From: Thermodesulfobacterium sp.
GTDB taxonomy: Bacteria > Desulfobacterota > Thermodesulfobacteria > Thermodesulfobacteriales > Thermodesulfobacteriaceae
Assembly (NCBI GenBank): GCA_017656385.1
Contig: JACDNX010000010.1
Span: forward strand, 1-63,200
Length of the DNA: 63,200 nt
Direction of reading: 5' to 3'
The position numbers and the translations under genes are program-made. The notes beneath the pieces are model-generated. The model saw only the letters and a program-made list of their open reading frames with translations. It was not told the origin of the DNA and searched no databases. This document shows, piece by piece, positions 1 through 63,200 of the stretch (its first letter is position 1; each line of letters starts with the position of its first letter).

Positions 1-48
1 ATGGTACTGGGGCGTTACCGCCCTGGGAGAGTAGGTCGGTGCCCGGGA
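1..48 (+). rRNA. rrf: 5S ribosomal RNA, 3' end (partial)
   Basis: The first 48 bases read as the last third of a bacterial 5S rRNA: GATGGTACTG-like start, the loop-E/helix IV region, the conserved CTGGGAGAGTAGGTC segment and a closing GGTGCCCGGG that would pair with the missing 5' end. A T-rich tract (51-62) follows immediately and probably acts as terminator together with the closing helix. The rest of the rRNA operon lies outside the window to the left. The exact 3' end could be a base or two either way. Confidence 0.88.
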
Positions 49-70
49 TTTTTTTATTTTTTCAGGCTTC

Positions 71-98
71 TTGTAATTTTCACAAAATTGATTATCAT
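71..98 (+). promoter_or_regulatory. possible promoter of the penicillin-binding protein gene
   Basis: TTGTAA (71-76), a 16-base spacer and TATCAT (93-98). The start codon at 111 lies only 12 bases past the -10 box and no Shine-Dalgarno sequence precedes it, so the mRNA would have a leader of about six bases. Found by eye, moderate match. Confidence 0.35.
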
Positions 99-110
99 TA
101 ACCATCGATC

Positions 111-1994
111 ATGAAATCCCTTTTAAAGCTAATAGCAACCCTCTTTTTAGTTTTTACCCTATTTTTGGGAATTCTATTTTTGGTTTTTTTCTTTTATCTT
201 AAAATTACTCTTCCAAGTATATCTCAACTGAAAAACTATAGACCACAACAGACTAATATTGTATTAGATGTCAATGGAGAGGTTATAGGGTATATTGGCA
301 AAAAAAGAAGAATCTTTGTTCCTTTAGAGAAAATTCCTCCTCATGTGGTAAAAGCATTTATTGCGGCTGAAGATGCCAATTTTTATAAACATAAAGGTAT
401 AGACTTTCTAAGTGTATTGAGAGCCCTTTATAAAAACATTATTCACGGAAAGATTGTTCAGGGTGGAAGCACTATCACTCAACAGGTAGTAAGAGCGCTT
501 TTACTTACTCCAGAAAGAACTATTCAAAGAAAAATAAAAGAAATCATTCTTGCTTGGCAAATAGAAAAGCATCTTACTAAAAATGAAATACTGACTATTT
601 ATTTAAATCATATCTATTTAGGAGAAGGAGCGTATGGAGTAGAGGCAGCAGCTTTAACCTATTTTAACAAGCATGTTTGGGAACTTGATTTAAATGAGGC
701 TGCAACTATTGCTGGTCTCCCTCCTGCACCATCAAGATACAGTCCTTTAAGAAACCCCAAACTTGCTATAGCTCGCAGAAATTATGTGTTAAGAAGAATG
801 GCTGAGGTTGGATATATTTCCTGGGACACTGCTAAGTATGTTTCCACTCAACCTCTTGTATTAAATCCTAAAAATGTAAATATTCCTCTTTATGCAGCTT
901 ATTTTATAGATGCTGTTAAAGAAGAATTATCTCAAATACTCCCTCCTAAGGTAGTTGAACAGGGTGGACTGAAAATTCAAACCACCTTAGATTTGGAATG
1001 GATAAAAAGAGCTTATGAAAACTCTATTAGAACTTTAAACAAACTATTTTCCTCCCATAAAGAGGTTCCTGAATTTGCTGTAGTGTGTTTGAATAATGAA
1101 GATGGAGGAGTAAGGATTTTAATCGGAGGGAAAGATTATAGAGAATCATCATATAATAGAGCTATTTTTGCTAAAAGGCAACCAGGATCAGCTTTTAAAC
1201 CATTTATATGGGCTACTGCTATAGATGGTGGAATTCTTCTCCCAGATTCTATAATTCCAGATGAGCCTATAACTATACCTGGAGCTGATAATGGTAAAGA
1301 TTGGAGCCCAAGAAATTATGATAATAAATATATGGGACCAATAAATCTAAAAGATGCTTTAGCTTATTCAAGAAATACTGTATCTGTAAGAATTGCACTT
1401 TTAACTGGTCTTAAAAAAATTGAAGAAATGGTAAAAAAATTGGAGTTCCAATTCAATCAGCCTATTAATTACAGTATAGCCCTGGGAACCTATGAAGTTA
1501 CTTTATTAGAACTAACAAGAGCATATACTATTTTTCCCAATATGGGAGTTCTTATAAAGCCACATTTTATTGAAAAGATATATGACAAAATTTACAATTC
1601 ATCTAAAATTTTATACCAATACTCCTCAGAGAATAAACCTGTAATTTCAGCCCATACTGCTTATGTGATGAATGGATTTATGCAGGCAGTAGTGCAGTAT
1701 GGAACAGGGAAATGTGCAAAGGCTTTAGGGGTTCCTGTGGCAGGGAAAACTGGAACTACTCAAGAATATAAAGATGCCTGGTTTGTTGGTTATACACCTC
1801 GTTATACCTGTGGAGTTTGGGTAGGATATGATAAAGATAAAACCTTAAGAAGAGGAGAAACAGGAGGAAGAGTTGCTTGTCCTTTATGGTTAAGTGTAAT
1901 GCAGGGAACAGCTCATGAATATCAAGAATTTCCTATTTACATTCCCTTTGAAGAGTTGTCAAAGAGTTTTTCAAATTTCACTCTATCAAATTAA
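111..1994 (+). CDS. mrcA: penicillin-binding protein 1A (bifunctional glycosyltransferase/transpeptidase)
   Basis: A class A PBP of 627 residues that polymerises and cross-links peptidoglycan outside the inner membrane. Residues 5-30 form one N-terminal membrane anchor. The GT51 glycosyltransferase domain shows the catalytic Glu87 in EDANFYKHKG and GGSTITQQ at 118-125. The transpeptidase domain carries SAFK with nucleophile Ser360, SRN at 420-422 and KTGT at 546-549, so both activities look intact. It is shorter than E. coli PBP1a, without an evident OB-fold insertion. It stands alone between the 5S rRNA and a convergent cytochrome assembly gene, and its stop codon overlaps that gene's stop. 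Confidence 0.93.
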   Translation: MKSLLKLIATLFLVFTLFLGILFLVFFFYLKITLPSISQLKNYRPQQTNIVLDVNGEVIGYIGKKRRIFVPLEKIPPHVVKAFIAAEDANFYKHKGIDFLSVLRALYKNIIHGKIVQGGSTITQQVVRALLLTPERTIQRKIKEIILAWQIEKHLTKNEILTIYLNHIYLGEGAYGVEAAALTYFNKHVWELDLNEAATIAGLPPAPSRYSPLRNPKLAIARRNYVLRRMAEVGYISWDTAKYVSTQPLVLNPKNVNIPLYAAYFIDAVKEELSQILPPKVVEQGGLKIQTTLDLEWIKRAYENSIRTLNKLFSSHKEVPEFAVVCLNNEDGGVRILIGGKDYRESSYNRAIFAKRQPGSAFKPFIWATAIDGGILLPDSIIPDEPITIPGADNGKDWSPRNYDNKYMGPINLKDALAYSRNTVSVRIALLTGLKKIEEMVKKLEFQFNQPINYSIALGTYEVTLLELTRAYTIFPNMGVLIKPHFIEKIYDKIYNSSKILYQYSSENKPVISAHTAYVMNGFMQAVVQYGTGKCAKALGVPVAGKTGTTQEYKDAWFVGYTPRYTCGVWVGYDKDKTLRRGETGGRVACPLWLSVMQGTAHEYQEFPIYIPFEELSKSFSNFTLSN

Positions 1995-2896
1995 GAAGTA
2001 GCATAACTGTGTAATCCTGATAAAAAGAAGTTTACCCCAAAATAGGTAAACATAACAGAGGCAAAGCCGATAATACTGAGCCATGCAAGTTTTTTACCGC
2101 TCCATCCTCGGGTTAAACGGGCATGAATAGTTCCTCCATATATTAACCAAGTAATTAAAGACCATGTTTCTTTGGGGTCCCAGCTCCAGTAGCTTCCCCA
2201 AGCTTGATCTGCCCACACAGCACCAGTAATAATTCCTAAGGTGAGCCAGAAGAAACCAAAAAGGATAAGTTTATAAATGAGATTATCTAAGGTTGTTTTA
2301 GAGGGAAGATAATTTTTCAAATTTCCTTTATCACTTATTAAGTAAAAGATTCCCAAAGCAAAAGCCACAGCAAAAGCACCATAGCCTAAAAAACAGGTTA
2401 TTACATGGGCAACAAGCCAGTTGCTTTTTAAAGCAGGAATCAAAGGTCTTATTTCTGAACTTGCTTTTAATGAAGCATAAGCAAGAACAAAACCTGCTAT
2501 TAAAAAAACAAGACTTCCAAAAAACTTAGTAGGGAGTTTAAACTCCAAAAACAAATAAACTCCAGAGATACACAATCCAAAAAAAACCAAGGATTCATAT
2601 AAATTGGAAAGAGGAATATATCCAAAACCAGCTTGGTGAGTTTGTATCCATCTTACCAAAAAGGCTAAAATATTTAAAAAAAATCCTGCCCAACCAATGG
2701 TTGATCCAAAAAAAGGTGCTTTTTCCCACTTAAATATCCAATAAACTAAGTATATTAACCCTGCACCTAAATAAATAAAAGTTGTTATACCAAAAAGAAG
2801 ACTATTTTCTGGAAGAAAAGTTTTCTTACTTAAAGAAAGTAAAAGATAAATAAGGATAGTTAGAAATAAACCCAATATAACATTTTTAAATTTCAT
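1991..2896 (-). CDS. ccsB: cytochrome c biogenesis protein, CcsB/CcsA (ResC) type
   Basis: A 301-residue polytopic membrane protein of the system II haem delivery family. The WWD signature is clear in the C-terminal third (WGSYWSWDPKETWSL), followed by the family's HARLTRGW segment and a final GVNFFLSGLHSY helix. About eight hydrophobic segments are visible. The protein would present haem on the periplasmic side for attachment to apocytochrome c, together with a ResB/Ccs1 partner that is not in this window. A good Shine-Dalgarno (GGAGGAAAG) precedes the ATG. Sulfate reducers of this type need multihaem cytochromes, which fits. NCBI-style naming of this family alternates between CcsA and CcsB. 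Confidence 0.88.
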   Translation of the reverse strand: MKFKNVILGLFLTILIYLLLSLSKKTFLPENSLLFGITTFIYLGAGLIYLVYWIFKWEKAPFFGSTIGWAGFFLNILAFLVRWIQTHQAGFGYIPLSNLYESLVFFGLCISGVYLFLEFKLPTKFFGSLVFLIAGFVLAYASLKASSEIRPLIPALKSNWLVAHVITCFLGYGAFAVAFALGIFYLISDKGNLKNYLPSKTTLDNLIYKLILFGFFWLTLGIITGAVWADQAWGSYWSWDPKETWSLITWLIYGGTIHARLTRGWSGKKLAWLSIIGFASVMFTYFGVNFFLSGLHSYATS

Positions 2897-2965
2897 TCTT
2901 TCCTCCTACATTAGTAGAGATTTAACAAGAAGAATATAATATAAAAAGGATAAAAAGCAACTTGC

Positions 2966-5900
2966 TTAATTTGAGGTTACAGTGTTTGAAAGGTTTAAGA
3001 GAGGAAGAAGTTTAAAGCAAATTTCTTCCCATTCCTTTTTACCTTCCTCTACTTCATCCATAAATTTTTCTAACTCCCTTGTGAAATCTTCAGAAACATA
3101 TTCGCCATAATTGTTTTTTAAATATGTATAGACTTCCTTTCCCAAAGATGTAGGGACCAGACTTCCGTTTTTAAGTTCATAAACATAGTATCTTTGTAGT
3201 AAAGTTGATACTATTTCTGCATAAGTTGAGGGTCGTCCAAGCCCTCTTTTTTTCATTTCCTGAATAAGAGTTCCCTGATTGTAAAGAAAGACTTTCGGAA
3301 CTTTGTTGTATTGAATATTTTCTGGATAGATGGAGTCGTTCATTTTAAAAATTTGAGGCTTTGTCCAGAAAAATTCATATCCAGACTGAATTATATCTAA
3401 AATTAAGGATTCTTCCCAGGAATAGGAAGGGAGTCTAAACTCAAAAAGACCTTTTAATACTTTGGTTTTTCTTGTTTGACTTGCCATAAATCTTCTAAAG
3501 ATAATATCATATAGTTTAAAACTATCTTTTGGATTTTTAAAAGTTAAAAGACCATGGGCAATCCTTAACTTGATTTCTGCAAGATCCCAAGGTTTTGTTG
3601 GTCTTATACCCTCATGGGCACCTGGACTTTTCCATTCCCTGGGGTTAAAGAAATCTTCTCCTAAAACTTGAGTGATATAAGGCTTAGCTACTTGATAACG
3701 TCCAACTTCTGAAATTCTAGTGGAGTCTGTTCTGTGATAAGTAATAAGTCCGAGTTCAAAAAGCTCCTGTAGGAGTTGCATTGTGTAAGAAGAGGAAAAT
3801 CTAAAAAAATGAAAAGCATCCTCTAAAATAGTATCTGTAGTATAAGGAGGTGGAGGAGAAAGTTCATCTTCAAATCTTTCTTTTTCTGTTATTTTTAATT
3901 TTTTTGGAAGTTCTTCAAGTATTTTTTTAGCAAGACTTTCTTCGTTAATTTCAATACTAAATTTATGTCCATTCAAACTAAACGAAATCTTATACTTATA
4001 TTGTTTAGCAAGTTCTGCCCTTTCTATAATCCAACCTAAAACAGGGGTTTGAACTCTACCGGCAGATAAACGGGATTTTTTGAAAATTTTCCACAGCTGT
4101 TGAGATAGAGAAAAACCTACCCATCTATCTGCAACTCTTCGTGCCAGCTGAGCTTTTACTCTTGTTATGTTTATTTCCTGAGGATTTTCTAAAGCTTTTC
4201 TTAAGGCTCTTTCTGTAACTTCGTGAAATTCAAGCCTTTTTATGTTAGTTTGAAAGGGTTTTAAACTGGAATAAAGATCATAAGCAATTTTTTCTCCCTC
4301 TGCATCAGGATCAGAAGCTATAAAAGTCTGATCTGCGCAAAAAGAAAGAGTTCTTAAAACTTCTATAATTTCTCCTTTGTCAAAAATTTCGTTCCTATTT
4401 TTTATTTCTTCATCATCTACAAATTGCTCTTTGTTTTTTTTGTCAATTTTGATAGTATTAAAAACTGGATAAAAATGGCTGTTTTCTTGAAGAACTCCAA
4501 AGATTCCTTTTTTTCTTGAAAGATCAAATACATGTCCCAAGGAAGCGCATACAGATAAAAGAGTATTTTCCATAGGTATTTCATAAACCCAAACATTTTT
4601 AATCCTTCTAACAGAAGGTTTACCAAAAAAGTTGGCAATTGTTTTGGCTTTGTGAGGAGATTCAACAATTAAAAGGTAATTTTTAAAATCTATTTTTTCT
4701 TTACTTAATTTTTGACGTTCATTTTTTACTTCTCTATTCAGATTTAAAGCATCTTTTAAGTCTATTTCTTTAAATTCAGCTTCATCTCCTAAATAAAAGC
4801 GCAATCTCTTTTTTAGGCTGTTTAGAGCTTTAAAATTGTCAACCAGAATGATAGAAAGCCCGGGAAGGAGTCCACGAGTTGTTAGTCTTGAAACTCTTCC
4901 AGAGGCTTGCAGATAAGAAGAAGCATTTCCCACTATAACATAATAATTACCCGCTTCATCAACTTCTAAAAAAACCTCTTCACTTTTTTTAAGCTTTTCC
5001 AAAAAATCTGGGTCATTAAGCTTAGATTCCAAAAATTCTTTTATAGAAAGAATTTTTTTATAGAGACCTTCATATTGCACAATTTTTTCTTCTTTTAATG
5101 TTAAATACTTGCGAAGATAATTAAGATGAGAAATTGCAGTTATTCTTTCTTCCTCTTCCAAAAGAGGTATAAGAGAAATAAGGATACTATATAAAAATTG
5201 AGGGGAAAGGGAAAGCGAAAATCCCTCTTTACCTTTTGAAAGTGGAAAAATGTGTTTTGGAACACCCAAAAATATGGCATATCTCAGAACCTCAGGAATA
5301 TCTATTCCTCTTACTAAGGGATTCCCAATGTGACAAAGTCCTATAGCTACATCTACTTCCTTATTTTTTAAAGCATAAAGAAGCTTTTCTTCATTTGCCT
5401 CTAAATAGGAAATAACTTTAAAACCTTTATCTCTCAAGTAATCCGTAGCAATTTCTACATAAGATTTTCCAAAAGCCTCTTCAATAAAGAGAAGTCCCCC
5501 TTCTTTTAAATTTCCTATAAGTATTTCTGTTACCTCAAGAAGTTTGTAAAATACTTCTTTTTTAGTTTTTTTATCGTTTAGATTAATAGGAATATAAGTA
5601 TCTATAACCTTTCTAAGAGTTGAAACAAAACGCGTTATTTCAAAACCAAGTAAATTTTGGAATAAAAGCACCCTGTTTGTTTTTGGTTTTAAGGTTGCTG
5701 AGGAAATAATAAGTTGTTTTATTCTTTTTTTGTGTTTCTCTTTTATTCGCAGAAGATTTTCATAATCTTTTTCTTCTTTGTTTCTTTTTAAAGCAAGCTC
5801 TATTTCTTTTTTTGAGAAACCGAGAAGTAAAAATAAGTTATCTACATTTTTGCTGTTTTTCAAAAAGGAATCAACATCGTCAACAAATATAAGAGAAAAA

Positions 5901-6493
5901 TCAATATTTTTTAGCAATTCAAAATTTCTGTGCAGAAAAGCAGATGTGCAGATAAAGATATCAAATTTACCCTTTTCTAACAATTCTTTTTCTTTATTAG
6001 AACCCTTGTAAGCTAAAATCAATTTATTTTTAAAAGAAGCTTTTTTACCCTTTGCTAAATAATTATTAAGTTTTTCTTCTACCTGCTTTACCAAAACTTT
6101 AGTTGGAACAATAATTAAAGCTTTTTTAGAAGTAAGAAGACAACTTATTAAACCAAAAGTTGTTTTTCCTGTTCCAGTGGGAGCGACAATGGCAAAAGAC
6201 TCACCTAAAAAAAATCTTTTTGCCCAGCTTATTTGCAAAGATGAAGGATGTATATTTAAAATATTCTTGAAAACTTTATTAAAAATTTCAACCTTTTTTT
6301 CTACCTCACAAAAGGTTTTCAAATCCTTTAAGGAATTTTTTGAAGATAGAATTTCACAAATATCTGAAATTCCAGAAAGGGAAAATGTATTTTTTTCTGG
6401 TAAACAATTTTCACATGGTAAGCCTTTAGCTAATCTTTCATCAGATATCTTACCGTGACAATTAGGACAGCCTTTAGCTACATAAAATAGCAT
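2966..6493 (-). CDS. rgy: reverse gyrase
   Basis: A 1175-residue helicase-topoisomerase fusion that introduces positive supercoils using ATP. The N-terminal zinc finger is Cys9, Cys12, Cys27, Cys30. The SF2 helicase-like half has Walker A APTGTGKTT and the family-typical DDVD Walker B. The C-terminal half is a type IA topoisomerase: a Toprim domain (LLIVESPHKAKTI, DPDAEGE) and the catalytic Tyr919 in GLITYHRTDS. I see no second Cys-rich finger in the topoisomerase half; several reverse gyrases also lack or degrade it. Length is normal for the single-chain enzyme. It indicates growth at high temperature. No partner gene is adjacent; it is read leftwards alone behind ccsB. Confidence 0.96.
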   Translation of the reverse strand: MLFYVAKGCPNCHGKISDERLAKGLPCENCLPEKNTFSLSGISDICEILSSKNSLKDLKTFCEVEKKVEIFNKVFKNILNIHPSSLQISWAKRFFLGESFAIVAPTGTGKTTFGLISCLLTSKKALIIVPTKVLVKQVEEKLNNYLAKGKKASFKNKLILAYKGSNKEKELLEKGKFDIFICTSAFLHRNFELLKNIDFSLIFVDDVDSFLKNSKNVDNLFLLLGFSKKEIELALKRNKEEKDYENLLRIKEKHKKRIKQLIISSATLKPKTNRVLLFQNLLGFEITRFVSTLRKVIDTYIPINLNDKKTKKEVFYKLLEVTEILIGNLKEGGLLFIEEAFGKSYVEIATDYLRDKGFKVISYLEANEEKLLYALKNKEVDVAIGLCHIGNPLVRGIDIPEVLRYAIFLGVPKHIFPLSKGKEGFSLSLSPQFLYSILISLIPLLEEEERITAISHLNYLRKYLTLKEEKIVQYEGLYKKILSIKEFLESKLNDPDFLEKLKKSEEVFLEVDEAGNYYVIVGNASSYLQASGRVSRLTTRGLLPGLSIILVDNFKALNSLKKRLRFYLGDEAEFKEIDLKDALNLNREVKNERQKLSKEKIDFKNYLLIVESPHKAKTIANFFGKPSVRRIKNVWVYEIPMENTLLSVCASLGHVFDLSRKKGIFGVLQENSHFYPVFNTIKIDKKNKEQFVDDEEIKNRNEIFDKGEIIEVLRTLSFCADQTFIASDPDAEGEKIAYDLYSSLKPFQTNIKRLEFHEVTERALRKALENPQEINITRVKAQLARRVADRWVGFSLSQQLWKIFKKSRLSAGRVQTPVLGWIIERAELAKQYKYKISFSLNGHKFSIEINEESLAKKILEELPKKLKITEKERFEDELSPPPPYTTDTILEDAFHFFRFSSSYTMQLLQELFELGLITYHRTDSTRISEVGRYQVAKPYITQVLGEDFFNPREWKSPGAHEGIRPTKPWDLAEIKLRIAHGLLTFKNPKDSFKLYDIIFRRFMASQTRKTKVLKGLFEFRLPSYSWEESLILDIIQSGYEFFWTKPQIFKMNDSIYPENIQYNKVPKVFLYNQGTLIQEMKKRGLGRPSTYAEIVSTLLQRYYVYELKNGSLVPTSLGKEVYTYLKNNYGEYVSEDFTRELEKFMDEVEEGKKEWEEICFKLLPLLNLSNTVTSN

Positions 6494-6590
6494 ATATTTC
6501 TAAAAACTCCTTTGATACTAATTTTTAAATTAAAAAATAAACCATAAAAAGAAAAATAAAAAAAGCAAGCCCTGTTTTTAAAAATTTTTC

Positions 6591-6618
6591 TTGACAAAGA
6601 GAGCTATCTTTTTAAATT
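6591..6618 (+). promoter_or_regulatory. promoter of the radical-SAM gene
   Basis: A perfect TTGACA (6591-6596), a 16-base spacer and TAAATT (6613-6618). Transcription should begin near 6625, within a few bases of the ATG at 6630, which predicts a leaderless or near-leaderless mRNA. Confidence 0.55.
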
Positions 6619-6629
6619 AAAATTTGGAG

Positions 6630-7811
6630 ATGATTAAAAAAGACATTTATACCAAACTTAAAATCCTTTCTCAGGCTGCAGAATTTGATAATGTCTGCAC
6701 CGGAAGTGGGAAAAGAATAAAAATAAATACTTATAATTTTACCAGAGGATTGGGTGGCATCCATTATGTTTGGCTCTCTAATGGTAAATGTCTTCCTCTC
6801 TTAAAAGTTCTTTATACTAATTTTTGTATTAATAATTGTAAGTATTGTTACCATAGAAGGAAAAATGACATAAGAAGAACATCCTTTACTCCGAAAGAAT
6901 TAGCTGAACTTACCACAGATTTGTATAGAAAAGGCTATATAAAGGGGCTGTTCTTAAGCTCTGGTATTTATCCTTCTTCTGATGATACAATGGAGCAAAT
7001 GATAAAAACTGTTGAAATTTTAAGAAGAGAATACGGATTTAAGGCTTACATACATTTAAAGATACTTCCTGGAACATCAGAAGAGCTTATAAAAAAAGCT
7101 ATTTTACTTGCAAACAGAGTTAGTTGTAATATTGAGTTGCCTACTCAAGAGAGTTTGAAAAGGTTGGCTCCAGATAAAGAACAAAAAAGTCTTGTTGTAA
7201 CTTTAGCTAAAATAAAATCTTTGAAAGAGGAACTTGAAAAAGAAAGTTCAACTTCCACACAGCTTATTATAGGGGCAACTCCTGATACAGATAAAACAAT
7301 CCTAAAGCTTTCTCAAAATTTATATAAAAAGGACTTGGTAAAGAGGGTTTATTATTCCGCTTATATTCCTGTAAACAGAGATAAAGATTTACCTTCAGAA
7401 AAACCTCCTTATTTAAGAGAATACAGGCTTTATCAGGCAGACTGGCTTTTAAGATTTTATGGATTTAGCTTGGAGGAACTTTTTGATAAGGAAGAAAACC
7501 TTGATATCAAGATTGATCCTAAGCTAAGATGGGCCCTTTCTCATCCAGAGTTTTTCCCTGTAGAAATTACTAAAGCAGATTACTGGGAACTGATAAGAGT
7601 TCCTGGAATAGGCCCTACTTCAGCTAAAAGGCTTATAGAAATAAGGAAAAAAGAGGTTATAGGAGAAGAAGCACTTAAGAGACTAAGAATTTCCTTGAAA
7701 AAGGTGACTCCCTTTATAACCATTAGGGGGAAAACTTTATTTAAGGGTTTTAGAAAAATTTTTATAGAAAAGAAAACACCTTTTAAAAGATATCAGACTT
7801 TGCTTTTTTAA
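6630..7811 (+). CDS. radical SAM protein with C-terminal helix-hairpin-helix (putative DNA modification/repair)
   Basis: A radical SAM enzyme: the cluster motif CINNCKYC (CxxxCxxC) sits near residue 70 after a segment (GGIHYVWLSNG) typical of the family annotated as putative DNA modification/repair radical SAM protein. The C-terminus carries a helix-hairpin-helix, VPGIGPTSAKRLIEIRK, which suggests contact with DNA. In other genomes this family is often paired with a uracil-DNA-glycosylase-like protein; no such neighbour is present here. The open frame extends to a TTG at 6624, but that lies at or before the predicted transcription start, so I place the start at the ATG at 6630. The chemical reaction is unknown. 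Confidence 0.82.
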   Translation: MIKKDIYTKLKILSQAAEFDNVCTGSGKRIKINTYNFTRGLGGIHYVWLSNGKCLPLLKVLYTNFCINNCKYCYHRRKNDIRRTSFTPKELAELTTDLYRKGYIKGLFLSSGIYPSSDDTMEQMIKTVEILRREYGFKAYIHLKILPGTSEELIKKAILLANRVSCNIELPTQESLKRLAPDKEQKSLVVTLAKIKSLKEELEKESSTSTQLIIGATPDTDKTILKLSQNLYKKDLVKRVYYSAYIPVNRDKDLPSEKPPYLREYRLYQADWLLRFYGFSLEELFDKEENLDIKIDPKLRWALSHPEFFPVEITKADYWELIRVPGIGPTSAKRLIEIRKKEVIGEEALKRLRISLKKVTPFITIRGKTLFKGFRKIFIEKKTPFKRYQTLLF

Positions 7812-7866
7812 GTTAACGTGTTAAGAAATAGAGAAATTTATGTAAAAATAAGACATTAGGCAAAAA

Positions 7867-8562
7867 ATGATTTTTAAAGTCTCTATTTGCCCTCATGAAC
7901 TTCCCAAAAAAGCTCTCTGGGAAAAATTTTTCAAAAATTTAAGTAAGGTTTTAGGAACTGAGCTTTTTTTTGAAGAAGTCCCAGACTTTCAAAAAGAGCT
8001 TGAAGAGATAGAAAAAAAAGAAATTGTCCTTTATTACGCTTCTCCTTCTGCAACTTATTTATTTTATAAAGAAGGTTATCATCCTATAGCAAGATTTAGC
8101 AATCAAATTGATAAGTTTTTGATAATAGGAAGAGATAATGTGGAGGATATTTTAAAAAAAGATTTTATAAGAGTTGTTACTATAAATGAGAGCTTTTATG
8201 TATTACCTCTGTCTCAGGTTTATTATAAACTGAATCTTGATTTTTTCAGAATTCAGATGATATTAACAGAAACTCATGAAGAAATCTTTGGTAAGATAAT
8301 TAAGAAAGAGTGCGATCTTGGTATAGTTGACCAAGAGTATTTAGATTTCTATCCAGAACTTAAGAAAAAAGTAAAGATATTTGAAGAATTTACCTTAGAA
8401 ACAAGTCATTATTTTGTGCTTCATCCCGAAGCTCTTTCTCAGGAAAAAGTTTTAGAGGCTTTAAAGAAGGTGGATCCTGAGATTATAAAAGCTCTTGGAT
8501 ATGAAGGAATAGAAGTTTTTGAAAGAGAAACTATAGAAAAACTTAAAAACATTTTTTCATGA
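7867..8562 (+). CDS. PhnD-like (periplasmic-binding-protein fold) protein without signal peptide
   Basis: A 231-residue protein resembling PhnD/SsuA-type phosphonate-binding proteins: an N-terminal strand VSICPHELPKKALWEKF, YYASPSATYLFYKEGY near residue 60 and the segment KIIKKECDLGIVDQEYLDFYPELKK, typical of domain 2. It starts directly with a beta strand and has no signal peptide or lipobox, so it should be cytosolic unless exported otherwise. Its last codons overlap the start of the downstream PAS-GAF-GGDEF-EAL gene by four bases, so the two are translationally coupled and probably work together, for example as ligand sensor and output. The ligand is unknown; the family assignment is from overall pattern only. 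Confidence 0.6.
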   Translation: MIFKVSICPHELPKKALWEKFFKNLSKVLGTELFFEEVPDFQKELEEIEKKEIVLYYASPSATYLFYKEGYHPIARFSNQIDKFLIIGRDNVEDILKKDFIRVVTINESFYVLPLSQVYYKLNLDFFRIQMILTETHEEIFGKIIKKECDLGIVDQEYLDFYPELKKKVKIFEEFTLETSHYFVLHPEALSQEKVLEALKKVDPEIIKALGYEGIEVFERETIEKLKNIFS

Positions 8563-11072
8563 GTGAATTTAACTTTGAAATCCTTAAGACAATGGGGTTA
8601 CAGGAAATATTACTTAAAAATCCTTTTGTAGGAATTCTTATTTATAGGGAAAAATACATTTATGCCAATCCTTTTATATGTAAACTTCTTGAATATACTC
8701 AAGAAGAACTTTCTCAGTTAAAGCCAGAGGATATTGTTTATTTTGAAGAGGACAAAAAGAGAGTGAGAGAGATTGCAAAAAGAAGACTTAAGGGAGAACA
8801 ATTTTTAATGACATGGGAGGATATGGTTTTAAGGACTAAAAGAGGTAAAAAGGTTTATGCGCTTGTTTCTTCGAGCACAATTTTCTATAAAGGAAAGCCG
8901 TGTGGTTTGCTGATGGGAATTGATATTACTAAGAGAGTAAGAATAGAAAAACTTTTTAAGATGTTGAGAGAGATTAATCAGAAATTAGTTGAAGCCGAAT
9001 CAGAAAAAGAATTTTTTAATAAAATAGGTAAAATTTTAACAGATATTTATGGAATGAAACTTGTTTGGATTGGAGTTCCTGACTACGAGACAAGATTTAT
9101 AAAACCTGTTTATTCATTTGGAGTTGCAATAGATTCTTTAAAAGAAATAAAAGTTTCTATGGAAGAAAGTGTTCCTGAAGGAAAAGGACCTGTAGGAAAA
9201 GCATTTAGAGAAAATAAAATACAAATTATTGCTGATACTGAAACAGACCCAAGATTTTTTCCTTGGAGAAAGTCAGCTTTAAAATTGGGTTTGAGATCAG
9301 TAGCTGCAATACCTATAAAAATAGAAGACGAGATAGAGTATGTTTTAGCCCTTTATGCCGATGAGCCTTTCTTTTTTGAGGAAGAAAACAGAGAAATTTT
9401 AGAGGAATTAAAAAGAGATTTGGAATTTGGAATTAAGAAATTGGAACTTTTTAGAAGAGAGAAGATATTTGCAGAAACCTTAAGAAATCTTGAAGAAGTG
9501 GTAATTAGCTTAAATCGGGAAGGAATTATTATGTTTGTAAATGAAAAAGGAGGTAGGGTCTTAGGTTTTTCTCAAGATAAACTTATAGGAAAGCCTATTG
9601 AAATTTTAGGATTTAAATTTAAAGGAGAAAATCTTGCAAATCTCTTTAAAGCAGGATTAGATAAACCTTTAAGAATTCCAGTAAGTATTGAAACCTCTAA
9701 GGGAACTCTGTGGTTTGATATGAAGATTCACATCATTAGACTGGGTGAAGAAATTTTCAGATATATTTTGATAGCTGAAGATGTATCAAAGATTTTAGAG
9801 TTTGAAGATATGCTTGATAAAGCAAGATTTATAGATCCTTTAACAAAACTTTTAAACTACGAAGGATTTCGTAAAAAGGTAGAAAATATTTTTCCCTTTA
9901 TTTCTGAAGAAGGAGCTTTGATTATAGTTGATCTTTGCGATTTTACTTACATAAATACCATGTTTGGACACGAGGGAGGGAATTTTTGTTTAGAAGAAAT
10001 AGCAAGAAGACTTGAGCCTCTTAAAAAGAAAGGCTTAGTTAGCAGAGTCTTTTCTGATACTTTTGTTGTTTTCTTTTACCATTTGAAAGATAAAATGCAA
10101 ATTTTTGAGATTTTAAAAATTTTAAAAGATTTGATTTCAGAACCTATGAAACTGAAAAACAAAACTGTAAAAATTGATTTTAATGCAGGAGTTGCCATTT
10201 TTCCACAAGACGGAAAGAGTTTTGAAGAGCTCTGGAAAAATGCCAATTTAGCTCTTAACGAAGCAAAAAGAAAAGGAAAAGGGATTGTGGAGTTTTATTC
10301 ATCTTTAATAAGTGAAAAGATAAATATTTATTTCAAAAGTGAGTCCCTTGTAAAAAGAGCCTTTGAAGAAGAGCTTTTTGTTTTTTATTATCAACCCTAC
10401 TTTGATGTAAATACACTAAAAATAGCGGGGCTTGAGGCTTTAGTGAGAATAAAAGAGAAGGACGGAACACTTCATTTGCCCTCAGAATTTTTAGAATATT
10501 TGGAAAATAGTTCCTATTTGAGAGATTTTGAAGAATGGGGAATAAAAACTCTTGAAGAAAAAATTTTAAAATGGAAAATTCCTATTTCTTTTAATATTTC
10601 TGGTAAATCTTCTGTTGGTTTAGATTCCGTTAAAAGACTAATAAAGAGGTTTAGGTCTAAGAAGTTTTTTTCAAACCTGATAATAGAAATTACTGAAAGA
10701 GTTATTGTTCAAAATGTAGAGGAAATAAAAGAACTGGTAAAATTTTTCAAAAGTCAAGGAATAAAAGTTGCTCTTGATGACTTTGGAATAGGATATTCTT
10801 CCTTGAATTATCTAAAGGAGATTCCTTTTGATATTCTTAAAATTGATAGAATTTTCATTAAAGAAATGTTAAAGAGCAGAAAAGAGACAGCTCTTGTAAA
10901 AAATATAATTGATATTGGGCACTCTTTTGGTATGAAAGTCTTGGCAGAGGGGGTAGAGACCAAAGAACAGCTTCAATACTTGGATATTATGGGTTGTGAT
11001 TATGTGCAAGGATTTTATTTGGCAAAGCCCATGCCAGAAGAGGAAATAGAAAAATTGCTAACTATAAAATGA
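8559..11072 (+). CDS. PAS-GAF-PAS-GGDEF-EAL protein, probable c-di-GMP phosphodiesterase
   Basis: An 837-residue cytosolic signalling protein. Order: PAS (about 10-130), GAF (145-295), second PAS (300-410), GGDEF (425-585), EAL (590-835). The GGDEF signature is degenerate: around residues 497-502 it reads FSDTF, so cyclase activity is unlikely and the domain may only bind nucleotide. The EAL half looks active: EAL at 626-628, Asn in SFNISG, EITE, DDFGIGYSS, LKID, AEGVET and YVQGF are all present. It would hydrolyse c-di-GMP in response to signals sensed by PAS/GAF and perhaps the coupled PhnD-like protein upstream. No membrane segment is visible. Confidence 0.88.
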   Translation: MSEFNFEILKTMGLQEILLKNPFVGILIYREKYIYANPFICKLLEYTQEELSQLKPEDIVYFEEDKKRVREIAKRRLKGEQFLMTWEDMVLRTKRGKKVYALVSSSTIFYKGKPCGLLMGIDITKRVRIEKLFKMLREINQKLVEAESEKEFFNKIGKILTDIYGMKLVWIGVPDYETRFIKPVYSFGVAIDSLKEIKVSMEESVPEGKGPVGKAFRENKIQIIADTETDPRFFPWRKSALKLGLRSVAAIPIKIEDEIEYVLALYADEPFFFEEENREILEELKRDLEFGIKKLELFRREKIFAETLRNLEEVVISLNREGIIMFVNEKGGRVLGFSQDKLIGKPIEILGFKFKGENLANLFKAGLDKPLRIPVSIETSKGTLWFDMKIHIIRLGEEIFRYILIAEDVSKILEFEDMLDKARFIDPLTKLLNYEGFRKKVENIFPFISEEGALIIVDLCDFTYINTMFGHEGGNFCLEEIARRLEPLKKKGLVSRVFSDTFVVFFYHLKDKMQIFEILKILKDLISEPMKLKNKTVKIDFNAGVAIFPQDGKSFEELWKNANLALNEAKRKGKGIVEFYSSLISEKINIYFKSESLVKRAFEEELFVFYYQPYFDVNTLKIAGLEALVRIKEKDGTLHLPSEFLEYLENSSYLRDFEEWGIKTLEEKILKWKIPISFNISGKSSVGLDSVKRLIKRFRSKKFFSNLIIEITERVIVQNVEEIKELVKFFKSQGIKVALDDFGIGYSSLNYLKEIPFDILKIDRIFIKEMLKSRKETALVKNIIDIGHSFGMKVLAEGVETKEQLQYLDIMGCDYVQGFYLAKPMPEEEIEKLLTIK

Positions 11073-11740
11073 AATATTTTGATAAAATTGCAAAGGTTTA
11101 TGATAGCTGGTATACAACTAAGACAGGAAGTTATGTAGACAAAACAGAAAAAGAACTTGTCCTATCCTTATTAAAAATTGAAAAGGGGTTTTCTTTAGAT
11201 CTTGGTTGTGGAACAGGAAATTATACCTTAGAGCTTCATAAAAAGGGTTTTGAAGTGATCGGTCTTGATTCAAGTAAAGAAATGTTAAAGGTTGCCAGAA
11301 AAAAAGTTCCAAAACTTCTTTTTATAAATGGTAACGCCTATTTTTTACCATTTAAAGATCAAGTTTTTAGTCTGGTTGTAAGTATTACTATGTTTGAGTT
11401 TATAAAAGAACCCACAAAAGTTATGAAAGAAATATACAGAGTTTTAAAGCCCGGAGGAGAAGTATTAATTGGCACAATGAATGGAAGAAGTTTGTGGTTT
11501 TTGTTTAAGAGGATTAAAAGTCTTTTTGTAGAGACAGCTTATAGGTATGCAAGATTTTATACTCCAAAGGAACTGAAAAATCTTTGTCAAAAAGCAGGGT
11601 TTAAAAATATAGAAACAAGAGGCATTATTTTTTTTCCTTCCTTTTTCCCGTTCACTCAGTTAGCATTTAAATTAGACAGAAAGTTAAACAGGATATTTAA
11701 AAATTTTGGGGCTTTTGTAGTGGTGAGAGCAGAAAAATGA
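11069..11740 (+). CDS. class I SAM-dependent methyltransferase
   Basis: A 223-residue methyltransferase of the Methyltransf_11/UbiE-like group. The SAM-binding motif I is LDLGCGTGNYTLEL (about 43-56), the acidic end of strand 2 is VIGLDSSKEML, and the post-motif EIYRVLKPGGEVLIG is typical. The C-terminal third (FYTPKELKNLCQKAGFKNIE) is also family-like. It overlaps the EAL gene by four bases (ATGA), so it is coupled to the signalling genes, though a functional tie is not obvious. The substrate cannot be told from sequence; a quinone or small-molecule acceptor is possible. Confidence 0.8.
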   Translation: MKYFDKIAKVYDSWYTTKTGSYVDKTEKELVLSLLKIEKGFSLDLGCGTGNYTLELHKKGFEVIGLDSSKEMLKVARKKVPKLLFINGNAYFLPFKDQVFSLVVSITMFEFIKEPTKVMKEIYRVLKPGGEVLIGTMNGRSLWFLFKRIKSLFVETAYRYARFYTPKELKNLCQKAGFKNIETRGIIFFPSFFPFTQLAFKLDRKLNRIFKNFGAFVVVRAEK

Positions 11741-11742
11741 TT

Positions 11743-11748
11743 TATAAT
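11743..11748 (+). promoter_or_regulatory. possible -10 box for the cysteine desulfurase gene
   Basis: TATAAT lies seven bases before the ATG at 11756, so a transcript starting here would be leaderless. No good -35 box at the right distance was found, hence low confidence. The gene may instead be read through from upstream. Confidence 0.3.
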
Positions 11749-11755
11749 TTTAAAG

Positions 11756-12877
11756 ATGAAAGACATTATTTACTTAGATTACAATGCAACTACCCCCTCT
11801 TTACCAGAAGTTATAGAGGAATTTAGACTTTATTCAGCTGAATATTTTGCCAATCCAAGTTCTGCTCATAAGTTTGGAAGATTTGTTAGAGAAAGATTAG
11901 AAGAGTTTCGCAAAAAGGTAGCAGAGTTAATCAATGCTGAAACTGAAGAGATAATTTTTACTTCAGGTGGAACAGAGGCAAATCATCTTGCTTTACTTGG
12001 GGTAGCAATCTCTAAGGGGAAAGGACACTTACTTGTTAGTGCCTTTGAGCATCCATCAGTTTTAAAACCAGTAGTTAAGCTCTTGGAAATGGGATTTGAG
12101 GTAGATTTTGTTCCTGTAAATTCTAAAGGTTATGTGGAGCCAGAAGAGGTAAAAAAGCGTTTAAAGCCAAATACAATATTGGTTTCTATAATGATGGCAA
12201 ATAACGAAATAGGGACTATTCAACCTGTTAAAGAAATAGCTGAGATTTGCAGAGAAAGAGAAATTTATTTCCATACTGATGCATGTCAGGCAGTGGGTAA
12301 AATAGAGGTAGATGTTAAAGAGATTGGATGTGATCTTTTAAGTATGGCAGGGCACAAAATGTATGCTCCAAAAGGAATAGGGGCTCTTTATATCAGAAAA
12401 GGTGTAGAAATAGAACCTATATTTTTAGGAGGAGGTCAGGAAAAAGGAATAAGGGCAGGGACTGAATCTACCGGTTTAATAGCAGCTCTTGCTAAGGCTT
12501 CGGAAATAGCTAAAAGAGATGTAACTTCAGAAGAAGAAAGATTAATTTTTTTAAGGGAGAAACTTTTTCAGGGACTTAAGAAAATTTATCCTAAGCTATA
12601 TCGGTTTGGTATTCCAGAAAAAACTCTGCCTAATACTTTGGCAATTTCTTTTATTGGGAAAAGTGGAGCTAAAATACTTTCTGATCTTCCACAAATATGT
12701 GCCTCAACTGGTTCAGCGTGTCATGACAGAAAGGGTTCTCAAACCCTCCTTGCCTTAAAGCTCCCTCAAGAAATATCCGAGGGGATGATAAGATTTTCCA
12801 TAGGAAGATATACAAATCTTGAGGATATAGAAAAAACCTTACAAATCTTTTCGGAATACTTTAAAGATAATGTTTAA
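11756..12877 (+). CDS. cysteine desulfurase (NifS/IscS family)
   Basis: A 373-residue PLP enzyme that takes sulfur from cysteine for Fe-S clusters, tRNA thiolation and similar uses. It opens with DYNATTPSLPEV, has the cofactor lysine in LSMAGHKMYAPKGIG (about 200), and the active cysteine in CASTGSACHDR near residue 322. The short active-site loop without a long insert fits the group I (NifS/IscS-like) branch. No iscU or nifU scaffold gene adjoins it. The downstream NagZ-type gene starts eight bases before its stop, so they are co-translated. MiaA and RimO in the window also depend on Fe-S or tRNA maturation pathways it may feed. Confidence 0.92.
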   Translation: MKDIIYLDYNATTPSLPEVIEEFRLYSAEYFANPSSAHKFGRFVRERLEEFRKKVAELINAETEEIIFTSGGTEANHLALLGVAISKGKGHLLVSAFEHPSVLKPVVKLLEMGFEVDFVPVNSKGYVEPEEVKKRLKPNTILVSIMMANNEIGTIQPVKEIAEICREREIYFHTDACQAVGKIEVDVKEIGCDLLSMAGHKMYAPKGIGALYIRKGVEIEPIFLGGGQEKGIRAGTESTGLIAALAKASEIAKRDVTSEEERLIFLREKLFQGLKKIYPKLYRFGIPEKTLPNTLAISFIGKSGAKILSDLPQICASTGSACHDRKGSQTLLALKLPQEISEGMIRFSIGRYTNLEDIEKTLQIFSEYFKDNV

Positions 12878-13799
12878 ATATATTGGCAAACTTTTTTTGA
12901 TTAAACCTGAAAATTTAGAAGAAAAAGTAACTCTTTATAAGGAACTAAATTTTTCAAACTTTATCTTTTTTAAAGAGCATTCCGAAGAAGACTTTAATTA
13001 TTACATTTCCTCTCTTAAAGGAAAAATTAAATTAAGATTTTTAGCAGTTGATCAGGAAGGTGGAAGGGTTTGTAGAATTGAGGGAGAATATGCTTCTCCT
13101 TTGGAGATTGCAAAAAAGTATTTAAAAGAAGGAGAAAAAATAGTTAGGACATGGGCAGAAAGTATAGCTCATTCTGTAAAAAGAAAAGGTCTCAATCTTA
13201 ATCTTGCTCCCTGTGTTGATCTTGCTGATGAGACTTCCGAAGAATTTTTAAAAGAAAGAACCTTTGGGAAAGATCCAAAACTGGTAAAAGAACTTGCCTA
13301 TATTTTTATAACAGAGCACAAAAAAGAAGGAGTTTTTACCTGCCTTAAACACTTTCCAGGACTGAAAGATGTTAAAACTGATCCCCATAAAGAACTTCCC
13401 TTTAAAGAAACTTTGGATGAAGAAAGTCTTTATCCTTATAAATACCTTTTTGAAGAAGAAAAAATAGATTTTATTATGACCACTCACCTTTGTATAAATG
13501 GAATTGATCCCAAACCAGCAACTTTTTCTTCTAAAATTATAAACATCTTAAGAAAGAATTTAAATTATAAAGGAGCCATATTGACCGATGACTTGAATAT
13601 GGGTGCGTTAAAAGATTGGGAGCTTCAGGAAAGAATAATTTTAAGTCTTGCAAGTGGACACAATCTTTTAATTTATTGTGGCAGTTTTGATAACCTGACT
13701 CGGGCTTTAGAGGACATAAAAAACGAAATAGAAAAAAGCTTAGTTTTAAGGGAAAGGATTAAAGAAAGTTTATTTATTTTTGATAAAATTGAGGGCTAA
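12870..13799 (+). CDS. nagZ: glycoside hydrolase family 3, NagZ-type beta-N-acetylhexosaminidase
   Basis: A 309-residue GH3 single-domain enzyme like NagZ, which removes GlcNAc from recycled muropeptides. Seen: VDQEGGRV near residue 60, KHFPG with the following TDPHKELP (the Asp-His pair that replaces the usual acid/base, normally written DSH), and the nucleophile Asp in ILTDDLNMGAL around residue 245. No signal peptide is present, which agrees with a cytosolic recycling role. The loop after KHFPG lacks the usual GHG (it reads LKD), a divergence worth noting but the catalytic residues remain. It overlaps the cysteine desulfurase gene and precedes the fumarase subunit by five bases. Confidence 0.85.
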   Translation: MFKYIGKLFLIKPENLEEKVTLYKELNFSNFIFFKEHSEEDFNYYISSLKGKIKLRFLAVDQEGGRVCRIEGEYASPLEIAKKYLKEGEKIVRTWAESIAHSVKRKGLNLNLAPCVDLADETSEEFLKERTFGKDPKLVKELAYIFITEHKKEGVFTCLKHFPGLKDVKTDPHKELPFKETLDEESLYPYKYLFEEEKIDFIMTTHLCINGIDPKPATFSSKIINILRKNLNYKGAILTDDLNMGALKDWELQERIILSLASGHNLLIYCGSFDNLTRALEDIKNEIEKSLVLRERIKESLFIFDKIEG

Positions 13800-13804
13800 A
13801 GAAG

Positions 13805-14644
13805 ATGAAAAAAGAGATTCCTTACGAAGAAATAGTATTTTTGATTAAAGAGGGTTATATTAAAGCCTGCAAAAATCTTTCTCAGGAAGTAAAAGGAGCC
13901 TTTAAAAAAGCTTTAGAGAAAGAAGAAAATCTTTTAGCTAAAGTAGTTTTAGAGATCCTTCTTGAAAATGCTGAAATAGCCGAAAAAGAAAACTTGCCTC
14001 TTTGTCAGGATACAGGGATTCCTGTGGTATGGGTTAAGATAGGAGAAAGTATAAGAGTTAATAACTTAGAAAAGGCTATTAATGAAGGATTGTATCTTGC
14101 TTATAAAGAAGGTTTTTTAAGAGCATCAGTTTGTGATCCTCTTACCAGAAAAAATACGAATACCAATACCCCAGCTATTATCCATTATGAGATAGTTGCT
14201 GAAGATGTTTTTGAAATTTATCTTATGCCTAAGGGATGTGGAAGTGAAAATATGAGTGCACTTTGTATGCTTTCTCCTTCAAAGGGGATAGAAGGGATTA
14301 AAGAATTTGTAATAGAAATAGTTAAAAAAGCTGGTCCTAATCCATGTCCTCCTATTATTCTGGGAGTTGGGATAGGAGGTAATTTTGAAAAGTCAGCTTT
14401 AATTTCCAAAAAGGCACTTTTTAGACCACTGGGCAAAAAGCATCCAAATCCTGAAATAGCAAGACTCGAAGAAGAACTTTTAAAAGAAATAAATAATTTA
14501 GGAATAGGACCCCTTGGATTTGGTGGAGAGACAACATGCTTGGGAGTTCACATTGAAACCTGTCCCTGCCACATAGCAAGTTTGCCAGTTGCTGTGAATA
14601 TTCAGTGCCATTCTGCAAGAATAGTCAGAATAAAAATTTTATAG
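13805..14644 (+). CDS. class I fumarate hydratase, alpha (N-terminal) subunit
   Basis: The 279-residue subunit carries the three cysteines expected to hold the oxygen-sensitive 4Fe-4S cluster: LPLCQDTG, MPKGCGSENMSALC and GGETTCLGVH. It converts fumarate and malate together with a beta subunit (the TtdB/FumA C-terminal half). The beta gene normally follows directly but here the next gene is an unrelated lipoprotein, so it must lie elsewhere. Malate dehydrogenase is encoded in the same window at 25.3-26.3 kb. L-tartrate dehydratase alpha (TtdA) is a close relative and cannot be excluded, though fumarase is far more likely in this setting. Confidence 0.88.
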   Translation: MKKEIPYEEIVFLIKEGYIKACKNLSQEVKGAFKKALEKEENLLAKVVLEILLENAEIAEKENLPLCQDTGIPVVWVKIGESIRVNNLEKAINEGLYLAYKEGFLRASVCDPLTRKNTNTNTPAIIHYEIVAEDVFEIYLMPKGCGSENMSALCMLSPSKGIEGIKEFVIEIVKKAGPNPCPPIILGVGIGGNFEKSALISKKALFRPLGKKHPNPEIARLEEELLKEINNLGIGPLGFGGETTCLGVHIETCPCHIASLPVAVNIQCHSARIVRIKIL

Positions 14645-14652
14645 GAAAGCTT

Positions 14653-15375
14653 ATGAAAAAAATTAAAAAATTTTTATTCCTTTTTGGGCTGGGATTTTTG
14701 ATTTTATCCTGTGGTAAAAAAACAGAGCCATTTCCTATAGAAGAAAGTATTCCTAAGGGACTTTCTTTTGAAATTAAATTAAATACTCAGGGAGCAGAAA
14801 TTTTAGTTTATCTTCCAATAAAAACTCAGGGAGGTTATTCTTTAAATAAAATTAAAAAGTTGATTATTGAAAAAACCGAGGTCCCTTTGGATATTCCTAA
14901 GGCTAAAAAAAAGAGAAAAGTTATAAAGATTTCTCCCAAGCTTCACTCAGCAGGTAATCTGTTTATTTATAATGATTACAATCTCAAGCATCGTCACCAA
15001 TACACTTACAGAGTAAAAGTTGTTAAGGACTTTCTGGTAGAAACACCCTTTACAGAGCCTATTACTATTTTTTGGCACAACCCCCCAGGTCTTCCTCAGT
15101 CATTTCAACTCAGACTTTTTGGGAAAGATGCCGTGTTAATTACATGGAAAAAACCAAAAAAAGATATCTATGGGCTTTTTTTGGAAGGAGAAGTCTTTTA
15201 TGAAATAGAAAAGAGATCTGAAGAAAAGCCCAACTTTATAAAGGTAAGGGGAAAAGAGGAATACTTTGATGAGTTAAAGCCTGGGGAAAAAGTATGTTAT
15301 AGTATAAGAGCTATTTTAAATTTTAGAGGAACTTTAATTCCTGGACCTAAGACACCTTATAAATGTGTAAAGTAG
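14653..15375 (+). CDS. lipoprotein, possibly with a fibronectin type III-like domain
   Basis: The frame is open from 14605, inside the fumarase gene, but the ATG at 14653 has the AGGAAAG ribosome site and starts a textbook lipoprotein signal: MKKIKKF, hydrophobic stretch, then ILSC with lipidated Cys24 or nearby. The mature part is rich in beta strands; segments such as PGLPQSFQLRLFGKDAVLITWKK-like and SIRA resemble Fn3 repeats. About 240 residues. Probably anchored to a membrane on the periplasmic side. Its 3' end overlaps the convergent rsmD gene by 29 bases. I do not recognise a specific function. Confidence 0.72.
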   Translation: MKKIKKFLFLFGLGFLILSCGKKTEPFPIEESIPKGLSFEIKLNTQGAEILVYLPIKTQGGYSLNKIKKLIIEKTEVPLDIPKAKKKRKVIKISPKLHSAGNLFIYNDYNLKHRHQYTYRVKVVKDFLVETPFTEPITIFWHNPPGLPQSFQLRLFGKDAVLITWKKPKKDIYGLFLEGEVFYEIEKRSEEKPNFIKVRGKEEYFDELKPGEKVCYSIRAILNFRGTLIPGPKTPYKCVK

Positions 15376-15904
15376 TTTCTCCATAGCTTCTCTTTTTTAT
15401 AACTTCAAAATTGCCCATTTTTTCAGGAAGTTCTATTCCTGTTCTCTCTTCCACAATAATTGTGGCATTTTCTTGTAACAAATCTTTTGAAAGATTTTGA
15501 AATGTTTTTAAAGCTAATCCTTTTTCATAGGGAGGAGTGATGAATACGAGATCAAAAAAGTTTTGAAAACTTTTCAAAAGAATTTTTAATCCTTTGGGCA
15601 GATTTAATTTAAAAACTTTCGCTTTATTGAGGAGATCAAATTTTCCAAGATTTTTTTTGATAAGAGATATGCTTACAGGACTGTTATCTACAAAAACTGC
15701 AAAAATTGCCCCCCTTGATAAAGCCTCTATACCAAGTGCTCCTGTTCCTGCAAAGAGATCTAAGACCTTTGAATTAGAAAGGTCTTGTCCCAACATATCA
15801 AAAAGGGCTTTTCTTATCCTTGTTCTTAGAGGACGGATAAGATTTAGGTCCTTAGGTGGAGAATAAAGTTTTCTACCTTTTAAAAAGCCTCCGGTGATTT
15901 GCAA
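15347..15904 (-). CDS. rsmD: 16S rRNA (guanine-966-N2)-methyltransferase RsmD
   Basis: A 185-residue RsmD-family methyltransferase acting on the assembling 30S subunit. It begins ITGGFLKGRKLYSP and RPLRTRIRKALFDML, both family marks, and has SAM motif I VLDLFAGTGALGIEALSRGA. The catalytic motif IV, usually DPPY/F or NPPY, reads TPPY (VFITPPYEKG), checked on the DNA as ACT CCT CCC TAT. That substitution is unusual because the acidic or amide residue normally contacts the target amino group. The rest of the protein is intact. Its end overlaps the convergent lipoprotein gene. Confidence 0.88.
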   Translation of the reverse strand: MQITGGFLKGRKLYSPPKDLNLIRPLRTRIRKALFDMLGQDLSNSKVLDLFAGTGALGIEALSRGAIFAVFVDNSPVSISLIKKNLGKFDLLNKAKVFKLNLPKGLKILLKSFQNFFDLVFITPPYEKGLALKTFQNLSKDLLQENATIIVEERTGIELPEKMGNFEVIKKRSYGETTLHIYKVS

Positions 15905-15916
15905 AGCCTATTTTCC

Positions 15917-16741
15917 TTATTTTGAAAGAATTTCAATCCAGGTATTGGGAATAGAAAAATAGTATGGATTAAGTCCAGGATGATAGTATTTCCCTCTAAA
16001 AATTTGTTTGGGGTTAAACCAATCTTTTTCTTCTTTAGTTGCTAAAAAGAAAGCTATTTCTTCTCCGTAAGAGGGAACAAAAGCTCTCACTATTTTAACT
16101 ACGGGAAAAACAGAAGATATAAGAGGATAGGCAGATTTTATAATATGAGGAAAATAAACAGGAAGACTCGCCTGCTGAATAAAAATACCTTTTGGATTTA
16201 AGACTCTATAAGCTTCTTTATAAAATTCTTTTGTATATAAAGACTTAGCAGGTCCTACAGGGTCAGTGCAGTCTACAATTAGGAGATCAAATTTTTCTTC
16301 AGGGCACTCTTTAAGTCCTTCAAGTCCATCTTTGTTTATAAAAGAAACTCGAGGATCTTTATAATCACCTGAGAGCTTGAAAAAATACTTTTGACAAACC
16401 TCAAAAACAAGTGTGTCTACTTCAAACTGGATAATTTTTTTTATAGAAGGAATTTTTTGCAGTTCCCTTAAAACTCCACCATCACCACCACCTACAATGA
16501 CCACATTTTCTGGAAGGTTTTCAAGCAGACTGGCAGGAAGATAAGTTATGGTCTCATGATAAATAAATTCATCCTTCTCAGTAAACTGTACAATTCCATC
16601 TAAAACAAAAAAATATCCCCATACAGAATTTTTAAAAACCTGGATTTTCTGTAAATTCTTCTCTTCAAAGACTAATTCAACTTTGTAAGCGTGTCCAAAA
16701 TCTTGATAAATCTTTTCTTTCCACCAAAATTGTCCAGTCAA
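15917..16741 (-). CDS. speE: spermidine synthase family aminopropyltransferase
   Basis: A 274-residue SpeE homologue that transfers an aminopropyl group from decarboxylated SAM to a polyamine. Seen: YHETITYLP, the nucleotide loop VIVGGGDGGVLREL, the acidic EVD that follows, and the catalytic VDCTDPVGPAKSLY. The C-terminal acceptor region diverges from standard spermidine synthases: the usual glycine pair in the PTYxGG motif is replaced by Glu-Glu (PSYGEE), so the amine acceptor may not be putrescine. The start is a TTG that overlaps the stop of the upstream SpeD homologue (TTGA), so the two are translationally coupled. Confidence 0.85.
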   Translation of the reverse strand: MTGQFWWKEKIYQDFGHAYKVELVFEEKNLQKIQVFKNSVWGYFFVLDGIVQFTEKDEFIYHETITYLPASLLENLPENVVIVGGGDGGVLRELQKIPSIKKIIQFEVDTLVFEVCQKYFFKLSGDYKDPRVSFINKDGLEGLKECPEEKFDLLIVDCTDPVGPAKSLYTKEFYKEAYRVLNPKGIFIQQASLPVYFPHIIKSAYPLISSVFPVVKIVRAFVPSYGEEIAFFLATKEEKDWFNPKQIFRGKYYHPGLNPYYFSIPNTWIEILSK

Positions 16742-17175
16742 GTTTCACCCCAATCTTCAGAGATTCCCCTTGATATTTCAGCTACATATACATTTTGAGG
16801 TTTAAGGTGCTTTTGCAAGTTTTTTAATATTTTATAAGCTTCTTCTTTGGTTTCTGCTATAATGTCAATAGCAGAGTATCCATTTTCAGGCCAAGTATGA
16901 ATATAAATATAAGCCCTTCCAGAGCTAATCTGTGCAGAAACTCCAAATGGCTGAAACTGATAGCTTATAGCTCTTGTGTTGCTGTTACCGTTAAAAGGAT
17001 TAATTGCAGATTTTAAAGCCTTTTCCACAGTTTTAGCTTTAGCAAGAAGTTCAAAAGGGGAATTCCAGAATTCTACAATTAAATGATAACCCCAGATACT
17101 TCGTTTAAGTGCACCCTGCTGGGCAGGAGTAATTTCAAATCTTTCTACTTGGCAAAGGGGTTCCACTACTCTCAT
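16738..17175 (-). CDS. SpeD (S-adenosylmethionine decarboxylase) homologue lacking the pyruvoyl serine
   Basis: 145 residues that align without gaps to bacterial SpeD: GYHLIVEF (Glu35), QPFGVS (Ser80), IHTWPENGYSAIDI (His93). With Thermotoga SpeD numbering from memory, the offset is +25 throughout. The self-cleavage site Glu62-Ser63 is replaced by Arg87-Ala88, and the proton donor Cys83 by Glu108. Ser55 and His68 equivalents are retained. Without Ser63 no pyruvoyl group can form, so it cannot decarboxylate SAM by the known route. It has about 25 extra N-terminal residues. It is coupled to the speE-like gene, so it probably still acts in polyamine synthesis, perhaps as a regulatory or binding subunit. 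Good GGGGAGGTG ribosome site. Confidence 0.8.
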   Translation of the reverse strand: MRVVEPLCQVERFEITPAQQGALKRSIWGYHLIVEFWNSPFELLAKAKTVEKALKSAINPFNGNSNTRAISYQFQPFGVSAQISSGRAYIYIHTWPENGYSAIDIIAETKEEAYKILKNLQKHLKPQNVYVAEISRGISEDWGET

Positions 17176-17188
17176 AGCTCACCTCCCC

Positions 17189-17205
17189 CCAGGCAAGGTG
17201 CCTGG
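17189..17205. repeat. 7-bp inverted repeat before the SpeD-like gene
   Basis: CCAGGCA and TGCCTGG separated by three bases, directly upstream of the Shine-Dalgarno of the SpeD-like gene and touching the predicted -10 box. It may be an operator or a short 5' stem-loop; it is the only GC-rich stretch in this leader. Confidence 0.5.
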
Positions 17206-17233
17206 TATTATTGAAATTAAGAAAAATAACCAA
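17205..17233 (-). promoter_or_regulatory. possible promoter of the SpeD-like/speE operon
   Basis: On the minus strand TTGGTT (17233-17228), a 17-base spacer and TAATAC (17210-17205). It lies between tRNA-Pro and the SpeD-like gene, so the operon need not depend on read-through from the tRNA. Confidence 0.4.
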
Positions 17234-17241
17234 TAAAAAAA

Positions 17242-17315
17242 TCGGGACGGGCGGATTTGAACCGCCGACCCCCCACACCCCAAGCGGGTGCGCTTCCAAG
17301 CTGCGCTACGTCCCG
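17242..17315 (-). tRNA. tRNA-Pro (anticodon GGG)
   Basis: A full cloverleaf on the minus strand: acceptor CGGGACG/CGTCCCG, D stem GCGC/GCGC, anticodon stem CCCGC/GTGGG with loop TTGGGGT giving anticodon GGG, and T arm GGCGG-TTCAAAT-CCGCC. Discriminator A; CCA is not encoded. A run of seven T follows the 3' end. It would read CCC and CCU codons. Confidence 0.95.
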
Positions 17316-17366
17316 ATTTGAAAAGACAAAAAAAGCCTTTTATTTAAAAATTTTAAAAAACTTTTT

Positions 17367-19646
17367 TTAAATGTCAACCCTATAATTTTTAGCCAATTTT
17401 TTTCTTAGTTCCTTTGCAATTTCCACCATATTTTTAAGAGCTGGCACTACTTCTTCCCATCTCCTAGTTTTAAGACCACAGTCCGGATTTATCCATAAAA
17501 GTCCTTCGGGAAAAACTTTTAAAGCCCTTTCTATTACTGTTCTTATTTCCTCCTTTGTGGGGATTGTTGGAGAATGAATGTCATAAACTCCAATCCCTAT
17601 CTGCCGATCCCAACCTTTATAATTTTCAAAAGCCTCAAGTATTTCTCCTTTGCTTCTTGATGCTTCTATAGAAATCACATCAAAATCCATCCGATAAATA
17701 TATTCTATTATTTCGTTAAATTCAGAATAACACATATGAGTATGAATCTGGGTTTCAGGATTAGCCTTGGAACAAAGTTTAAAAGCTTTTACTGCCCATT
17801 CAAAGTAGTTTTCCCAATCCCTCTTTTTTATTGGTGCCCCTTCCCTGAAAGCAGGTTCATCTATCTGTATGATTTTTATGCCTACCCTCTCCAGATCTTT
17901 TATTTCTTCTAATAAAGCTATTGCTATTTGATAAGCTATCTCATTTTTAGGTATGTCCTCTCTATAATAGCTCCAGTTTAAAATAGTTACCGGGCCCGTT
18001 AACATCCCTTTTACAGGTTTTGATGTAAGACTTTGTGCATATGTTATTTCCTCCAAAGTCATAGGAGAGATTCTATACACATCTCCGTAAATTATTGGAG
18101 GTCTATAAACTCTTGTTCCATAAGAAAGAACCCATCCTTGTTTTGTTGTAGCAATACCTTCAAGTTTTTGTGCAAAAAACTCAACCATATCTGTTCTTTC
18201 AAACTCTCCGTGAACCAATACATCAAGTCCAATCTCTTCTTGAAGTTTTATAACTTCTTCTATTTTTTTCTTTATAAAAGATTTGTATTCTTTTTCAGAT
18301 ATCTCTCTTTTATTAAATTTTGTTCTCATTTTTCTTACATCTTCAGTCTGCGGGAAGGATCCTATGGTTGTAGTTGGAAATAAGGGAAGATTGAGACGTT
18401 TTTGTTGTATTTTAAATCTTTCTTGATAAGAAAGCTCCCTTTTAAAATCTTTTTCAGAAAGATTCAAAATTTTTCTTCGTATTTCATCATTTTTTCCGAA
18501 TTCCTTTTCAAAAAGTTTCTCATTTTCCTTTACAACTTTTAGAGCTTCGTCTTTACCCTCAAAAGCATCTTTAAGAATCTTTAGTTCTTTAAGTTTTTCT
18601 TCGGCAAAAGAAAGTTTTCCCAAAAGTGAGGAAGGTAAGTGCTCTTCACCTTCAAGTGAAATAGGTAGATGATAAAGCGGACAGGAATTGGAAATTATTA
18701 ATTTCTTACTAACTTGTGAAAGTTTTTCTATTATATTTAATTTTTCTTTTAAATTTGCTTTCCATACCTGTCTTCCATTTATAATTCCAGCTATTAGATA
18801 TTTATTTTCGGGGAAACCTAATTTTAACAAATTTTCCAGATTTTCTTTATTTGAAGTTAAGTCTAATCCCAGACCATTTACAGGAAGTTCAACAAAATTG
18901 TGATAATCAGATACGCTATCGTAATAAGTTAAAATCCATAATTCTCCTAAAATTGCTAAATTTTTATAGATCTCTTTTATTAATTCCCATTTCCAGACAT
19001 TTAGTTCCATAACAAAAGCTGGTTCTTCTATTAATACCAATTTGGCTCCAGAGTCAAATAGTTTTTGGAATATTTTTTGATATAGTGGAACCAGTTTTTC
19101 TAAAAATTTTTCAAACTTTTCTTTTTCTTCTATTTTGCAGCGTCTTAACTTGCCATTTACTTTAATCACAACTTTAGAAAGTTTTAAAAAGGTAAATGGC
19201 CCAATAATTTTGGGCAAAGTAGTAAACCCTAAATTTTTATGAAAAATAAAATCATCTAAGGGAAAATTTTTTAAAAGAGAAAAATCATCATTTTCTATTT
19301 CAGGCACAAGATAGTGATAATTGGTATTGAACCATTTTGTTAACTCCAGAGCATCTTTCCCTTTTGCCATTTCAAAGTATGTAGAAAGTCCTTTATAAGG
19401 TTTAAATCTTTCAGGGATAATTCCTAACATTATTGAGGTGTCAAGCATAAAATCATAAAGTGAGAATTCATTACTGGGAAAAAGATCCACATTTTTGCTA
19501 TATATTTCAGCTCTTTTTAATTTTAATTTTTCAATTTCTTTAAAAAAATCCTTTTCCTCAATATTTCCTTTCCAGAAGTTTTCAATCAGTTTTTTAAATT
19601 CACGATTTTTACCAAGTTTCGGGAAACCAAAGGCCATTGTTTGCAT
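17367..19646 (-). CDS. metE: cobalamin-independent methionine synthase MetE
   Basis: About 759 residues. It transfers a methyl group from 5-methyltetrahydrofolate (polyglutamate) to homocysteine without B12. The N-terminal half shows [16 protein letters not shown]; the catalytic C-terminal barrel has [63 protein letters not shown] and NPDCGLKTR, with the zinc ligands His, Cys, Glu and Cys in place. The open frame reaches an ATG at 19661, but that codon is part of the GGAGGTGG ribosome site; the ATG at 19646 is correctly spaced, so I use it. A cobalamin riboswitch upstream should switch the gene off when B12 is plentiful. Confidence 0.95.
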
Positions 19647-19713
19647 AAACACCACCTCCATCTATAAATTTAAAAATTTTAAAATGAGAAATTTAGTGAA
19701 GATAGGAATGGGT

Positions 19714-19746
19714 TTAAAGGATTAGATAATAAAGAAATTTTTTCAT
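19714..19746 (-). CDS. ten-codon leader ORF between cobalamin riboswitch and metE
   Basis: ATG plus nine codons encoding MKKFLYYLIL and a TAA stop, preceded at good spacing by GAGGGGGTG, the first strong ribosome site after the riboswitch aptamer. It ends 67 bases before the metE start. It may be a translated leader peptide coupled to riboswitch folding, or the leftover signal-peptide start of a gene (for instance a B12 transporter) that once stood behind this riboswitch. The sequence is basic then hydrophobic, as signal peptides begin. Too short to classify. Confidence 0.45.
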   Translation of the reverse strand: MKKFLYYLIL

Positions 19747-19768
19747 TGTTTCACCCCCTCGGGTTTTT

Positions 19769-19944
19769 GGGCTGAAGCGGTCTTCCGGCTTCCGGATCAT
19801 CCTACTTGCCGCGCCTTCCCAGAGGGAAATTTCCCTCCAGTGGCTTGTCGGCTAAGCCTTTGGCTTAGCCCAAGCGGCTTTCGTCCCCGGTCACGGCTGC
19901 GGGGCAGCGGGGGATTTTCACCCCTCTTCCACAACTTCAGCCCG
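19769..19944 (-). promoter_or_regulatory. cobalamin riboswitch upstream of metE
   Basis: On the minus strand the RNA is closed by GGGCTGAAG (19943-19935) pairing with CTTCAGCCC (19777-19769). Inside are the conserved elements GGTGAAAATCCCC, GCTGCCCCGC, GACGAA, GCCACTGG, GGGAAGGCGC and the B12 box AGTAGGATGATCCGGAAGC followed by CCGGAAGACC. It is far richer in GC than its surroundings, as structured RNA in a thermophile should be. Binding of adenosyl- or methylcobalamin is expected to shut down the downstream genes. No hairpin plus T-run is visible before metE, so control is probably at translation. Confidence 0.93.
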
Positions 19945-19950
19945 TTTAAT

Positions 19951-19979
19951 TAAATACCATAAAGTTAAAGTGCTGTCAA
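19951..19979 (-). promoter_or_regulatory. promoter of the riboswitch-metE transcript
   Basis: Minus strand: perfect TTGACA (19979-19974), a 17-base spacer and TATTTA (19956-19951). The transcript would begin just before the first pairing strand of the riboswitch. Confidence 0.65.
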
Positions 19980-19983
19980 CTTA

Positions 19984-20149
19984 ATGAGCTTTGCTAAAAA
20001 GCTTAATGACTATGCTACAGAAAAATTCTTATACTGGTTTGTTGAAAAACAAGTTGAGAAGGAAGCATAATCCTCAGGGTTTGTTTTATATAGATAGCGA
20101 AATTGCCAAGAGGCCCCTTGATTTGAATTTACTTATGACTCAGATCTGA
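19984..20149 (+). pseudogene. ferritin remnant (5' truncated, internal deletion, frameshift)
   Basis: Two short reading frames translate into the C-terminal end of a bacterial ferritin. 19984-20070 gives LNDYATEKFLYWFVEKQVEKEA, shown here only as pieces: DYATEKFLYWFVEKQVEKEA matches the ferritin helix usually read as DFATxNFLQWYVxEQxEEE. One frame over, 20069-20149 gives QGLFYIDSEIAKRPLDLN, matching the family's GLYFIDKEL end. About 15-20 residues between them and everything upstream are gone. The break lies right at the metE riboswitch promoter, and the 3' end runs into the parA stop. This is a gene scar, not an active gene. Confidence 0.7.
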
Positions 20150-20942
20150 TTTCCAGATTTTTGCTATAACTTTTAACTCTTTCTAAAAATTCCTTACTTA
20201 ACTCTAAAAAAGCAAGAGAGGCTTTATTGTTTTTTTCATAATCAATAACTGGCATGCCAAAACTTGGAGCTTCGCTGACTCTTACACTTCGGGGAATAAG
20301 AGTTTTGAAAGTAATCCAATTAAAACGTTTCTTTACCTCTTCTGCTACTTCATGAGAAAGTCTATTTCTTACATCATACATGGTTAGAACAAGTCCAAAA
20401 AGAACCAGATCAGGATTTAAGCTTTTTTTGATGCCTCGTATTGTTTTTATAAGAAGAGACAAACCCTCTAAAGCATAGTATTCGCACTGTAAAGGAATAA
20501 TTATACCCTCACAGGCAGTAAGAATATTTACTGTAATAAGACTTAAAGAAGGAGGAGAGTCTATAAATATAAAATCAAAAAAATGCATTAAAGGTAAACC
20601 AGAAATTGTGCTATTTTCAATCAACTCTTTAAGAAGGTATTCTCTCTTAGGAAAGTCTACCAGTTTAACCTCCAGTCCTACAAGATCAATGGATGAGGGT
20701 AACACATAAAGGTTAGAATAGGGATTTTTGATGAATCTTTCGCAGTTTCCTTCTACTAATGCTTGATAGATACTTTCATCTTTGCTTGTCTTTATTCCCA
20801 GTCCGCTTCCTGCATTAGCCTGAGGATCAAAATCTATTAAAAGAACTTTGTAATTTTGAAGAGATAATGCTCTTGCCAGATTTATGGCAACGGTTGTTTT
20901 CCCTACTCCTCCCTTTTGATTTATAAAAGCGAAAATTTTCAT
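20133..20942 (-). CDS. parA: ParA/Soj family ATPase
   Basis: 269 residues. The deviant Walker A motif KGGVGKTT lies at about 10-17, followed by DFDPQANAGSGLGI, the Walker B-like FIFIDSPPSLSLIT and LQCEYYALEGLSLL, all typical of Soj/ParA chromosome-partition ATPases. It dimerises on ATP and binds DNA nonspecifically to help segregate origins. ParB normally follows, but here the gene is the last of a leftward run and no ParB or parS-like site was recognised nearby. It overlaps the upstream UbiA-like gene by four bases, so it is made as part of that operon. Confidence 0.88.
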   Translation of the reverse strand: MKIFAFINQKGGVGKTTVAINLARALSLQNYKVLLIDFDPQANAGSGLGIKTSKDESIYQALVEGNCERFIKNPYSNLYVLPSSIDLVGLEVKLVDFPKREYLLKELIENSTISGLPLMHFFDFIFIDSPPSLSLITVNILTACEGIIIPLQCEYYALEGLSLLIKTIRGIKKSLNPDLVLFGLVLTMYDVRNRLSHEVAEEVKKRFNWITFKTLIPRSVRVSEAPSFGMPVIDYEKNNKASLAFLELSKEFLERVKSYSKNLEIRSES

Positions 20943-21811
20943 AAATTTGTTTTGAAATGATAGTATAAATTGTTTAAAACGATTATTACAAAGAAAATAA
21001 TGCTTATAAAGCCATTAGTGGTAAAAAAGGCTTTGTTTATTTTTGAAAGGTCATTTTCTTTAATAAGGCTGTGTTCATAAACTAAAAATAGGGCAATTAA
21101 AGTGAGTCCTGTAAAATATATCCAGGTAGTTTTTAAATAAAAATATCCAGTTAAGAGTAAAAAAACAAAAGTTATCAGATGTAAACCTCTTGCAATTCTT
21201 AACGCAATTTTTATACCAAATCTAACAGGTATAGATTTTAATCCAACTTTTTTGTCAAATTCTACATCTTGCAAACTGTAAAGAATATCAAATCCTGATA
21301 CCCAACAAGCCATAGCTATCCCAAGCAAAATAGCAATTAAAGAAATTTTCTCATTTAAAGCCACATCTATAGCTATGGGGATCAAAAAATAGACAAAACC
21401 CAGAAAAAAATGAGGAAAATAGGTAAATCTTTTTGCAAAAGGATAAACAAAGAGAGACACTATAACTACAGGACTTAAGAGAAAAGAAAGAAAATTTATT
21501 TTATAGCAGGAAAATATAAAAAGAAGAGAACTTATAAGAATAATTACCATGATTTCCCATTCTTTTACTAAACCCTGGGCATGGGGCCAGATGGAGGTTC
21601 TTGGATTTTTCTCATCAAAGGGTTTGTCAATTAAGCGGTTAAAAGCCATTCCAAGAGTTCGGGCAAAAACAAGAGCAAGCAAGATATATAATATTTTTTC
21701 CCAAGAAGGGAAATTTTCATAAAGAATGAGTAAACTTGCTAAACCAAAAGGTAGAGCAAAAATGGTATGTTCAAGTCTTAAAAGTTCGGAATAAAGTTTA
21801 AGCTTTCTCAT
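20939..21811 (-). CDS. UbiA-family prenyltransferase (probable menaquinone precursor prenylation)
   Basis: About 290 residues with eight or nine membrane helices. The two magnesium-diphosphate motifs are clear: NRLIDKPFDEKNPRT near residue 65 and DILYSLQDVEFDKKVG near 185. The sequence around the first motif is like 4-hydroxybenzoate or futalosine-pathway (MqnP) prenyltransferases, and a sulfate reducer of this type would use menaquinone, so attachment of the side chain in menaquinone synthesis is my inference. The frame opens upstream at 21835, but the ATG at 21811 has GGAG six bases before it and avoids overlap with yicC, so I choose it. A polyprenyl diphosphate synthase is encoded at 55.3 kb. 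Confidence 0.82.
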   Translation of the reverse strand: MRKLKLYSELLRLEHTIFALPFGLASLLILYENFPSWEKILYILLALVFARTLGMAFNRLIDKPFDEKNPRTSIWPHAQGLVKEWEIMVIILISSLLFIFSCYKINFLSFLLSPVVIVSLFVYPFAKRFTYFPHFFLGFVYFLIPIAIDVALNEKISLIAILLGIAMACWVSGFDILYSLQDVEFDKKVGLKSIPVRFGIKIALRIARGLHLITFVFLLLTGYFYLKTTWIYFTGLTLIALFLVYEHSLIKENDLSKINKAFFTTNGFISIIFFVIIVLNNLYYHFKTNL

Positions 21812-21827
21812 TATTTTCTCCATTAAC

Positions 21828-22718
21828 CTAAGCAATATTTTGTATTTGTTCCCTTAGCTTTTCTATAAGGTCTTTTATCTTAACCGCTATTAGAGAGATT
21901 TCAGAGGATTGGGCTTTGTTAGAAAGAGTATTTATTTCTCTAAACATTTCCTGACAGATAAAGTCGAGTTTTTTGCCACAATACTCTTCTTCCATAACGT
22001 TTTTAAAATGAAGAACATGGCTTTTTAATCTGTCAAGTTCTTCTGAAAAATCAAGCTTGTCTAAAAGATAAACTAACTCCTGATAAAACCTGTTTTCATC
22101 TATCTTTTTAAGGTCAAACTCTTTTAAAAGCTCTTCAATTTTAGTTTTAAGTTTCTCCTTTTTTTCTTCTATAATTTTTTCCTTTAGTTTTTCAATCTGA
22201 GATACTTCATTTGTAAGAACTTTTAAATAGTCTTCTAAGATATTTTTAAGAGAGGATCCCTCTTTAACACGAGAATCTTTAAGTTCTTTTAAGGCATTAT
22301 TTAAAGCAGGAAATACTTCTTCCCAGAGTTTCTCAAGCTCCTCTTCTTTTTCTTCCAAAACAAGATAGTCTCTAAATTTTAAAAAATCTGAAAAAGTTAA
22401 AGGATCTTCAAAACCAAGTTCAAACTTTAAACGAATTAGAGCTTTTTTTAATTTCCTTGCAAGGGATATATCAACAGATATTTCTTTTTCATCAAGTTCA
22501 GTTCCTGTATATTTTATCTGAATATCTATTTTCCCTCTTTTGAAGTTTTGTGAAACGAATTTTCTGATTTTTTCTTCTAAAAAAGTGTATCTCTTTGGTA
22601 TTCTCAGAGAAATATCTAAGTATCTGTGATTTAGGCTTTTGGCGTAAACAGTTATTGTATAGTTTCCAGTCTGGGAAACCCCCTTTCCAAAACCGGTCAT
22701 GCTTTCCATATAAGACAC
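21828..22718 (-). CDS. yicC: YicC family protein (putative endoribonuclease)
   Basis: 296 residues, the normal size. It starts MESMTGFGKG after a short MSY and has the family's KSLNHRYLDISLRIPK and, near the end, EYCGKKLDFICQEMFREINTLSNKAQ, with acidic residues thought to bind metal. YicC proteins are ribonucleases linked to stationary-phase survival and RNA turnover in E. coli and Bacillus. The middle is strongly charged and predicted coiled coil. It sits between miaA and the prenyltransferase in a tight leftward run. Confidence 0.92.
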   Translation of the reverse strand: MSYMESMTGFGKGVSQTGNYTITVYAKSLNHRYLDISLRIPKRYTFLEEKIRKFVSQNFKRGKIDIQIKYTGTELDEKEISVDISLARKLKKALIRLKFELGFEDPLTFSDFLKFRDYLVLEEKEEELEKLWEEVFPALNNALKELKDSRVKEGSSLKNILEDYLKVLTNEVSQIEKLKEKIIEEKKEKLKTKIEELLKEFDLKKIDENRFYQELVYLLDKLDFSEELDRLKSHVLHFKNVMEEEYCGKKLDFICQEMFREINTLSNKAQSSEISLIAVKIKDLIEKLREQIQNIA

Positions 22719-22721
22719 CTC

Positions 22722-23639
22722 TTAATTCTTAAGTTTGTCCTTTATAAATGCAAAGATTTTTTCTTTTTCTTTAGGACTGAACCAGTATATGTCAGATTCC
22801 TTTTTAAACCAGGTTAACTGTCTTTTTGCATAGCGCCTTGTATCTCTTTGAATAAGTTCTATAGCCTTTTCCAAAGACAATTTTCCCTGCAAATACTTGA
22901 TAATATACTTATAACCTATAGCTTTAAAGGGTTTCAAATCCGGAGAATAACCTTTTTCTAAAAGAGTTTCAACCTCTTTTATCCACCCTTTTTCAATCAT
23001 TTTTATTACACGGAGATTGATTTTTTTATAAAGCTCTTTTCTTGGAAGGTTTAGTCCTATTTTAATAATATTATACCTTTTCTTCCCGAAAAAGGGATTT
23101 TCTTTGTGAAACTCAGAAAAAGGCTTACCTGAAGCATGTATTACTTCTAAGGCTCTTGTAATTCTTACTTTATCCTTGGGAGAAATTTTTTTTGCATACT
23201 CTGGATCAAGTCTTTTAAGCTCTTCGTAAAGTGAAAAAAGGTTTTTTTCTGCTAAATTTCGTATATTTTCTCTTATCTCCTGCGGTATTTCTATAGGAAA
23301 AAGCCCATATTCTAAAGCTCTCAGGTAAAGACCTGTTCCCCCAATAAGTATAGGGAGTTTCCCTCTTTTCCAAATCTCTTTGATTAAGCTATCTGCTATT
23401 TCAACAAATTTAGCTGCGTTAAATTCTTCATCAAGTTCAAGAAGATCGTATAAATGATGGGGGACCTTTTTTCTTTCTTCTTTATCGGGTTTTGCAGTTC
23501 CTATGTTGAGTTCTTTATAAAACTGAATAGAATCAAAATTTATTATTTCTCCATCTAATCTTTCTCCCAAAAATATACCGAGCTCTGATTTTCCCACTCC
23601 TGTAGGTCCAACTATAGCAACTATCTTTTCTTTTTCCAT
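22722..23639 (-). CDS. miaA: tRNA dimethylallyltransferase MiaA
   Basis: About 305 residues. It transfers dimethylallyl to A37 of tRNAs that read codons starting with U. Seen: the P-loop GPTGVGKSELGI, the substrate segment DSIQFYKELNIGTAKPDKEER, LIGGTGLYLRAL, and RRYAKRQLTWF in the tRNA-binding part. The frame is open from 23681 inside mutL, but the ATG at 23639 follows AGAGG at suitable spacing and aligns with known MiaA starts (MEKEKIVAIVGPTG), so I use it. It follows mutL by ten bases, the same mutL-miaA order seen in many bacteria. Confidence 0.95.
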   Translation of the reverse strand: MEKEKIVAIVGPTGVGKSELGIFLGERLDGEIINFDSIQFYKELNIGTAKPDKEERKKVPHHLYDLLELDEEFNAAKFVEIADSLIKEIWKRGKLPILIGGTGLYLRALEYGLFPIEIPQEIRENIRNLAEKNLFSLYEELKRLDPEYAKKISPKDKVRITRALEVIHASGKPFSEFHKENPFFGKKRYNIIKIGLNLPRKELYKKINLRVIKMIEKGWIKEVETLLEKGYSPDLKPFKAIGYKYIIKYLQGKLSLEKAIELIQRDTRRYAKRQLTWFKKESDIYWFSPKEKEKIFAFIKDKLKN

Positions 23640-23649
23640 TAAACCTCTT

Positions 23650-25326
23650 TTATCTCCTCCTAAGTTTTTCTTCAATTTCATTCAAAGAGAGTTTGAAATA
23701 CAGAGGTCTGCCATGGGGACATGTCTGTAGATTATGGGTTAAAAACTTTTCAATCATAAAGTGGATCTCCTCTTTGGAGATAGTATCTCCCTTTTTTCTT
23801 GCAAGCAAACAGGCATATCTTCTCAAAACCTCAAGTTTGAGTTCCTCTATATTAGAAAAAGGTTCTTCCAAAATCTTCTCTAATACATCCTTTATGTCTT
23901 CTTTAATGATAGAAGGAATTTTCTTTAAAATGACTTCATTGACATTCAGAAGCTCAAGTTCAAATCCCAAGGATTCTAAGGCTTTTTTCTTTTCTTCAAA
24001 TTCAGACAGAGCAGATTCTGTAATTCTTAGCAATACAGGAATCAGAAGTTCCTGAGAAATGCTTTTTGAAAATTTACTTTTTAAATCCTCAAAAATTATT
24101 CTTTCTGAAAGGGCGTGCTGGTCAATAATATAGAGTTCTTCATCTTTTTCTATTAGAATATAAGTATTTAAAAAAGTTCCTAAGTAATTATAAAAACTTT
24201 TTTGATAAGAAGGGAAAAGAAAAGGGGACTTATTTCTTAAAGAATCAGAAAAAGGTTTTTCAGTATAATTTAAAGGAAGATCTTCTTTTATCTCACCAGA
24301 AAAAGCAGGTTTTTCTCTTTCGTAATAAAAAGTTTTTTTACCAAAAAGTTTTTCCAGAGCTTTGTTTAAAGCAAGGAAAAGCGTCTTCTCATCTTTAAAT
24401 CTTACTTCCCATTTAGCGGGATGAACATTAATATCTATAAGGTGATAGGGAGCTCTTATAGAGATAACTCCTGCAGGGAAACCAAGATTTCCATAAAAAG
24501 GCTTAAAAACATTTAAAATCATTTTGGTTAATTTTTCATCTTTTATCCATCTCTCATTTACTAAGAAATAAAGATACTTTGTATGAGAAAAGGTTTTAGA
24601 TGTATCTGTAAGAACTAAGTAAATTGAGTAAGGAGGGATATCTGACAAAATCTCATTAAAAAAGTTTTCTTCTAAGCCAGTTATATAACTTAGCAATTCT
24701 TTTTTACTTCCTCCTTCCCAAAAGAAAAGAGTTTTTTCTTTATTTTCATCAAGGCTTTTGACCTCGTATTTGATCTCAGGATGAGCAAGTGTTAGTCCTT
24801 TTATAATTTCCATTATTCTTAAAGTTTCGGTTCTTGGAGTTTTTAAAAAAGCTTTTCTTGCAGGTAGATTGGAAAAAAGGTCTCTCACTTTTACCAGAGT
24901 GCCTTTATTTAACCGTGAGGGTTTAAAGGAGACTTCTTTACCAAAATTTATTTTAATTTCGTAGGCTTCTTTATGGTCAGCGTGTTTACTTGTAATGGTC
25001 AATTTTGATACTTGAGAAATACTTGCTAAAGCCTCTCCCCTAAATCCAAAAGTAACAATCCTGAATATATCTGAAAGATTTTTTATTTTACTTGTGGCAA
25101 AATGTTTATAGCATAGTTTTAGGTCTTCGGGTTCAATTCCTTCTCCATTATCATAAACGGTTATTTCTTTAATTCCTCCTTCTTTTAATCCTATTTTAAT
25201 AAAATCTGCTTTGGCATCAAAGGCATTTTCCACCAATTCCTTTACTACAGAAGCAGGTCTTTCTACAACCTCTCCTGCAGCGATTTTCCCTCTTATTTCT
25301 TCTGGAAGAATTTGTATTTTTGCCAT
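23650..25326 (-). CDS. mutL: DNA mismatch repair protein MutL (endonuclease type)
   Basis: 558 residues. The N-terminal GHKL ATPase shows ELVENAFDAKA, DNGEGI and GFRGEALASI. The C-terminal domain has the metal-binding endonuclease motif DQHALSERIIFE together with ACLLARKK and CPHGRP, so this MutL should nick DNA itself, as in bacteria lacking MutH. It would work with a MutS that is not in this window. The linker between the domains (about residues 330-370) is short and aromatic-rich. Start ATG at 25326 directly follows mdh by four bases. Confidence 0.95.
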   Translation of the reverse strand: MAKIQILPEEIRGKIAAGEVVERPASVVKELVENAFDAKADFIKIGLKEGGIKEITVYDNGEGIEPEDLKLCYKHFATSKIKNLSDIFRIVTFGFRGEALASISQVSKLTITSKHADHKEAYEIKINFGKEVSFKPSRLNKGTLVKVRDLFSNLPARKAFLKTPRTETLRIMEIIKGLTLAHPEIKYEVKSLDENKEKTLFFWEGGSKKELLSYITGLEENFFNEILSDIPPYSIYLVLTDTSKTFSHTKYLYFLVNERWIKDEKLTKMILNVFKPFYGNLGFPAGVISIRAPYHLIDINVHPAKWEVRFKDEKTLFLALNKALEKLFGKKTFYYEREKPAFSGEIKEDLPLNYTEKPFSDSLRNKSPFLFPSYQKSFYNYLGTFLNTYILIEKDEELYIIDQHALSERIIFEDLKSKFSKSISQELLIPVLLRITESALSEFEEKKKALESLGFELELLNVNEVILKKIPSIIKEDIKDVLEKILEEPFSNIEELKLEVLRRYACLLARKKGDTISKEEIHFMIEKFLTHNLQTCPHGRPLYFKLSLNEIEEKLRRR

Positions 25327-25330
25327 AAAA

Positions 25331-26257
25331 TTACATATTCAAAAGATTAATAAGGGTTCTACAGGCTTCTGCACATTTTTTTAGACTTTCTTTTTCTTCT
25401 GGTAGAAGCTCTATTTCTATAATTTTTTCCACTCCGTTTTTTCCCAAAATTACAGGAACTCCTAAGAATACTCCGCTAATCTCATACTCTCCTTCTAAAT
25501 AAACAGAACAGGTTAGAACTCTTTTTTCATCTTTTATAATACTTTCTGCCATTTCCACTACAGAAAGTCCAGGGGTGATAAAGGCACTTCCTGATTTTAA
25601 ATAGGAAACTATTTCTCCTCCTCCAAATTTAGTTCTTTTAACTATTTCTTCTATTTTTTCCTTTGGTAAGAGTTCTGTAACAGGAATTCCTGAAACATTT
25701 GCTAATCTTACCAGAGGAAGCATTAAATCCCCGTGAATTCCCATTACAAGAGCCTGAACATCTTTGGGAGATACCTTAAGTGCCTCTGCTATGAAATAGC
25801 GATATCTTGCAGAATCAAGAACTCCGGCCATACCTATTACTCTGTTTTTAGGAAAGTTGGTAACTCTGTAAGCTACATAAACCATTGCATCAAGCGGATT
25901 GGAAACAACTATAACAATGCTATCCTTTGCATATTCTTTTATTTTCTCTGCACAGGATTTAACGATTTCTTTATTTATGTTTAGGAGATCTTCTCTCGAC
26001 ATACCTGGCTGTCTGGGTTTTCCAGCAGTAATAATCACCACCTTTGAATCTTTTATAGCTGAAAAGTCTTCAGTCCCCCATATTTTTCCAGAATAACCAA
26101 AAAGAGGACTGCTTTGCGCTAAATCCAGAGCCTTCCCCTTAGCAAGATCAGGTATAATATCAACCAGCACTATTTCCTCTGCCACATTTTTCACCATAGC
26201 CCATTTTGCACAGCTTGTTCCCACAGCTCCTGCACCGATAATGGATAGTTTAGCCAT
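25331..26257 (-). CDS. mdh: malate dehydrogenase (LDH-like family)
   Basis: About 308 residues of the lactate/malate dehydrogenase family. The Rossmann motif is IGAGAVGTSCAKW, the active-site loop is AGKPRQPGMSREDLL with the Arg that marks malate over lactate specificity, and the catalytic His lies in GIHGDLMLPL. The frame opens at 26275, but that first codon lies inside the AGGAGG ribosome site; the ATG at 26257 (MAKLSIIGAG) is correctly spaced. The Asp at the end of the second strand (VLVDI) points to NAD. It fits with the fumarase subunit at 13.8 kb in a partial citric acid cycle. Confidence 0.93.
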   Translation of the reverse strand: MAKLSIIGAGAVGTSCAKWAMVKNVAEEIVLVDIIPDLAKGKALDLAQSSPLFGYSGKIWGTEDFSAIKDSKVVIITAGKPRQPGMSREDLLNINKEIVKSCAEKIKEYAKDSIVIVVSNPLDAMVYVAYRVTNFPKNRVIGMAGVLDSARYRYFIAEALKVSPKDVQALVMGIHGDLMLPLVRLANVSGIPVTELLPKEKIEEIVKRTKFGGGEIVSYLKSGSAFITPGLSVVEMAESIIKDEKRVLTCSVYLEGEYEISGVFLGVPVILGKNGVEKIIEIELLPEEKESLKKCAEACRTLINLLNM

Positions 26258-26804
26258 TTTGTTCCTCCTTTCCAAATAATTTTAACCACTCTTTAAAAAT
26301 CTTTACTTTCTCATTTCCGTATTTTTTTAGCTCTTTAATAATTTCTTCTACAGACTTTTCTTTCACCAGCCCGTCAGGGTGTTTAGAAAAAAACTTGTCT
26401 GCAAAGGCAATAATTTTTTCTTCTAAGGTAAGTGGTATCATATCTCTTTTAGGCAAAGGCAAATTTTTTTCAATAATCTCTTTTTTGGTAATACCTACCC
26501 CTATATGTCTTTCGCATACAAGAGCATGTTTAGGAAGTCCCTCTTTTTCGAGAATTTCTCGCCCCAGATATCCATGAGCAATATAGGGATATTTGCCCTC
26601 TGGATTGAGTTTTGGAATGTAAGTATAAATTACTCCTATATCATGAAGCATGGAAGCCTCATAAATGAAATTACTGTCTACATTAGGAAATTTTTTTGCA
26701 ATTTCCAGAGCTTTATTAGCAACAGCTTCAGAATGCCTTATCAAAATCTCTAAAAGTTTGGGATTTCTGGAATAATATTTTTCAATAATTTTTAAAGGAT
26801 CCAT
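26250..26804 (-). CDS. HD-domain phosphohydrolase family protein
   Basis: About 184 residues. HD motif residues: His in LIRHSEAVANKA, the HD pair in ASMLHDIGVIYTY, and a late Asp in IIAFADKFFSKH. A conserved-looking HGYLGREILEKEGLP segment is shared with a family usually annotated simply as HDIG/HD domain protein, possibly a nucleotide or phosphate ester hydrolase. The frame opens at 26849, inside the dciA-like gene; the ATG at 26804 (MDPLKIIEKYY) is the better start, right after that gene's stop. It overlaps mdh by eight bases. Substrate unknown. Confidence 0.75.
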   Translation of the reverse strand: MDPLKIIEKYYSRNPKLLEILIRHSEAVANKALEIAKKFPNVDSNFIYEASMLHDIGVIYTYIPKLNPEGKYPYIAHGYLGREILEKEGLPKHALVCERHIGVGITKKEIIEKNLPLPKRDMIPLTLEEKIIAFADKFFSKHPDGLVKEKSVEEIIKELKKYGNEKVKIFKEWLKLFGKEEQNG

Positions 26805-26805
26805 T

Positions 26806-27129
26806 TTAAGTTTTAGAATTTTTCTTCTCTGAGAAAGGATTGATAACAAATTTTAAGTGTTTAAAAAGGGGTTTTAAATCAGGAGGAGTAGCATTTTCAA
26901 GCTTTTCTAAAATTTCCAGCGTCCGAGATGAAAGAATTTGGGAATAATAATGATTTGGGACTTCAATAATTAGTGTTCCATTATCAAAAGAAAGGGGGAT
27001 TGCCTTATCAAAAAATTCTTGAGGGACGATGTTTTTCCAGTTCTTTTTAGCTATTTCAAGTGCGGTGATACTTTTTTTAACCTCTGGAGGTAGTGGCAAA
27101 TCATTGAGAATATCTTTAAAAGAAAACAT
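26806..27129 (-). CDS. DUF721/DciA-like protein (possible replicative helicase loader)
   Basis: 107 residues resembling the DUF721 (DciA) family: the core WKNIVPQEFFDKAIPLSFDNGTLIIEVPNHYYSQ is the small KH-like domain seen in DciA, with W-x-x-I/V-V at the front and L-x-I/V-x-V later. DciA loads DnaB in bacteria that lack DnaC or DnaI; a DnaB is encoded at 47.9 kb. It stands between the phosphohexomutase and the HD protein in a tight operon with gaps of two or three bases. The assignment rests on pattern, not on a search. Confidence 0.65.
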   Translation of the reverse strand: MFSFKDILNDLPLPPEVKKSITALEIAKKNWKNIVPQEFFDKAIPLSFDNGTLIIEVPNHYYSQILSSRTLEILEKLENATPPDLKPLFKHLKFVINPFSEKKNSKT

Positions 27130-27131
27130 TT

Positions 27132-28496
27132 TTATAATTCTTCAAATACCTCTTCTAAGGCTTTATAAACTTTGTATTGCAATTTTTCTAAAAATTGCTG
27201 TGTTTCTGCTTCAAATCTCAGAACAAGAACTGGCTGGGTATTTGATGCTCTCACCAAAGCCCAACCTTCTTTAAATTCAATTCTTGCTCCATCAACATCT
27301 ATTACATTTAAGCCTTCCTTTTTAAATTTTTCCACAAGCTTTTCAACTACTTTAAACTTTATTTCATCGGGACATTCTTTTCTAATTTCAGGAGTGGAAT
27401 ACATCTTAGGAATATCTTTAAGATACTCAGAAAGAGGTATATTGTTTTGAGATAAGATTTCAGCAAGTCTCAGCGAGGCATATACACCATCGTCAAACCC
27501 AAACCATTTGTCTGCAAAAAACATGTGTCCACTCATTTCTCCTGCAAGGATAGCTTTTTCTTCTTTCATTTTATTTTTTATAAGAGAATGCCCTGTTTTC
27601 CACATAACAGGAGTTCCACCAAGCTTTGATACGGTTTCATACAATGTACGGGAACACTTAACCTCTCCAATTATTTTTGCCCCGGGACACTTTTTCAGTA
27701 AATATTTAGCAAAGATTATGAGAAGCTGATCTCCCCAAATAATATTTCCTTTTTCATCAATAACTCCTATTCTGTCTCCATCGCCATCGTATCCAAACCC
27801 TGCATCATAATTTTCTTTTACAACCGTTTCTTTAATCCATTTTAAGTTTTCAGGAACAACAGGATCAGGAAAGTGGTTGGGAAAGTTTCCGTCCACCTCA
27901 CAAAAAAGACATTTTACTTCGCACCCAAGTTTTTTGAAAATTTCAGGAGCAGTTAAACTGCAAACCCCGTTTCCGGGGTCTATAACCACTTTTAAAGGCC
28001 TTTTAATTTCTACATTTTTACAAACATAATCTATATATTTGCTTAGAATTTCTCTTTCTTCAACTTTTCCTTTACCTTTCTCAAAGTCCTGTTTCTCTAT
28101 AATTTTTCTTAACTCCTGAATTTGGTTTCCAAAGAGGGTATCTTTTCCTATACAGATTTTTAAACCGTTAAATTCAGGAGGATTGTGAGAACCTGTTACT
28201 TGAATACCTCCATCAGAATCTTCAAAAGTAAAGAGAGAAAAATACATTACAGGGGTTGGGCACATACCTATATTTATTACATCAACCCCTGTTGAAAGAA
28301 TTCCTTCAATAAGTGCAGACTGTAAAGTCGGAGAAGAGTTTCTTCCATCTCTTCCACAACAGACCCTTTTTCCCCCTTTTCTTTTGACAATCGTGCCATA
28401 AGCCCTTCCAATTTCTCTTACAACTTCTTCTGTAAAATCTATTCCCACTTTTCCTCTGATATCGTATTCTCTAAAAATATAAGGATTTATTTTCAT
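27132..28496 (-). CDS. phosphomannomutase/phosphoglucomutase
   Basis: 454 residues of the alpha-D-phosphohexomutase superfamily. It starts NPYIFREYDIRGKVG; the phosphoserine loop is TGSHNPPEFNGLK, the metal site GYDGDGDRIGVID, the sugar-binding loop GEMSGHMFF and the phosphate loop RASNTQPVLVLRFE. The sugar loop GEMSGH suits the PMM/PGM (AlgC-like) group that interconverts 1- and 6-phosphates of mannose or glucose for LPS and polysaccharide precursors. A GGAGG ribosome site precedes the ATG. It is the first gene of a nine-gene leftward run reaching parA. Confidence 0.92.
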   Translation of the reverse strand: MKINPYIFREYDIRGKVGIDFTEEVVREIGRAYGTIVKRKGGKRVCCGRDGRNSSPTLQSALIEGILSTGVDVINIGMCPTPVMYFSLFTFEDSDGGIQVTGSHNPPEFNGLKICIGKDTLFGNQIQELRKIIEKQDFEKGKGKVEEREILSKYIDYVCKNVEIKRPLKVVIDPGNGVCSLTAPEIFKKLGCEVKCLFCEVDGNFPNHFPDPVVPENLKWIKETVVKENYDAGFGYDGDGDRIGVIDEKGNIIWGDQLLIIFAKYLLKKCPGAKIIGEVKCSRTLYETVSKLGGTPVMWKTGHSLIKNKMKEEKAILAGEMSGHMFFADKWFGFDDGVYASLRLAEILSQNNIPLSEYLKDIPKMYSTPEIRKECPDEIKFKVVEKLVEKFKKEGLNVIDVDGARIEFKEGWALVRASNTQPVLVLRFEAETQQFLEKLQYKVYKALEEVFEEL

Positions 28497-28526
28497 AATA
28501 GCCTCCAGAAAGATTAAACTCTCTTT

Positions 28527-28555
28527 ATTATAAACTAAAAATCTTTTAATAAAAA
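28527..28555 (-). promoter_or_regulatory. possible promoter of the phosphohexomutase-to-parA operon
   Basis: Minus strand TATAAT (28532-28527) with a weak -35 (TTTTTA, 28555-28550) 17 bases upstream. The -10 box is perfect but the -35 is poor. Confidence 0.35.
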
Positions 28556-28625
28556 GGTACTCTTGACTTGGTAAAAAGTTATTATTAAAAATTATTAAAT
28601 AAAAGCATTTTTAGGAGGTGAAAAG

Positions 28626-29216
28626 ATGATAGGGTTTTTAAAAATAATTTCTTTTTTGATTCCTTTTACTTTGTGCACTTCTCTTTCTTTTGCTAAAAAT
28701 ACTAAGAAAATTCTTATGATTATTGCCCATCAAAATTTTAGAGATGAGGAGTTGCTGATTCCCAAAAAACTTTTTGAAAGTGAGGGATATAATGTGGTTA
28801 TAGCTTCAACCTCTTTAAAGCCAGCTAAGGGAATGCTTGGAGCAGTTGTTACACCACAAATTTTAATTGATCAAGTTAAGGTAGAAGATTATGATGCCAT
28901 AGTTTTTGTGGGAGGGGTTGGGGCTCAGGAGTATTTTAATAATTCTGTAGCACATAAAATAGCAAAAGAAGCAGTTTCAAAAGGGAAAATTCTTGCTGCT
29001 ATTTGTCTTGCTCCCAGAACACTTGCTGAAGCAGGGGTATTAAAAGGTAAAAAAGCAACTGTCTGGGTATCAGAGGGGAAAACCTTAGAGGCAAAAGGAG
29101 CATATTATACCGGAAAGCCGGTTGAGGTTGACGGAAACATAGTTACAGGATCTGGTCCCCAGGCTGCAGAAGAATTTGGCAAAACTATATTAAAGCTCTT
29201 AAAGTCTCAAAAATAA
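28626..29216 (+). CDS. DJ-1/PfpI family protein with signal peptide
   Basis: 196 residues. Residues 1-23 (MIGFLKIISF to LSFA) form a Sec signal peptide ending near AKN, so the protein should be periplasmic, which is uncommon for DJ-1/PfpI proteins. The domain follows: DEELLIPKKLFESEGY, FVGGVGAQEYF and the nucleophile elbow AAICLAPRTLA with the reactive Cys around residue 119. Relatives include proteases, deglycase-like and chaperone proteins, so the activity is open. A strong AGGAGGTG ribosome site is present, and TTGACT at 28563 suggests its own promoter. It converges on the DAHP synthase gene with a gap of four bases. Confidence 0.82.
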   Translation: MIGFLKIISFLIPFTLCTSLSFAKNTKKILMIIAHQNFRDEELLIPKKLFESEGYNVVIASTSLKPAKGMLGAVVTPQILIDQVKVEDYDAIVFVGGVGAQEYFNNSVAHKIAKEAVSKGKILAAICLAPRTLAEAGVLKGKKATVWVSEGKTLEAKGAYYTGKPVEVDGNIVTGSGPQAAEEFGKTILKLLKSQK

Positions 29217-29220
29217 AGAT

Positions 29221-30327
29221 TTAAGCCTGATTTACCAGCTTTTTTAATTCTAAGTATGTTTCTCTAACCTTATAGACAAAATCTAAGTAAAGAGGGAGTT
29301 CGGAAAGAGGTATAGCCTGAGGTCCATCACATAGAGCTTTGTCAGGCTCAGGATGAAATTCTACAAGAATAGCATTTGCACCACTTATTACACCTTGAGC
29401 TGTAACATGATAAATATCCCTTATCCCATCAGCTGATTTGATTCTTGTTCCTATAGGATGAGAGGGATCAATACAAACAGGGAGTCTTGTAAGTCTTTTT
29501 ACTACAGGAACATGAGCAAAATCAGTTAAATTTCTATGAGGATCTCCTAAATGGGTTCTAACACCTCTCAAACAGAAAATAATTTTGGTATTTCCTTCTG
29601 AGGCAATATACTCAGCTGCATTCAGACTTTCCTCTAAAGCAAGCCCGTATCCCCTTTTATAAAGAATTGGAAAATCCTGTTGTCTACCAACAGCTTTAAG
29701 TAATTCAAAATTTTGAGCATTCCTTGTGCCTATCTGTAAAATTACTCCACAGGGATTTCCGGTAAGGTGAAGGGCTTCTTTTATTTCATCTATGTGATGT
29801 GGTGCAAGAACCTCCATTACAATTATCTTAATTTCATATTTTCCAGCAAGATCAAATAACCAGGGAAGACACTCTTTGCCATGTCCCTGGAAATCGTAAG
29901 GGGAAGTCCTTGGTTTATAAGCTCCCATACGTGCACAACATACATTATTTTCCTTTAGAACCTTAAATATCTTTTCAGTATTTTCATAGGTATCAACTGC
30001 ACAAAGACCAGCAAAGATATGAAAAGAATCTTGATTGAATTGAATACCCTTGTATTCAAAACCAAGATCACTTAATATACCATGTTTCCCAATCAATCTA
30101 TATTTAGCTGTTACTTTTATTGCCTTTTCTACACCTGGTAAACTTTCTATTTCTTCAGGAGATATCATATAATCCTCCCCTATAAGATGAATCTCAAGAA
30201 GTTTTCGTGTAACACCTTGGTGTTCCATGACTTTAACCTTCAAGTGGGGAAATCGCTCTAAATAGGTCATTAAAGATTTAAACTCGGGACTTTCTTGAGT
30301 AATATGAGGTTCCATGATGATAATCAT
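29221..30327 (-). CDS. aroF: 3-deoxy-7-phosphoheptulonate (DAHP) synthase
   Basis: 368 residues, first enzyme of the shikimate pathway. An N-terminal ferredoxin-like regulatory domain (about 1-95) is followed by the type I beta DAHP/KDO8P synthase barrel: AGLCAVDTYEN, GAYKPRTSPYDFQGHG, QIGTRNAQNFELL, ILYKRGY, ICLRG-like (IFCLRGVRTH), DPSHPIGTR and VEFHPEPDKALCDG. Metal ligands Cys, His, Glu and Asp can be placed. The first motif (LCAVD instead of PCSVE) and the HPIGTR loop diverge from the Thermotoga type. The N-terminal domain implies feedback control by an aromatic amino acid or prephenate. It diverges from leuA. Confidence 0.88.
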   Translation of the reverse strand: MIIIMEPHITQESPEFKSLMTYLERFPHLKVKVMEHQGVTRKLLEIHLIGEDYMISPEEIESLPGVEKAIKVTAKYRLIGKHGILSDLGFEYKGIQFNQDSFHIFAGLCAVDTYENTEKIFKVLKENNVCCARMGAYKPRTSPYDFQGHGKECLPWLFDLAGKYEIKIIVMEVLAPHHIDEIKEALHLTGNPCGVILQIGTRNAQNFELLKAVGRQQDFPILYKRGYGLALEESLNAAEYIASEGNTKIIFCLRGVRTHLGDPHRNLTDFAHVPVVKRLTRLPVCIDPSHPIGTRIKSADGIRDIYHVTAQGVISGANAILVEFHPEPDKALCDGPQAIPLSELPLYLDFVYKVRETYLELKKLVNQA

Positions 30328-30403
30328 CGTTTAAACCCTCCTTTTGTAAGATTTATAAAATTCAATAAATCCCAAATTTGATTTTTTGCAAGCCTTTTCT
30401 TAA

Positions 30404-30431
30404 TTGGCAAAATTCAAAAATAGGTTAAAAT
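30404..30431 (+). promoter_or_regulatory. promoter of leuA
   Basis: TTGGCA (30404-30409), a 16-base spacer and TAAAAT (30426-30431). The same -10 and spacing recur before rtcB and the small lipoprotein gene. Confidence 0.5.
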
Positions 30432-30469
30432 TTTTTTAAATTAAACAGTATATTGAAGGAGGTGAACTT

Positions 30470-32107
30470 TTGAATCCACGAATAATTTTTTTTGATACCA
30501 CATTAAGAGATGGAGAACAATCTCCCGGAGTTTCTTTAGATTTAAAGCAAAAAGTAGAGATAGGAAAAGCTCTTGCTGAATTGGGGATAGATGTTATTGA
30601 AGGTGGATTTCCTATTACTTCCCCAGGGGATTTTGAGGCAGTAAAAACACTTGCCAAGGAGATTAAAGGAGTAACTATTGCTGCTTTAGCAAGAGCAAAT
30701 AAAAAGGACATAGAGGTTGCTTGGGAAGCTTTAAAATCTGCTGAATCTCCAAGAATTCATACATTTATTGCTACCTCAGATATTCATTTAAAATATAAAC
30801 TCAAAAAAAGTAGAAGCGAGGTTTTAGAAATTGCAAGAGAAGCAGTAAAATATGCTCTTTCTTTTTGTCCAGATGTGGAATTTTCAGCTGAAGATGCTAC
30901 CCGTAGTGATTGGGATTACTTAGCTCAGGTCATTTTAGAGGTAGTTAAGGTGGGAGCCAAAACTATTAATATTCCTGATACAGTAGGATATGTAATCCCT
31001 CATGAATATTACAACTTAATTAAATTTTTGGTAGAAAAACTTATTTCTGCAGGTTATGAAGATGATCTTAGAAACGGAAGTTTAAGAATTTCTGTTCATT
31101 GTCACAATGATCTCGGTTTAGCTGTTGCTAATTCTCTTTCTGCTATTTTAGCAGGTGCAACTCAGGTTGAGGGCACAATAAATGGAATTGGAGAAAGAGC
31201 AGGAAATGCAGCTTTAGAAGAAATTATTATGACTATTAAAACAAGAAATGATTTTTTTGAGAAAAAACTGGGCTATCCTCTTCAACTTAACATAGATACA
31301 AAAAAAATTGTTCCTATAAGTCAACTGGTATCAAAATATACAGGAATGATAGTTCAACCCAATAAAGCCATTGTTGGAACCAATGCTTTTGCTCATGAGT
31401 CTGGAATTCATCAACATGGAGTGATTTGTGAAAGATCAACTTATGAGATTATTAGCCCTGAAGAAGTAGGATGGACAGGTTCTGCTATTGTTCTCGGAAA
31501 ACACTCCGGAAGACATGCTATAGGATTTAAATTGAAAAGCAAAGGTTGGCAATTTGATGATGAGGTTTTAAGTAAAGTTTTTGAAAAATTTAAAATAGAA
31601 ATAAAAGATGTGCTTAAAAAAATTGATGATGAGTATCTGGAAGGTATTCTTATAGATCTTTTCTTGGAAAATCAGTATAGATATAAACTTGTTTCCTCTC
31701 AGGTTATAAGTGTTCATAGCGGTTCTTTAAAGCCTATTGCTCAAGTAGAGATAGAAGATAAAAAAGAAGGAAAAAAGGTTTCAGTTGGACTTGGAGTAGG
31801 TCCTATTGATGCAGCTTATAAAGCAGTAGCAGAAGCTTTGGGTTATTCTTTTGATAGAACAGATGGAAAAAGATTTTTAAGACTTATAGATTTTCATATA
31901 AGTGCTCTTACAGGTGGAACATCAGCAGAGGGAGTCTGTGGTTTGATTATTGAAGACGAAAAGGGATTGAGAACTGCAGGTCTTGGAAAAGATGGAGACA
32001 TAGTTATTGCAAGTTTAAAAGCTTTACTCAAAGCTTTAAATCGTTTGGAAGCATTTCAAGAAAAAGGAGAAGAACTAAAAAATAGGGTTCTTACCTTTAA
32101 AACTTAA
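30470..32107 (+). CDS. leuA: 2-isopropylmalate synthase
   Basis: 545 residues; condenses acetyl-CoA with 2-oxoisovalerate in leucine synthesis. Start codon is TTG, chosen because AAGGAGGTGA lies just upstream and the protein begins at the conserved FFDTTLRDGEQSPGVSL. The barrel shows GGFPITSPGDF, HTFIATSDIH, EFSAEDATRSD, NIPDTVGY, HCHNDLGLAVANS and NGIGERAGNAALEE. After the communicator region (HESGIHQHG) comes the LeuA regulatory domain (about 400-530), with GTSAEG, so leucine feedback is likely. A homocitrate or citramalate role is less likely given these motifs. No leuB, C or D gene is adjacent. Confidence 0.9.
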   Translation: MNPRIIFFDTTLRDGEQSPGVSLDLKQKVEIGKALAELGIDVIEGGFPITSPGDFEAVKTLAKEIKGVTIAALARANKKDIEVAWEALKSAESPRIHTFIATSDIHLKYKLKKSRSEVLEIAREAVKYALSFCPDVEFSAEDATRSDWDYLAQVILEVVKVGAKTINIPDTVGYVIPHEYYNLIKFLVEKLISAGYEDDLRNGSLRISVHCHNDLGLAVANSLSAILAGATQVEGTINGIGERAGNAALEEIIMTIKTRNDFFEKKLGYPLQLNIDTKKIVPISQLVSKYTGMIVQPNKAIVGTNAFAHESGIHQHGVICERSTYEIISPEEVGWTGSAIVLGKHSGRHAIGFKLKSKGWQFDDEVLSKVFEKFKIEIKDVLKKIDDEYLEGILIDLFLENQYRYKLVSSQVISVHSGSLKPIAQVEIEDKKEGKKVSVGLGVGPIDAAYKAVAEALGYSFDRTDGKRFLRLIDFHISALTGGTSAEGVCGLIIEDEKGLRTAGLGKDGDIVIASLKALLKALNRLEAFQEKGEELKNRVLTFKT

Positions 32108-32856
32108 AATTTTTTTAATAGATAGATTCTCTGAGTAGCTTTATTTGCCCACTCACTTTCTGGATTTAACAGAATTATAGATCTCCACAATTCCTTTGCT
32201 TTTTCTACATTTCCTTTTCTAAAATATATTTCTCCAAGATAATACCTTGCTTCCCCAGAAGTTTTATCTAATTTAAAAGCTTGGAGAAAATAAAACTCAG
32301 CTGAATTTAAATCTCCGCTATTGAGATAGATAAGTCCTAAATAAATCAAAGTTTTGGGATACCTGGGATTCTCTTTTAATGCCTCAATAAGAATGGAAAT
32401 AGCCTTCTTTTTATCACCTAACTGGTAATAAGCCCAACCAAGATTTGTGCGAGCAATAAAGGAATTGAGATAATAGGGATTTTTAAGGGCTTTATTGAAA
32501 TAGTCAATAGCCTCTCTATATTTACCCTGTAACAATTTTAAAGAGCCCAGGTTGTTATAAGCCTCAGAAAAATTGGGATCTAACTTAAGAGCTTCTTTTA
32601 AATTTTCCTCAGCTTTGGAATACTCTTTCTTTCCCATATAAGCAAGTCCAAAAAGATTATAAATTTCTGGATCACACTTGTCGGCTTTTTTAGCATACTC
32701 AAGCTCTTTTAAAGCCTCTGTATACCGATTATTTTTTATATAAATCTTAGCAAGTTCTTTATGAGAAGCAGCTTTTTCTAAGTAAAATTCTTTTTCAGCC
32801 TTACAGGAGAACAAAAAAGGAAGCAAAATTATAATAAAAATAAGAAACCGTCTCAT
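32104..32856 (-). CDS. TPR-repeat lipoprotein
   Basis: 250 residues. A lipoprotein signal (MRRFLIFIIILLPFLFSC, lipid on Cys18) is followed by about six tetratricopeptide repeats from residue 30 to the end, with the usual A-x-NLG-x-x-x-x-x-GK-x-x-A spacing. The layout recalls PilF/PilW pilotins and NlpI-type scaffolds; it probably holds partners together at the periplasmic face of a membrane. No pilus genes are present in the window, so the partner is unknown. Its stop shares TTAA with the stop of leuA, and yjbQ follows upstream by four bases. Confidence 0.82.
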   Translation of the reverse strand: MRRFLIFIIILLPFLFSCKAEKEFYLEKAASHKELAKIYIKNNRYTEALKELEYAKKADKCDPEIYNLFGLAYMGKKEYSKAEENLKEALKLDPNFSEAYNNLGSLKLLQGKYREAIDYFNKALKNPYYLNSFIARTNLGWAYYQLGDKKKAISILIEALKENPRYPKTLIYLGLIYLNSGDLNSAEFYFLQAFKLDKTSGEARYYLGEIYFRKGNVEKAKELWRSIILLNPESEWANKATQRIYLLKKF

Positions 32857-32860
32857 AGTC

Positions 32861-33247
32861 TTACCCTTCTATAAATTTTACATATACTTTTCTTGTTCTT
32901 GGACCATCGTATTCAGCAAAAAATACTTTCTGCCAGGTTCCAAGAACAAGTCTTCCTTTTTCAACAATTAAAATCAAAGATGGACCTGTAAGACTTGATT
33001 TTACATGTCCTGGAGAGTTGCCTTCCATATGTTTATAGCTGAAATTTTCAGGTGCCATCTTATCAAAAATATCTAAAATATCTTCCTTTACCGCAGGATC
33101 AGCACCTTCATTTACAATTATTCCTGCAGTGGTATGAGGCACATACACCACACAAATACCATCCTTAGGAGGTAGTAAATTTTCAATTTCTTTGGTAATA
33201 TCTATTAATTCTACCTTCTTTCTTGATTTTATTGTGATACTTTCCAT
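32861..33247 (-). CDS. YjbQ family protein (UPF0047, secondary thiamine-phosphate synthase-like)
   Basis: 128 residues, full length for the family. Signature: VYVPHTTAGIIVNEGADPAVKEDI, HMEGNSPGHVKSSLTGPS and LGTWQKVFFAEYDGPR, including the conserved His residues. E. coli YjbQ has weak thiamine phosphate synthase activity, but the physiological role is unclear. It is first in an operon with the TPR lipoprotein and has its own near-consensus promoter overlapping that of the divergent L,D-transpeptidase gene. Confidence 0.9.
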   Translation of the reverse strand: MESITIKSRKKVELIDITKEIENLLPPKDGICVVYVPHTTAGIIVNEGADPAVKEDILDIFDKMAPENFSYKHMEGNSPGHVKSSLTGPSLILIVEKGRLVLGTWQKVFFAEYDGPRTRKVYVKFIEG

Positions 33248-33260
33248 AAGGTTTTATAAT
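33232..33260 (+). promoter_or_regulatory. promoter of the L,D-transpeptidase-panCD-rimO run
   Basis: TTGTGA (33232-33237), a 17-base spacer and TATAAT (33255-33260). It overlaps the divergent yjbQ promoter, so the two may compete for polymerase. Confidence 0.5.
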
Positions 33261-33283
33261 ATTAAAGAAACCCTTAAAGTCAA
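33256..33283 (-). promoter_or_regulatory. promoter of yjbQ
   Basis: Minus strand TTGACT (33283-33278), a 16-base spacer and TATTAT (33261-33256). Its -10 box shares bases with the plus-strand TATAAT. Confidence 0.5.
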
Positions 33284-33289
33284 GTTAAA

Positions 33290-34156
33290 ATGAGAAAAAT
33301 TTGGATAATTCTGTTCCTTTTTATGTTTATTTTGCAATTTTATAGTTTAAAAGCAGAAACTATAATTGTGATAGATAAAGGAAGAAAAATTTTGGAACTT
33401 AAGGAAGGGAAAAAAGTTATAGCCTTATATGAAGTAGGGCTCGGTTTAAAAAGTTCTCTTCCTAAGGAGAAGAAAGGAGACTTTTTAACTCCAGAGGGAT
33501 TATACCAGATAGTTGATATAAGAACTTCAGAGAAGTATAAATATTTTCTTGAACTTAACTATCCCAATCTTAATGATCTTGCTCTTGCTTATTATAAAGG
33601 GCTTATAGAAAAAGAAGAATTTATAAAACTTATAAAAGTATTGGAAGAATTTAAAATTATAGAAAACAGTTTGCTGGGAAATAAAATAGGTATTCATGGA
33701 GGAGGTGCATTTAAATTAGAGAAAAAAAATGGAAAAGTTTATAAGAATTATCATTGGACTAAAGGTTGTATAGCTCTTAGTAATAAAGATCTTATTAAAC
33801 TTTTAAAATATGTTAAAATAGATCAAAAAGTTTACATTTTGAATTCTCAGAAGAAGCTTTATGATATATTGAAAAAGTTTGTTTATCCCACAAAGGTAAA
33901 GCCTTTGGAAATTTTTGAGGGTGAGTTATATTTAAAATTAGATGATTATACCTATTTAAATTTCCAACTTTCAGAGTATTATCAAGGTCTGAAAAAATTA
34001 GTTATAAAAAGATGGCATAGGGGTGCATTGAAGGAGAAGATAGAGAGTGATGAAGCAGGCAATTTCCCAGATGTAGAAAAGGAAAGATATTTTAAAGAGC
34101 TTATTATAAAAAATTTAGGGAATCTTTTTAAACCTTACAAACATCTTGAGATATAA
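33290..34156 (+). CDS. L,D-transpeptidase (YkuD domain), secreted
   Basis: 288 residues with an N-terminal signal or anchor (about 4-22). The YkuD domain begins at ETIIVIDKGRKILELKEG and has the catalytic stretch GIHGGGAF ... HWTKGCIALSN with nucleophile Cys in TKGCIAL. Such enzymes make 3-3 peptidoglycan cross-links or attach lipoproteins. A C-terminal extension of about 100 residues follows the catalytic domain and is not recognised. No Shine-Dalgarno is visible before the ATG. It complements the class A PBP and the NlpC/P60 hydrolase encoded in the same window. Confidence 0.87.
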   Translation: MRKIWIILFLFMFILQFYSLKAETIIVIDKGRKILELKEGKKVIALYEVGLGLKSSLPKEKKGDFLTPEGLYQIVDIRTSEKYKYFLELNYPNLNDLALAYYKGLIEKEEFIKLIKVLEEFKIIENSLLGNKIGIHGGGAFKLEKKNGKVYKNYHWTKGCIALSNKDLIKLLKYVKIDQKVYILNSQKKLYDILKKFVYPTKVKPLEIFEGELYLKLDDYTYLNFQLSEYYQGLKKLVIKRWHRGALKEKIESDEAGNFPDVEKERYFKELIIKNLGNLFKPYKHLEI

Positions 34157-34159
34157 AAA

Positions 34160-35002
34160 ATGGAAGTTATAAAAAAAATTTCTAAAATGAAGGAAATTAG
34201 CAAAAACTGGAGAAGAGAGGGATTAAAAATTGCTTTTGTTCCAACTATGGGATTTTTGCATGAGGCACACTTGTCCTTGGTAAGGAAAGCAAAAGAACTC
34301 GGAGATAAAACTGTAGTGAGTATATTTGTTAATCCTTTACAATTTGGTCCTAAGGAAGACTATAAGGAATATCCAAGAGACACAAAAAGGGACTTAGAGC
34401 TTCTTAAAAATGAAGGGGTTGACGCAGTTTTTATCCCTGAACCTGAAGAGATGTATCCTCCTGATTTTCAAACTTATGTTGAAGTTACCAGGTTGACTAC
34501 TGGACTTTGTGGAGCTTTTAGACCAGGACACTTTAAAGGAGTAACTACGGTTGTTTTAAAACTTTTCAACATTATTAATCCTGATATAGCAGTTTTTGGA
34601 GAAAAAGATTATCAACAACTTCAGGTAATAAGACAGATGGTAAAGGATTTAAATATGGATACAGAAATTGTAGCCCATCCTACAGTAAGAGAAGAAGATG
34701 GGCTTGCCATGAGCTCAAGAAATATATATTTGTCTTCAGATGAAAGAAAATCTGCAACCTCTCTCTACAAAGCTCTACTTTTAGCTAAAAAGCTTATAAG
34801 TGAAGGAGAAAAGGATCCCCAGAAAATAAAAAAAGAAATGGAAAAATTTATACACAGCTTCCCCTTTACCAGAGTTCAATACATTGAATTTATTGATCCT
34901 GTAAATCTTGAACCAGTTAAGGAGATTAATAAACCTGTTCTCTGTGCATTAGCAGTATTTGTAGGAAAAGCAAGATTAATAGACAATATGCTTATAAACT
35001 GA
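34160..35002 (+). CDS. panC: pantothenate synthetase
   Basis: 280 residues. Joins pantoate and beta-alanine with ATP. Seen: FVPTMGFLHEAHLSLVRKA (the HIGH-like site), VSIFVNPLQFGPKEDYKEYPRD, GAFRPGHFKGVTTVV, VFGEKDYQQLQVIRQM and MSSRNIYLS with the KMSKS-like function. The gene starts three bases after the L,D-transpeptidase stop and is followed by panD, which makes its beta-alanine substrate. Confidence 0.96.
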   Translation: MEVIKKISKMKEISKNWRREGLKIAFVPTMGFLHEAHLSLVRKAKELGDKTVVSIFVNPLQFGPKEDYKEYPRDTKRDLELLKNEGVDAVFIPEPEEMYPPDFQTYVEVTRLTTGLCGAFRPGHFKGVTTVVLKLFNIINPDIAVFGEKDYQQLQVIRQMVKDLNMDTEIVAHPTVREEDGLAMSSRNIYLSSDERKSATSLYKALLLAKKLISEGEKDPQKIKKEMEKFIHSFPFTRVQYIEFIDPVNLEPVKEINKPVLCALAVFVGKARLIDNMLIN

Positions 35003-35013
35003 GGAAAGAAAAT

Positions 35014-35388
35014 ATGTTTATAAAAGTCTTAAAGAGTAAAATTCATTTGGCAATAATTACAGACAAAAATCTCTTTTATGAGGGCAGTTTAACACTTGAT
35101 AAAAAAATAATGGAAAAAGCAAATTTAAAACCTTTTGAAGCTGTATGGGTTTACAATTTAAATAATGGAAAAAGATTTGAGACCTATATAATAGAAGGTG
35201 GAGAAGGAGAAGTTATACTTAATGGTGCTGCAGCAAGACTGGGTGAAATAGGAGATAAAGTAATTATTGTTTCTTATGCATGGGTTTCAGAAGAAGAACT
35301 TAAAAAGTTTAAAACCACTTTGGTATATCTTACAGATCAGAACGAAATTAAAGAGACAAAGCTGAGGCAAGTCATTCTTAATGATTAA
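35014..35388 (+). CDS. panD: aspartate 1-decarboxylase
   Basis: 124 residues; converts aspartate to beta-alanine for pantothenate. The self-cleavage site is YEGS (Gly-Ser), about residues 23-26, giving a pyruvoyl enzyme. The rest matches: PFEAVWVYNLNNGKRFETYII, VILNGAAARL and GDKVIIVSYAWV. Gene order panC-panD is common. Its end overlaps rimO by eight bases. In contrast to the SpeD homologue at 16.7 kb, its pyruvoyl serine is intact. Confidence 0.95.
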   Translation: MFIKVLKSKIHLAIITDKNLFYEGSLTLDKKIMEKANLKPFEAVWVYNLNNGKRFETYIIEGGEGEVILNGAAARLGEIGDKVIIVSYAWVSEEELKKFKTTLVYLTDQNEIKETKLRQVILND

Positions 35389-36643
35389 AGTATATCCTGT
35401 AAGTCTTGGTTGTCCTAAAAATAAAGCAGATTTTGAAAAACTTCTCTATGTGCTTTCCCAGAAAAAATATCAAATAGTCCTTCTTCCAGAAGAAGCAGAT
35501 ATCCTCTGGGTGAACACCTGTGCTTTTATAAGACCAGCTGTTGAGGAAGCTATAGAACACATTTTGGAACTGGGAGAACAAAAAAGAGATGGTCAAAAAT
35601 TAATTGTTTCAGGATGCCTAACTTCAAGATATGGTAAAGAAACTTTAAAAGAACTTTTACCAGAGGTGGATGAATTCTTAGGAATAGAACCTTTTAAAAA
35701 TTTTGTTAAAAAAGAACCTCTGGAAAGAATACTTACAGAAAGCCCATTTTATGCTTATTTAAAAATCTCAGATGGTTGTAACTATAGGTGTTCCTACTGC
35801 ACTATTCCTAAGATTAGAGGTTCTTTAAGAAGTAGAGCAGAAGAAGAACTTTTAAAAGAAGCAGAAAATCTTTTAAGAAAAGGAGTAAAAGAGATCATTT
35901 TGGTGGGGCAGGATATAACTTCTTATGGAAGAGATAAAGGAGAAAAAGAGGGATTACTAAAACTTATTTATAAACTTTCAAATCTTTCTTATGAATTTAG
36001 AATAAGGCTTCTTTATCTTCATCCAGCAAGAATTAATAAAAAATTTGTTAAAGAGATTCTTTCTAATCCTAAGGTGGTTCCTTATTTTGACATCCCCCTT
36101 CAGCACGCTCATCCTGATATTTTAAAAAAAATGAGAAGGCCTGTTAATTCTGAAAAAATTAAGGAAATAATAGCCTGTATAAGAGAAATAAATCCTTATT
36201 CAGCTATAAGAACAACTGTAATAGTAGGTTTTCCAGGGGAAGGAGAAAAAGAGTTTTTTCATCTTTATGAGTTTGTTAAGGAAATTGAATTTGATCATCT
36301 GGGAGTTTTTATCTTCTATCCAGAAGAAGGGACCTCCGCTGAAAAAATGGTTCCAAGAGTAAAATATAAGGAAAAAATAAAAAGAAAAAAAGAGATTTTA
36401 AAGCTTCAAAAAGAAATATCTAAAAAAAGATTGAAAATGAGAATTGGTAGCTTGGAAGAGGTTCTCATCTTAGGAGAAGATATAAGAGGAAGACTTTTTG
36501 GGGTAGCTAAAATACAGGCTCCAGAAATAGACGGAATAACCTATATTTTAGGAGAAAAAGAGAAATTTATTTATCCTGGAGATTTGGTAAAGGTTAAGAT
36601 AGAAAAAGCCGGTATTTATGACCTTTGGGGTGAGGTTACTTAG
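35381..36643 (+). CDS. rimO: ribosomal protein uS12 methylthiotransferase RimO
   Basis: 420 residues. A radical SAM enzyme that adds a methylthio group to an aspartate of ribosomal protein S12. The N-terminal UPF0004 domain carries Cys10 (SLGCPKNKAD), NTCAFI and SGCLTSRY cysteines for the auxiliary cluster; the radical SAM cluster is DGCNYRCSYCTIP; a TRAM domain closes the protein. SLGCPKNxxD and the length point to RimO rather than MiaB. It overlaps panD and converges with hslU at a gap of two bases. Confidence 0.93.
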   Translation: MIKVYPVSLGCPKNKADFEKLLYVLSQKKYQIVLLPEEADILWVNTCAFIRPAVEEAIEHILELGEQKRDGQKLIVSGCLTSRYGKETLKELLPEVDEFLGIEPFKNFVKKEPLERILTESPFYAYLKISDGCNYRCSYCTIPKIRGSLRSRAEEELLKEAENLLRKGVKEIILVGQDITSYGRDKGEKEGLLKLIYKLSNLSYEFRIRLLYLHPARINKKFVKEILSNPKVVPYFDIPLQHAHPDILKKMRRPVNSEKIKEIIACIREINPYSAIRTTVIVGFPGEGEKEFFHLYEFVKEIEFDHLGVFIFYPEEGTSAEKMVPRVKYKEKIKRKKEILKLQKEISKKRLKMRIGSLEEVLILGEDIRGRLFGVAKIQAPEIDGITYILGEKEKFIYPGDLVKVKIEKAGIYDLWGEVT

Positions 36644-36645
36644 CT

Positions 36646-37971
36646 TTAAAGGATAAATTTAACCAATTCAGTGTCTGAGATAATATTTTCCAGTTTTTCT
36701 CTTACATACTCAGGAGTGATAACTACCTTAGTGGGAGCAATGTCTGGTGCGGAAAAGGATATTTCTTCCAGCACTTTTTCTACAACTGTATAAAGCCTTC
36801 TTGCACCAATATTTTCCATCCTTTGATTTATTTCGTAGGATATCTGAGCTAATTCTTCTATAGCTTCCTTAGTAAATTCTAATTCTAAACCTTCAGTTGC
36901 CAACAAAGCTTGATATTGTTTTATGATTGCGTTTTCTGGTTCAGTTAATATTCGTATAAAATCTTCCTTTGTCAAAGGATCAAGTTCTACTCTTATGGGA
37001 AATCTTCCTTGAAGTTCAGGAATAAGATCTGAGGGTTTGGCAATGTGGAAAGCTCCGCTTCCAATAAATAAAATATAATCGGTTTTCACCATTCCATAAC
37101 GGGTATTAACAGTAGTTCCTTCAACAATAGGCAAAAGATCTCTTTGCACCCCTTCTCTTGATACATCAGGACCGTGGGCTTCACCTCTACTTGCAATTTT
37201 ATCAATCTCATCGATAAAGATAATGCCACTTGTTTCAGTTCTCTCTATAGCTTCCTTTATAACTTTATCCATATCTATAAGTTTATTGGCTTCCTCTTTG
37301 GTTAAGATTTCCAGAGCATCTTTAACCTTTACCCTTCTCTTTTTTGTTCTAAAAGGAAGAAAGGTGGAAAGCATGTCTCTTAACTGCATTTCAATCTCCT
37401 CTAAACCTGAAGCTGCAAGAATTTCTATAGCAGGTGTTTTTTGTGAGGGCTCAATTTCAATTTCTACATATCTTTCATCAAGAGCACCGTCTCTTAACAT
37501 TTTTAGAAATTTTTCTTTGGTTAAAGGATCATACTCTACCTTAGAAGAGGTAGAGGGAATTAAAAGGTTTACCAGCCGTTCTTCTGCCAGAGTTCTTGCT
37601 TTTTCCATCACTCTTTTTTCTTCTTCTGCTTTTACCATCTGAACTGCAATATGAGTGAGATCTCTTATCATGGATTCTACATCTCTTCCCACATATCCCA
37701 CTTCAGTAAACTTGGTTGCTTCTACTTTTAAAAAAGGAGCATTGGAAAGTTTGGCAAGCCTTCTTGCAATTTCAGTTTTTCCTACACCTGTTGGTCCGAT
37801 CATGAGAATATTTTTGGGATAAATTTCTTCTTTTATAGGATCTTTAAGCTGTTGCCTTCTCCAACGGTTTCTCATAGCGATGGCAACAGCCTTTTTAGCT
37901 TTTTCTTGCCCCACTATGTATCGGTTTAATTCAGCTACGATTTCTTTGGGTGTAAGCTCTTTGTAATTCAT
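36646..37971 (-). CDS. hslU: ATP-dependent protease ATPase subunit HslU (ClpY)
   Basis: 441 residues. The AAA+ unfoldase that feeds HslV. Walker [14 protein letters not shown], pore loop [10 protein letters not shown], the I domain between about 110 and 230, Walker [12 protein letters not shown], sensor [11 protein letters not shown], and a C-terminal tail used to open HslV. It overlaps hslV by four bases, the standard hslV-hslU order. Confidence 0.97.
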
Positions 37972-38495
37972 AACTCCTCTACCACTATTTCAGAATTGGT
38001 ATATATGCAGATTTCCCCTGCGATTTTAATAGAAATTTCAGCTATTTCCCTTGCAGAAAGGCTTGTGTGTCTGAGAAGGGCTTTTGCAGCAGCAAGAGCC
38101 ATTGGTCCTCCAGAACCTATAGCTATTATATTTTCATCTGGCTCAACTACATCACCTGCACCAGAGATAAGAAGAAGATGGTCACTATCGCAGGCAATAA
38201 GAAAAGCCTCCAATCTTCTCAAGACTTTATCAGTTCTCCAGTCTTTAGCAAGCTCAACAGCAGCTCTTAAAAGCTGTCCACTGTAAGCTTCAAGTTTCTT
38301 TTCTAACCTTTCAAAAAGAGTAAAAGCATCAGCTGTTGCACCTGCAAAACCTGCAAGCACCTTACCTTTGTAAAGCTTTCTTATTTTTTTTGCTCTGTGT
38401 TTTAATATTGTGTTACCAAAGGTAACTTGTCCATCTCCTGCCATTGCGATTTTACCATCTTTTTTCACTGCAATAACAGTGGTTCCTTTAAACAT
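37968..38495 (-). CDS. hslV: ATP-dependent protease proteolytic subunit HslV (ClpQ)
   Basis: 175 residues of the proteasome-beta-like fold. [10 protein letters not shown] shows a short propeptide before the nucleophile Thr that follows Gly4; [32 protein letters not shown] and [15 protein letters not shown] are all family marks. No Shine-Dalgarno is present: the ATG lies eight bases after an extended -10 box, so translation is probably leaderless. Confidence 0.97.
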
Positions 38496-38503
38496 GCTTA
38501 TAA

Positions 38504-38512
38504 GTTATACCA
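38504..38512 (-). promoter_or_regulatory. extended -10 promoter of hslVU
   Basis: Minus strand TGGTATAAC, a TGn extended -10, with no clear -35 box. Eight bases separate it from the hslV ATG. Confidence 0.45.
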
Positions 38513-38535
38513 CAATTTAAGAAATTAAAAAGTCC

Positions 38536-38563
38536 TTGAATTTGAGGAATAAAAATTTAAAAT
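38536..38563 (+). promoter_or_regulatory. promoter of rtcB
   Basis: TTGAAT (38536-38541), a 16-base spacer and TAAAAT (38558-38563). A GAGGAGG ribosome site precedes the rtcB ATG. Confidence 0.45.
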
Positions 38564-38599
38564 TTTTAAGTAGGAAAATTTATAAGCTGAGAGGAGGTC

Positions 38600-40030
38600 A
38601 TGGAGTTAAAAAAACTTGAGAAAATTTCAGATTATGAGTGGGAAATTCCTCCTAAGGGAGACATGAGGGTTCCCGGTAAAATTTTTGCCAGTGAAAGACT
38701 TATTGAAGAAATGGATGAAAAGGTTTTTGAACAGGTCTGTAATGTAGCAAGTTTGCCAGGTATTGTTAAGCTTTCCATTGCTATGCCAGATGCACATTGG
38801 GGTTATGGTTTCCCCATAGGAGGAGTAGCTGCTTTTGATCCAGACGCAGGAGGAATTATCTCAGTTGGTGGAGTTGGTTATGATATCTCATGCGGTGTCA
38901 GAACTCTCTTAAGCCCTCTTAACAAAGAAGAAGTTGAACCTTATTTAGAAAAACTTGTAAGAGAACTCTTTGAGACAGTTCCCTGCGGAGTTGGTTCCGA
39001 GGGAGAGATAAAACTTTCTCCTTCTCAATTAGATGAGGTTTTGGTAGGAGGTGCTAAATGGGCTGTTGAAAAAGGATATGGAGAACCTGAAGATTTGGAA
39101 TATATTGAGGAAAAAGGATGTATAACAGGGGCTGATCCTGCATATGTTTCAAAGGAAGCTAAAAAAAGACAACACAGACAGGTAGGAACACTTGGTTCAG
39201 GAAATCACTACCTTGAAATTCAATATGTAGGAGAAATTTATGATAGAAAGGTTGCTTCTTCTTTTGGACTTTTTGAAAATCAAGTAGTAATTACCTTTCA
39301 CTGTGGATCCCGAGCTCTTGGACATCAAATAGCTACAGATTATCTTCCACTTTTAGCAAAAGCATCAAGAAAATACGAAATACCTATCAAAGAAAAAGAG
39401 CTTGTTTGTGCTCCTATTAATTCTCCTGAAGGACAACAATATTTTAAAGCTATGGTGTGTGGAATAAACTGTGCACTTGCCAATCGTCAGGTAATTACTC
39501 ATCTTGTCAGAGAAGTATTTAAAAATTTTTTCCCTGGAATTCATTTAAAGGTACTTTATGATGTAAGTCACAATACCTGTAAAGTAGAATATCATGAAAT
39601 TAACGGGAAAAAGCTAAAGCTTTATGTTCATAGAAAAGGAGCAACCAGAGCTTGGGGACCAGGAAGAAAGGAACTTCCACAAGCTTACAGAGAAGTAGGA
39701 CAGCCAGTTATAATAGGTGGTTCTATGGGAACAGCTTCTTACATTTTAGTAGGAACTTCAGAAGGAGAAGAAAAAGCTTTTGGGTCTGCTTGCCACGGAG
39801 CAGGAAGAAGTATGAGCAGACATCAAGCAATAAAAAATTTCAGAGCAGATGATATAATAGAAAAACTCAGGAAAAAAGGGATTATTGTTATTGGAAAATC
39901 TAAAAGAGGACTTGCAGAGGAAGCACCAGAGGCTTACAAAGATGTTAACGAAGTTATTAATGCTACTTGTAAAGCCGGTCTTACTAAAAAAGTTGCTAAA
40001 CTTATTCCAATAGGTTGCATAAAAGGTTAA
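38600..40030 (+). CDS. rtcB: RNA-splicing ligase RtcB
   Basis: 476 residues. Joins 2',3'-cyclic phosphate (or 3'-phosphate) and 5'-OH RNA ends with GTP and Mn2+. Seen: MPDAHWGYGFPIGGVAAFD, GVGYDISCGVR, LGSGNHYLEIQ, FHCGSRALGHQ, and the guanylylated His in ACHGAGRSMSR. All metal-binding Asp, Cys and His residues can be placed. No archease or RtcR regulator gene is adjacent. The role in bacteria is RNA repair, possibly of tRNA or rRNA. Confidence 0.96.
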   Translation: MELKKLEKISDYEWEIPPKGDMRVPGKIFASERLIEEMDEKVFEQVCNVASLPGIVKLSIAMPDAHWGYGFPIGGVAAFDPDAGGIISVGGVGYDISCGVRTLLSPLNKEEVEPYLEKLVRELFETVPCGVGSEGEIKLSPSQLDEVLVGGAKWAVEKGYGEPEDLEYIEEKGCITGADPAYVSKEAKKRQHRQVGTLGSGNHYLEIQYVGEIYDRKVASSFGLFENQVVITFHCGSRALGHQIATDYLPLLAKASRKYEIPIKEKELVCAPINSPEGQQYFKAMVCGINCALANRQVITHLVREVFKNFFPGIHLKVLYDVSHNTCKVEYHEINGKKLKLYVHRKGATRAWGPGRKELPQAYREVGQPVIIGGSMGTASYILVGTSEGEEKAFGSACHGAGRSMSRHQAIKNFRADDIIEKLRKKGIIVIGKSKRGLAEEAPEAYKDVNEVINATCKAGLTKKVAKLIPIGCIKG

Positions 40031-40044
40031 AAAAATTTAAAAAC

Positions 40045-40072
40045 TTGACCCCAAAGTCAAAATCAATAAAAT
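40045..40072 (+). promoter_or_regulatory. promoter of the small lipoprotein gene
   Basis: TTGACC (40045-40050), a 16-base spacer and TAAAAT (40067-40072), followed by the strong ribosome site AGAAAGGAGGT. The combination suggests high expression. Confidence 0.55.
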
Positions 40073-40104
40073 AAGAAGATAAATTTTTAGAAAGGAGGTT
40101 TGCC

Positions 40105-40458
40105 ATGAAAAAGGTTATGTTAAAATTAGCTGGTATAGGATTAGCAGGAATATTAGCTTTTGGTTGTACCTGTCCTGTTAAGCCACCAGAGGAAGCACCG
40201 GCAAAACCCGAATGGCAAGAACCTGTAACAAAATTAGAAAATGAGCTAAATGGTTTGAAAGCAGAGGTTGAGGCTTTAAAAACTCAGGTTAACCAACTTA
40301 AAGTGGATGTGGCAAATGCTAATGATGCTGCTGAAAAGGCTGTAGCAGCTTCTCAAAAAGCAATAGAGGCTGCTAATAAAGCAGAGGAAGCTGCTCAAAA
40401 GGCAGAAACTGCAGCTGAAAAGTGCGAAAGAATTTTTGAAAAAGGATTGAGAAAGTAA
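40105..40458 (+). CDS. small coiled-coil lipoprotein (Lpp-like, alanine-rich)
   Basis: 117 residues. Lipoprotein signal MKKVMLKLAGIGLAGILAFGC with lipidated Cys21, a proline-rich linker, then a continuous coiled coil of heptads (about 40-110) rich in Ala, Glu and Lys (NAADAA-like repeats such as AANKAEEAAQKAETAAEK). This is the build of outer-membrane Lpp proteins that tether to peptidoglycan, and the C-terminus ends GLRK with a basic residue as in Lpp. Strong promoter and ribosome site agree with an abundant envelope protein. The L,D-transpeptidase at 33.3 kb could be the attaching enzyme; that is inference. Confidence 0.75.
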   Translation: MKKVMLKLAGIGLAGILAFGCTCPVKPPEEAPAKPEWQEPVTKLENELNGLKAEVEALKTQVNQLKVDVANANDAAEKAVAASQKAIEAANKAEEAAQKAETAAEKCERIFEKGLRK

Positions 40459-40460
40459 TT

Positions 40461-41069
40461 ATGCAAAAACCCTTTTTAAAATTGGGGGAGTATCTTGGAA
40501 CTCCCCCAATAACTTTTAAGTCAAAATATAATTTTTATATATCAGAAAAACCTCTTAAATGTGAAGAAAAAGACTGGTCTGAAATAATTCATACCTCCAA
40601 ACCTCTTAAAGAAAAAAACTTCTACTGGAGATTCTCTCCTAAGAAACCCTTTTGGGCTTTTAAAAAAGATTGGCCTCCTGAGAAAATAGAGATTAAAGTC
40701 TGGTTAACTTCTGAATACATAGAAGGCAGAGCCCCAGGGGTTAGTAGAAGAATTGTCAAAGCTTTAAGAGAGGGTAGATTTGCAATTAAAAGGACTTTAA
40801 ATTTAAGGGGTATGTTTGTAGAAGAAGCAAAGGAAGCTTTTGAGGAATTTATGAAAGAGGCTATTATAAATGGAGATAGTTGTGTTTTGATTGTTCACGG
40901 AAGAGGACTTTCTTCTAAGCAAGAACCAGTATTAAAAAGTAAAGTTAAAGAATGGCTGGAAAAAGGTCCTTACAGAAAGTATGTATTAGCTTACTCTTCT
41001 GCAAGACCTTGTGACGGTGGTTTGGGAGCAACCTATGTGCTCCTTTCCTCAAAACCTATAAGAAAATAA
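40461..41069 (+). CDS. Smr-domain protein
   Basis: 202 residues. The C-terminal half (about 108-200) is an Smr domain: VLIVHGRGLSSKQEPVLKSKV and the glycine-rich end SSARPCDGGLGATYVLL. The catalytic-type motif LDLHG found in most Smr nucleases reads LNLRG here (about 114-118), so both the Asp and His are lost. The N-terminal 100 residues, rich in Trp and Lys (DWPPEKIEIKVWL), are not recognised. It overlaps the next gene by one base and starts two bases after the lipoprotein stop. It may bind nucleic acid without cutting it. Confidence 0.78.
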   Translation: MQKPFLKLGEYLGTPPITFKSKYNFYISEKPLKCEEKDWSEIIHTSKPLKEKNFYWRFSPKKPFWAFKKDWPPEKIEIKVWLTSEYIEGRAPGVSRRIVKALREGRFAIKRTLNLRGMFVEEAKEAFEEFMKEAIINGDSCVLIVHGRGLSSKQEPVLKSKVKEWLEKGPYRKYVLAYSSARPCDGGLGATYVLLSSKPIRK

Positions 41070-42235
41070 TGCTTATAAATTCTCCCAGAAAAAAAATCTT
41101 TATTCTTGGTTCTCCAGGAGTTGGTAAAACAACTCTGGTGGAGTATTTATCTAATTTCATCAGAACTCACTTGGCTGAATTTAAAATTTCAGGTTTTATC
41201 ACTAAGGAAATAAGAGAAGGAAAAGAAAGAAAAGGATTTAAAATAAAAGTTTTAAATTCAGAAGAAGAGTATCTCCTTGCTATAAAGAAAAATTTTATGA
41301 ATTTTGAAGAAAATAAAAATAGACCCTCAGTAGGTAAGTATGTGGTAATGATAGAAAATCTGGAAAAAGTAGTAAATTTTTTGGAAAAAGTAAAAGGGAA
41401 AGAAGAGTTTTTTATTATCGACGAGATAGGGAAAATGGAAATCTTGTCTAAAAGATTTTGTAATTTTATAGAAACCCTTTTAAACTCTGATATACATCTT
41501 TTAGCCACAGTGGGGAAGGGAGAAAATCCTTTTTTAAAAAAAGTAAAAAACTTTGAACCTGCATATTTGTGTGAGGTTACAAAAGAGAACAGGGATTTTT
41601 TGAAAAAGAGACTTAAACTTGAATTTTTGAGAAAAGGAAAGCTAATTACAATTGAAGGGATAGATGGTGCTGGTAAAACCACTTTTGCCAAGGCTTTATA
41701 TGAAAAATTGAAAGAAAAAGGGATAAACTGTATTTTTTCTTGTGAACCAACTTTTGGTCCTTTTGGAAAAAAGATAAAAGAAATTTTGATAAAAGGAGAA
41801 AATAGTTCTCAAGAATTGAGAGCTCTTTTTTTAAAAGATAGAATGTGGCATGTGGAGAATATAATTATTCCTGCTTTAGAGGAAGGGAAATGGGTTATCC
41901 TTGATAGATATTATCTCTCTACACTTGCTTATCAGGGCTCTCAGGGGTTACCTCTTAAAGAACTTTTAGTGGAAAATGAAACTATTGCCCCTATTCCTGA
42001 TTTGATAATTTATTTAGATCTCCCTCTTGAAATAGCCTTTGAAAGAATAGAAACTCGTAAAAAAAAGTTAAGCTTTTTTGAGAAGAAAGAGTTTCTAAAA
42101 AATGTGAAGAAAAACTATGCAGGATTTTTGGGGCTTTTTCATTATTTAATAATTGATGCAACAAAGGCTGTAGAAGAGAATGTAAGATATGCTTTGGAGT
42201 TTTTAAACAGTAAATTTAAAGGTCCCCTTTCCTAA
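41069..42235 (+). CDS. tmk: fusion of THEP1-type nucleoside-triphosphatase and thymidylate kinase
   Basis: 388 residues with two P-loop domains. Residues 1-185 match the THEP1 NTPase family: GSPGVGKTT (14-22), ISGFITKEIREGKERKGFKI and the Walker B FFIIDEIGKME (about 114-124). Residues 190-388 match dTMP kinase: ITIEGIDGAGKTT (G197-T205), CEPTFGPFGKKI, KDRMWHVENII and the DR motif VILDRYYLSTLAYQG. The second half probably supplies the cell's dTMP kinase; the first may hydrolyse or act on nucleotides or RNA ends. There is one frame with no stop between the domains. Its 3' end overlaps the convergent kdsD gene by 33 bases. Confidence 0.85.
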   Translation: MLINSPRKKIFILGSPGVGKTTLVEYLSNFIRTHLAEFKISGFITKEIREGKERKGFKIKVLNSEEEYLLAIKKNFMNFEENKNRPSVGKYVVMIENLEKVVNFLEKVKGKEEFFIIDEIGKMEILSKRFCNFIETLLNSDIHLLATVGKGENPFLKKVKNFEPAYLCEVTKENRDFLKKRLKLEFLRKGKLITIEGIDGAGKTTFAKALYEKLKEKGINCIFSCEPTFGPFGKKIKEILIKGENSSQELRALFLKDRMWHVENIIIPALEEGKWVILDRYYLSTLAYQGSQGLPLKELLVENETIAPIPDLIIYLDLPLEIAFERIETRKKKLSFFEKKEFLKNVKKNYAGFLGLFHYLIIDATKAVEENVRYALEFLNSKFKGPLS

Positions 42236-43189
42236 AATATCATGAAGATGTAGTATTCCCACCAATTTCTGATCATAATTTATCACAGGTAACACCGTAA
42301 TAAGATACTTTTCCATCATTTCAAGTGCTTCTGAGGCTAAACGATTTTCTTCAATTACTTTGGGATTTTTGGTCATTACTTCTTCAACTTTTATATTACT
42401 GTAGGTTTTGTATTTTAAAAATATTCTTCTCAAATCTCCGTCGGTAATAATTCCTGTAAGAATTTGTAAGGAATTTATGATTAATACACAACCTAATCTT
42501 TTTTTATCCATTTCCACTATAGCATCTTCCAGAAGAGTTCCTTCAGACACAACAGGTATTTTTTCATCGGTAAGCATAATTTCTTTTACTTTTACTTTTA
42601 GCCTTTCTCCCAAGGATCCTCCTGGATGATTTTTTCTGAAGTCCTCAGAGCTTAAGCCCTTTAATTCAAAAAGACATATAGCCAAAGCATCTCCTAAAGC
42701 CAATGTAGCTGTTGTGCTTGTTGTAGGAGCAAGATTAAAAGGACAGGCTTCCTTAGGAATTTTGGTATTAACTACTATATCAGAAAGTTTAGCTAATCTG
42801 CTCTCTAAATTTCCTGTAAAACTTATTATTTTGATGTGTCTTTTTTTTAAAATAGAAGCAAGTTCACATACCTCAAGTGTATTTCCAGAATAGGAAATAG
42901 CAAGCAAAATGTCTTCAGGGGTAACCATCCCCAAATCTCCATGAAGGGCTTCTACAGGATGAAGAAAGAAAGAAGGAGTCCCAGTGGAGGAAAGAGTAGC
43001 TGATATTTTTCTTCCAATAATTCCACTTTTTCCTACACCTGTAATTACTACTCTACCTTTAATATTCAAGATAAGCTCTACAGCCTTAATAAAGGAAGAA
43101 TCCAGATTTTTAGAAATTTCTTCAAGACCTTCTTTTTCTGTTTTAAGAATTTCTTTGGCTCTTTTAAGAAGATATTTTTCTTTTTTCAT
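42203..43189 (-). CDS. kdsD: arabinose-5-phosphate isomerase (KdsD/KpsF family)
   Basis: 328 residues. SIS isomerase domain (about 35-175: GVGKSGIIGRKISATLSSTG, HPVEALHGDLGMV, SYSGNT) followed by two CBS domains (about 205-325). It turns ribulose-5-phosphate into arabinose-5-phosphate for KDO, so it implies an LPS outer membrane. It is preceded upstream by an unknown gene with a ten-base gap. Confidence 0.92.
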   Translation of the reverse strand: MKKEKYLLKRAKEILKTEKEGLEEISKNLDSSFIKAVELILNIKGRVVITGVGKSGIIGRKISATLSSTGTPSFFLHPVEALHGDLGMVTPEDILLAISYSGNTLEVCELASILKKRHIKIISFTGNLESRLAKLSDIVVNTKIPKEACPFNLAPTTSTTATLALGDALAICLFELKGLSSEDFRKNHPGGSLGERLKVKVKEIMLTDEKIPVVSEGTLLEDAIVEMDKKRLGCVLIINSLQILTGIITDGDLRRIFLKYKTYSNIKVEEVMTKNPKVIEENRLASEALEMMEKYLITVLPVINYDQKLVGILHLHDILGKGTFKFTV

Positions 43190-43199
43190 AAAGGTGTCT

Positions 43200-43574
43200 T
43201 TAATGCATTAAAAATGGATTGGATGGTGTTTCAGAAATAGGGAATTTTTCAGATTCTACAAAAAAAGTAAGTATATCTAAAATCTTATTTGTAAGATCTG
43301 TTATTAGCTCTTCTCTGTATAAAATCTCAGCAAGTTTCTGCTCAGCCCACTCAAGATCCCTTACAGACAAATCTTTTCTTGGAAGATGCTTATAAATTTG
43401 GTAAAAAGCTTTTCTTGTTTTAAATCTCTCTTTTATATTGTTAATTACTTCTTCAGGATCTAAAGGTATTTTTTTGACAATCAAATTTTGTAAATACTGG
43501 ATATCTTCTTCCTGAAAATTCCAGAAAGAATTTATCCAGTCTTTAAGACTAACAATTTTGTCCACTCCATCCAT
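43200..43574 (-). CDS. protein of unknown function
   Basis: 124 residues, not recognised. It looks wholly helical and charged, with no signal peptide, membrane segment or cysteine. A segment LSVRDLEWAEQKLAEIL and the repeated LxxKI pattern suggest a helical bundle. The frame opens at a TTG at 43595, but that lies inside a predicted promoter (43584-43611) and the ATG at 43574 has AAGGTAACT before it, so I start there. It is probably transcribed with kdsD. Confidence 0.6.
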   Translation of the reverse strand: MDGVDKIVSLKDWINSFWNFQEEDIQYLQNLIVKKIPLDPEEVINNIKERFKTRKAFYQIYKHLPRKDLSVRDLEWAEQKLAEILYREELITDLTNKILDILTFFVESEKFPISETPSNPFLMH

Positions 43575-43583
43575 AGTTACCTT

Positions 43584-43611
43584 AGTGTAAATCAAGAATA
43601 GAAAAAATCAA
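43584..43611 (-). promoter_or_regulatory. possible promoter of the unknown gene-kdsD pair
   Basis: Minus strand TTGATT (43611-43606), a 16-base spacer and TACACT (43589-43584). The ATG at 43574 is nine bases beyond the -10 box. A 9-base direct repeat AGAACTGTT occurs upstream at 43655-43663 and 43669-43677, 14 bases apart. Confidence 0.4.
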
Positions 43612-43685
43612 GATAAACATTTAAAAACAGGAACAGAAAGATTAATAAAGCTTTAGAACTGTTACTACAGAACTGTTTAAATTTT

Positions 43686-44843
43686 TTAGGAACCTTCCTT
43701 TTTTGTATAAAATCTTTCCAGAATTTCTCCGTTAATTATTCTTTTTGCACCAACAAACCTTGAATTAAAATAAGGTTTACTTAAGGAATCTATGGCAAAA
43801 CCTTTTCTTGAAGAAGAAAAATGAATAAATTTATTATTTCCTATATAAATACCTACATGGGAAATTCTTCTTTTATTTCTATATCTTGAAAAAAAGACCA
43901 GGTCTCCTGGGATCAATTCCTCTCTTTTTACAGGTATACCTACTAAAAACTGTTCACGAGATGTTCTTGGAAGTTCAATTCCCAGATTTTTATAAATCAA
44001 TTTTACAAACATAGAACAATCTAAATAACCATTTCCATTTCCACCTAATCTGTATTTGTAATTTTTGTATTGTTGAGAGATTTTTAAAAATCTTTTCTGA
44101 AGAAGATTTTCATCTTTTTCATCTATGATAGATTTAGACAAGAAATTTATGCTGAACTTTTGAAATAAAAGTTCGCTTGAATTTTCCTTGAAATAAAGGG
44201 TAGGATTTTCTAATAAAAAGGGTTTTTCTTTTATAGGATCATAAGGTATTTTAAGCTTTTGTCCTACAAATACTACATTATCTTTAAGATTATTTAAATT
44301 TTTTAAAAAGTTTATCGGAACATTAGTTTTTAATGATATAGTGTAAAGAGTTTCCCCTTCCTTTACTTCATATAATATAAAATCTTTTTCTGCCTCTTCT
44401 TCATTCTGAAGAATTTGATGAGCTTCATATACTATAAGTTTTTGACCTATTTTTATTTTAGAAGTTTTCAAGTTGTTAATTTTTTTTAATTCTTCAACGG
44501 AAACACCGTATTTTTTAGAAATACTGTAAAGAGTATCCCCTTTCTTCACAATATAATAAGTTTTTTTTATTCTGGTATTTTTTTGCCTTGTGTTTAATTG
44601 CACAGGAATTTTTAAAATTTGACCTGCATATATGTTATTATTAAAAAGATTATTTAACCTTTTGAGTTCAGCTAAGGAGACATTATAATTTTTAGAAATT
44701 CTGTATAAGGTATCTCCCTTTTTTACTTTATAAAATATATGCTGAGAGTGAATATCTTTGGAAATAGGTATAGATTTAGCAATTGATTTAGAGGAAATGA
44801 GAAATATAATAAAGAAGATATACAAAAATAACTTTTCTTTCAT
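43686..44843 (-). CDS. secreted LysM-NlpC/P60 peptidoglycan hydrolase
   Basis: 385 residues. Signal peptide 1-22, then three LysM domains (each reading VKKGDTLYRISKNYNVS, VKKGDTLYSISKKYGVS or VKEGETLYTISLKTNVP and ending IYAGQILKIP-like) at about 38-81, 94-138 and 155-200. The C-terminal NlpC/P60 domain (about 260-370) has catalytic Cys in YLDCSMFVKLIY, His in SHVGIYIGNN and the third residue near FIHFSSS. It should bind and cut peptide stems in the wall. It has its own promoter and diverges from purB. Confidence 0.92.
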   Translation of the reverse strand: MKEKLFLYIFFIIFLISSKSIAKSIPISKDIHSQHIFYKVKKGDTLYRISKNYNVSLAELKRLNNLFNNNIYAGQILKIPVQLNTRQKNTRIKKTYYIVKKGDTLYSISKKYGVSVEELKKINNLKTSKIKIGQKLIVYEAHQILQNEEEAEKDFILYEVKEGETLYTISLKTNVPINFLKNLNNLKDNVVFVGQKLKIPYDPIKEKPFLLENPTLYFKENSSELLFQKFSINFLSKSIIDEKDENLLQKRFLKISQQYKNYKYRLGGNGNGYLDCSMFVKLIYKNLGIELPRTSREQFLVGIPVKREELIPGDLVFFSRYRNKRRISHVGIYIGNNKFIHFSSSRKGFAIDSLSKPYFNSRFVGAKRIINGEILERFYTKKEGS

Positions 44844-44870
44844 TTTTTTTGCAAAGAATTTAAGAAGTTT

Positions 44871-44884
44871 GTTATTTAAATAAC
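44871..44884. repeat. 14-bp perfect palindrome at the LysM-gene promoter
   Basis: GTTATTTAAATAAC, a perfect palindrome that contains the predicted -10 box of the divergent LysM-NlpC/P60 gene. A possible operator; AT-rich palindromes also occur by chance here. Confidence 0.4.
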
Positions 44885-44904
44885 AGAAAAGCTTTAAAAG
44901 TCAA
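44877..44904 (-). promoter_or_regulatory. promoter of the LysM-NlpC/P60 gene
   Basis: Minus strand TTGACT (44904-44899), a 16-base spacer and TATTTA (44882-44877), within the intergenic region shared with purB. Confidence 0.5.
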
Positions 44905-44944
44905 TTAGGTTTTAACTTAAAAATTATACTTAGGAGGAGGTTAA

Positions 44945-46270
44945 ATGATTCCAAGGTATACCAGGGATGTTATGGCAAAACTTTGGAGTCCTGAAGAAAA
45001 ACTAAGGGCATGGTGTTTAGTAGAATTTTATGCCTGTGAAGCTTGGTACAAACTTGGTAAGGTCCCGGAAAAGGATTACAAAGTTATAAAGAAAAAATTA
45101 GCTCCTTATATGAAAAAAGGTTTTACAGAAGAAAATATTAAGAGAGTGGAAGAAATTGAAAAAGAAACGAAGCATGATGTGATAGCTTTTTTGACCCATC
45201 TTTCAGAAATTGTGGGTCCTTCTGCACGGTATCTTCATCTTGGTATGACTTCCTCTGACATGCTTGATACTGCTATGGCGTGGTTAATGAAAAGGGCTAT
45301 GGAAATCATTATAGAAGACCTCGGCAGAATAAAAAAGATTTTGAAAAACAGAGCTTATGAATTTAAAGACACATTAATGATAGGTAGAACTCACGGAATT
45401 CATGCTGAGCCTATTACCTTTGGTTTAAAACTTGCTCTTTGGTATGAAGAGGTAAAAAGAAACGAAAAAAGGCTTTTTAATGCTTTGGAGACTATTTCTT
45501 ATGGAAAGATATCTGGAGCAGTAGGAACTTTTGCCCATATTCCTCCGGAGGTTGAAGCTTATGTTTGTGAAAAGTTAGGGCTTAAACCGGATCCTATTTC
45601 TAATCAGATTGTTCAGAGAGATAGATATGCAGAGTATATGGCTTCACTTGCAATTCTTGGCACCACGGTAGAAAAGATAGCTACAGAAATAAGGCACCTG
45701 CAAAGAACAGAGGTGTTAGAAGCAGAGGAATACTTCTCTCCTGGGCAGAAAGGTTCTTCAGCCATGCCTCATAAGAGAAACCCTATTCTTTCTGAAAATT
45801 TATGTGGTCTTGCAAGACTTCTAAGAGGATATTTAGTGCCAGCTTTAGAAAATGTAGCTTTGTGGCACGAAAGGGATATCAGCCATTCTTCAGTTGAAAG
45901 AGTTATTGTTCCTGATGCAACAACAGTTGCTGATTTTATGCTTGTAAGATTAGAAGGCCTTTTAAAAAATCTGATAGTTTACTCTGAAAATATGAAAAGA
46001 AATTTTAATCTTTTAAGAGGACTTGTTTTTTCTCAACAAGTCATGCTTGCTTTAACTGAGAAAGGAATGACCAGAGAGGAGGCCTATAAGGTGGTTCAGG
46101 AACTGGCTATGAAGGTATGGCAGGATAAAACACTTAATTTCAAAGATCTGGTGTTAAAAGATGAGAGAATTCTTAAATTTCTTACTACTGCTGAAATTGA
46201 AAGGATTTTTGATGTTACTTATTATTTGAAATATGTAGACAAGATATTTGAAAAAGTTTTTGGGGAATAA
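44945..46270 (+). CDS. purB: adenylosuccinate lyase
   Basis: 441 residues. Acts twice in purine synthesis, releasing fumarate from SAICAR and from adenylosuccinate. Seen: TSSDMLDTAM, GRTHGIHAEPITFG with the catalytic His, and the signature GQKGSSAMPHKRNPI. A GGAGGAGG ribosome site precedes the ATG. Fumarate it releases can be used by the fumarase whose alpha subunit is encoded at 13.8 kb. Confidence 0.96.
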   Translation: MIPRYTRDVMAKLWSPEEKLRAWCLVEFYACEAWYKLGKVPEKDYKVIKKKLAPYMKKGFTEENIKRVEEIEKETKHDVIAFLTHLSEIVGPSARYLHLGMTSSDMLDTAMAWLMKRAMEIIIEDLGRIKKILKNRAYEFKDTLMIGRTHGIHAEPITFGLKLALWYEEVKRNEKRLFNALETISYGKISGAVGTFAHIPPEVEAYVCEKLGLKPDPISNQIVQRDRYAEYMASLAILGTTVEKIATEIRHLQRTEVLEAEEYFSPGQKGSSAMPHKRNPILSENLCGLARLLRGYLVPALENVALWHERDISHSSVERVIVPDATTVADFMLVRLEGLLKNLIVYSENMKRNFNLLRGLVFSQQVMLALTEKGMTREEAYKVVQELAMKVWQDKTLNFKDLVLKDERILKFLTTAEIERIFDVTYYLKYVDKIFEKVFGE

Positions 46271-46274
46271 AAAA

Positions 46275-46658
46275 GTGGCTTTAAAGGTTGTTGCAGGTTT
46301 TTTAAGAAAAGAAAATAAATTTCTACTGGTAAGAAGACCTTTTAATAAAAAAAGAGGAGGGCTTTGGGAATTTCCAGGAGGAAAAGTTGAAAAGGAGGAG
46401 AGTCTGGAAGAAGCTATAGAGAGAGAACTTAGAGAAGAACTTGGAATTGAAACAAAAGCAAAAAAAATGCTCTGCAAAGTAAATCATAGATATCCCGAAG
46501 GAGAAATAGAGCTTATGCTTTTTGAGGTGGAATTTAAAGAAGCTCCTGTTTTAAGGGAGGCTCTGGAATTAAAATGGGTTTCTTTTGAGGAAGCCAAAAA
46601 TTTGGAACTATGTCCTGCAGATAGGGAACTAATTGAAACTTTAAAAGGAGACTTGTAA
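46275..46658 (+). CDS. Nudix hydrolase, MutT-like
   Basis: About 128 residues. The Nudix box GGKVEKEESLEEAIERELREE plus LGI is complete (given here in part), preceded by WEFPGG, which marks the MutT/8-oxo-dGTP diphosphatase group. The end VSFEEAKNLELCPADRELIE also fits MutT. The frame runs back to TTG codons at 46248 and 46260 inside purB; the GTG at 46275 has GGGGA eight bases before it and keeps the first beta strand (ALKVVAGFL), so I choose it, but the start is uncertain. Likely sanitises oxidised nucleotides. Confidence 0.82.
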   Translation: MALKVVAGFLRKENKFLLVRRPFNKKRGGLWEFPGGKVEKEESLEEAIERELREELGIETKAKKMLCKVNHRYPEGEIELMLFEVEFKEAPVLREALELKWVSFEEAKNLELCPADRELIETLKGDL

Positions 46659-46698
46659 AAAATTAAATATGGGTTAATTTAAATATTAATTTTAAAAA

Positions 46699-46770
46699 GG
46701 GCGGTTAGCTCAGGGGTAGAGCGCCATCCTCACACGGTGGATGTCGCTGGTTCGAATCCAGCACCGCCCA
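46699..46770 (+). tRNA. tRNA-Val (anticodon CAC)
   Basis: Cloverleaf: acceptor GGGCGGT/ACCGCCC, D stem GCTC/GAGC, anticodon stem CCATC/GGTGG with loop CTCACAC giving anticodon CAC, T arm GCTGG-TTCGAAT-CCAGC, discriminator A. CCA is not encoded. It lies 59 bases before rpsF in the same direction and may be cut from a shared transcript. Confidence 0.95.
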
Positions 46771-46829
46771 TTTACTCCTTGCTCCCTTTATTTTAAAAGG
46801 GGGCCAAAAAGGCCAGAAGGAGGGGATCT

Positions 46830-47186
46830 ATGATTGATTTGTGGAGACCTGTTAAAAGATTCCGTAAGTGGGAATCTCTTTTTATCATCCATCCAGAAAG
46901 GGTAGAAGAGAAAGATCAAGTTTTAGAAAAAATCAAACAGCTTGTAGAGTCTAAAGAAGGAGAAATTTTAAAAATTGATGAATGGGGGATGAGAAAGCTT
47001 GCTTATCCCATTGAGAAGAAAAAACAGGGCTACTATGTTTTAATAGAATTTTATGGACTGGCAGAATTACCAAAGGATTTGGAAGAATTTTTTAGAATTG
47101 ACGAAAGGGTTATAAGGTTTATTATTGTCAAGTTAGAAGATAGATTTACACCCACTGAAGAGAAATTAGAAGCTAAAGAAGGTTAA
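46830..47186 (+). CDS. rpsF: 30S ribosomal protein bS6
   Basis: 118 residues, with the expected WGMRKLAYPIEKKKQGYYVLIEF core and EFFRIDERVIRFIIVK. First gene of the classic rpsF-rpsR-rplI-dnaB cluster. The 59-base leader after tRNA-Val contains a small GGCC-AAAAA-GGCC hairpin (46802-46814) just before the GAAGGAGG ribosome site; I could not match it to the known S6:S18 autoregulatory RNA. Confidence 0.96.
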   Translation: MIDLWRPVKRFRKWESLFIIHPERVEEKDQVLEKIKQLVESKEGEILKIDEWGMRKLAYPIEKKKQGYYVLIEFYGLAELPKDLEEFFRIDERVIRFIIVKLEDRFTPTEEKLEAKEG

Positions 47187-47219
47187 AATTAAGATATAAG
47201 AAAAGGAGGTAAAGAAAAA

Positions 47220-47477
47220 ATGAGTGAGGGATTGAATATAAAAAGAAGATTTTTTGCCAGAAAAAAGGTTTGTAAATTTTGTGTAGATCCAAACTTAAAA
47301 ATTGACTACAAAAATCCAGAAGTTTTAAAGCCTTTTTTAAATGAAAAGGGTATGATTATTCATAGAAAACAAACTGGCACTTGTGCCTATCATCAAAGAC
47401 AGTTAACTACAGCTATAAAAAGAGCAAGGATAATGGCACTTTTACCATTTGTAGCTGATGTAGAAATAGAAGAATAA
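47220..47477 (+). CDS. rpsR: 30S ribosomal protein bS18
   Basis: 85 residues. Conserved core [25 protein letters not shown] and [25 protein letters not shown]. It binds S6 in the platform of the 30S subunit. The CxxC in KVCKFC makes it the zinc-ligand-containing form rather than the cysteine-free one. AAGGAGGT precedes the ATG. Confidence 0.97.
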
Positions 47478-47492
47478 TAAAGGGAGGAACTT

Positions 47493-47939
47493 ATGGAAGT
47501 TATTTTAAGAAAAGATATTCCAAAACTTGGTAAGGCAGGTGATGTAGTAAAAGTTAAAGATGGATACGCAAGAAATTATCTTATTCCTAAGGGATTGGCA
47601 ATTTTAGCTAATCAGAAAACCCTTAAAGCTTTGGAAAACCAGAGAAAAATTATATTAGCAAAAGCTGAAAGAGAAAGGAAAAAGCTTGAAAGTCTTGCAG
47701 AGAAGCTTGAAGGAATAACTTTAACAGTATATAGAAAAATAATAGAAGAGGATAGAATATTTGGTTCGGTGTCTTCTGTAGATATTGTGAATATGTTAAA
47801 GGAACAGGGTATTGAAATTGAGAAAAGTCAAGTGCAGTTAGATGAACCTATCAAAAAGTTAGGTATTTTTGAGGTTCCTATAAAATTGAGCAGTGATAAA
47901 ACGATTAATATAAAAGTTGAGGTTTTAGAAGAAAAGTGA
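47493..47939 (+). CDS. rplI: 50S ribosomal protein bL9
   Basis: 148 residues. The N-terminal domain MEVILRKDIPKLGKAGDVV and GYARNYLIPKGLA is the L9 signature, followed by the long helix and the C-terminal domain (IFGSVSSVDIVNMLK). It sits between rpsR and dnaB in conserved order. Confidence 0.97.
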   Translation: MEVILRKDIPKLGKAGDVVKVKDGYARNYLIPKGLAILANQKTLKALENQRKIILAKAERERKKLESLAEKLEGITLTVYRKIIEEDRIFGSVSSVDIVNMLKEQGIEIEKSQVQLDEPIKKLGIFEVPIKLSSDKTINIKVEVLEEK

Positions 47940-47944
47940 TTTAA

Positions 47945-49330
47945 ATGCCTTCTAACAAACGCTCAAGAAAAAAGGCAGAATTACAGCCTGAATATATTTT
48001 TTCTTCAGAGTTTTTACCTCCTCAGGATTTACAGGCAGAAAAGTTTCTTTTAGCAAGTATTTTTGTTGATCCTACTTCTATTGTTAAAATTATTGATTAT
48101 TTAAAACCCGAGGATTTTTACTCCACCTCTCACAGACTTATTTACTCAGCTTGTCTTTCTCTTTTTGAAAAAGACGAACCTATTGACATTGTTACTGTTT
48201 ATAACGAACTTGATAAAAGGGGTGAGCTGGAAAAAGCAGGGGGAGCTGCTTATCTTTCAGAGATTGTAGGACTTCTTCCTACCTCAGCACATATTCTTCA
48301 TTATGCTAAAATAGTTAAAGAAAAAAGTATATTAAGGGAAATCATAAAGGTAAGTCAAGATCTGATATATAGAGCTTATTATTCTGCTGAAGATTCTCAG
48401 GAATTACTTAATTATGCAGAAAAGGTCTTTTTTGATCTTTCCTATTACGGAAAAAAGGAAAGTTTTTCTGCTTTAAAGGAAGTTGTAAAAGATACTATAA
48501 AGCATCTGGAAAATCTTTATCAAAAGGGTACCTCTATAACAGGTATTCCCACAGGATTTTATGATCTTGATAGAATGACTGCAGGACTCCAAAAAGGTGA
48601 TTTAATTATTCTTGCTGGGCGTCCTGGAATGGGTAAAACTGCCTTTGCGCTTGATATTGTAAGAAATGCCTGTAAGCAAACTAATATCGGAGCAGCTATT
48701 TTTTCTTTAGAGATGGGGAAACAGCAACTGTGTGCAAGAATGCTTTGTGCTGAAGCTAAGGTTAGCTTTCAAAAATTTAGAACAGGACAGCTTGATTCTA
48801 AAGAATGGCAAAAAATAACTCAAGCTGCTTCAACACTCAGTCAACTCTATATTTACATTGATGAAACTCCAGGAATAAATATCCTGGAATTAAAAGCCAA
48901 AGCAAGAAAGCTCTTAAAGGAAATTCCCTTGGGACTTATTGTTATTGATTATTTACAGCTTATGAAAGGTCTTGAAAGAAAAGAAAGGAGAGAACAAGAA
49001 ATTTCTGAAATTTCCGCAGGATTAAAATCTCTGGCAAAGGAATTAAACATTCCTATTATTGCTCTTTCTCAGCTTAACAGAAAGGTTGAAGAAAGACCTG
49101 ATAAAAGACCTCAGCTTTCAGATCTTAGAGAGTCAGGAGCTCTGGAACAGGATGCAGATGTGATTTTGTTTATTTACAGAGACGAATTTTATAACAAAGA
49201 AAGCCCAGAAAAGGGTATCGCAGAAATAATTATCGGAAAACAAAGAAATGGACCTATAGGAGTTGTAAAATTAAACTATTTTTCTCAATATACTTCCTTT
49301 GGAAATCTGGATACAAGCTTACCACTTTAG
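47945..49330 (+). CDS. dnaB: replicative DNA helicase DnaB
   Basis: 461 residues. N-terminal DnaB domain (PPQDLQAEKFLLASIF, DFYSTSHRLIY), linker, then the RecA-like motor: Walker A AGRPGMGKTAFALDI, FSLEMGKQQL, Walker B LGLIVIDYLQLM, ALSQLNRKVEER and the arginine finger region ADVILFIYRDEFY. No intein is present. A DciA-like candidate loader is encoded at 26.8 kb. Its stop overlaps the convergent Usp gene stop (TTAG). Confidence 0.97.
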   Translation: MPSNKRSRKKAELQPEYIFSSEFLPPQDLQAEKFLLASIFVDPTSIVKIIDYLKPEDFYSTSHRLIYSACLSLFEKDEPIDIVTVYNELDKRGELEKAGGAAYLSEIVGLLPTSAHILHYAKIVKEKSILREIIKVSQDLIYRAYYSAEDSQELLNYAEKVFFDLSYYGKKESFSALKEVVKDTIKHLENLYQKGTSITGIPTGFYDLDRMTAGLQKGDLIILAGRPGMGKTAFALDIVRNACKQTNIGAAIFSLEMGKQQLCARMLCAEAKVSFQKFRTGQLDSKEWQKITQAASTLSQLYIYIDETPGINILELKAKARKLLKEIPLGLIVIDYLQLMKGLERKERREQEISEISAGLKSLAKELNIPIIALSQLNRKVEERPDKRPQLSDLRESGALEQDADVILFIYRDEFYNKESPEKGIAEIIIGKQRNGPIGVVKLNYFSQYTSFGNLDTSLPL

Positions 49331-50172
49331 TTTTTCACCACCAATACAGGACAGAAAGAATTGGCAATTATTTTTTCTCCTACACTTCCCAAAGATTTTT
49401 GACTCGCTGAGCTATAAGCACTTATTACGATAGTGTTTGCATTTATTTTTTTAGCAGTTTCTACCACAACTTTATAGGGTTCTCCAAAATCTACAAGAAT
49501 TTTTATTTTCACCCCATCCTTAGCTATTTCCTCTGTAAGAAAAACTAAATGAGATTCCAAATCTTTTCTTAAGGTCTCCAAAATCTCTTGAAGATCTATA
49601 ATCGGTTCTACAGGAATTTTAATTACTGAGATAACCCCCAGTTCTCCATTATATTCCTTGGCTATTTTTCCAGCTTTTTTAACTGCCCTATTTCCGTATT
49701 CAGAAGTATCAGTTCCAGCAAGAAGTTTTTTAAAATTGATTTGAGTATTTTTTGGCACAACAAGAACATCAATAGGACTATTGTTAATAACTTTATGTGT
49801 AGTGCTACCTATTAAAATTTTTTCAAAGGAGGTAATTCCTCTTCTACCTGTAATAATAAGATCACAGCTTTCTTTTTGAGCAACTTCAACAATTTTTTCA
49901 TAGGGATTGCCTTCCTCAAGGAAAGTTTTTATTGATACTCCTATGTCTTCAGCTAAATCCTTAGCTTCATTAAGGGCTTTCTCATAAGGTTTTTTGAGTA
50001 AATCTTTTATATGACCAAAAACTGAAAAAGAACTTGCAAGTTCTCTGTGTTGAGGAATTACACTTACAGTTAAAACTTCAGCTTTATATTTTTTTGAAAA
50101 ATCTAATGACTCTTTTAAAGCATGGATACTTGTTTCTGATCCATCAATTCCAACTAAAATCTTTTTATACAT
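49327..50172 (-). CDS. universal stress protein, two tandem Usp domains
   Basis: 281 residues. Domain 1 (1-140) starts YKKILVGIDGSETS and ends with the ATP loop ITGRRGITSFEKILIGSTTH and PIDVLVVP. Domain 2 (145-281) starts INFKKLLAGTDTSEY and ends VISAYSSASQKSLGSVGEKI and FCPVLVVKN. The first has the full G-xx-G-x9-G-S/T nucleotide motif, the second a weaker one, so only one half may bind ATP. A promoter lies directly upstream. Role in stress or dormancy is inferred from the family. Confidence 0.92.
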   Translation of the reverse strand: MYKKILVGIDGSETSIHALKESLDFSKKYKAEVLTVSVIPQHRELASSFSVFGHIKDLLKKPYEKALNEAKDLAEDIGVSIKTFLEEGNPYEKIVEVAQKESCDLIITGRRGITSFEKILIGSTTHKVINNSPIDVLVVPKNTQINFKKLLAGTDTSEYGNRAVKKAGKIAKEYNGELGVISVIKIPVEPIIDLQEILETLRKDLESHLVFLTEEIAKDGVKIKILVDFGEPYKVVVETAKKINANTIVISAYSSASQKSLGSVGEKIIANSFCPVLVVKN

Positions 50173-50211
50173 AAGAACCTCCCTTATATTTAAATTTTTA
50201 TTTTAAAAATT

Positions 50212-50240
50212 TTATTACTTAAAAAATAGCCAGCGGTCAA
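50212..50240 (-). promoter_or_regulatory. promoter of the universal stress protein gene
   Basis: Minus strand TTGACC (50240-50235), a 17-base spacer and TAATAA (50217-50212). The -35 box overlaps the last codons of the upstream DUF4198-like gene. Confidence 0.55.
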
Positions 50241-51064
50241 TAGGACTTTAAGAAGTTATAATTAAATTTTGAAAGATTATTTTTAGAAGGGAAAACATAA
50301 AGCCAAAGATGATTGACCAGTTCAAGGGGATAAAACTTATTTCCCAGTGCTTTAACACCTGATCTTTTCTTAATAGTAAGCACCCACCACCCCGGTTCTT
50401 CTAAGGAAATTACAAAAAAACCATCTTTATTTGTTTTAACAGTTTTCTTTAGATATGGATAATTTATTTCTCCATATGAGTCCTTGGGCAAATCTTCCAA
50501 ATTTAAAAAAACGGGACTAAATCTTTCAAATTCAACAGTTCCATTATCAAGAGGTCTATTTTTATACAAAACCTGACCCCAGAAAATTTCTTTATTACTT
50601 AAACCATAAGGTCTTGTATAAGGCTTTATCTCCAGTTCAAATCCACATGAATTATCCCATCCTTTTTCTATCTCCACATGAAGGGGCACTTTAGCAAAGG
50701 ACTTAACTAATTTAAAATTTTTTGTTAGAGAATAATCACTTTCTATACATATATAATAATCTCCTTTCTCCTGAGGTATTACTTTAGTTTTGTATCCAAT
50801 CCTTTTAATATTAAAAGCCTTATCTTCATATTCAGTTCTTAAAAGAGTTAATTTGATCTTTTTGTTATCTGGAGAAAGGAGAAAAAAGTTTTCAGGAGGT
50901 TTTAGATCGTAGATAATTCCAAAAGCAGGTTCTGCTGAACCTATGTAAAATATTTTCTCTTTTTTTGTTTTTCCGTAATTATCAGGAAATGAGATTATAA
51001 AAAGTTTGTAAGCCTTTGCAGAAGAGGTAAAAAGGATGTAAAAAATAAAAAGAAAAATCAACAT
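50237..51064 (-). CDS. DUF4198-like secreted protein
   Basis: 275 residues with an N-terminal signal peptide (cleavage near SSAKA-YK, residue 18). The remainder is beta-rich and resembles DUF4198/NikK-like proteins that accompany metal uptake or act as periplasmic carriers: KLFIISFPDNYGKTK, EIKPYTRPYGLS and the Ig-like end VKTNKDGFFVISLEEPGWWVLTI. The His residues that start most DUF4198 proteins (ahshfw-like) are missing. No transporter genes are adjacent. Function unknown; the family call is moderate. Confidence 0.6.
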   Translation of the reverse strand: MLIFLFIFYILFTSSAKAYKLFIISFPDNYGKTKKEKIFYIGSAEPAFGIIYDLKPPENFFLLSPDNKKIKLTLLRTEYEDKAFNIKRIGYKTKVIPQEKGDYYICIESDYSLTKNFKLVKSFAKVPLHVEIEKGWDNSCGFELEIKPYTRPYGLSNKEIFWGQVLYKNRPLDNGTVEFERFSPVFLNLEDLPKDSYGEINYPYLKKTVKTNKDGFFVISLEEPGWWVLTIKKRSGVKALGNKFYPLELVNHLWLYVFPSKNNLSKFNYNFLKSY

Positions 51065-51066
51065 TT

Positions 51067-51549
51067 TTATGTAAATCTATTTAAAATCCAGGATATTACT
51101 GCACTTTTAAGCTGTAATTCCTGTTCAGGAGTAAGACTTGAAAGCCAATATTTTATCCATTTTTGAAGTCTATTTAAATGTATCTTGGGAATTTTTTCTC
51201 CATAAATCATCTCTAAAGCTCTTAAATACCACACAAAAATCGCTTGAAGAGGCATAAATCTGTATTCCAAGGTTATAGGATATAGGGTTTCATAAAAGGC
51301 TCTTGTGGTAAATTTTTTCTCCTGTTCATTTGGGAAACGTCTTATACTTAATTTAGAAGTCGGCTCACTATTTTGAGATGAATCAAGACCTCTCAAAAAA
51401 TCTAAATTTTCCTGAAAGATATCCATTTTTTCTTTATTGAGACGAATAATTTCATCCTGCAAGGCTAATAAAGCAAGCGGGTTTTCCCTTTCCCTGTAAT
51501 ATTTTGCCATTTTTTGTTTTAAAATAGACTTGCGAGAACGTCCACCCAT
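51067..51549 (-). CDS. protein of unknown function
   Basis: 160 residues, not recognised. A basic N-terminus (GGRSRKSILKQKMAKYYR) and a helical middle (coiled coil about 25-50) are followed by an aromatic-rich helical domain (FYETLYPITLEYRFMPLQAIFVWYLRALEM). It has no signal peptide or membrane helix. It is encoded two bases upstream of the DUF4198-like gene and 49 bases downstream of rsmE, all in one direction. Confidence 0.6.
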   Translation of the reverse strand: MGGRSRKSILKQKMAKYYRERENPLALLALQDEIIRLNKEKMDIFQENLDFLRGLDSSQNSEPTSKLSIRRFPNEQEKKFTTRAFYETLYPITLEYRFMPLQAIFVWYLRALEMIYGEKIPKIHLNRLQKWIKYWLSSLTPEQELQLKSAVISWILNRFT

Positions 51550-51598
51550 AAAAACTACTCCTTTCTGATTTAATCCTTATTTTAATAAAACCACATAT

Positions 51599-52348
51599 TT
51601 ATCTTTTTTCAAGCCTTATAAGAATAGATACGAAACTCATTAAGGATAAAGAGGCGGTTTCTGCCCTTAAGATATAGGGAGAAAGATTAAAGGAGAGAAA
51701 ATTTTTCTCTTTTAGCAATTTTTCTTCTTCTTCGCTGAATCCTCCCTCAGGACCTGATATTAAAACAATTTCTTCGGAATTAATTATTCCTTTTAGAAGA
51801 TTTTTAAGAGATACACCCCCTTCTGGTAGAGCTATAATCTTAAAAGAAGAAGGAAAAGAATCTTGAGCTAAGAATTCTTTTAAATTTACTGGAGGTTTTA
51901 TTTCAGGAAGATATAGTCTCCCTGATTGTTTTAAAGCGTTAATAGCCTTTCTTTTTAGACGCTCTTTTAATCTTGAAGAAGATTTTACAGCAGAATAATC
52001 ACTTTGAAAAGGAATAAACACACTTATTCCAAGTTCTGTTCCCTTTTCTACCAGAAACTCTGTTTTATCCCCCTTTAGGACAGGAATAAGAGCTACAATT
52101 TTTTTAGAAGGAAATTCTTCTTCCCTTAGAAGTTTCAGCAGTTTTACTTTAACCTTAAGAGATTTCCCTTTTTTTGCTATTTCTAAAATTTCTCCCTCAT
52201 ATTCTTTTCCCTTTCCATTAATAAGTTTTATTTTTTCTCCTGTTTTTTTTCTTAGAACTTTTATTAAGTGATGTGATTCTTCTTCAGAAAGAAAACCTGT
52301 TTCTTCTTCAAAAGCAAAAAAGAATCTATTTCCACCTTGAATATGCAT
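51599..52348 (-). CDS. rsmE: 16S rRNA (uracil-1498-N3)-methyltransferase RsmE
   Basis: About 249 residues. SPOUT-class methyltransferase: N-terminal PUA-like domain with EEESHHLIKVLRKKTGEKI, then ALIPVLKGDKTEFLVEKGTELGI, and the knot motifs LISGPEGGFSEEEEKLL and NLSPYILRAETASLSLMS. The frame opens at a TTG at 52363, but the ATG at 52348 is the more natural start; a TATAAT directly before it makes even that uncertain, and no Shine-Dalgarno is seen. It diverges from the RecB-like helicase gene. Confidence 0.9.
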   Translation of the reverse strand: MHIQGGNRFFFAFEEETGFLSEEESHHLIKVLRKKTGEKIKLINGKGKEYEGEILEIAKKGKSLKVKVKLLKLLREEEFPSKKIVALIPVLKGDKTEFLVEKGTELGISVFIPFQSDYSAVKSSSRLKERLKRKAINALKQSGRLYLPEIKPPVNLKEFLAQDSFPSSFKIIALPEGGVSLKNLLKGIINSEEIVLISGPEGGFSEEEEKLLKEKNFLSFNLSPYILRAETASLSLMSFVSILIRLEKR

Positions 52349-52353
52349 ATGAT

Positions 52354-52359
52354 TATAAT
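52354..52359 (+). promoter_or_regulatory. possible -10 box of the RecB-like helicase gene
   Basis: TATAAT within ATTATAAT, which also gives TATAAT on the minus strand (52357-52352) facing rsmE. The helicase ATG at 52373 is 13 bases downstream, so the leader would be about seven bases. No convincing -35 box. Confidence 0.35.
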
Positions 52360-52372
52360 ACAATTAGCTTTG

Positions 52373-54694
52373 ATGTCTGCCAATATAATAATATACAATG
52401 CAAGTGCAGGAAGTGGTAAAACATATCAACTTGCACTTAATTCTCTAATACTGCTTAATCAGCTTTCTCAAAAGGAGAATTTCAACTTCAAGAACTTTCT
52501 TGCAATTACCTTTACTAATAAAGCTTCCTTTGAGATGAAAGAAAGGATAATTTTATTTTTGAAAGAAATTATTAAACGAACAGAAAAGGGAAAGGTTTTG
52601 TCCGAAGAGACTGGTATTTCTCCTGAGAAGGCTGAATCTATTTTGGAAGAGATATTTTTAAAATATGATTACCTTCAGATAAAAACAATAGATAGTTTTC
52701 TTTTAAATCTCTATAGAGCCCTTTCTTATGAATTAGATATGCCTTCGGATTTTCAAATAAAAACTTATATAGAGGAAAGTCTCATAGAAAAGGCTTTAAA
52801 TAGACTTTTTGAAGAGGCAAAGCAAAAAGAAGAACTTTTAAGTTTTTTGGAAGGGTTTGTTGAGCAGCTTTTTGCAAGTGAAGAGAAGTTAAAAATTGAT
52901 ATGAAAAATAAACTGATAAGGTTTACAGAGAAGATTTTTCAAAATGTTACCTATAAAAAAGAACTTATAAGTGTTCTTGAAGCCTATAAAGAGAAAGAAA
53001 TAAAAGAGATTATCTCAGATTTTAGGAAGGATGTAAATCTAAAAAATTCTCAGGATTATTACCTGATTTTATATACCCTTTTAAAAAAACAGTTAGAGGA
53101 AATATTTAATAAAGAAAAAGTTCTGTTTATCGGTATTTGGAAAGAAACCTTATCTCAATTTCTTACCTCTTCTTCAGAATTTATTCCTTGGATTTATGTA
53201 AAACTTGGAAGTTTAGAGGGTATTATAATGGATGAGTTTCAAGACACTGATCGTGTTCAGTGGGAAGCAATTTTACCCATAGTTGAAGATTTACTTAGTA
53301 GAAACAAAATTTTTATTTGTGCCGGTGATCCCAAACAGTCTATTTTTCAATGGAGAGGTGGAGATCCTTTTATTTTGGAAGAACTAACTCAGAAATTTTC
53401 CTCCTATCCTATAAAAGTTGAGATTTTAGGTAAAAATTATAGAAGTGCTCCGGAGGTAGTTTGGTTTAATAATCTTTTTTTCTCTCAGCTAAGTAAAAAT
53501 ATGGAATTAAAAAAAGAACTTTTAGAGGATCTTATTTTTGGTAAAGAAAAATTTGAGGATAAAGAGAAGGTATTAAATACGGCTTTAAAAAACCTTAGCT
53601 GGAGCTTTGAAAATGTGCTTCAGGAAGCAGTTAATGATTTTAAAGGAGAGGTAAAATGCAAATTTTTAAAAGTTGAGAAAGGTTTGGATAGAAAATCGAG
53701 AAAAGAAAGAATAAAAGAACTTATAGAGAAAGAAATATTAAATATTTTGAAAGAGTTAAAAAGACAAGATGACTTAGATGATGTAGCTATTTTGGTAAGA
53801 AAAAATGAAGAAATTGCTAAATTATCTTCTTTTCTTCTTTCTGAAGGGTTTAAAGTTATTGGGAGTTCTTTTTTAAAGATTAAAGAATCTCCTCTTGTAA
53901 ACACACTAATTTCTCTACTTAAATTTGTTAATTACTCAGAAGATGAGATAGCTCTGGCTGGTTTTTTAAGTGGAGATTTTTTGGAAGAAACTTCTAATAT
54001 TTTAAAAAGATATTATGAAGATAAATTCAAAAGAAAGAATAACATAAATTTAATTGAATTTGTTAAGAAAGAATATCCCAATTTCTGGGAAAGTTATATA
54101 AATAATTTTTTTGAAGCAAGTAGTTATTTATCTCTTTATGAATTTTGTCAATATATAGTGAAGAAGCTCAAAATAGAGGAAAAAAAGAAGAAAGAGTTAG
54201 CATATCTTTATAAATTTTTAAGTGTGGTATTGGATTTTACTTTCAAAGGTGGAGATCTTGAAGAATTTTTAGAGTATTGGGAAAAATACTCAGAAGATGA
54301 ACTGGAAATGCCAAAAGATAGGTCAGCTATTAAAGTTCTTACTCTTCATTTAGCAAAAGGATTGGAATTTAATCATGTTATCTTACCTCTTATCTGGGAA
54401 GAAAAACCTTATACCTCAGATCTGGGTCTGATATTTTACAACGGAAAAATTTACAGAGGAAGAAAAAGGGATCTTCCCTATGAAGGTAAGATAGGGTGGT
54501 ATTTAGAAAAAGCTAAGAACAAACTGGAAATGTTTAATCTACTTTATGTAGGTTTTACAAGAGCAGTAAAAACTTTATACATTCTACTTCCTGATATAGA
54601 AGAAACTAAAAACGATTCAAGATTTGAGGCACCAAGAATTTTTAATAAAATTTACTCCTGTTTAAAGGCTGAAAACGAAAGCTTGCCTCTATAA
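52373..54694 (+). CDS. UvrD/RecB-like DNA helicase without nuclease domain
   Basis: About 773 residues of the SF1A family nearest RecB/AddA: Walker A YNASAGSGKTYQLAL, ITFTNKASFEMKERI, IIMDEFQDTDRVQW, CAGDPKQSIFQWRGGDP, LGKNYRSAPEVV, VLTLHLAKGLEFNHVILP and LLYVGFTRAVKTLYIL. The ASAGSGKT and FQWRGG spellings are RecB/AddA-like. The C-terminal PD-(D/E)XK nuclease of those proteins is missing: the frame stops soon after motif VI. It may work with a separate nuclease, or the gene may be shortened. I start it at the ATG at 52373; the frame opens at a TTG at 52337. Its last 53 bases overlap the convergent HAD gene. Confidence 0.85.
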   Translation: MSANIIIYNASAGSGKTYQLALNSLILLNQLSQKENFNFKNFLAITFTNKASFEMKERIILFLKEIIKRTEKGKVLSEETGISPEKAESILEEIFLKYDYLQIKTIDSFLLNLYRALSYELDMPSDFQIKTYIEESLIEKALNRLFEEAKQKEELLSFLEGFVEQLFASEEKLKIDMKNKLIRFTEKIFQNVTYKKELISVLEAYKEKEIKEIISDFRKDVNLKNSQDYYLILYTLLKKQLEEIFNKEKVLFIGIWKETLSQFLTSSSEFIPWIYVKLGSLEGIIMDEFQDTDRVQWEAILPIVEDLLSRNKIFICAGDPKQSIFQWRGGDPFILEELTQKFSSYPIKVEILGKNYRSAPEVVWFNNLFFSQLSKNMELKKELLEDLIFGKEKFEDKEKVLNTALKNLSWSFENVLQEAVNDFKGEVKCKFLKVEKGLDRKSRKERIKELIEKEILNILKELKRQDDLDDVAILVRKNEEIAKLSSFLLSEGFKVIGSSFLKIKESPLVNTLISLLKFVNYSEDEIALAGFLSGDFLEETSNILKRYYEDKFKRKNNINLIEFVKKEYPNFWESYINNFFEASSYLSLYEFCQYIVKKLKIEEKKKKELAYLYKFLSVVLDFTFKGGDLEEFLEYWEKYSEDELEMPKDRSAIKVLTLHLAKGLEFNHVILPLIWEEKPYTSDLGLIFYNGKIYRGRKRDLPYEGKIGWYLEKAKNKLEMFNLLYVGFTRAVKTLYILLPDIEETKNDSRFEAPRIFNKIYSCLKAENESLPL

Positions 54695-55295
54695 ACTTTT
54701 TAAGTTCTTTATAATTTCTAACATAAAAATCTGCTGGTAAATCAGTATTTTTAAAAGAGACCATTTTAACCTTACATTTTTCGCAAAGATCTCTATCAAC
54801 CTTTGAGTCACCTATGTAAAGAGTAACTTCTGGAGTAACTTTAAAATAATTTAAAATAGTAAGTAATGCAGAGGGATTATTTTTAGGAATTTGAGAAGCT
54901 GTCATTACAAAATCAAAATAGTCTTTTAATTTAAAATATTCTAAAAGAGGATAGGTTGAAGTAGTTCTATTGGTGCAAATAGCTAAGTAAAAATAATTTT
55001 TTGCCCACCTTAGAAACTCTATAAGTCCTTCTTCAGGTTTTAAATACTTAAAAAAAAGGTTATAAGGAGTCTCTTTTTGAATCTTTTTTGCCTGTTCTAA
55101 CTTTTCGGGATAATTTCTTAAGATATATTCAATACATTCGTTTACTGAATGCATATGAATAAATTCCACTTCTTCTGGAGTTAGAGGATGTCTTCCAACT
55201 TTTTCTAATATATAATTATAAAATTTGATGTTAGCTAATTTTGAGTCAAAAAGAACACCGTCACAATCAAAAACAAGAAGCCTCAAGCTTTTCAT
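54642..55295 (-). CDS. HAD-family phosphatase (phosphoglycolate phosphatase-like)
   Basis: 217 residues. Motif I LLVFDCDGVLFDS with the nucleophile Asp, cap domain from about 20 to 85, motif II CTNRTTSTY, and motif IV YIGDSKVDRDLCEKCKVK. Motif III reads IPKNNPSALL where KPxP is usual. Substrate unknown; a phosphoglycolate phosphatase or related small phosphatase is likely. It overlaps the upstream polyprenyl synthase by four bases and the convergent helicase by 53. Confidence 0.85.
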   Translation of the reverse strand: MKSLRLLVFDCDGVLFDSKLANIKFYNYILEKVGRHPLTPEEVEFIHMHSVNECIEYILRNYPEKLEQAKKIQKETPYNLFFKYLKPEEGLIEFLRWAKNYFYLAICTNRTTSTYPLLEYFKLKDYFDFVMTASQIPKNNPSALLTILNYFKVTPEVTLYIGDSKVDRDLCEKCKVKMVSFKNTDLPADFYVRNYKELKKFIEASFRFQPLNRSKFY

Positions 55296-56278
55296 TTTTT
55301 CCTTTCTAAAAGATAATCACTGATAAAAAGAAGTAAATTTTTATAAAGGTTATTAGGTAGCTCTTTTAAACACTTTTTAGCCAAGGTTATATAATGTTGA
55401 GCCTTTTCTTTACTTTTTACAAATCCTTTATTTTTTTCAATAATTTTTTTCGCAGTTTCAAAATCTTCCTGTGTAGGATTTGGGGCTTTAAGTAAAGAGA
55501 GAAGTTTATTTTTTTCTTCTTTTTCTGCTGATTTTAAGGCATAAATAACTGGTAGGGTAACCTTTCCTTCCTTAAAATCTTTTCCTAAATCTTTTCCTGT
55601 TTCTTCACTTAGATAATCAAGAAGATCATCAACTATTTGAAAGGCAAGTCCTAAGTATTTGCCAAAATTTTTAAGTAACAAACATTCATTAGGCTTAGCT
55701 CTTCCTAAAATAGCTCCAACTTCACAACAAGCTGAAATTAAAACAGCAGTTTTTCTGAAAATAACTTCTTCATATTCAGATTCTGTAAGATTGTGATTAT
55801 CGATATTAAGAAGTTGCAGAACTTCTCCTTCACTCATAAGGAGAGTAGTTTGAGTAATTACATTCATCACTTTTGGGTTTTCCAATAAACTTGCAATTCT
55901 TAAAGCCTTAGCATATAAATAATCTCCTACCAGAATGGTTGCCTGATTTCCCCATAAATTTCTTGCAGCTCTTCTTCCTCTTCTAAACTGAGCATCATCA
56001 ACTACATCATCATGAAGAAGAGTTGCTGCATGAAGATATTCAAAAAGTATTGAGGTTCTGTAAAGAGACTCTAAAGATTCTTTGTTTATAGTGTTATTTA
56101 AAAATAGCTTAGCTGAAAGAATCATTAATAAAGGTCTTATTCTTTTTCCACCAGAAAAAATGATATACTCGCTTACTTGATTTATAAAAGAGTGTTGAGA
56201 ATCTAAGTAAACTTTTAAGGTATTTTCTATAATATTAAGTTCAGATTTTATAATTTCTAAAGGATTTAAATTTTTCAT
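55292..56278 (-). CDS. polyprenyl diphosphate synthase (trans-type)
   Basis: About 328 residues. First aspartate-rich motif in LLHDDVVDDAQFRRGRRAAR, second in FQIVDDLLDYL, with GGKRIRPLLMILSA and GKDFKEGKVTLPVIYAL. It builds the long isoprenoid chain for menaquinone or lipid carriers; the small residues before the first motif (EYLHAATLLHDD) suit a long-chain product. The frame opens at 56305, but that codon overlaps a TATAAT; the ATG at 56278 has AAAAGGA before it, so I use it. A UbiA-like prenyltransferase at 20.9 kb could use the product. Confidence 0.9.
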   Translation of the reverse strand: MKNLNPLEIIKSELNIIENTLKVYLDSQHSFINQVSEYIIFSGGKRIRPLLMILSAKLFLNNTINKESLESLYRTSILFEYLHAATLLHDDVVDDAQFRRGRRAARNLWGNQATILVGDYLYAKALRIASLLENPKVMNVITQTTLLMSEGEVLQLLNIDNHNLTESEYEEVIFRKTAVLISACCEVGAILGRAKPNECLLLKNFGKYLGLAFQIVDDLLDYLSEETGKDLGKDFKEGKVTLPVIYALKSAEKEEKNKLLSLLKAPNPTQEDFETAKKIIEKNKGFVKSKEKAQHYITLAKKCLKELPNNLYKNLLLFISDYLLERKK

Positions 56279-56449
56279 CAAAATATCCTTTTGCTTTTTC
56301 TTCATTATAGTGTAAAATTTAGTTTTGAAAAGACTAAGAAATAAAAGGAAAAAGCGAAAATTTTTTCAAAAAAAATAAGAAAAATTTTTGTAAATAAATT
56401 TTAATATCAATTTTCAGATATAATTCTTTATAACATCCAAAAATTAAGT

Positions 56450-56477
56450 TTGACTTTGAGATATTAATTTTTAATAT
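56450..56477 (+). promoter_or_regulatory. promoter of sat
   Basis: TTGACT (56450-56455), a 16-base spacer and TAATAT (56472-56477). Transcription would begin near 56484, about 48 bases before the start codon, leaving room for the AAAAGGAGG ribosome site. The 8-bp inverted repeat 56460-56478 overlaps spacer and -10. Confidence 0.6.
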
Positions 56478-56478
56478 C
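56460..56478. repeat. 8-bp inverted repeat in the sat promoter (possible operator)
   Basis: GATATTAA, three T, TTAATATC: a perfect 8-bp palindrome placed over the spacer and -10 box of the sat promoter, the classic position for a repressor. A second, weaker repeat CTAAAT/ATTTAG (56480-56497) follows in the leader. Neither occurs before aprB or qmoA. It is not a clean match to the Rex or HcpR sites I know from sulfate reducers. Confidence 0.5.
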
Positions 56479-56531
56479 ACTAAATGTGAAAATTTAGTCT
56501 GATTAAAAATTAAATTAAAAGGAGGTTTCCT

Positions 56532-57908
56532 ATGTCTGAGTTGTATTTTAATAGACCTATGCCTCATGGCGGGAAGTTAGTAGAAAGAGTTATTAAGGAT
56601 AGGAAAGTTGCTAAGAAGTATTTAAAAGCCTGCACAAAGTATTGTAAATTTTATGACATCAAGCCTACTCTTCACTACAAAAGAGGAGTTCCTGTAAGAA
56701 ATGTTTATCGTGAGATCATGTCTGTATGTTATGGATTTTTTAGCCCTGTAGAAGGTTCTATGACTTCTGCAGAATTAGAATCTGTTCTTTCTAAAAGAAG
56801 GCTGTTAAGTGGATGGGTATTTCCTTATCCTATTTTATTTGATATTTCTAAAGAGGATTTTCAACAGCTTGGAGTTTCTGAAGGAGATAGACTTATTCTT
56901 AGGCTTAAAGGAAAGCCCTTTGCTATGTTAGATATAGAAGAAATTTATGAAATTGATCCTGAGGAATTAGCTAATAGAACTTTTGGATCTCCGGAAACTA
57001 ATCCTGAAGTAGTAAGAGAAAAGTTTGATGATAAACATCCTGGTTGGGTTATTTATAGAAGTTATCAGCCTATTATTTTAGCTGGTAAATATACCATTAT
57101 TAATGAACCTGTATTTAAGCCACCATTTGATAGATTTTGGATCCCTCCAAGAAAGTGTAGAGAAATTTTTGAGGAAAAAGGTTGGAGAACAGTTATTGCT
57201 CACCAGACCAGAAATGTTCCTCATGTTGGACACGAAATGCTTATGAAAGCTGCAGCTTTTACTGGTGATGTAGAGCCTTGTCACGGAATTTTAGTAAATG
57301 CTATTATTGGTGTTAAAAGAAGAGGAGATTATCCTGATGAGGCGATTTTAGAAGCTCATGAGATGGTAAATAAAGCTGGATATATTAAACCTACCCGTCA
57401 TTTAGTTAGCTTTACTCTTTGGGATATGAGATATGGTAATCCTTTAGAAAGTATCCTTCATGGAATTATCAGACAGAATATGGGTTGCACTCATCATATG
57501 TTTGGTCGTGACCATGCTGCAGTAGGTGAATACTATGACAAATTTGCCACACAAATTCTTTGGTTAAAAGGTATTCCAAGTTATGGTTTTGACAAACCTA
57601 TTAATGAAGTAGAAGGAGGATTGCAGATTAGACCACAAAATATGAGGGAATTTTGGTATTGTCCACATTGTAAAGAAATGGCTTATAGTGAAAGTTGTGG
57701 CCATGATAAAGAAAAGCAAAAGCTTAGTGGTAGCTTAATTAGAGGGTTGGTAGCTGAGGGAGTTCAGCCTCCAGCAATTATTATGAGACCCGAAATATTT
57801 AAAGTGATTGTAAAATGGTGGAGGAAGTTTAATTATCCATTTGTTAATGAAAAGTATGTTCTTTATAAGGAAGAACAATTAGAAGTAGATCTTCCTGATT
57901 TAGATTAA
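56532..57908 (+). CDS. sat: sulfate adenylyltransferase (dissimilatory ATP sulfurylase)
   Basis: 458 residues. Makes adenosine-5'-phosphosulfate (APS) and diphosphate from sulfate and ATP, the activation step of sulfate respiration. Active-site motifs: QTRNVPHVGHEMLMKAA (the HxxH nucleotidyl transfer motif) near residue 225 and GRDHAAVG near 330. It is the homo-oligomeric Sat type, without an APS kinase domain. The C-terminal part has a CPHC...C cysteine cluster (YCPHCKEMAYSESCGHD) that may hold zinc, as in other dissimilatory enzymes. First gene of the sulfate-activation block; a promoter with a palindrome lies upstream. Confidence 0.97.
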   Translation: MSELYFNRPMPHGGKLVERVIKDRKVAKKYLKACTKYCKFYDIKPTLHYKRGVPVRNVYREIMSVCYGFFSPVEGSMTSAELESVLSKRRLLSGWVFPYPILFDISKEDFQQLGVSEGDRLILRLKGKPFAMLDIEEIYEIDPEELANRTFGSPETNPEVVREKFDDKHPGWVIYRSYQPIILAGKYTIINEPVFKPPFDRFWIPPRKCREIFEEKGWRTVIAHQTRNVPHVGHEMLMKAAAFTGDVEPCHGILVNAIIGVKRRGDYPDEAILEAHEMVNKAGYIKPTRHLVSFTLWDMRYGNPLESILHGIIRQNMGCTHHMFGRDHAAVGEYYDKFATQILWLKGIPSYGFDKPINEVEGGLQIRPQNMREFWYCPHCKEMAYSESCGHDKEKQKLSGSLIRGLVAEGVQPPAIIMRPEIFKVIVKWWRKFNYPFVNEKYVLYKEEQLEVDLPDLD

Positions 57909-57940
57909 AATAAATTTTTAAAAATATAGGAGGTGATAAC

Positions 57941-58309
57941 ATGGAATACATACTTGAAGTATTTTTAGATGAAAATAGATTAAATAAAATAAAGGGAACT
58001 TCAGTTGAGTCTCAAATTGAGGCTGTATTTGGTGGAGAATTGAAGGTTTTAAGAGTAAAAATTGGAGAGGAATTGAAGGATCAAATTTTAAAAGCTTTTG
58101 AAACTGCTCGTATTGATTCACGTGCCTGTATTACAGATACTCCTGTAGCTTTTAAAAGAGCTTTATTTGAAGAAATTGCCAATCAAAAAAGCTTGGGAGA
58201 AGAAGTAGTAAAAGGAGTCCTTAATAGGATTGATCAGATTAAAGAAGCAGCTGCTAAGGAAGCAGAATTTTTACCTGCGCCTGATATTGATATATCTGAT
58301 ATAGAATAA
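57941..58309 (+). CDS. small protein of unknown function in the sulfate-activation cluster
   Basis: 122 residues, not assigned to a family by me. It has no signal peptide or membrane helix. An alpha/beta first part (MEYILEVFLDENRLNKIKGT, FGGELKVLRVKIGEELKDQI) is followed by helices and an acidic tail (FLPAPDIDISDIE). One cysteine is present (SRACITD). Strong AGGAGGTGA ribosome site, 32 bases after sat, so it is co-transcribed with it. From memory, Archaeoglobus fulgidus also has a small ORF between sat and aprBA; whether it is homologous needs a comparison. A role in Sat or AprBA assembly or regulation is inference. Confidence 0.7.
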   Translation: MEYILEVFLDENRLNKIKGTSVESQIEAVFGGELKVLRVKIGEELKDQILKAFETARIDSRACITDTPVAFKRALFEEIANQKSLGEEVVKGVLNRIDQIKEAAAKEAEFLPAPDIDISDIE

Positions 58310-58384
58310 TTTTAAAAAAACAAAAAAATAGAAAAAAATAATTGCTAAAGGAGGTTATTTGAAAATAAAAGCATAAAAAAAGAC

Positions 58385-58412
58385 TTGACTTAAAGAAATG
58401 AAAAAATATAAT
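58385..58412 (+). promoter_or_regulatory. strong promoter of aprBA
   Basis: TTGACT (58385-58390), a 16-base spacer and a perfect TATAAT (58407-58412). The best promoter in the window, so aprBA should be made at higher levels than sat. The leader is about 50 bases and contains AAAAGGAGG. Confidence 0.7.
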
Positions 58413-58469
58413 GTAATTTGCGTAGGAATGTGAAATTTTAAACAAAAAAACCATAAAAGGAGGTTGGCT

Positions 58470-58970
58470 ATGCCAAGTTATGTAAATCCTGAAAAGTGTG
58501 ATGGTTGTAAAGGTGGTGATAAGACAGTATGTATGTACATTTGCCCTAACGATCTTATGATTCTTGATCCTGAAGCTATGAAGGCTTACAATCAGGAGCC
58601 TGACCAGTGTTGGGAGTGTTATAGCTGTGTTAAGAGCTGTCCACAGGGAGCAATTTCTATAAGACACTATGCAGATTTTGCTCCTCTTAATGGGACCTGT
58701 CAGCCTATGCGTGGAACAACTGATATTATGTGGACTATTAAGTTCAGAAATGGTGTAGTTGTAAGATTTAAGTATCCTACAAGGACTACTCCTGAAGGTT
58801 CTGCTGATCCTTCAGTAGGAAAACCTGATCCAGATCCTGGTTTAATTGGAAACAATCAACTTTTTACTGAAGCTGCTGATGGAAAAGAGCCTGCAAAACC
58901 AGAGTCTGTATTAAACAAGAAGTTTGAGGTTGGTGCTCTTGGTAAAACTTTGAAAATTAAGACAGCTTAA
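58470..58970 (+). CDS. aprB: adenylylsulfate reductase, beta subunit
   Basis: 166 residues. Electron-carrying subunit with two 4Fe-4S clusters: the cysteines in CDGCKGGDKTVCMYICP and CWECYSCVKSCPQ supply eight ligands. The rest, including MWTIKFRNGVVVRFKYPTRT and the C-terminal tail that wraps AprA, is family-typical. The frame opens at a TTG at 58464, but the ATG at 58470 lies six bases after GGAGG and gives the known start MPSYVNPEKC. Works with AprA in the cytoplasm to reduce APS. Confidence 0.97.
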   Translation: MPSYVNPEKCDGCKGGDKTVCMYICPNDLMILDPEAMKAYNQEPDQCWECYSCVKSCPQGAISIRHYADFAPLNGTCQPMRGTTDIMWTIKFRNGVVVRFKYPTRTTPEGSADPSVGKPDPDPGLIGNNQLFTEAADGKEPAKPESVLNKKFEVGALGKTLKIKTA

Positions 58971-59002
58971 AAAATTTTAAAATTTTAAAAGGAGGTGACA
59001 CT

Positions 59003-61003
59003 ATGCCTAAGATTTGGTCATATAATGCTGGTTTAGAGTGTGCAGAACCTGAAATTGTAGAAAAAGAGACAGATATTTTAATAGTCGGTGGTGGAATGGC
59101 AGCTTGTGGAGCTGCAGTTGAGGCTGTAAAATGGGCAAAGCCTCATGGATTAAGAATTATTCTCTGTGATAAAGCTGCTATGGAAAGATCTGGTGCAGTA
59201 GCTATGGGTCTTTCTGCTATTAATACATATATTGGAGAAAACAAACCTGACGATTATGTCAGAATGGTTCGTTGTGACTTAATGGGTATTGTTCGTGAAG
59301 ACCTTGTATTTGATGTTGGTCGTCATGTTGATGATACTGTTCAGTGCTTTGAAGAGTGGGGTCTTCCTATTTGGAAAAAAGATCCTAATACTGGTAAGAC
59401 CTTAGATGGTGCTGAGGCAAAAGCCAAAGGATTAACTTTGAAAGCTGGTGCTCAGCCTGTTCGTTCTGGTCGTTGGCAGATCATGATTAATGGTGAATCT
59501 TATAAAGTTATAGTTGCTGAAGCAGCAAAGAATGCTCTTACTAATTATGAAAATGCTGAGATTATTGAAAGGTGCTTTATAGTAAGACCTCTTCTTGATG
59601 CTAATGAACCCAATCGTTGTGCTGGAGCAGTAGGATTTTCTGTAAGAGAAAATAAGATTTATATTATTAAAGCTAATGCAGTATTACTTGCTACTGGTGG
59701 AGCAGTTAATGTATTTCGTCCAAGATCAATTGGTGAAGGAAAGGGACGTGCTTGGTATCCTGTATGGAATCCTGGAACAGGATATGCAATGTGTGCTCAA
59801 ATTGGAGCAAAGCTTGTTCTTATGGAAAACAGATTTATCCCCGCGCGTTTTAAAGATGGATATGGACCAGTTGGTGCTTGGTTCTTGCTCTTTAAAGCAA
59901 GAGCAACCAATGCTTTTGGAGAAGATTATATTAAAAAACATGCTGATGAATTAAAGAAATTCGCTCCTTATGGTGAGGCAAGCCATATTGGAACTTGTTT
60001 GAGAAACCATGCTATGCTTATTGAAATGGAAGCTGGTCGTGGACCAGTCTTTATACATACTGAATGGGCACTTCAAGAAGCAGCAAAAACTATGGATAAG
60101 AAAGAATTTAAACACCTTGTTGCTGAAGCTTGGGAAGACTTCTTAGATATGTGTGTAACCCAAGCTGGACTTTGGGCTTGTTTGAATATTGAACCTGAAA
60201 AACTTCCTTCTGAAATTATGCCTACAGAACCATATCTCCTTGGTAGTCATGCTGGATGTGCTGGTGCTTGGGTATGTGGGCCTGATGAAGATTGGGTCCC
60301 TGAAGAATATAAAGCTCCTTGGAAGGAAATCGGACTTTACAACAGAATGACAACAATAAAAGGGCTCTTCTGTGCAGGAGACACTGTTGGAGCATCTGGA
60401 CACAAGTTCTCCTCCGGATCTCATGTAGAGGGAAGAATCGCTGCTAAAGCTATGGTGAAATTCTGTCTTGATAACAAAGATTTCAAACCAACACCTAAGG
60501 AAAATCCAGAAGATTTAAAGAAAGAAATTTATGATCCTTGGTATAGATTTGAACAGTATAAGAATGCAACCACCCACTATGAAATCAATCCAAATTATCT
60601 ACTTCCTCGTCAGATTCAAGATAGACTTATGAAGCTCATGGATGAGTATGTAGCTGGTTGTTCTACTTTCTATAAAACCAATAAAGTTATGCTTGAAAGA
60701 GGACTTGAGCTTCTTAAAATGCTTAAAGAAGATATGGAACTTGCTGCTGCAAGAGACCTTCACGAGCTTATGAGAGCCTATGAAAATAGGCATCGTGTAT
60801 GGACAGCAGAGGCTCACTTACTTCACATTCTCTTCCGTGAAGAGACCCGTTATCCTGGATATTTCTATAGAACAGATTTTCCTAATCTTGATGATGCAAA
60901 CTGGAGATGTTTCACTCTATCTTCCTACAATGCTGAAACTAAGGAATGGACTTTAGAGACTTATCCTTATGTTCAGATTATTCCTGATCCTCTTGGACCG
61001 TAG
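59003..61003 (+). CDS. aprA: adenylylsulfate reductase, alpha subunit
   Basis: 666 residues, the usual length. FAD flavoprotein of the fumarate-reductase family that reduces APS to sulfite and AMP. Seen: ILIVGGGMAACGAAVEAVKW for FAD, AMERSGAVAMGLSAINTYIG, VLLATGGAVNVFRPRS, LLGSHAGCAGAW and FCAGDTVGASGHKFSSGSHVEG with the substrate-binding residues. The codons look like those of a very highly expressed gene. An intrinsic terminator follows 17 bases after the stop. Electrons come via AprB, probably from QmoABC. Confidence 0.98.
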   Translation: MPKIWSYNAGLECAEPEIVEKETDILIVGGGMAACGAAVEAVKWAKPHGLRIILCDKAAMERSGAVAMGLSAINTYIGENKPDDYVRMVRCDLMGIVREDLVFDVGRHVDDTVQCFEEWGLPIWKKDPNTGKTLDGAEAKAKGLTLKAGAQPVRSGRWQIMINGESYKVIVAEAAKNALTNYENAEIIERCFIVRPLLDANEPNRCAGAVGFSVRENKIYIIKANAVLLATGGAVNVFRPRSIGEGKGRAWYPVWNPGTGYAMCAQIGAKLVLMENRFIPARFKDGYGPVGAWFLLFKARATNAFGEDYIKKHADELKKFAPYGEASHIGTCLRNHAMLIEMEAGRGPVFIHTEWALQEAAKTMDKKEFKHLVAEAWEDFLDMCVTQAGLWACLNIEPEKLPSEIMPTEPYLLGSHAGCAGAWVCGPDEDWVPEEYKAPWKEIGLYNRMTTIKGLFCAGDTVGASGHKFSSGSHVEGRIAAKAMVKFCLDNKDFKPTPKENPEDLKKEIYDPWYRFEQYKNATTHYEINPNYLLPRQIQDRLMKLMDEYVAGCSTFYKTNKVMLERGLELLKMLKEDMELAAARDLHELMRAYENRHRVWTAEAHLLHILFREETRYPGYFYRTDFPNLDDANWRCFTLSSYNAETKEWTLETYPYVQIIPDPLGP

Positions 61004-61020
61004 TAAATTGGTATAAATAA

Positions 61021-61054
61021 AAAGAGGGGGCTTTAAGCCCCCTCTTTTTATTTT
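61021..61054 (+). terminator. intrinsic terminator after aprA
   Basis: GAGGGGGC, loop TTTAA, GCCCCCTC with flanking A/T pairs (11 bp in all) and the T-run TTTTTATTTTTT. It is the only clear rho-independent terminator in the window, and would cap the aprBA transcript. Its T-run also forms the left arm of the next stem. Confidence 0.9.
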
Positions 61055-61100
61055 TTCAGGATAAATTCCCTTATTGAGAAGGGGGTTTATCCTGAAAAAA
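61051..61100 (+). repeat. 20-bp stem-loop between the aprA terminator and qmoA
   Basis: The left arm TTTTTTCAGGATAAATTCCC (61051-61070) pairs with 61081-61100 (GGGGGTTTATCCTGAAAAAA): 15 perfect pairs, two G-T wobbles and three more pairs, with a ten-base loop. It ends just before the qmoA ribosome site GGGAGGGG. Possible roles are mRNA processing or stabilisation, antitermination with the preceding terminator, or a small mobile repeat. Confidence 0.8.
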
Positions 61101-61116
61101 TATTTGGGAGGGGATT

Positions 61117-62358
61117 ATGAAAAGCTTACCCATATTAGTAGTAGGAGGAGGAATAAGCGGAATCACTGCAGCTGTTGAAGCTGCTGAAGTTGGAGCAGAG
61201 GTAATTTTAGTGGAAAAAGAGCCCACCTTAGGTGGTAGGGTTGCTCAATTAAGATATTATTTTCCAAAGCTTTGTCCTCCTACCTGTGGTTTAGAGATCA
61301 ACTATAGAAGAATTAAAACTAATCCCAGAATAAAAGTTTATACTATGGCAGAGGTTACTGAAATTTCAGGAGAGGCTGGAAATTATAGAGTAAAAATTAA
61401 TATTAAACCTCGTTATGTAAATGACAATTGTACTGCCTGTGGTGAATGTGAAAAAGTTTGTGAAGGTGAAAGAGTAAGTGAATTTGATTTTGGATTAAGA
61501 AAAACAAAAGCTATTTATCTACCTTCTCCTATGGCTTTTCCAATGAAATATGTTCTTGATAAAGAAGCTCTGGCAGAAGGAGACTTAGATAGAATAATAT
61601 CAGCTTGTAAGTATAACGCTATAGATCCTGACATGAAAGAGGAAACTTTAGAATTTGAAGTAGGAGCTATTATATGGGCAACTGGTTGGAAACCATATGA
61701 TGCTACAAAACTTGATAATTTAGGTTATGGTAAATATATTAATGTGATAACTAACATGCAGATGGAGAGACTTGCATCACCTTGGGGACCAACTGGTGGT
61801 AAAATTTTAAGACCTTCAGATCAAAGTCCTCCTAAAAAGGTTGCTTTTGTTCAATGTGCTGGTTCCAGAGATGAAAACCATCTGCCTTACTGTTCTTACA
61901 TTTGTTGTTTAGCATCTCTTAAACAGAGTTTATATTTAGCAGAGCAGGATCCAGAGGCTGAGTCATTGATTTTTTATATAGATATAAGAACACCCGGAAG
62001 ATATGAGAAATTTTTAAAGAGAGCTCAGGAAGAAGCAAGGATTAACTTTATAAAAGGAAAAGTTGCTAAGATTGAAGAGGATCCAGAAACTAAGGATCTA
62101 ATAGTAACAGCAGAAGATACTTTATCTGGCAAAAAAGTAAATGAAAGAGTAAATATGGTTGTTCTTGCTCTTGGTATGCAACCAAGTATTGCAGGAATAA
62201 ATATCAAGGGACTTAAAGTTGATGAAAATGGTTTTGTGGTTTCGGAAAATGGAATTGTTGCCTGTGGTTGCGCTAAGATGCCTCTTGATGTTATGACTTC
62301 AAATGAGACAGCAACTGGTGCAGCTTTGAAAGCTATCCAAACCATAGTAAGGGGGTAA
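61117..62358 (+). CDS. qmoA: quinone-interacting membrane-bound oxidoreductase, subunit QmoA
   Basis: 413 residues. An HdrA-like FAD flavoprotein: PILVVGGGISGITAAVEAAEVGAEV near the start, LRYYFPKLCPPTCGLEINYRRI with cysteines, CTACGECEKVCEG near residue 107 (a cluster or binding motif), and AFVQCAGSRDENHLPYCSYICC near 245. In sulfate reducers QmoABC passes electrons between menaquinol and AprBA. It starts after its own GGGAGGGG ribosome site and is followed by qmoB after three bases. Confidence 0.93.
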   Translation: MKSLPILVVGGGISGITAAVEAAEVGAEVILVEKEPTLGGRVAQLRYYFPKLCPPTCGLEINYRRIKTNPRIKVYTMAEVTEISGEAGNYRVKINIKPRYVNDNCTACGECEKVCEGERVSEFDFGLRKTKAIYLPSPMAFPMKYVLDKEALAEGDLDRIISACKYNAIDPDMKEETLEFEVGAIIWATGWKPYDATKLDNLGYGKYINVITNMQMERLASPWGPTGGKILRPSDQSPPKKVAFVQCAGSRDENHLPYCSYICCLASLKQSLYLAEQDPEAESLIFYIDIRTPGRYEKFLKRAQEEARINFIKGKVAKIEEDPETKDLIVTAEDTLSGKKVNERVNMVVLALGMQPSIAGINIKGLKVDENGFVVSENGIVACGCAKMPLDVMTSNETATGAALKAIQTIVRG

Positions 62359-62361
62359 AAA

Positions 62362-63200
62362 ATGGAAAAGATAGGTGTTTTTATATGTACTTCCTGTGAT
62401 ATTGGAAATCGTTTAGATATTGCAGAACTGGAAAACGCTGCTCGTGAACAGGGAGCAGCTGCTGTATATAGTAAAGAATTTCTCTGTTCCAAAGAAGGAA
62501 GAGCATTTATAGAAGAAAAGATTCAACAGGATGGTCTTGATGCTGTTTCTATTTGTGCCTGTTCATCAAGAGTTAACTATGATGTATTTAATTTTGAAAA
62601 TGTAGCAGTGGATAGGACAAGTTTAAGAGAAGGGGTGGTTTGGAGTAGATTTCCTGTAGGTGAAGAAGGTAATATATTAGAGGATACAGCTGAATATGTA
62701 GAGGGAGTATCTTTTAAAGATGAATTGATGGCTTTAGCAAAGGATTATATAAGAATGAGTGTTGCAAAACTTCAGAGCTACAAAATGCCTGAACCATTTA
62801 AACCAGAGGAAGAGATTTCTAAGACTATTCTTGTAATTGGTGGAGGAGTTGCTGGATTGACTGCAGCGATAGAAGCTGCTAATGCCGGTTACGAAGTGGT
62901 ACTTGTTGAAAAGGAAAAAGAGCTGGGTGGTTTTGTAGCTAAAATGAAAGCTCATTGCGAAGTTAATCATCCCTATAAAAATATTGTTCCACCTGTAGTA
63001 GGGGAGCTTATTTCTCAGGTTGAGAATAATGAAAAAATAAAAGTTTATAAAGGAGCAACTGTTGCAAGCATTTCAGGTATGCCGGGGTTATTTAATGTAA
63101 AAATTAATGTAGGTGGAAAAGAAGAAGAGGTTAAAATTGGTTCAGTTGTTTTAGCAGCTGGATTTAAACCTTATGATGCAAGTAAACTTACAGATTTAGG
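62362..63200 (+). CDS. qmoB: QmoB (HdrA/HdrD-like flavoprotein), 5' part, cut by the window edge
   Basis: An open frame from the ATG at 62362 (after AAGGGGGT, three bases past the qmoA stop) to the end of the window, about 279 codons without a stop. The first 150 residues, MEKIGVFICTSCDIGNRLD and ICACSSRVNYDVF, belong to the QmoB-specific N-terminal domain with several cysteines; TILVIGGGVAGLTAAIEAANAGYEV begins the FAD-binding part. The C-terminal ferredoxin and remaining parts, and qmoC, lie beyond the right edge. Confidence 0.93.
   Translation, partial: MEKIGVFICTSCDIGNRLDIAELENAAREQGAAAVYSKEFLCSKEGRAFIEEKIQQDGLDAVSICACSSRVNYDVFNFENVAVDRTSLREGVVWSRFPVGEEGNILEDTAEYVEGVSFKDELMALAKDYIRMSVAKLQSYKMPEPFKPEEEISKTILVIGGGVAGLTAAIEAANAGYEVVLVEKEKELGGFVAKMKAHCEVNHPYKNIVPPVVGELISQVENNEKIKVYKGATVASISGMPGLFNVKINVGGKEEEVKIGSVVLAAGFKPYDASKLTDL

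Follow-up and report, generated by a model that had tools for sequence, protein, structure and literature searches.

How does a SpeD homologue without a pyruvoyl serine come to be maintained in front of an aminopropyltransferase gene? The question is raised by the 63,200-nucleotide stretch of Thermodesulfobacterium sp. DNA analyzed here (the window; contig JACDNX010000010.1 of assembly GCA_017656385.1), in which an open reading frame on the minus strand (16738 to 17175) encodes a class 1b SpeD homologue of 145 amino acids that lacks the pyruvoyl Ser, Glu62 and Cys83. SpeD residue numbers such as Glu62, Ser63 and Cys83 are those of Thermotoga maritima (Tm), and the window protein and its orthologues are called SpeD*. 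The window protein has a single PF02675 (AdoMet_dc) domain (77.1 bits, E = 1.6e-21), its match to T. maritima SpeD (1tmi) covers residues 28 to 141 (E = 2.6e-16), and its AlphaFold model superposes on 1tlu with a Z score of 17.2 (rmsd 2.2, 111 aligned residues). At the position of Tm Glu62-Ser63-His64, it has Arg87-Ala88-Tyr89, read from AGG GCT TAT (AGG GCT at 16912 to 16917, minus strand), and the position of the catalytic Cys83 is occupied by Glu108 (codon at 16852 to 16854, minus strand). Ser80, His93, Trp95 and Glu97 correspond to Tm Ser55, His68, Trp70 and Glu72, and IHTWPE is retained. A preliminary description of the locus had listed the substitutions at 62, 63 and 83 and the preserved Ser55, His68 and IHTWPE core, and the alignment to Tm SpeD bears this out; that alignment had been called gapless, but phmmer shows two single-residue gaps. 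With TIGR03330, the NCBI model for true AdoMetDCs, the protein scores 68.2 bits, below the cutoff of 75.65. Thus, it has the fold of SpeD and PF02675 homology, but neither the pyruvoyl Ser63/Glu62 nor Cys83.

The adjacent speE gene (15917 to 16741, minus strand; 274 amino acids) encodes the genome's only PF01564 aminopropyltransferase. Its TTG start codon overlaps the TGA stop codon of speD* (TTGA at 16738 to 16741, minus strand), and the translational coupling noted at the outset extends to the orthologues, with TTGA present in all 48 adjacent pairs. Three genomes have speD* detached from speE (G327, G237 and G134) and a fourth (G179) has no detectable SpeE; the active-site residues of SpeD* are unchanged in these four.

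SpeD* orthologues were sought across the genus, family, order and phylum, and 52 were read. They represent at least 11 Thermodesulfobacteriota families, with genera such as Thermodesulfobacterium, Caldimicrobium, Thermodesulfatator and Thermosulfurimonas, score at least 126 bits with the SpeD* profile (canonical SpeD, <100 bits) and form one clade with a support of 100/100. In 11 close pairs, dN/dS was approximately 0.03 to 0.2 (Nei-Gojobori, stop-to-stop frames), and judged by these ratios SpeD* evolves under purifying selection. E11, F49, S55, H68, W70, E72 and D79 are invariant in 52 of 52 sequences. Position 63, on the other hand, is Ala in 32, Ser in 7, Val in 4, Leu in 4, Thr in 3, Ile in 1 and Met in 1. 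Glu occupies position 62 in 3 of the 52, and Cys is never found at position 83. Since the same losses are found in 52 orthologues with low dN/dS, they are not a matter of chance or error, and the view that AGG GCT is not a misread frame is upheld. It had also been suggested that Ser63 in sister species would speak for a sequencing error or recent decay. Seven orthologues indeed have this Ser, but all of them lack Cys83 and all but one lack Glu62, so that Ser63 sits inside an otherwise dead site and does not indicate recent decay. The exception (L036, genome G030) is the only SpeD* with Glu62 and Ser63 together; Glu-Ser-His at 62 to 64 has been restored or retained there, with Cys83 absent.

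Matches from Armatimonadota, Baldrarchaeota and Chloroflexi were rejected as SpeD* because their ESH and Cys are intact. In family f40, which also has a second SpeD, the canonical-like SpeD retains Glu62-Ser63, but in two of four genomes (G140 and G115; L141 and L142) Cys83 is replaced by Ser; this protein possibly represents an independent onset of SpeD*-like erosion. The C-terminal residue of SpeD* is Thr in 52 of 52 sequences and is nearly always preceded by Glu or Asp. This Thr persists without a downstream speE, L139 encodes it with a different codon (ACC), and it may be a conserved tail and not only an effect of the overlap.

A second SpeD with an intact ESH, for which a genome search had been proposed, was indeed found. 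The genome (completeness figure, 100%; 44 contigs) encodes exactly two PF02675 proteins, SpeD* on contig C10 and a second, ESH-bearing SpeD, here called B, on a separate contig (G000:C2:59946-60281; L001). In B, AESHISIHTFPE and FSCK are intact, and Glu-Ser-His and the Cys are intact in 43 of 43 B sequences; B scores 84.8 bits with TIGR03330 and thus exceeds the cutoff of 75.65. All well-assembled SpeD* genomes contain B, a few incomplete ones show one member of the pair, and no case of a canonical SpeD alongside SpeD* was seen in the genomes read. A third, divergent SpeD homologue is present in a few genomes (L047, L071 and L072). We also looked for speD* adjoining or fused to B and found no such case among the loci seen.

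In each of the SpeD* genomes fetched, the gene after B belongs to the agmatinase family; the one in the genome of the window scores 238.7 bits with TIGR01230 (cutoff, 174.3). Among the families tested, no other arginine or ornithine decarboxylase was found in this genome (PF01862 and PF01276 are absent), and a PF02784 match was rejected as such because it reads as LysA. The phage relatives of B that we examined offered no assayed arginine decarboxylase for comparison. SpeDA arginine decarboxylases are clustered with speB and occur in genomes without SpeA or SpeC (PMC10407285), and B resembles them in its intact cleavage site with Glu-Ser-His and Cys, in its speB/agmatinase context and in its presence without SpeE.

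The latter became apparent from the distribution of SpeE and BpsA. Soluble SpeE was present in 30 of 31 genomes with B and SpeD*. Fourteen genomes have B without SpeD* or canonical SpeD (G363, G408, G226, G300, G394, G281, G127, G262, G094, G046, G379, G078, G150 and G057, the last of which was counted despite a remote SpeD homologue beside B), and only one of them, G281, has a soluble SpeE, whereas BpsA above the cutoff was found in 0 of 14. The others have no SpeE or weak matches in frames of mostly >500 residues, and in many of the 14 an agmatinase adjoins B. The association of SpeE with B plus SpeD* has a Fisher p value of 2.6e-9, which is a guide only, since related genomes are not independent. 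From this profile, SpeD* sits where an AdoMetDC is expected. Since B without SpeE or BpsA but next to agmatinase fits the SpeDA pattern (PMC10407285), B by itself looks like a pyruvoyl arginine decarboxylase; unlike SpeDA, B, known here from its sequence, is also the only candidate for a catalytic AdoMetDC subunit. The SpeD set of Thermodesulfobacterium thermophilum consists of B and SpeD* only (G001; L178 is identical to the G001 locus), yet norspermine has been reported from this organism (PMC11107197), so that some AdoMetDC must exist there. One genome that is 97% complete, G179, contains B and SpeD*, yet neither SpeE nor BpsA was found in it.

The active site of class 1b SpeD spans two protomers. 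Partly on the basis of secondary literature, we take one side of the Tm site to consist of Glu62, pyruvoyl Ser63 and Cys83 and the other side to consist of Phe49, Ser55, His68, Trp70 and Glu72. If SpeD* and B are compared with 18 canonical SpeDs at the 34 columns conserved in the latter, the two proteins turn out to have lost different residues. E11, F49, W70, A77 and E109 are kept in 51 or 52 of 52 SpeD* sequences but in 0 of 43 B sequences, whereas I60, E62, S63 and C83 are present in 43 of 43 B sequences but in 0, 3, 7 and 0 of the 52 SpeD* sequences, respectively; G56 is kept by B and lost in all or most SpeD*. Canonical SpeDs retain both sets. H7, G53, S55, H68, T69, P71, Y75, D79, R112 and G113 are complete in SpeD* and B alike, and P51 and E72 are almost complete, with Glu72 mostly kept in B.

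The eukaryotic AdoMetDC consists of two fused class 1b units, and the C-terminal one is devoid of a cleavage site (PMC10407285). In the Trypanosoma brucei enzyme, the pyruvoyl group, Glu and Cys are in the N-half and the ligand-contacting Y243 (aromatic) and S249 are in the C-half (PMC5201418). The SAM contacts of human AdoMetDC include Phe223 and Glu247 (PMC3686867), and Tm Ser55 corresponds to human Ser229 (PMC3975893). The spacing of human residues 223-229-243-247 matches that of Tm 49-55-68-72 within one residue, and from this spacing we infer that Phe223 and Glu247 correspond to F49 and E72. Given the complementary losses and the division of residues in the eukaryotic enzyme, SpeD* resembles a free-standing C-half and B resembles the pyruvoyl-bearing half. 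A fold preference of SpeD* for the C-half of human AdoMetDC (Z of ~10) was dropped as evidence because the model of B shows this preference too.

A retained non-catalytic role of SpeD*, as the preliminary description had proposed, is strongly supported by sequence data: SpeD* is an ancient single clade under purifying selection with invariant substrate-side residues, and with this invariance a mere scaffold role is not expected. The most probable role, to which we assign a probability of about 0.5, is that of a non-catalytic half that binds the substrate in a hetero-oligomeric AdoMetDC formed with B. B would bring Glu62, pyruvoyl Ser63 and Cys83, and SpeD* would bring Phe49, Ser55, His68, Trp70 and Glu72; together they would make up a single complete AdoMetDC site and produce decarboxylated SAM, which would be consumed by the translationally coupled SpeE and by BpsA. 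B by itself would act as a pyruvoyl arginine decarboxylase and supply the agmatinase encoded next to it. Both the activity and the existence of a B:SpeD* complex, like the arginine specificity of B, are predictions. More tentatively, and at somewhat less than even odds, one pyruvoyl subunit might serve two enzymes, with B acting on arginine as a homo-oligomer and on SAM together with SpeD*; the partner would set the substrate and couple both spermidine branches, in parallel to the dead eukaryotic AdoMetDC half but in trans. Of the two roles suggested earlier, that of a prozyme, with B as the live partner, fares better, although completion of a shared site is likelier than pure allostery. Several observations point against the split enzyme: in the loci seen, it is speE and never the gene for B to which speD* is coupled; Ser55, His68 and, in most sequences, Glu72 are still present in B, which makes a dual-specific B homodimer conceivable; and G179 (no SpeE or BpsA found) and G281 (B alone plus SpeE) are exceptions to the distribution.

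If B alone were a dual-specific AdoMetDC/arginine decarboxylase, SpeD* could be a regulator, either a prozyme-like activator or a sensor of SAM or polyamines. B has every self-processing residue and its TIGR03330 score passes the AdoMetDC cutoff, and the prozyme of trypanosomes is a dead AdoMetDC paralogue that activates a live one (PMC5201418). We consider this unlikely, since F49, W70 and E11 are lost in 43 of 43 B sequences, an altered SAM side that would be left unexplained, and since genomes in which B is accompanied by neither SpeD* nor a canonical SpeD have no soluble SpeE (except G281) and no BpsA. The prozyme and the Leishmania ADL resemble SpeD* in that each is a dead AdoMetDC paralogue beside a live one in the same genome. 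However, they are class 2 proteins of two domains that have lost SAM-binding residues (ADL keeps 0 of 5 conserved ones) and relieve autoinhibition (PMC5201418, PMC3686867), whereas SpeD* is a protein of 145 amino acids with one domain and an invariant SAM side.

A role of SpeD* as an aminopropyltransferase subunit, in which it would serve SpeE in trans as a structural or decarboxylated-SAM-binding domain, is distinctly unlikely and the weaker of the two roles suggested earlier. The conserved TTGA coupling would suit such a role, but a plain speD-speE operon predicts identical coupling. The N-terminal domain of human spermine synthase has the SpeD fold (3c6k, residues 6 to 121; Z = 10.4), is, like SpeD*, linked to an aminopropyltransferase without catalysis and serves dimerization (PMC11203672); in contrast to SpeD*, which is a separate open reading frame with invariant SAM-side residues, it is part of the same chain. 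Fusions of canonical SpeD to SpeE also occur in the phylum (L020 and L022). However, both aminopropyltransferases of T. thermophilum, APT01 and APT02, were active alone in Escherichia coli (PMC11107197), the window SpeE carries its own tetramerization domain, and a purely structural domain has no need of H68, E72 and F49, which stay invariant even in the four genomes where speD* is not beside speE. A decarboxylation of SAM by SpeD* itself, by a route that does not use a Ser63-derived pyruvoyl group, would be consistent with its position in the AdoMetDC profile and its intact SAM side; we regard it as very improbable, since Cys83 is absent throughout and no newly conserved Ser, Cys or Thr was found around the cleavage site; invariant residues of these kinds are limited to Ser80 and Thr94, which canonical SpeD also has, and the C-terminal Thr145. 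Recent decay, a sequencing error or a misread frame, for which nothing speaks beyond the odd residues themselves, is hardly credible with losses common to 52 orthologues spread over at least 11 families, dN/dS well below 1 and full clade support.

The split AdoMetDC proposed here would resemble the eukaryotic class 2 enzyme, in which the pyruvoyl group belongs to the N-half and the C-half, also devoid of a cleavage site, has retained the residues of the substrate side. It would differ in that B and SpeD* are encoded by separate genes on different contigs and are not fused in cis, and in that B, as the proposed live partner, has the features of an arginine decarboxylase more than those of an AdoMetDC half. 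SpeD-type domains without self-cleavage beside a live one are also known from Lentisphaerota and Desulfobacterales, where SpeD occurs with a degraded SpeDC (PMC10407285); there, the dead domain is of the ornithine-decarboxylase type and part of a fusion, whereas SpeD* is a stand-alone protein of the AdoMetDC lineage in a speD-speE operon. Our literature search for a bacterial AdoMetDC prozyme or a stand-alone SpeD pseudoenzyme, with most subscription journals outside its coverage, found none. If the reading is correct, SpeD* would be a clade of stand-alone bacterial AdoMetDC pseudoenzymes whose mechanism is predicted by the residues kept and lost. It would make testable the origin of the eukaryotic AdoMetDC with its one live and one dead half, the redirection of a live enzyme to another substrate by a dead subunit, and the source of decarboxylated SAM in Thermodesulfobacterium. 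Annotations are affected as well: SpeD* proteins such as L036 and L082 pass the NCBI AdoMetDC cutoff, though catalysis by these proteins alone is unlikely, and B carries the label AdoMetDC but by itself is more likely an arginine decarboxylase.

The surroundings of speD* have several further features. A leader hairpin (CCAGGC-loop-GCCTGG; 17180 to 17205, minus strand) runs into the Shine-Dalgarno sequence GGGGAGGTG. It occurs once in the window, with a folding z score of -2.46, and a search of Rfam gave no match. In the form CC[A/G]GGC-loop-GCCTGG before GGGGAGGTG, it is kept by almost every member of the order (leaders L034 to L070) and is missing from other orders; it could regulate the translation of speD*-speE. 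A tRNA-Pro(GGG) gene (17241 to 17316, minus strand) lies just upstream of the window speD*. A tRNA-like 3' end is also found upstream of speD* in L082, L126, L133 and L140, including cases from other orders, in which the next gene is not always speE. Farther upstream are metE, encoding the cobalamin-independent methionine synthase (17367 to 19661), and, upstream of metE, a cobalamin riboswitch (19759 to 19954, minus strand; 76 bits). In two of the genomes with speD* detached from speE, G327 and G237, its neighbor encodes another SAM-handling protein, a SAM hydroxide adenosyltransferase (PF01887, PF20257; L133:663-1451 and L138:586-1374).
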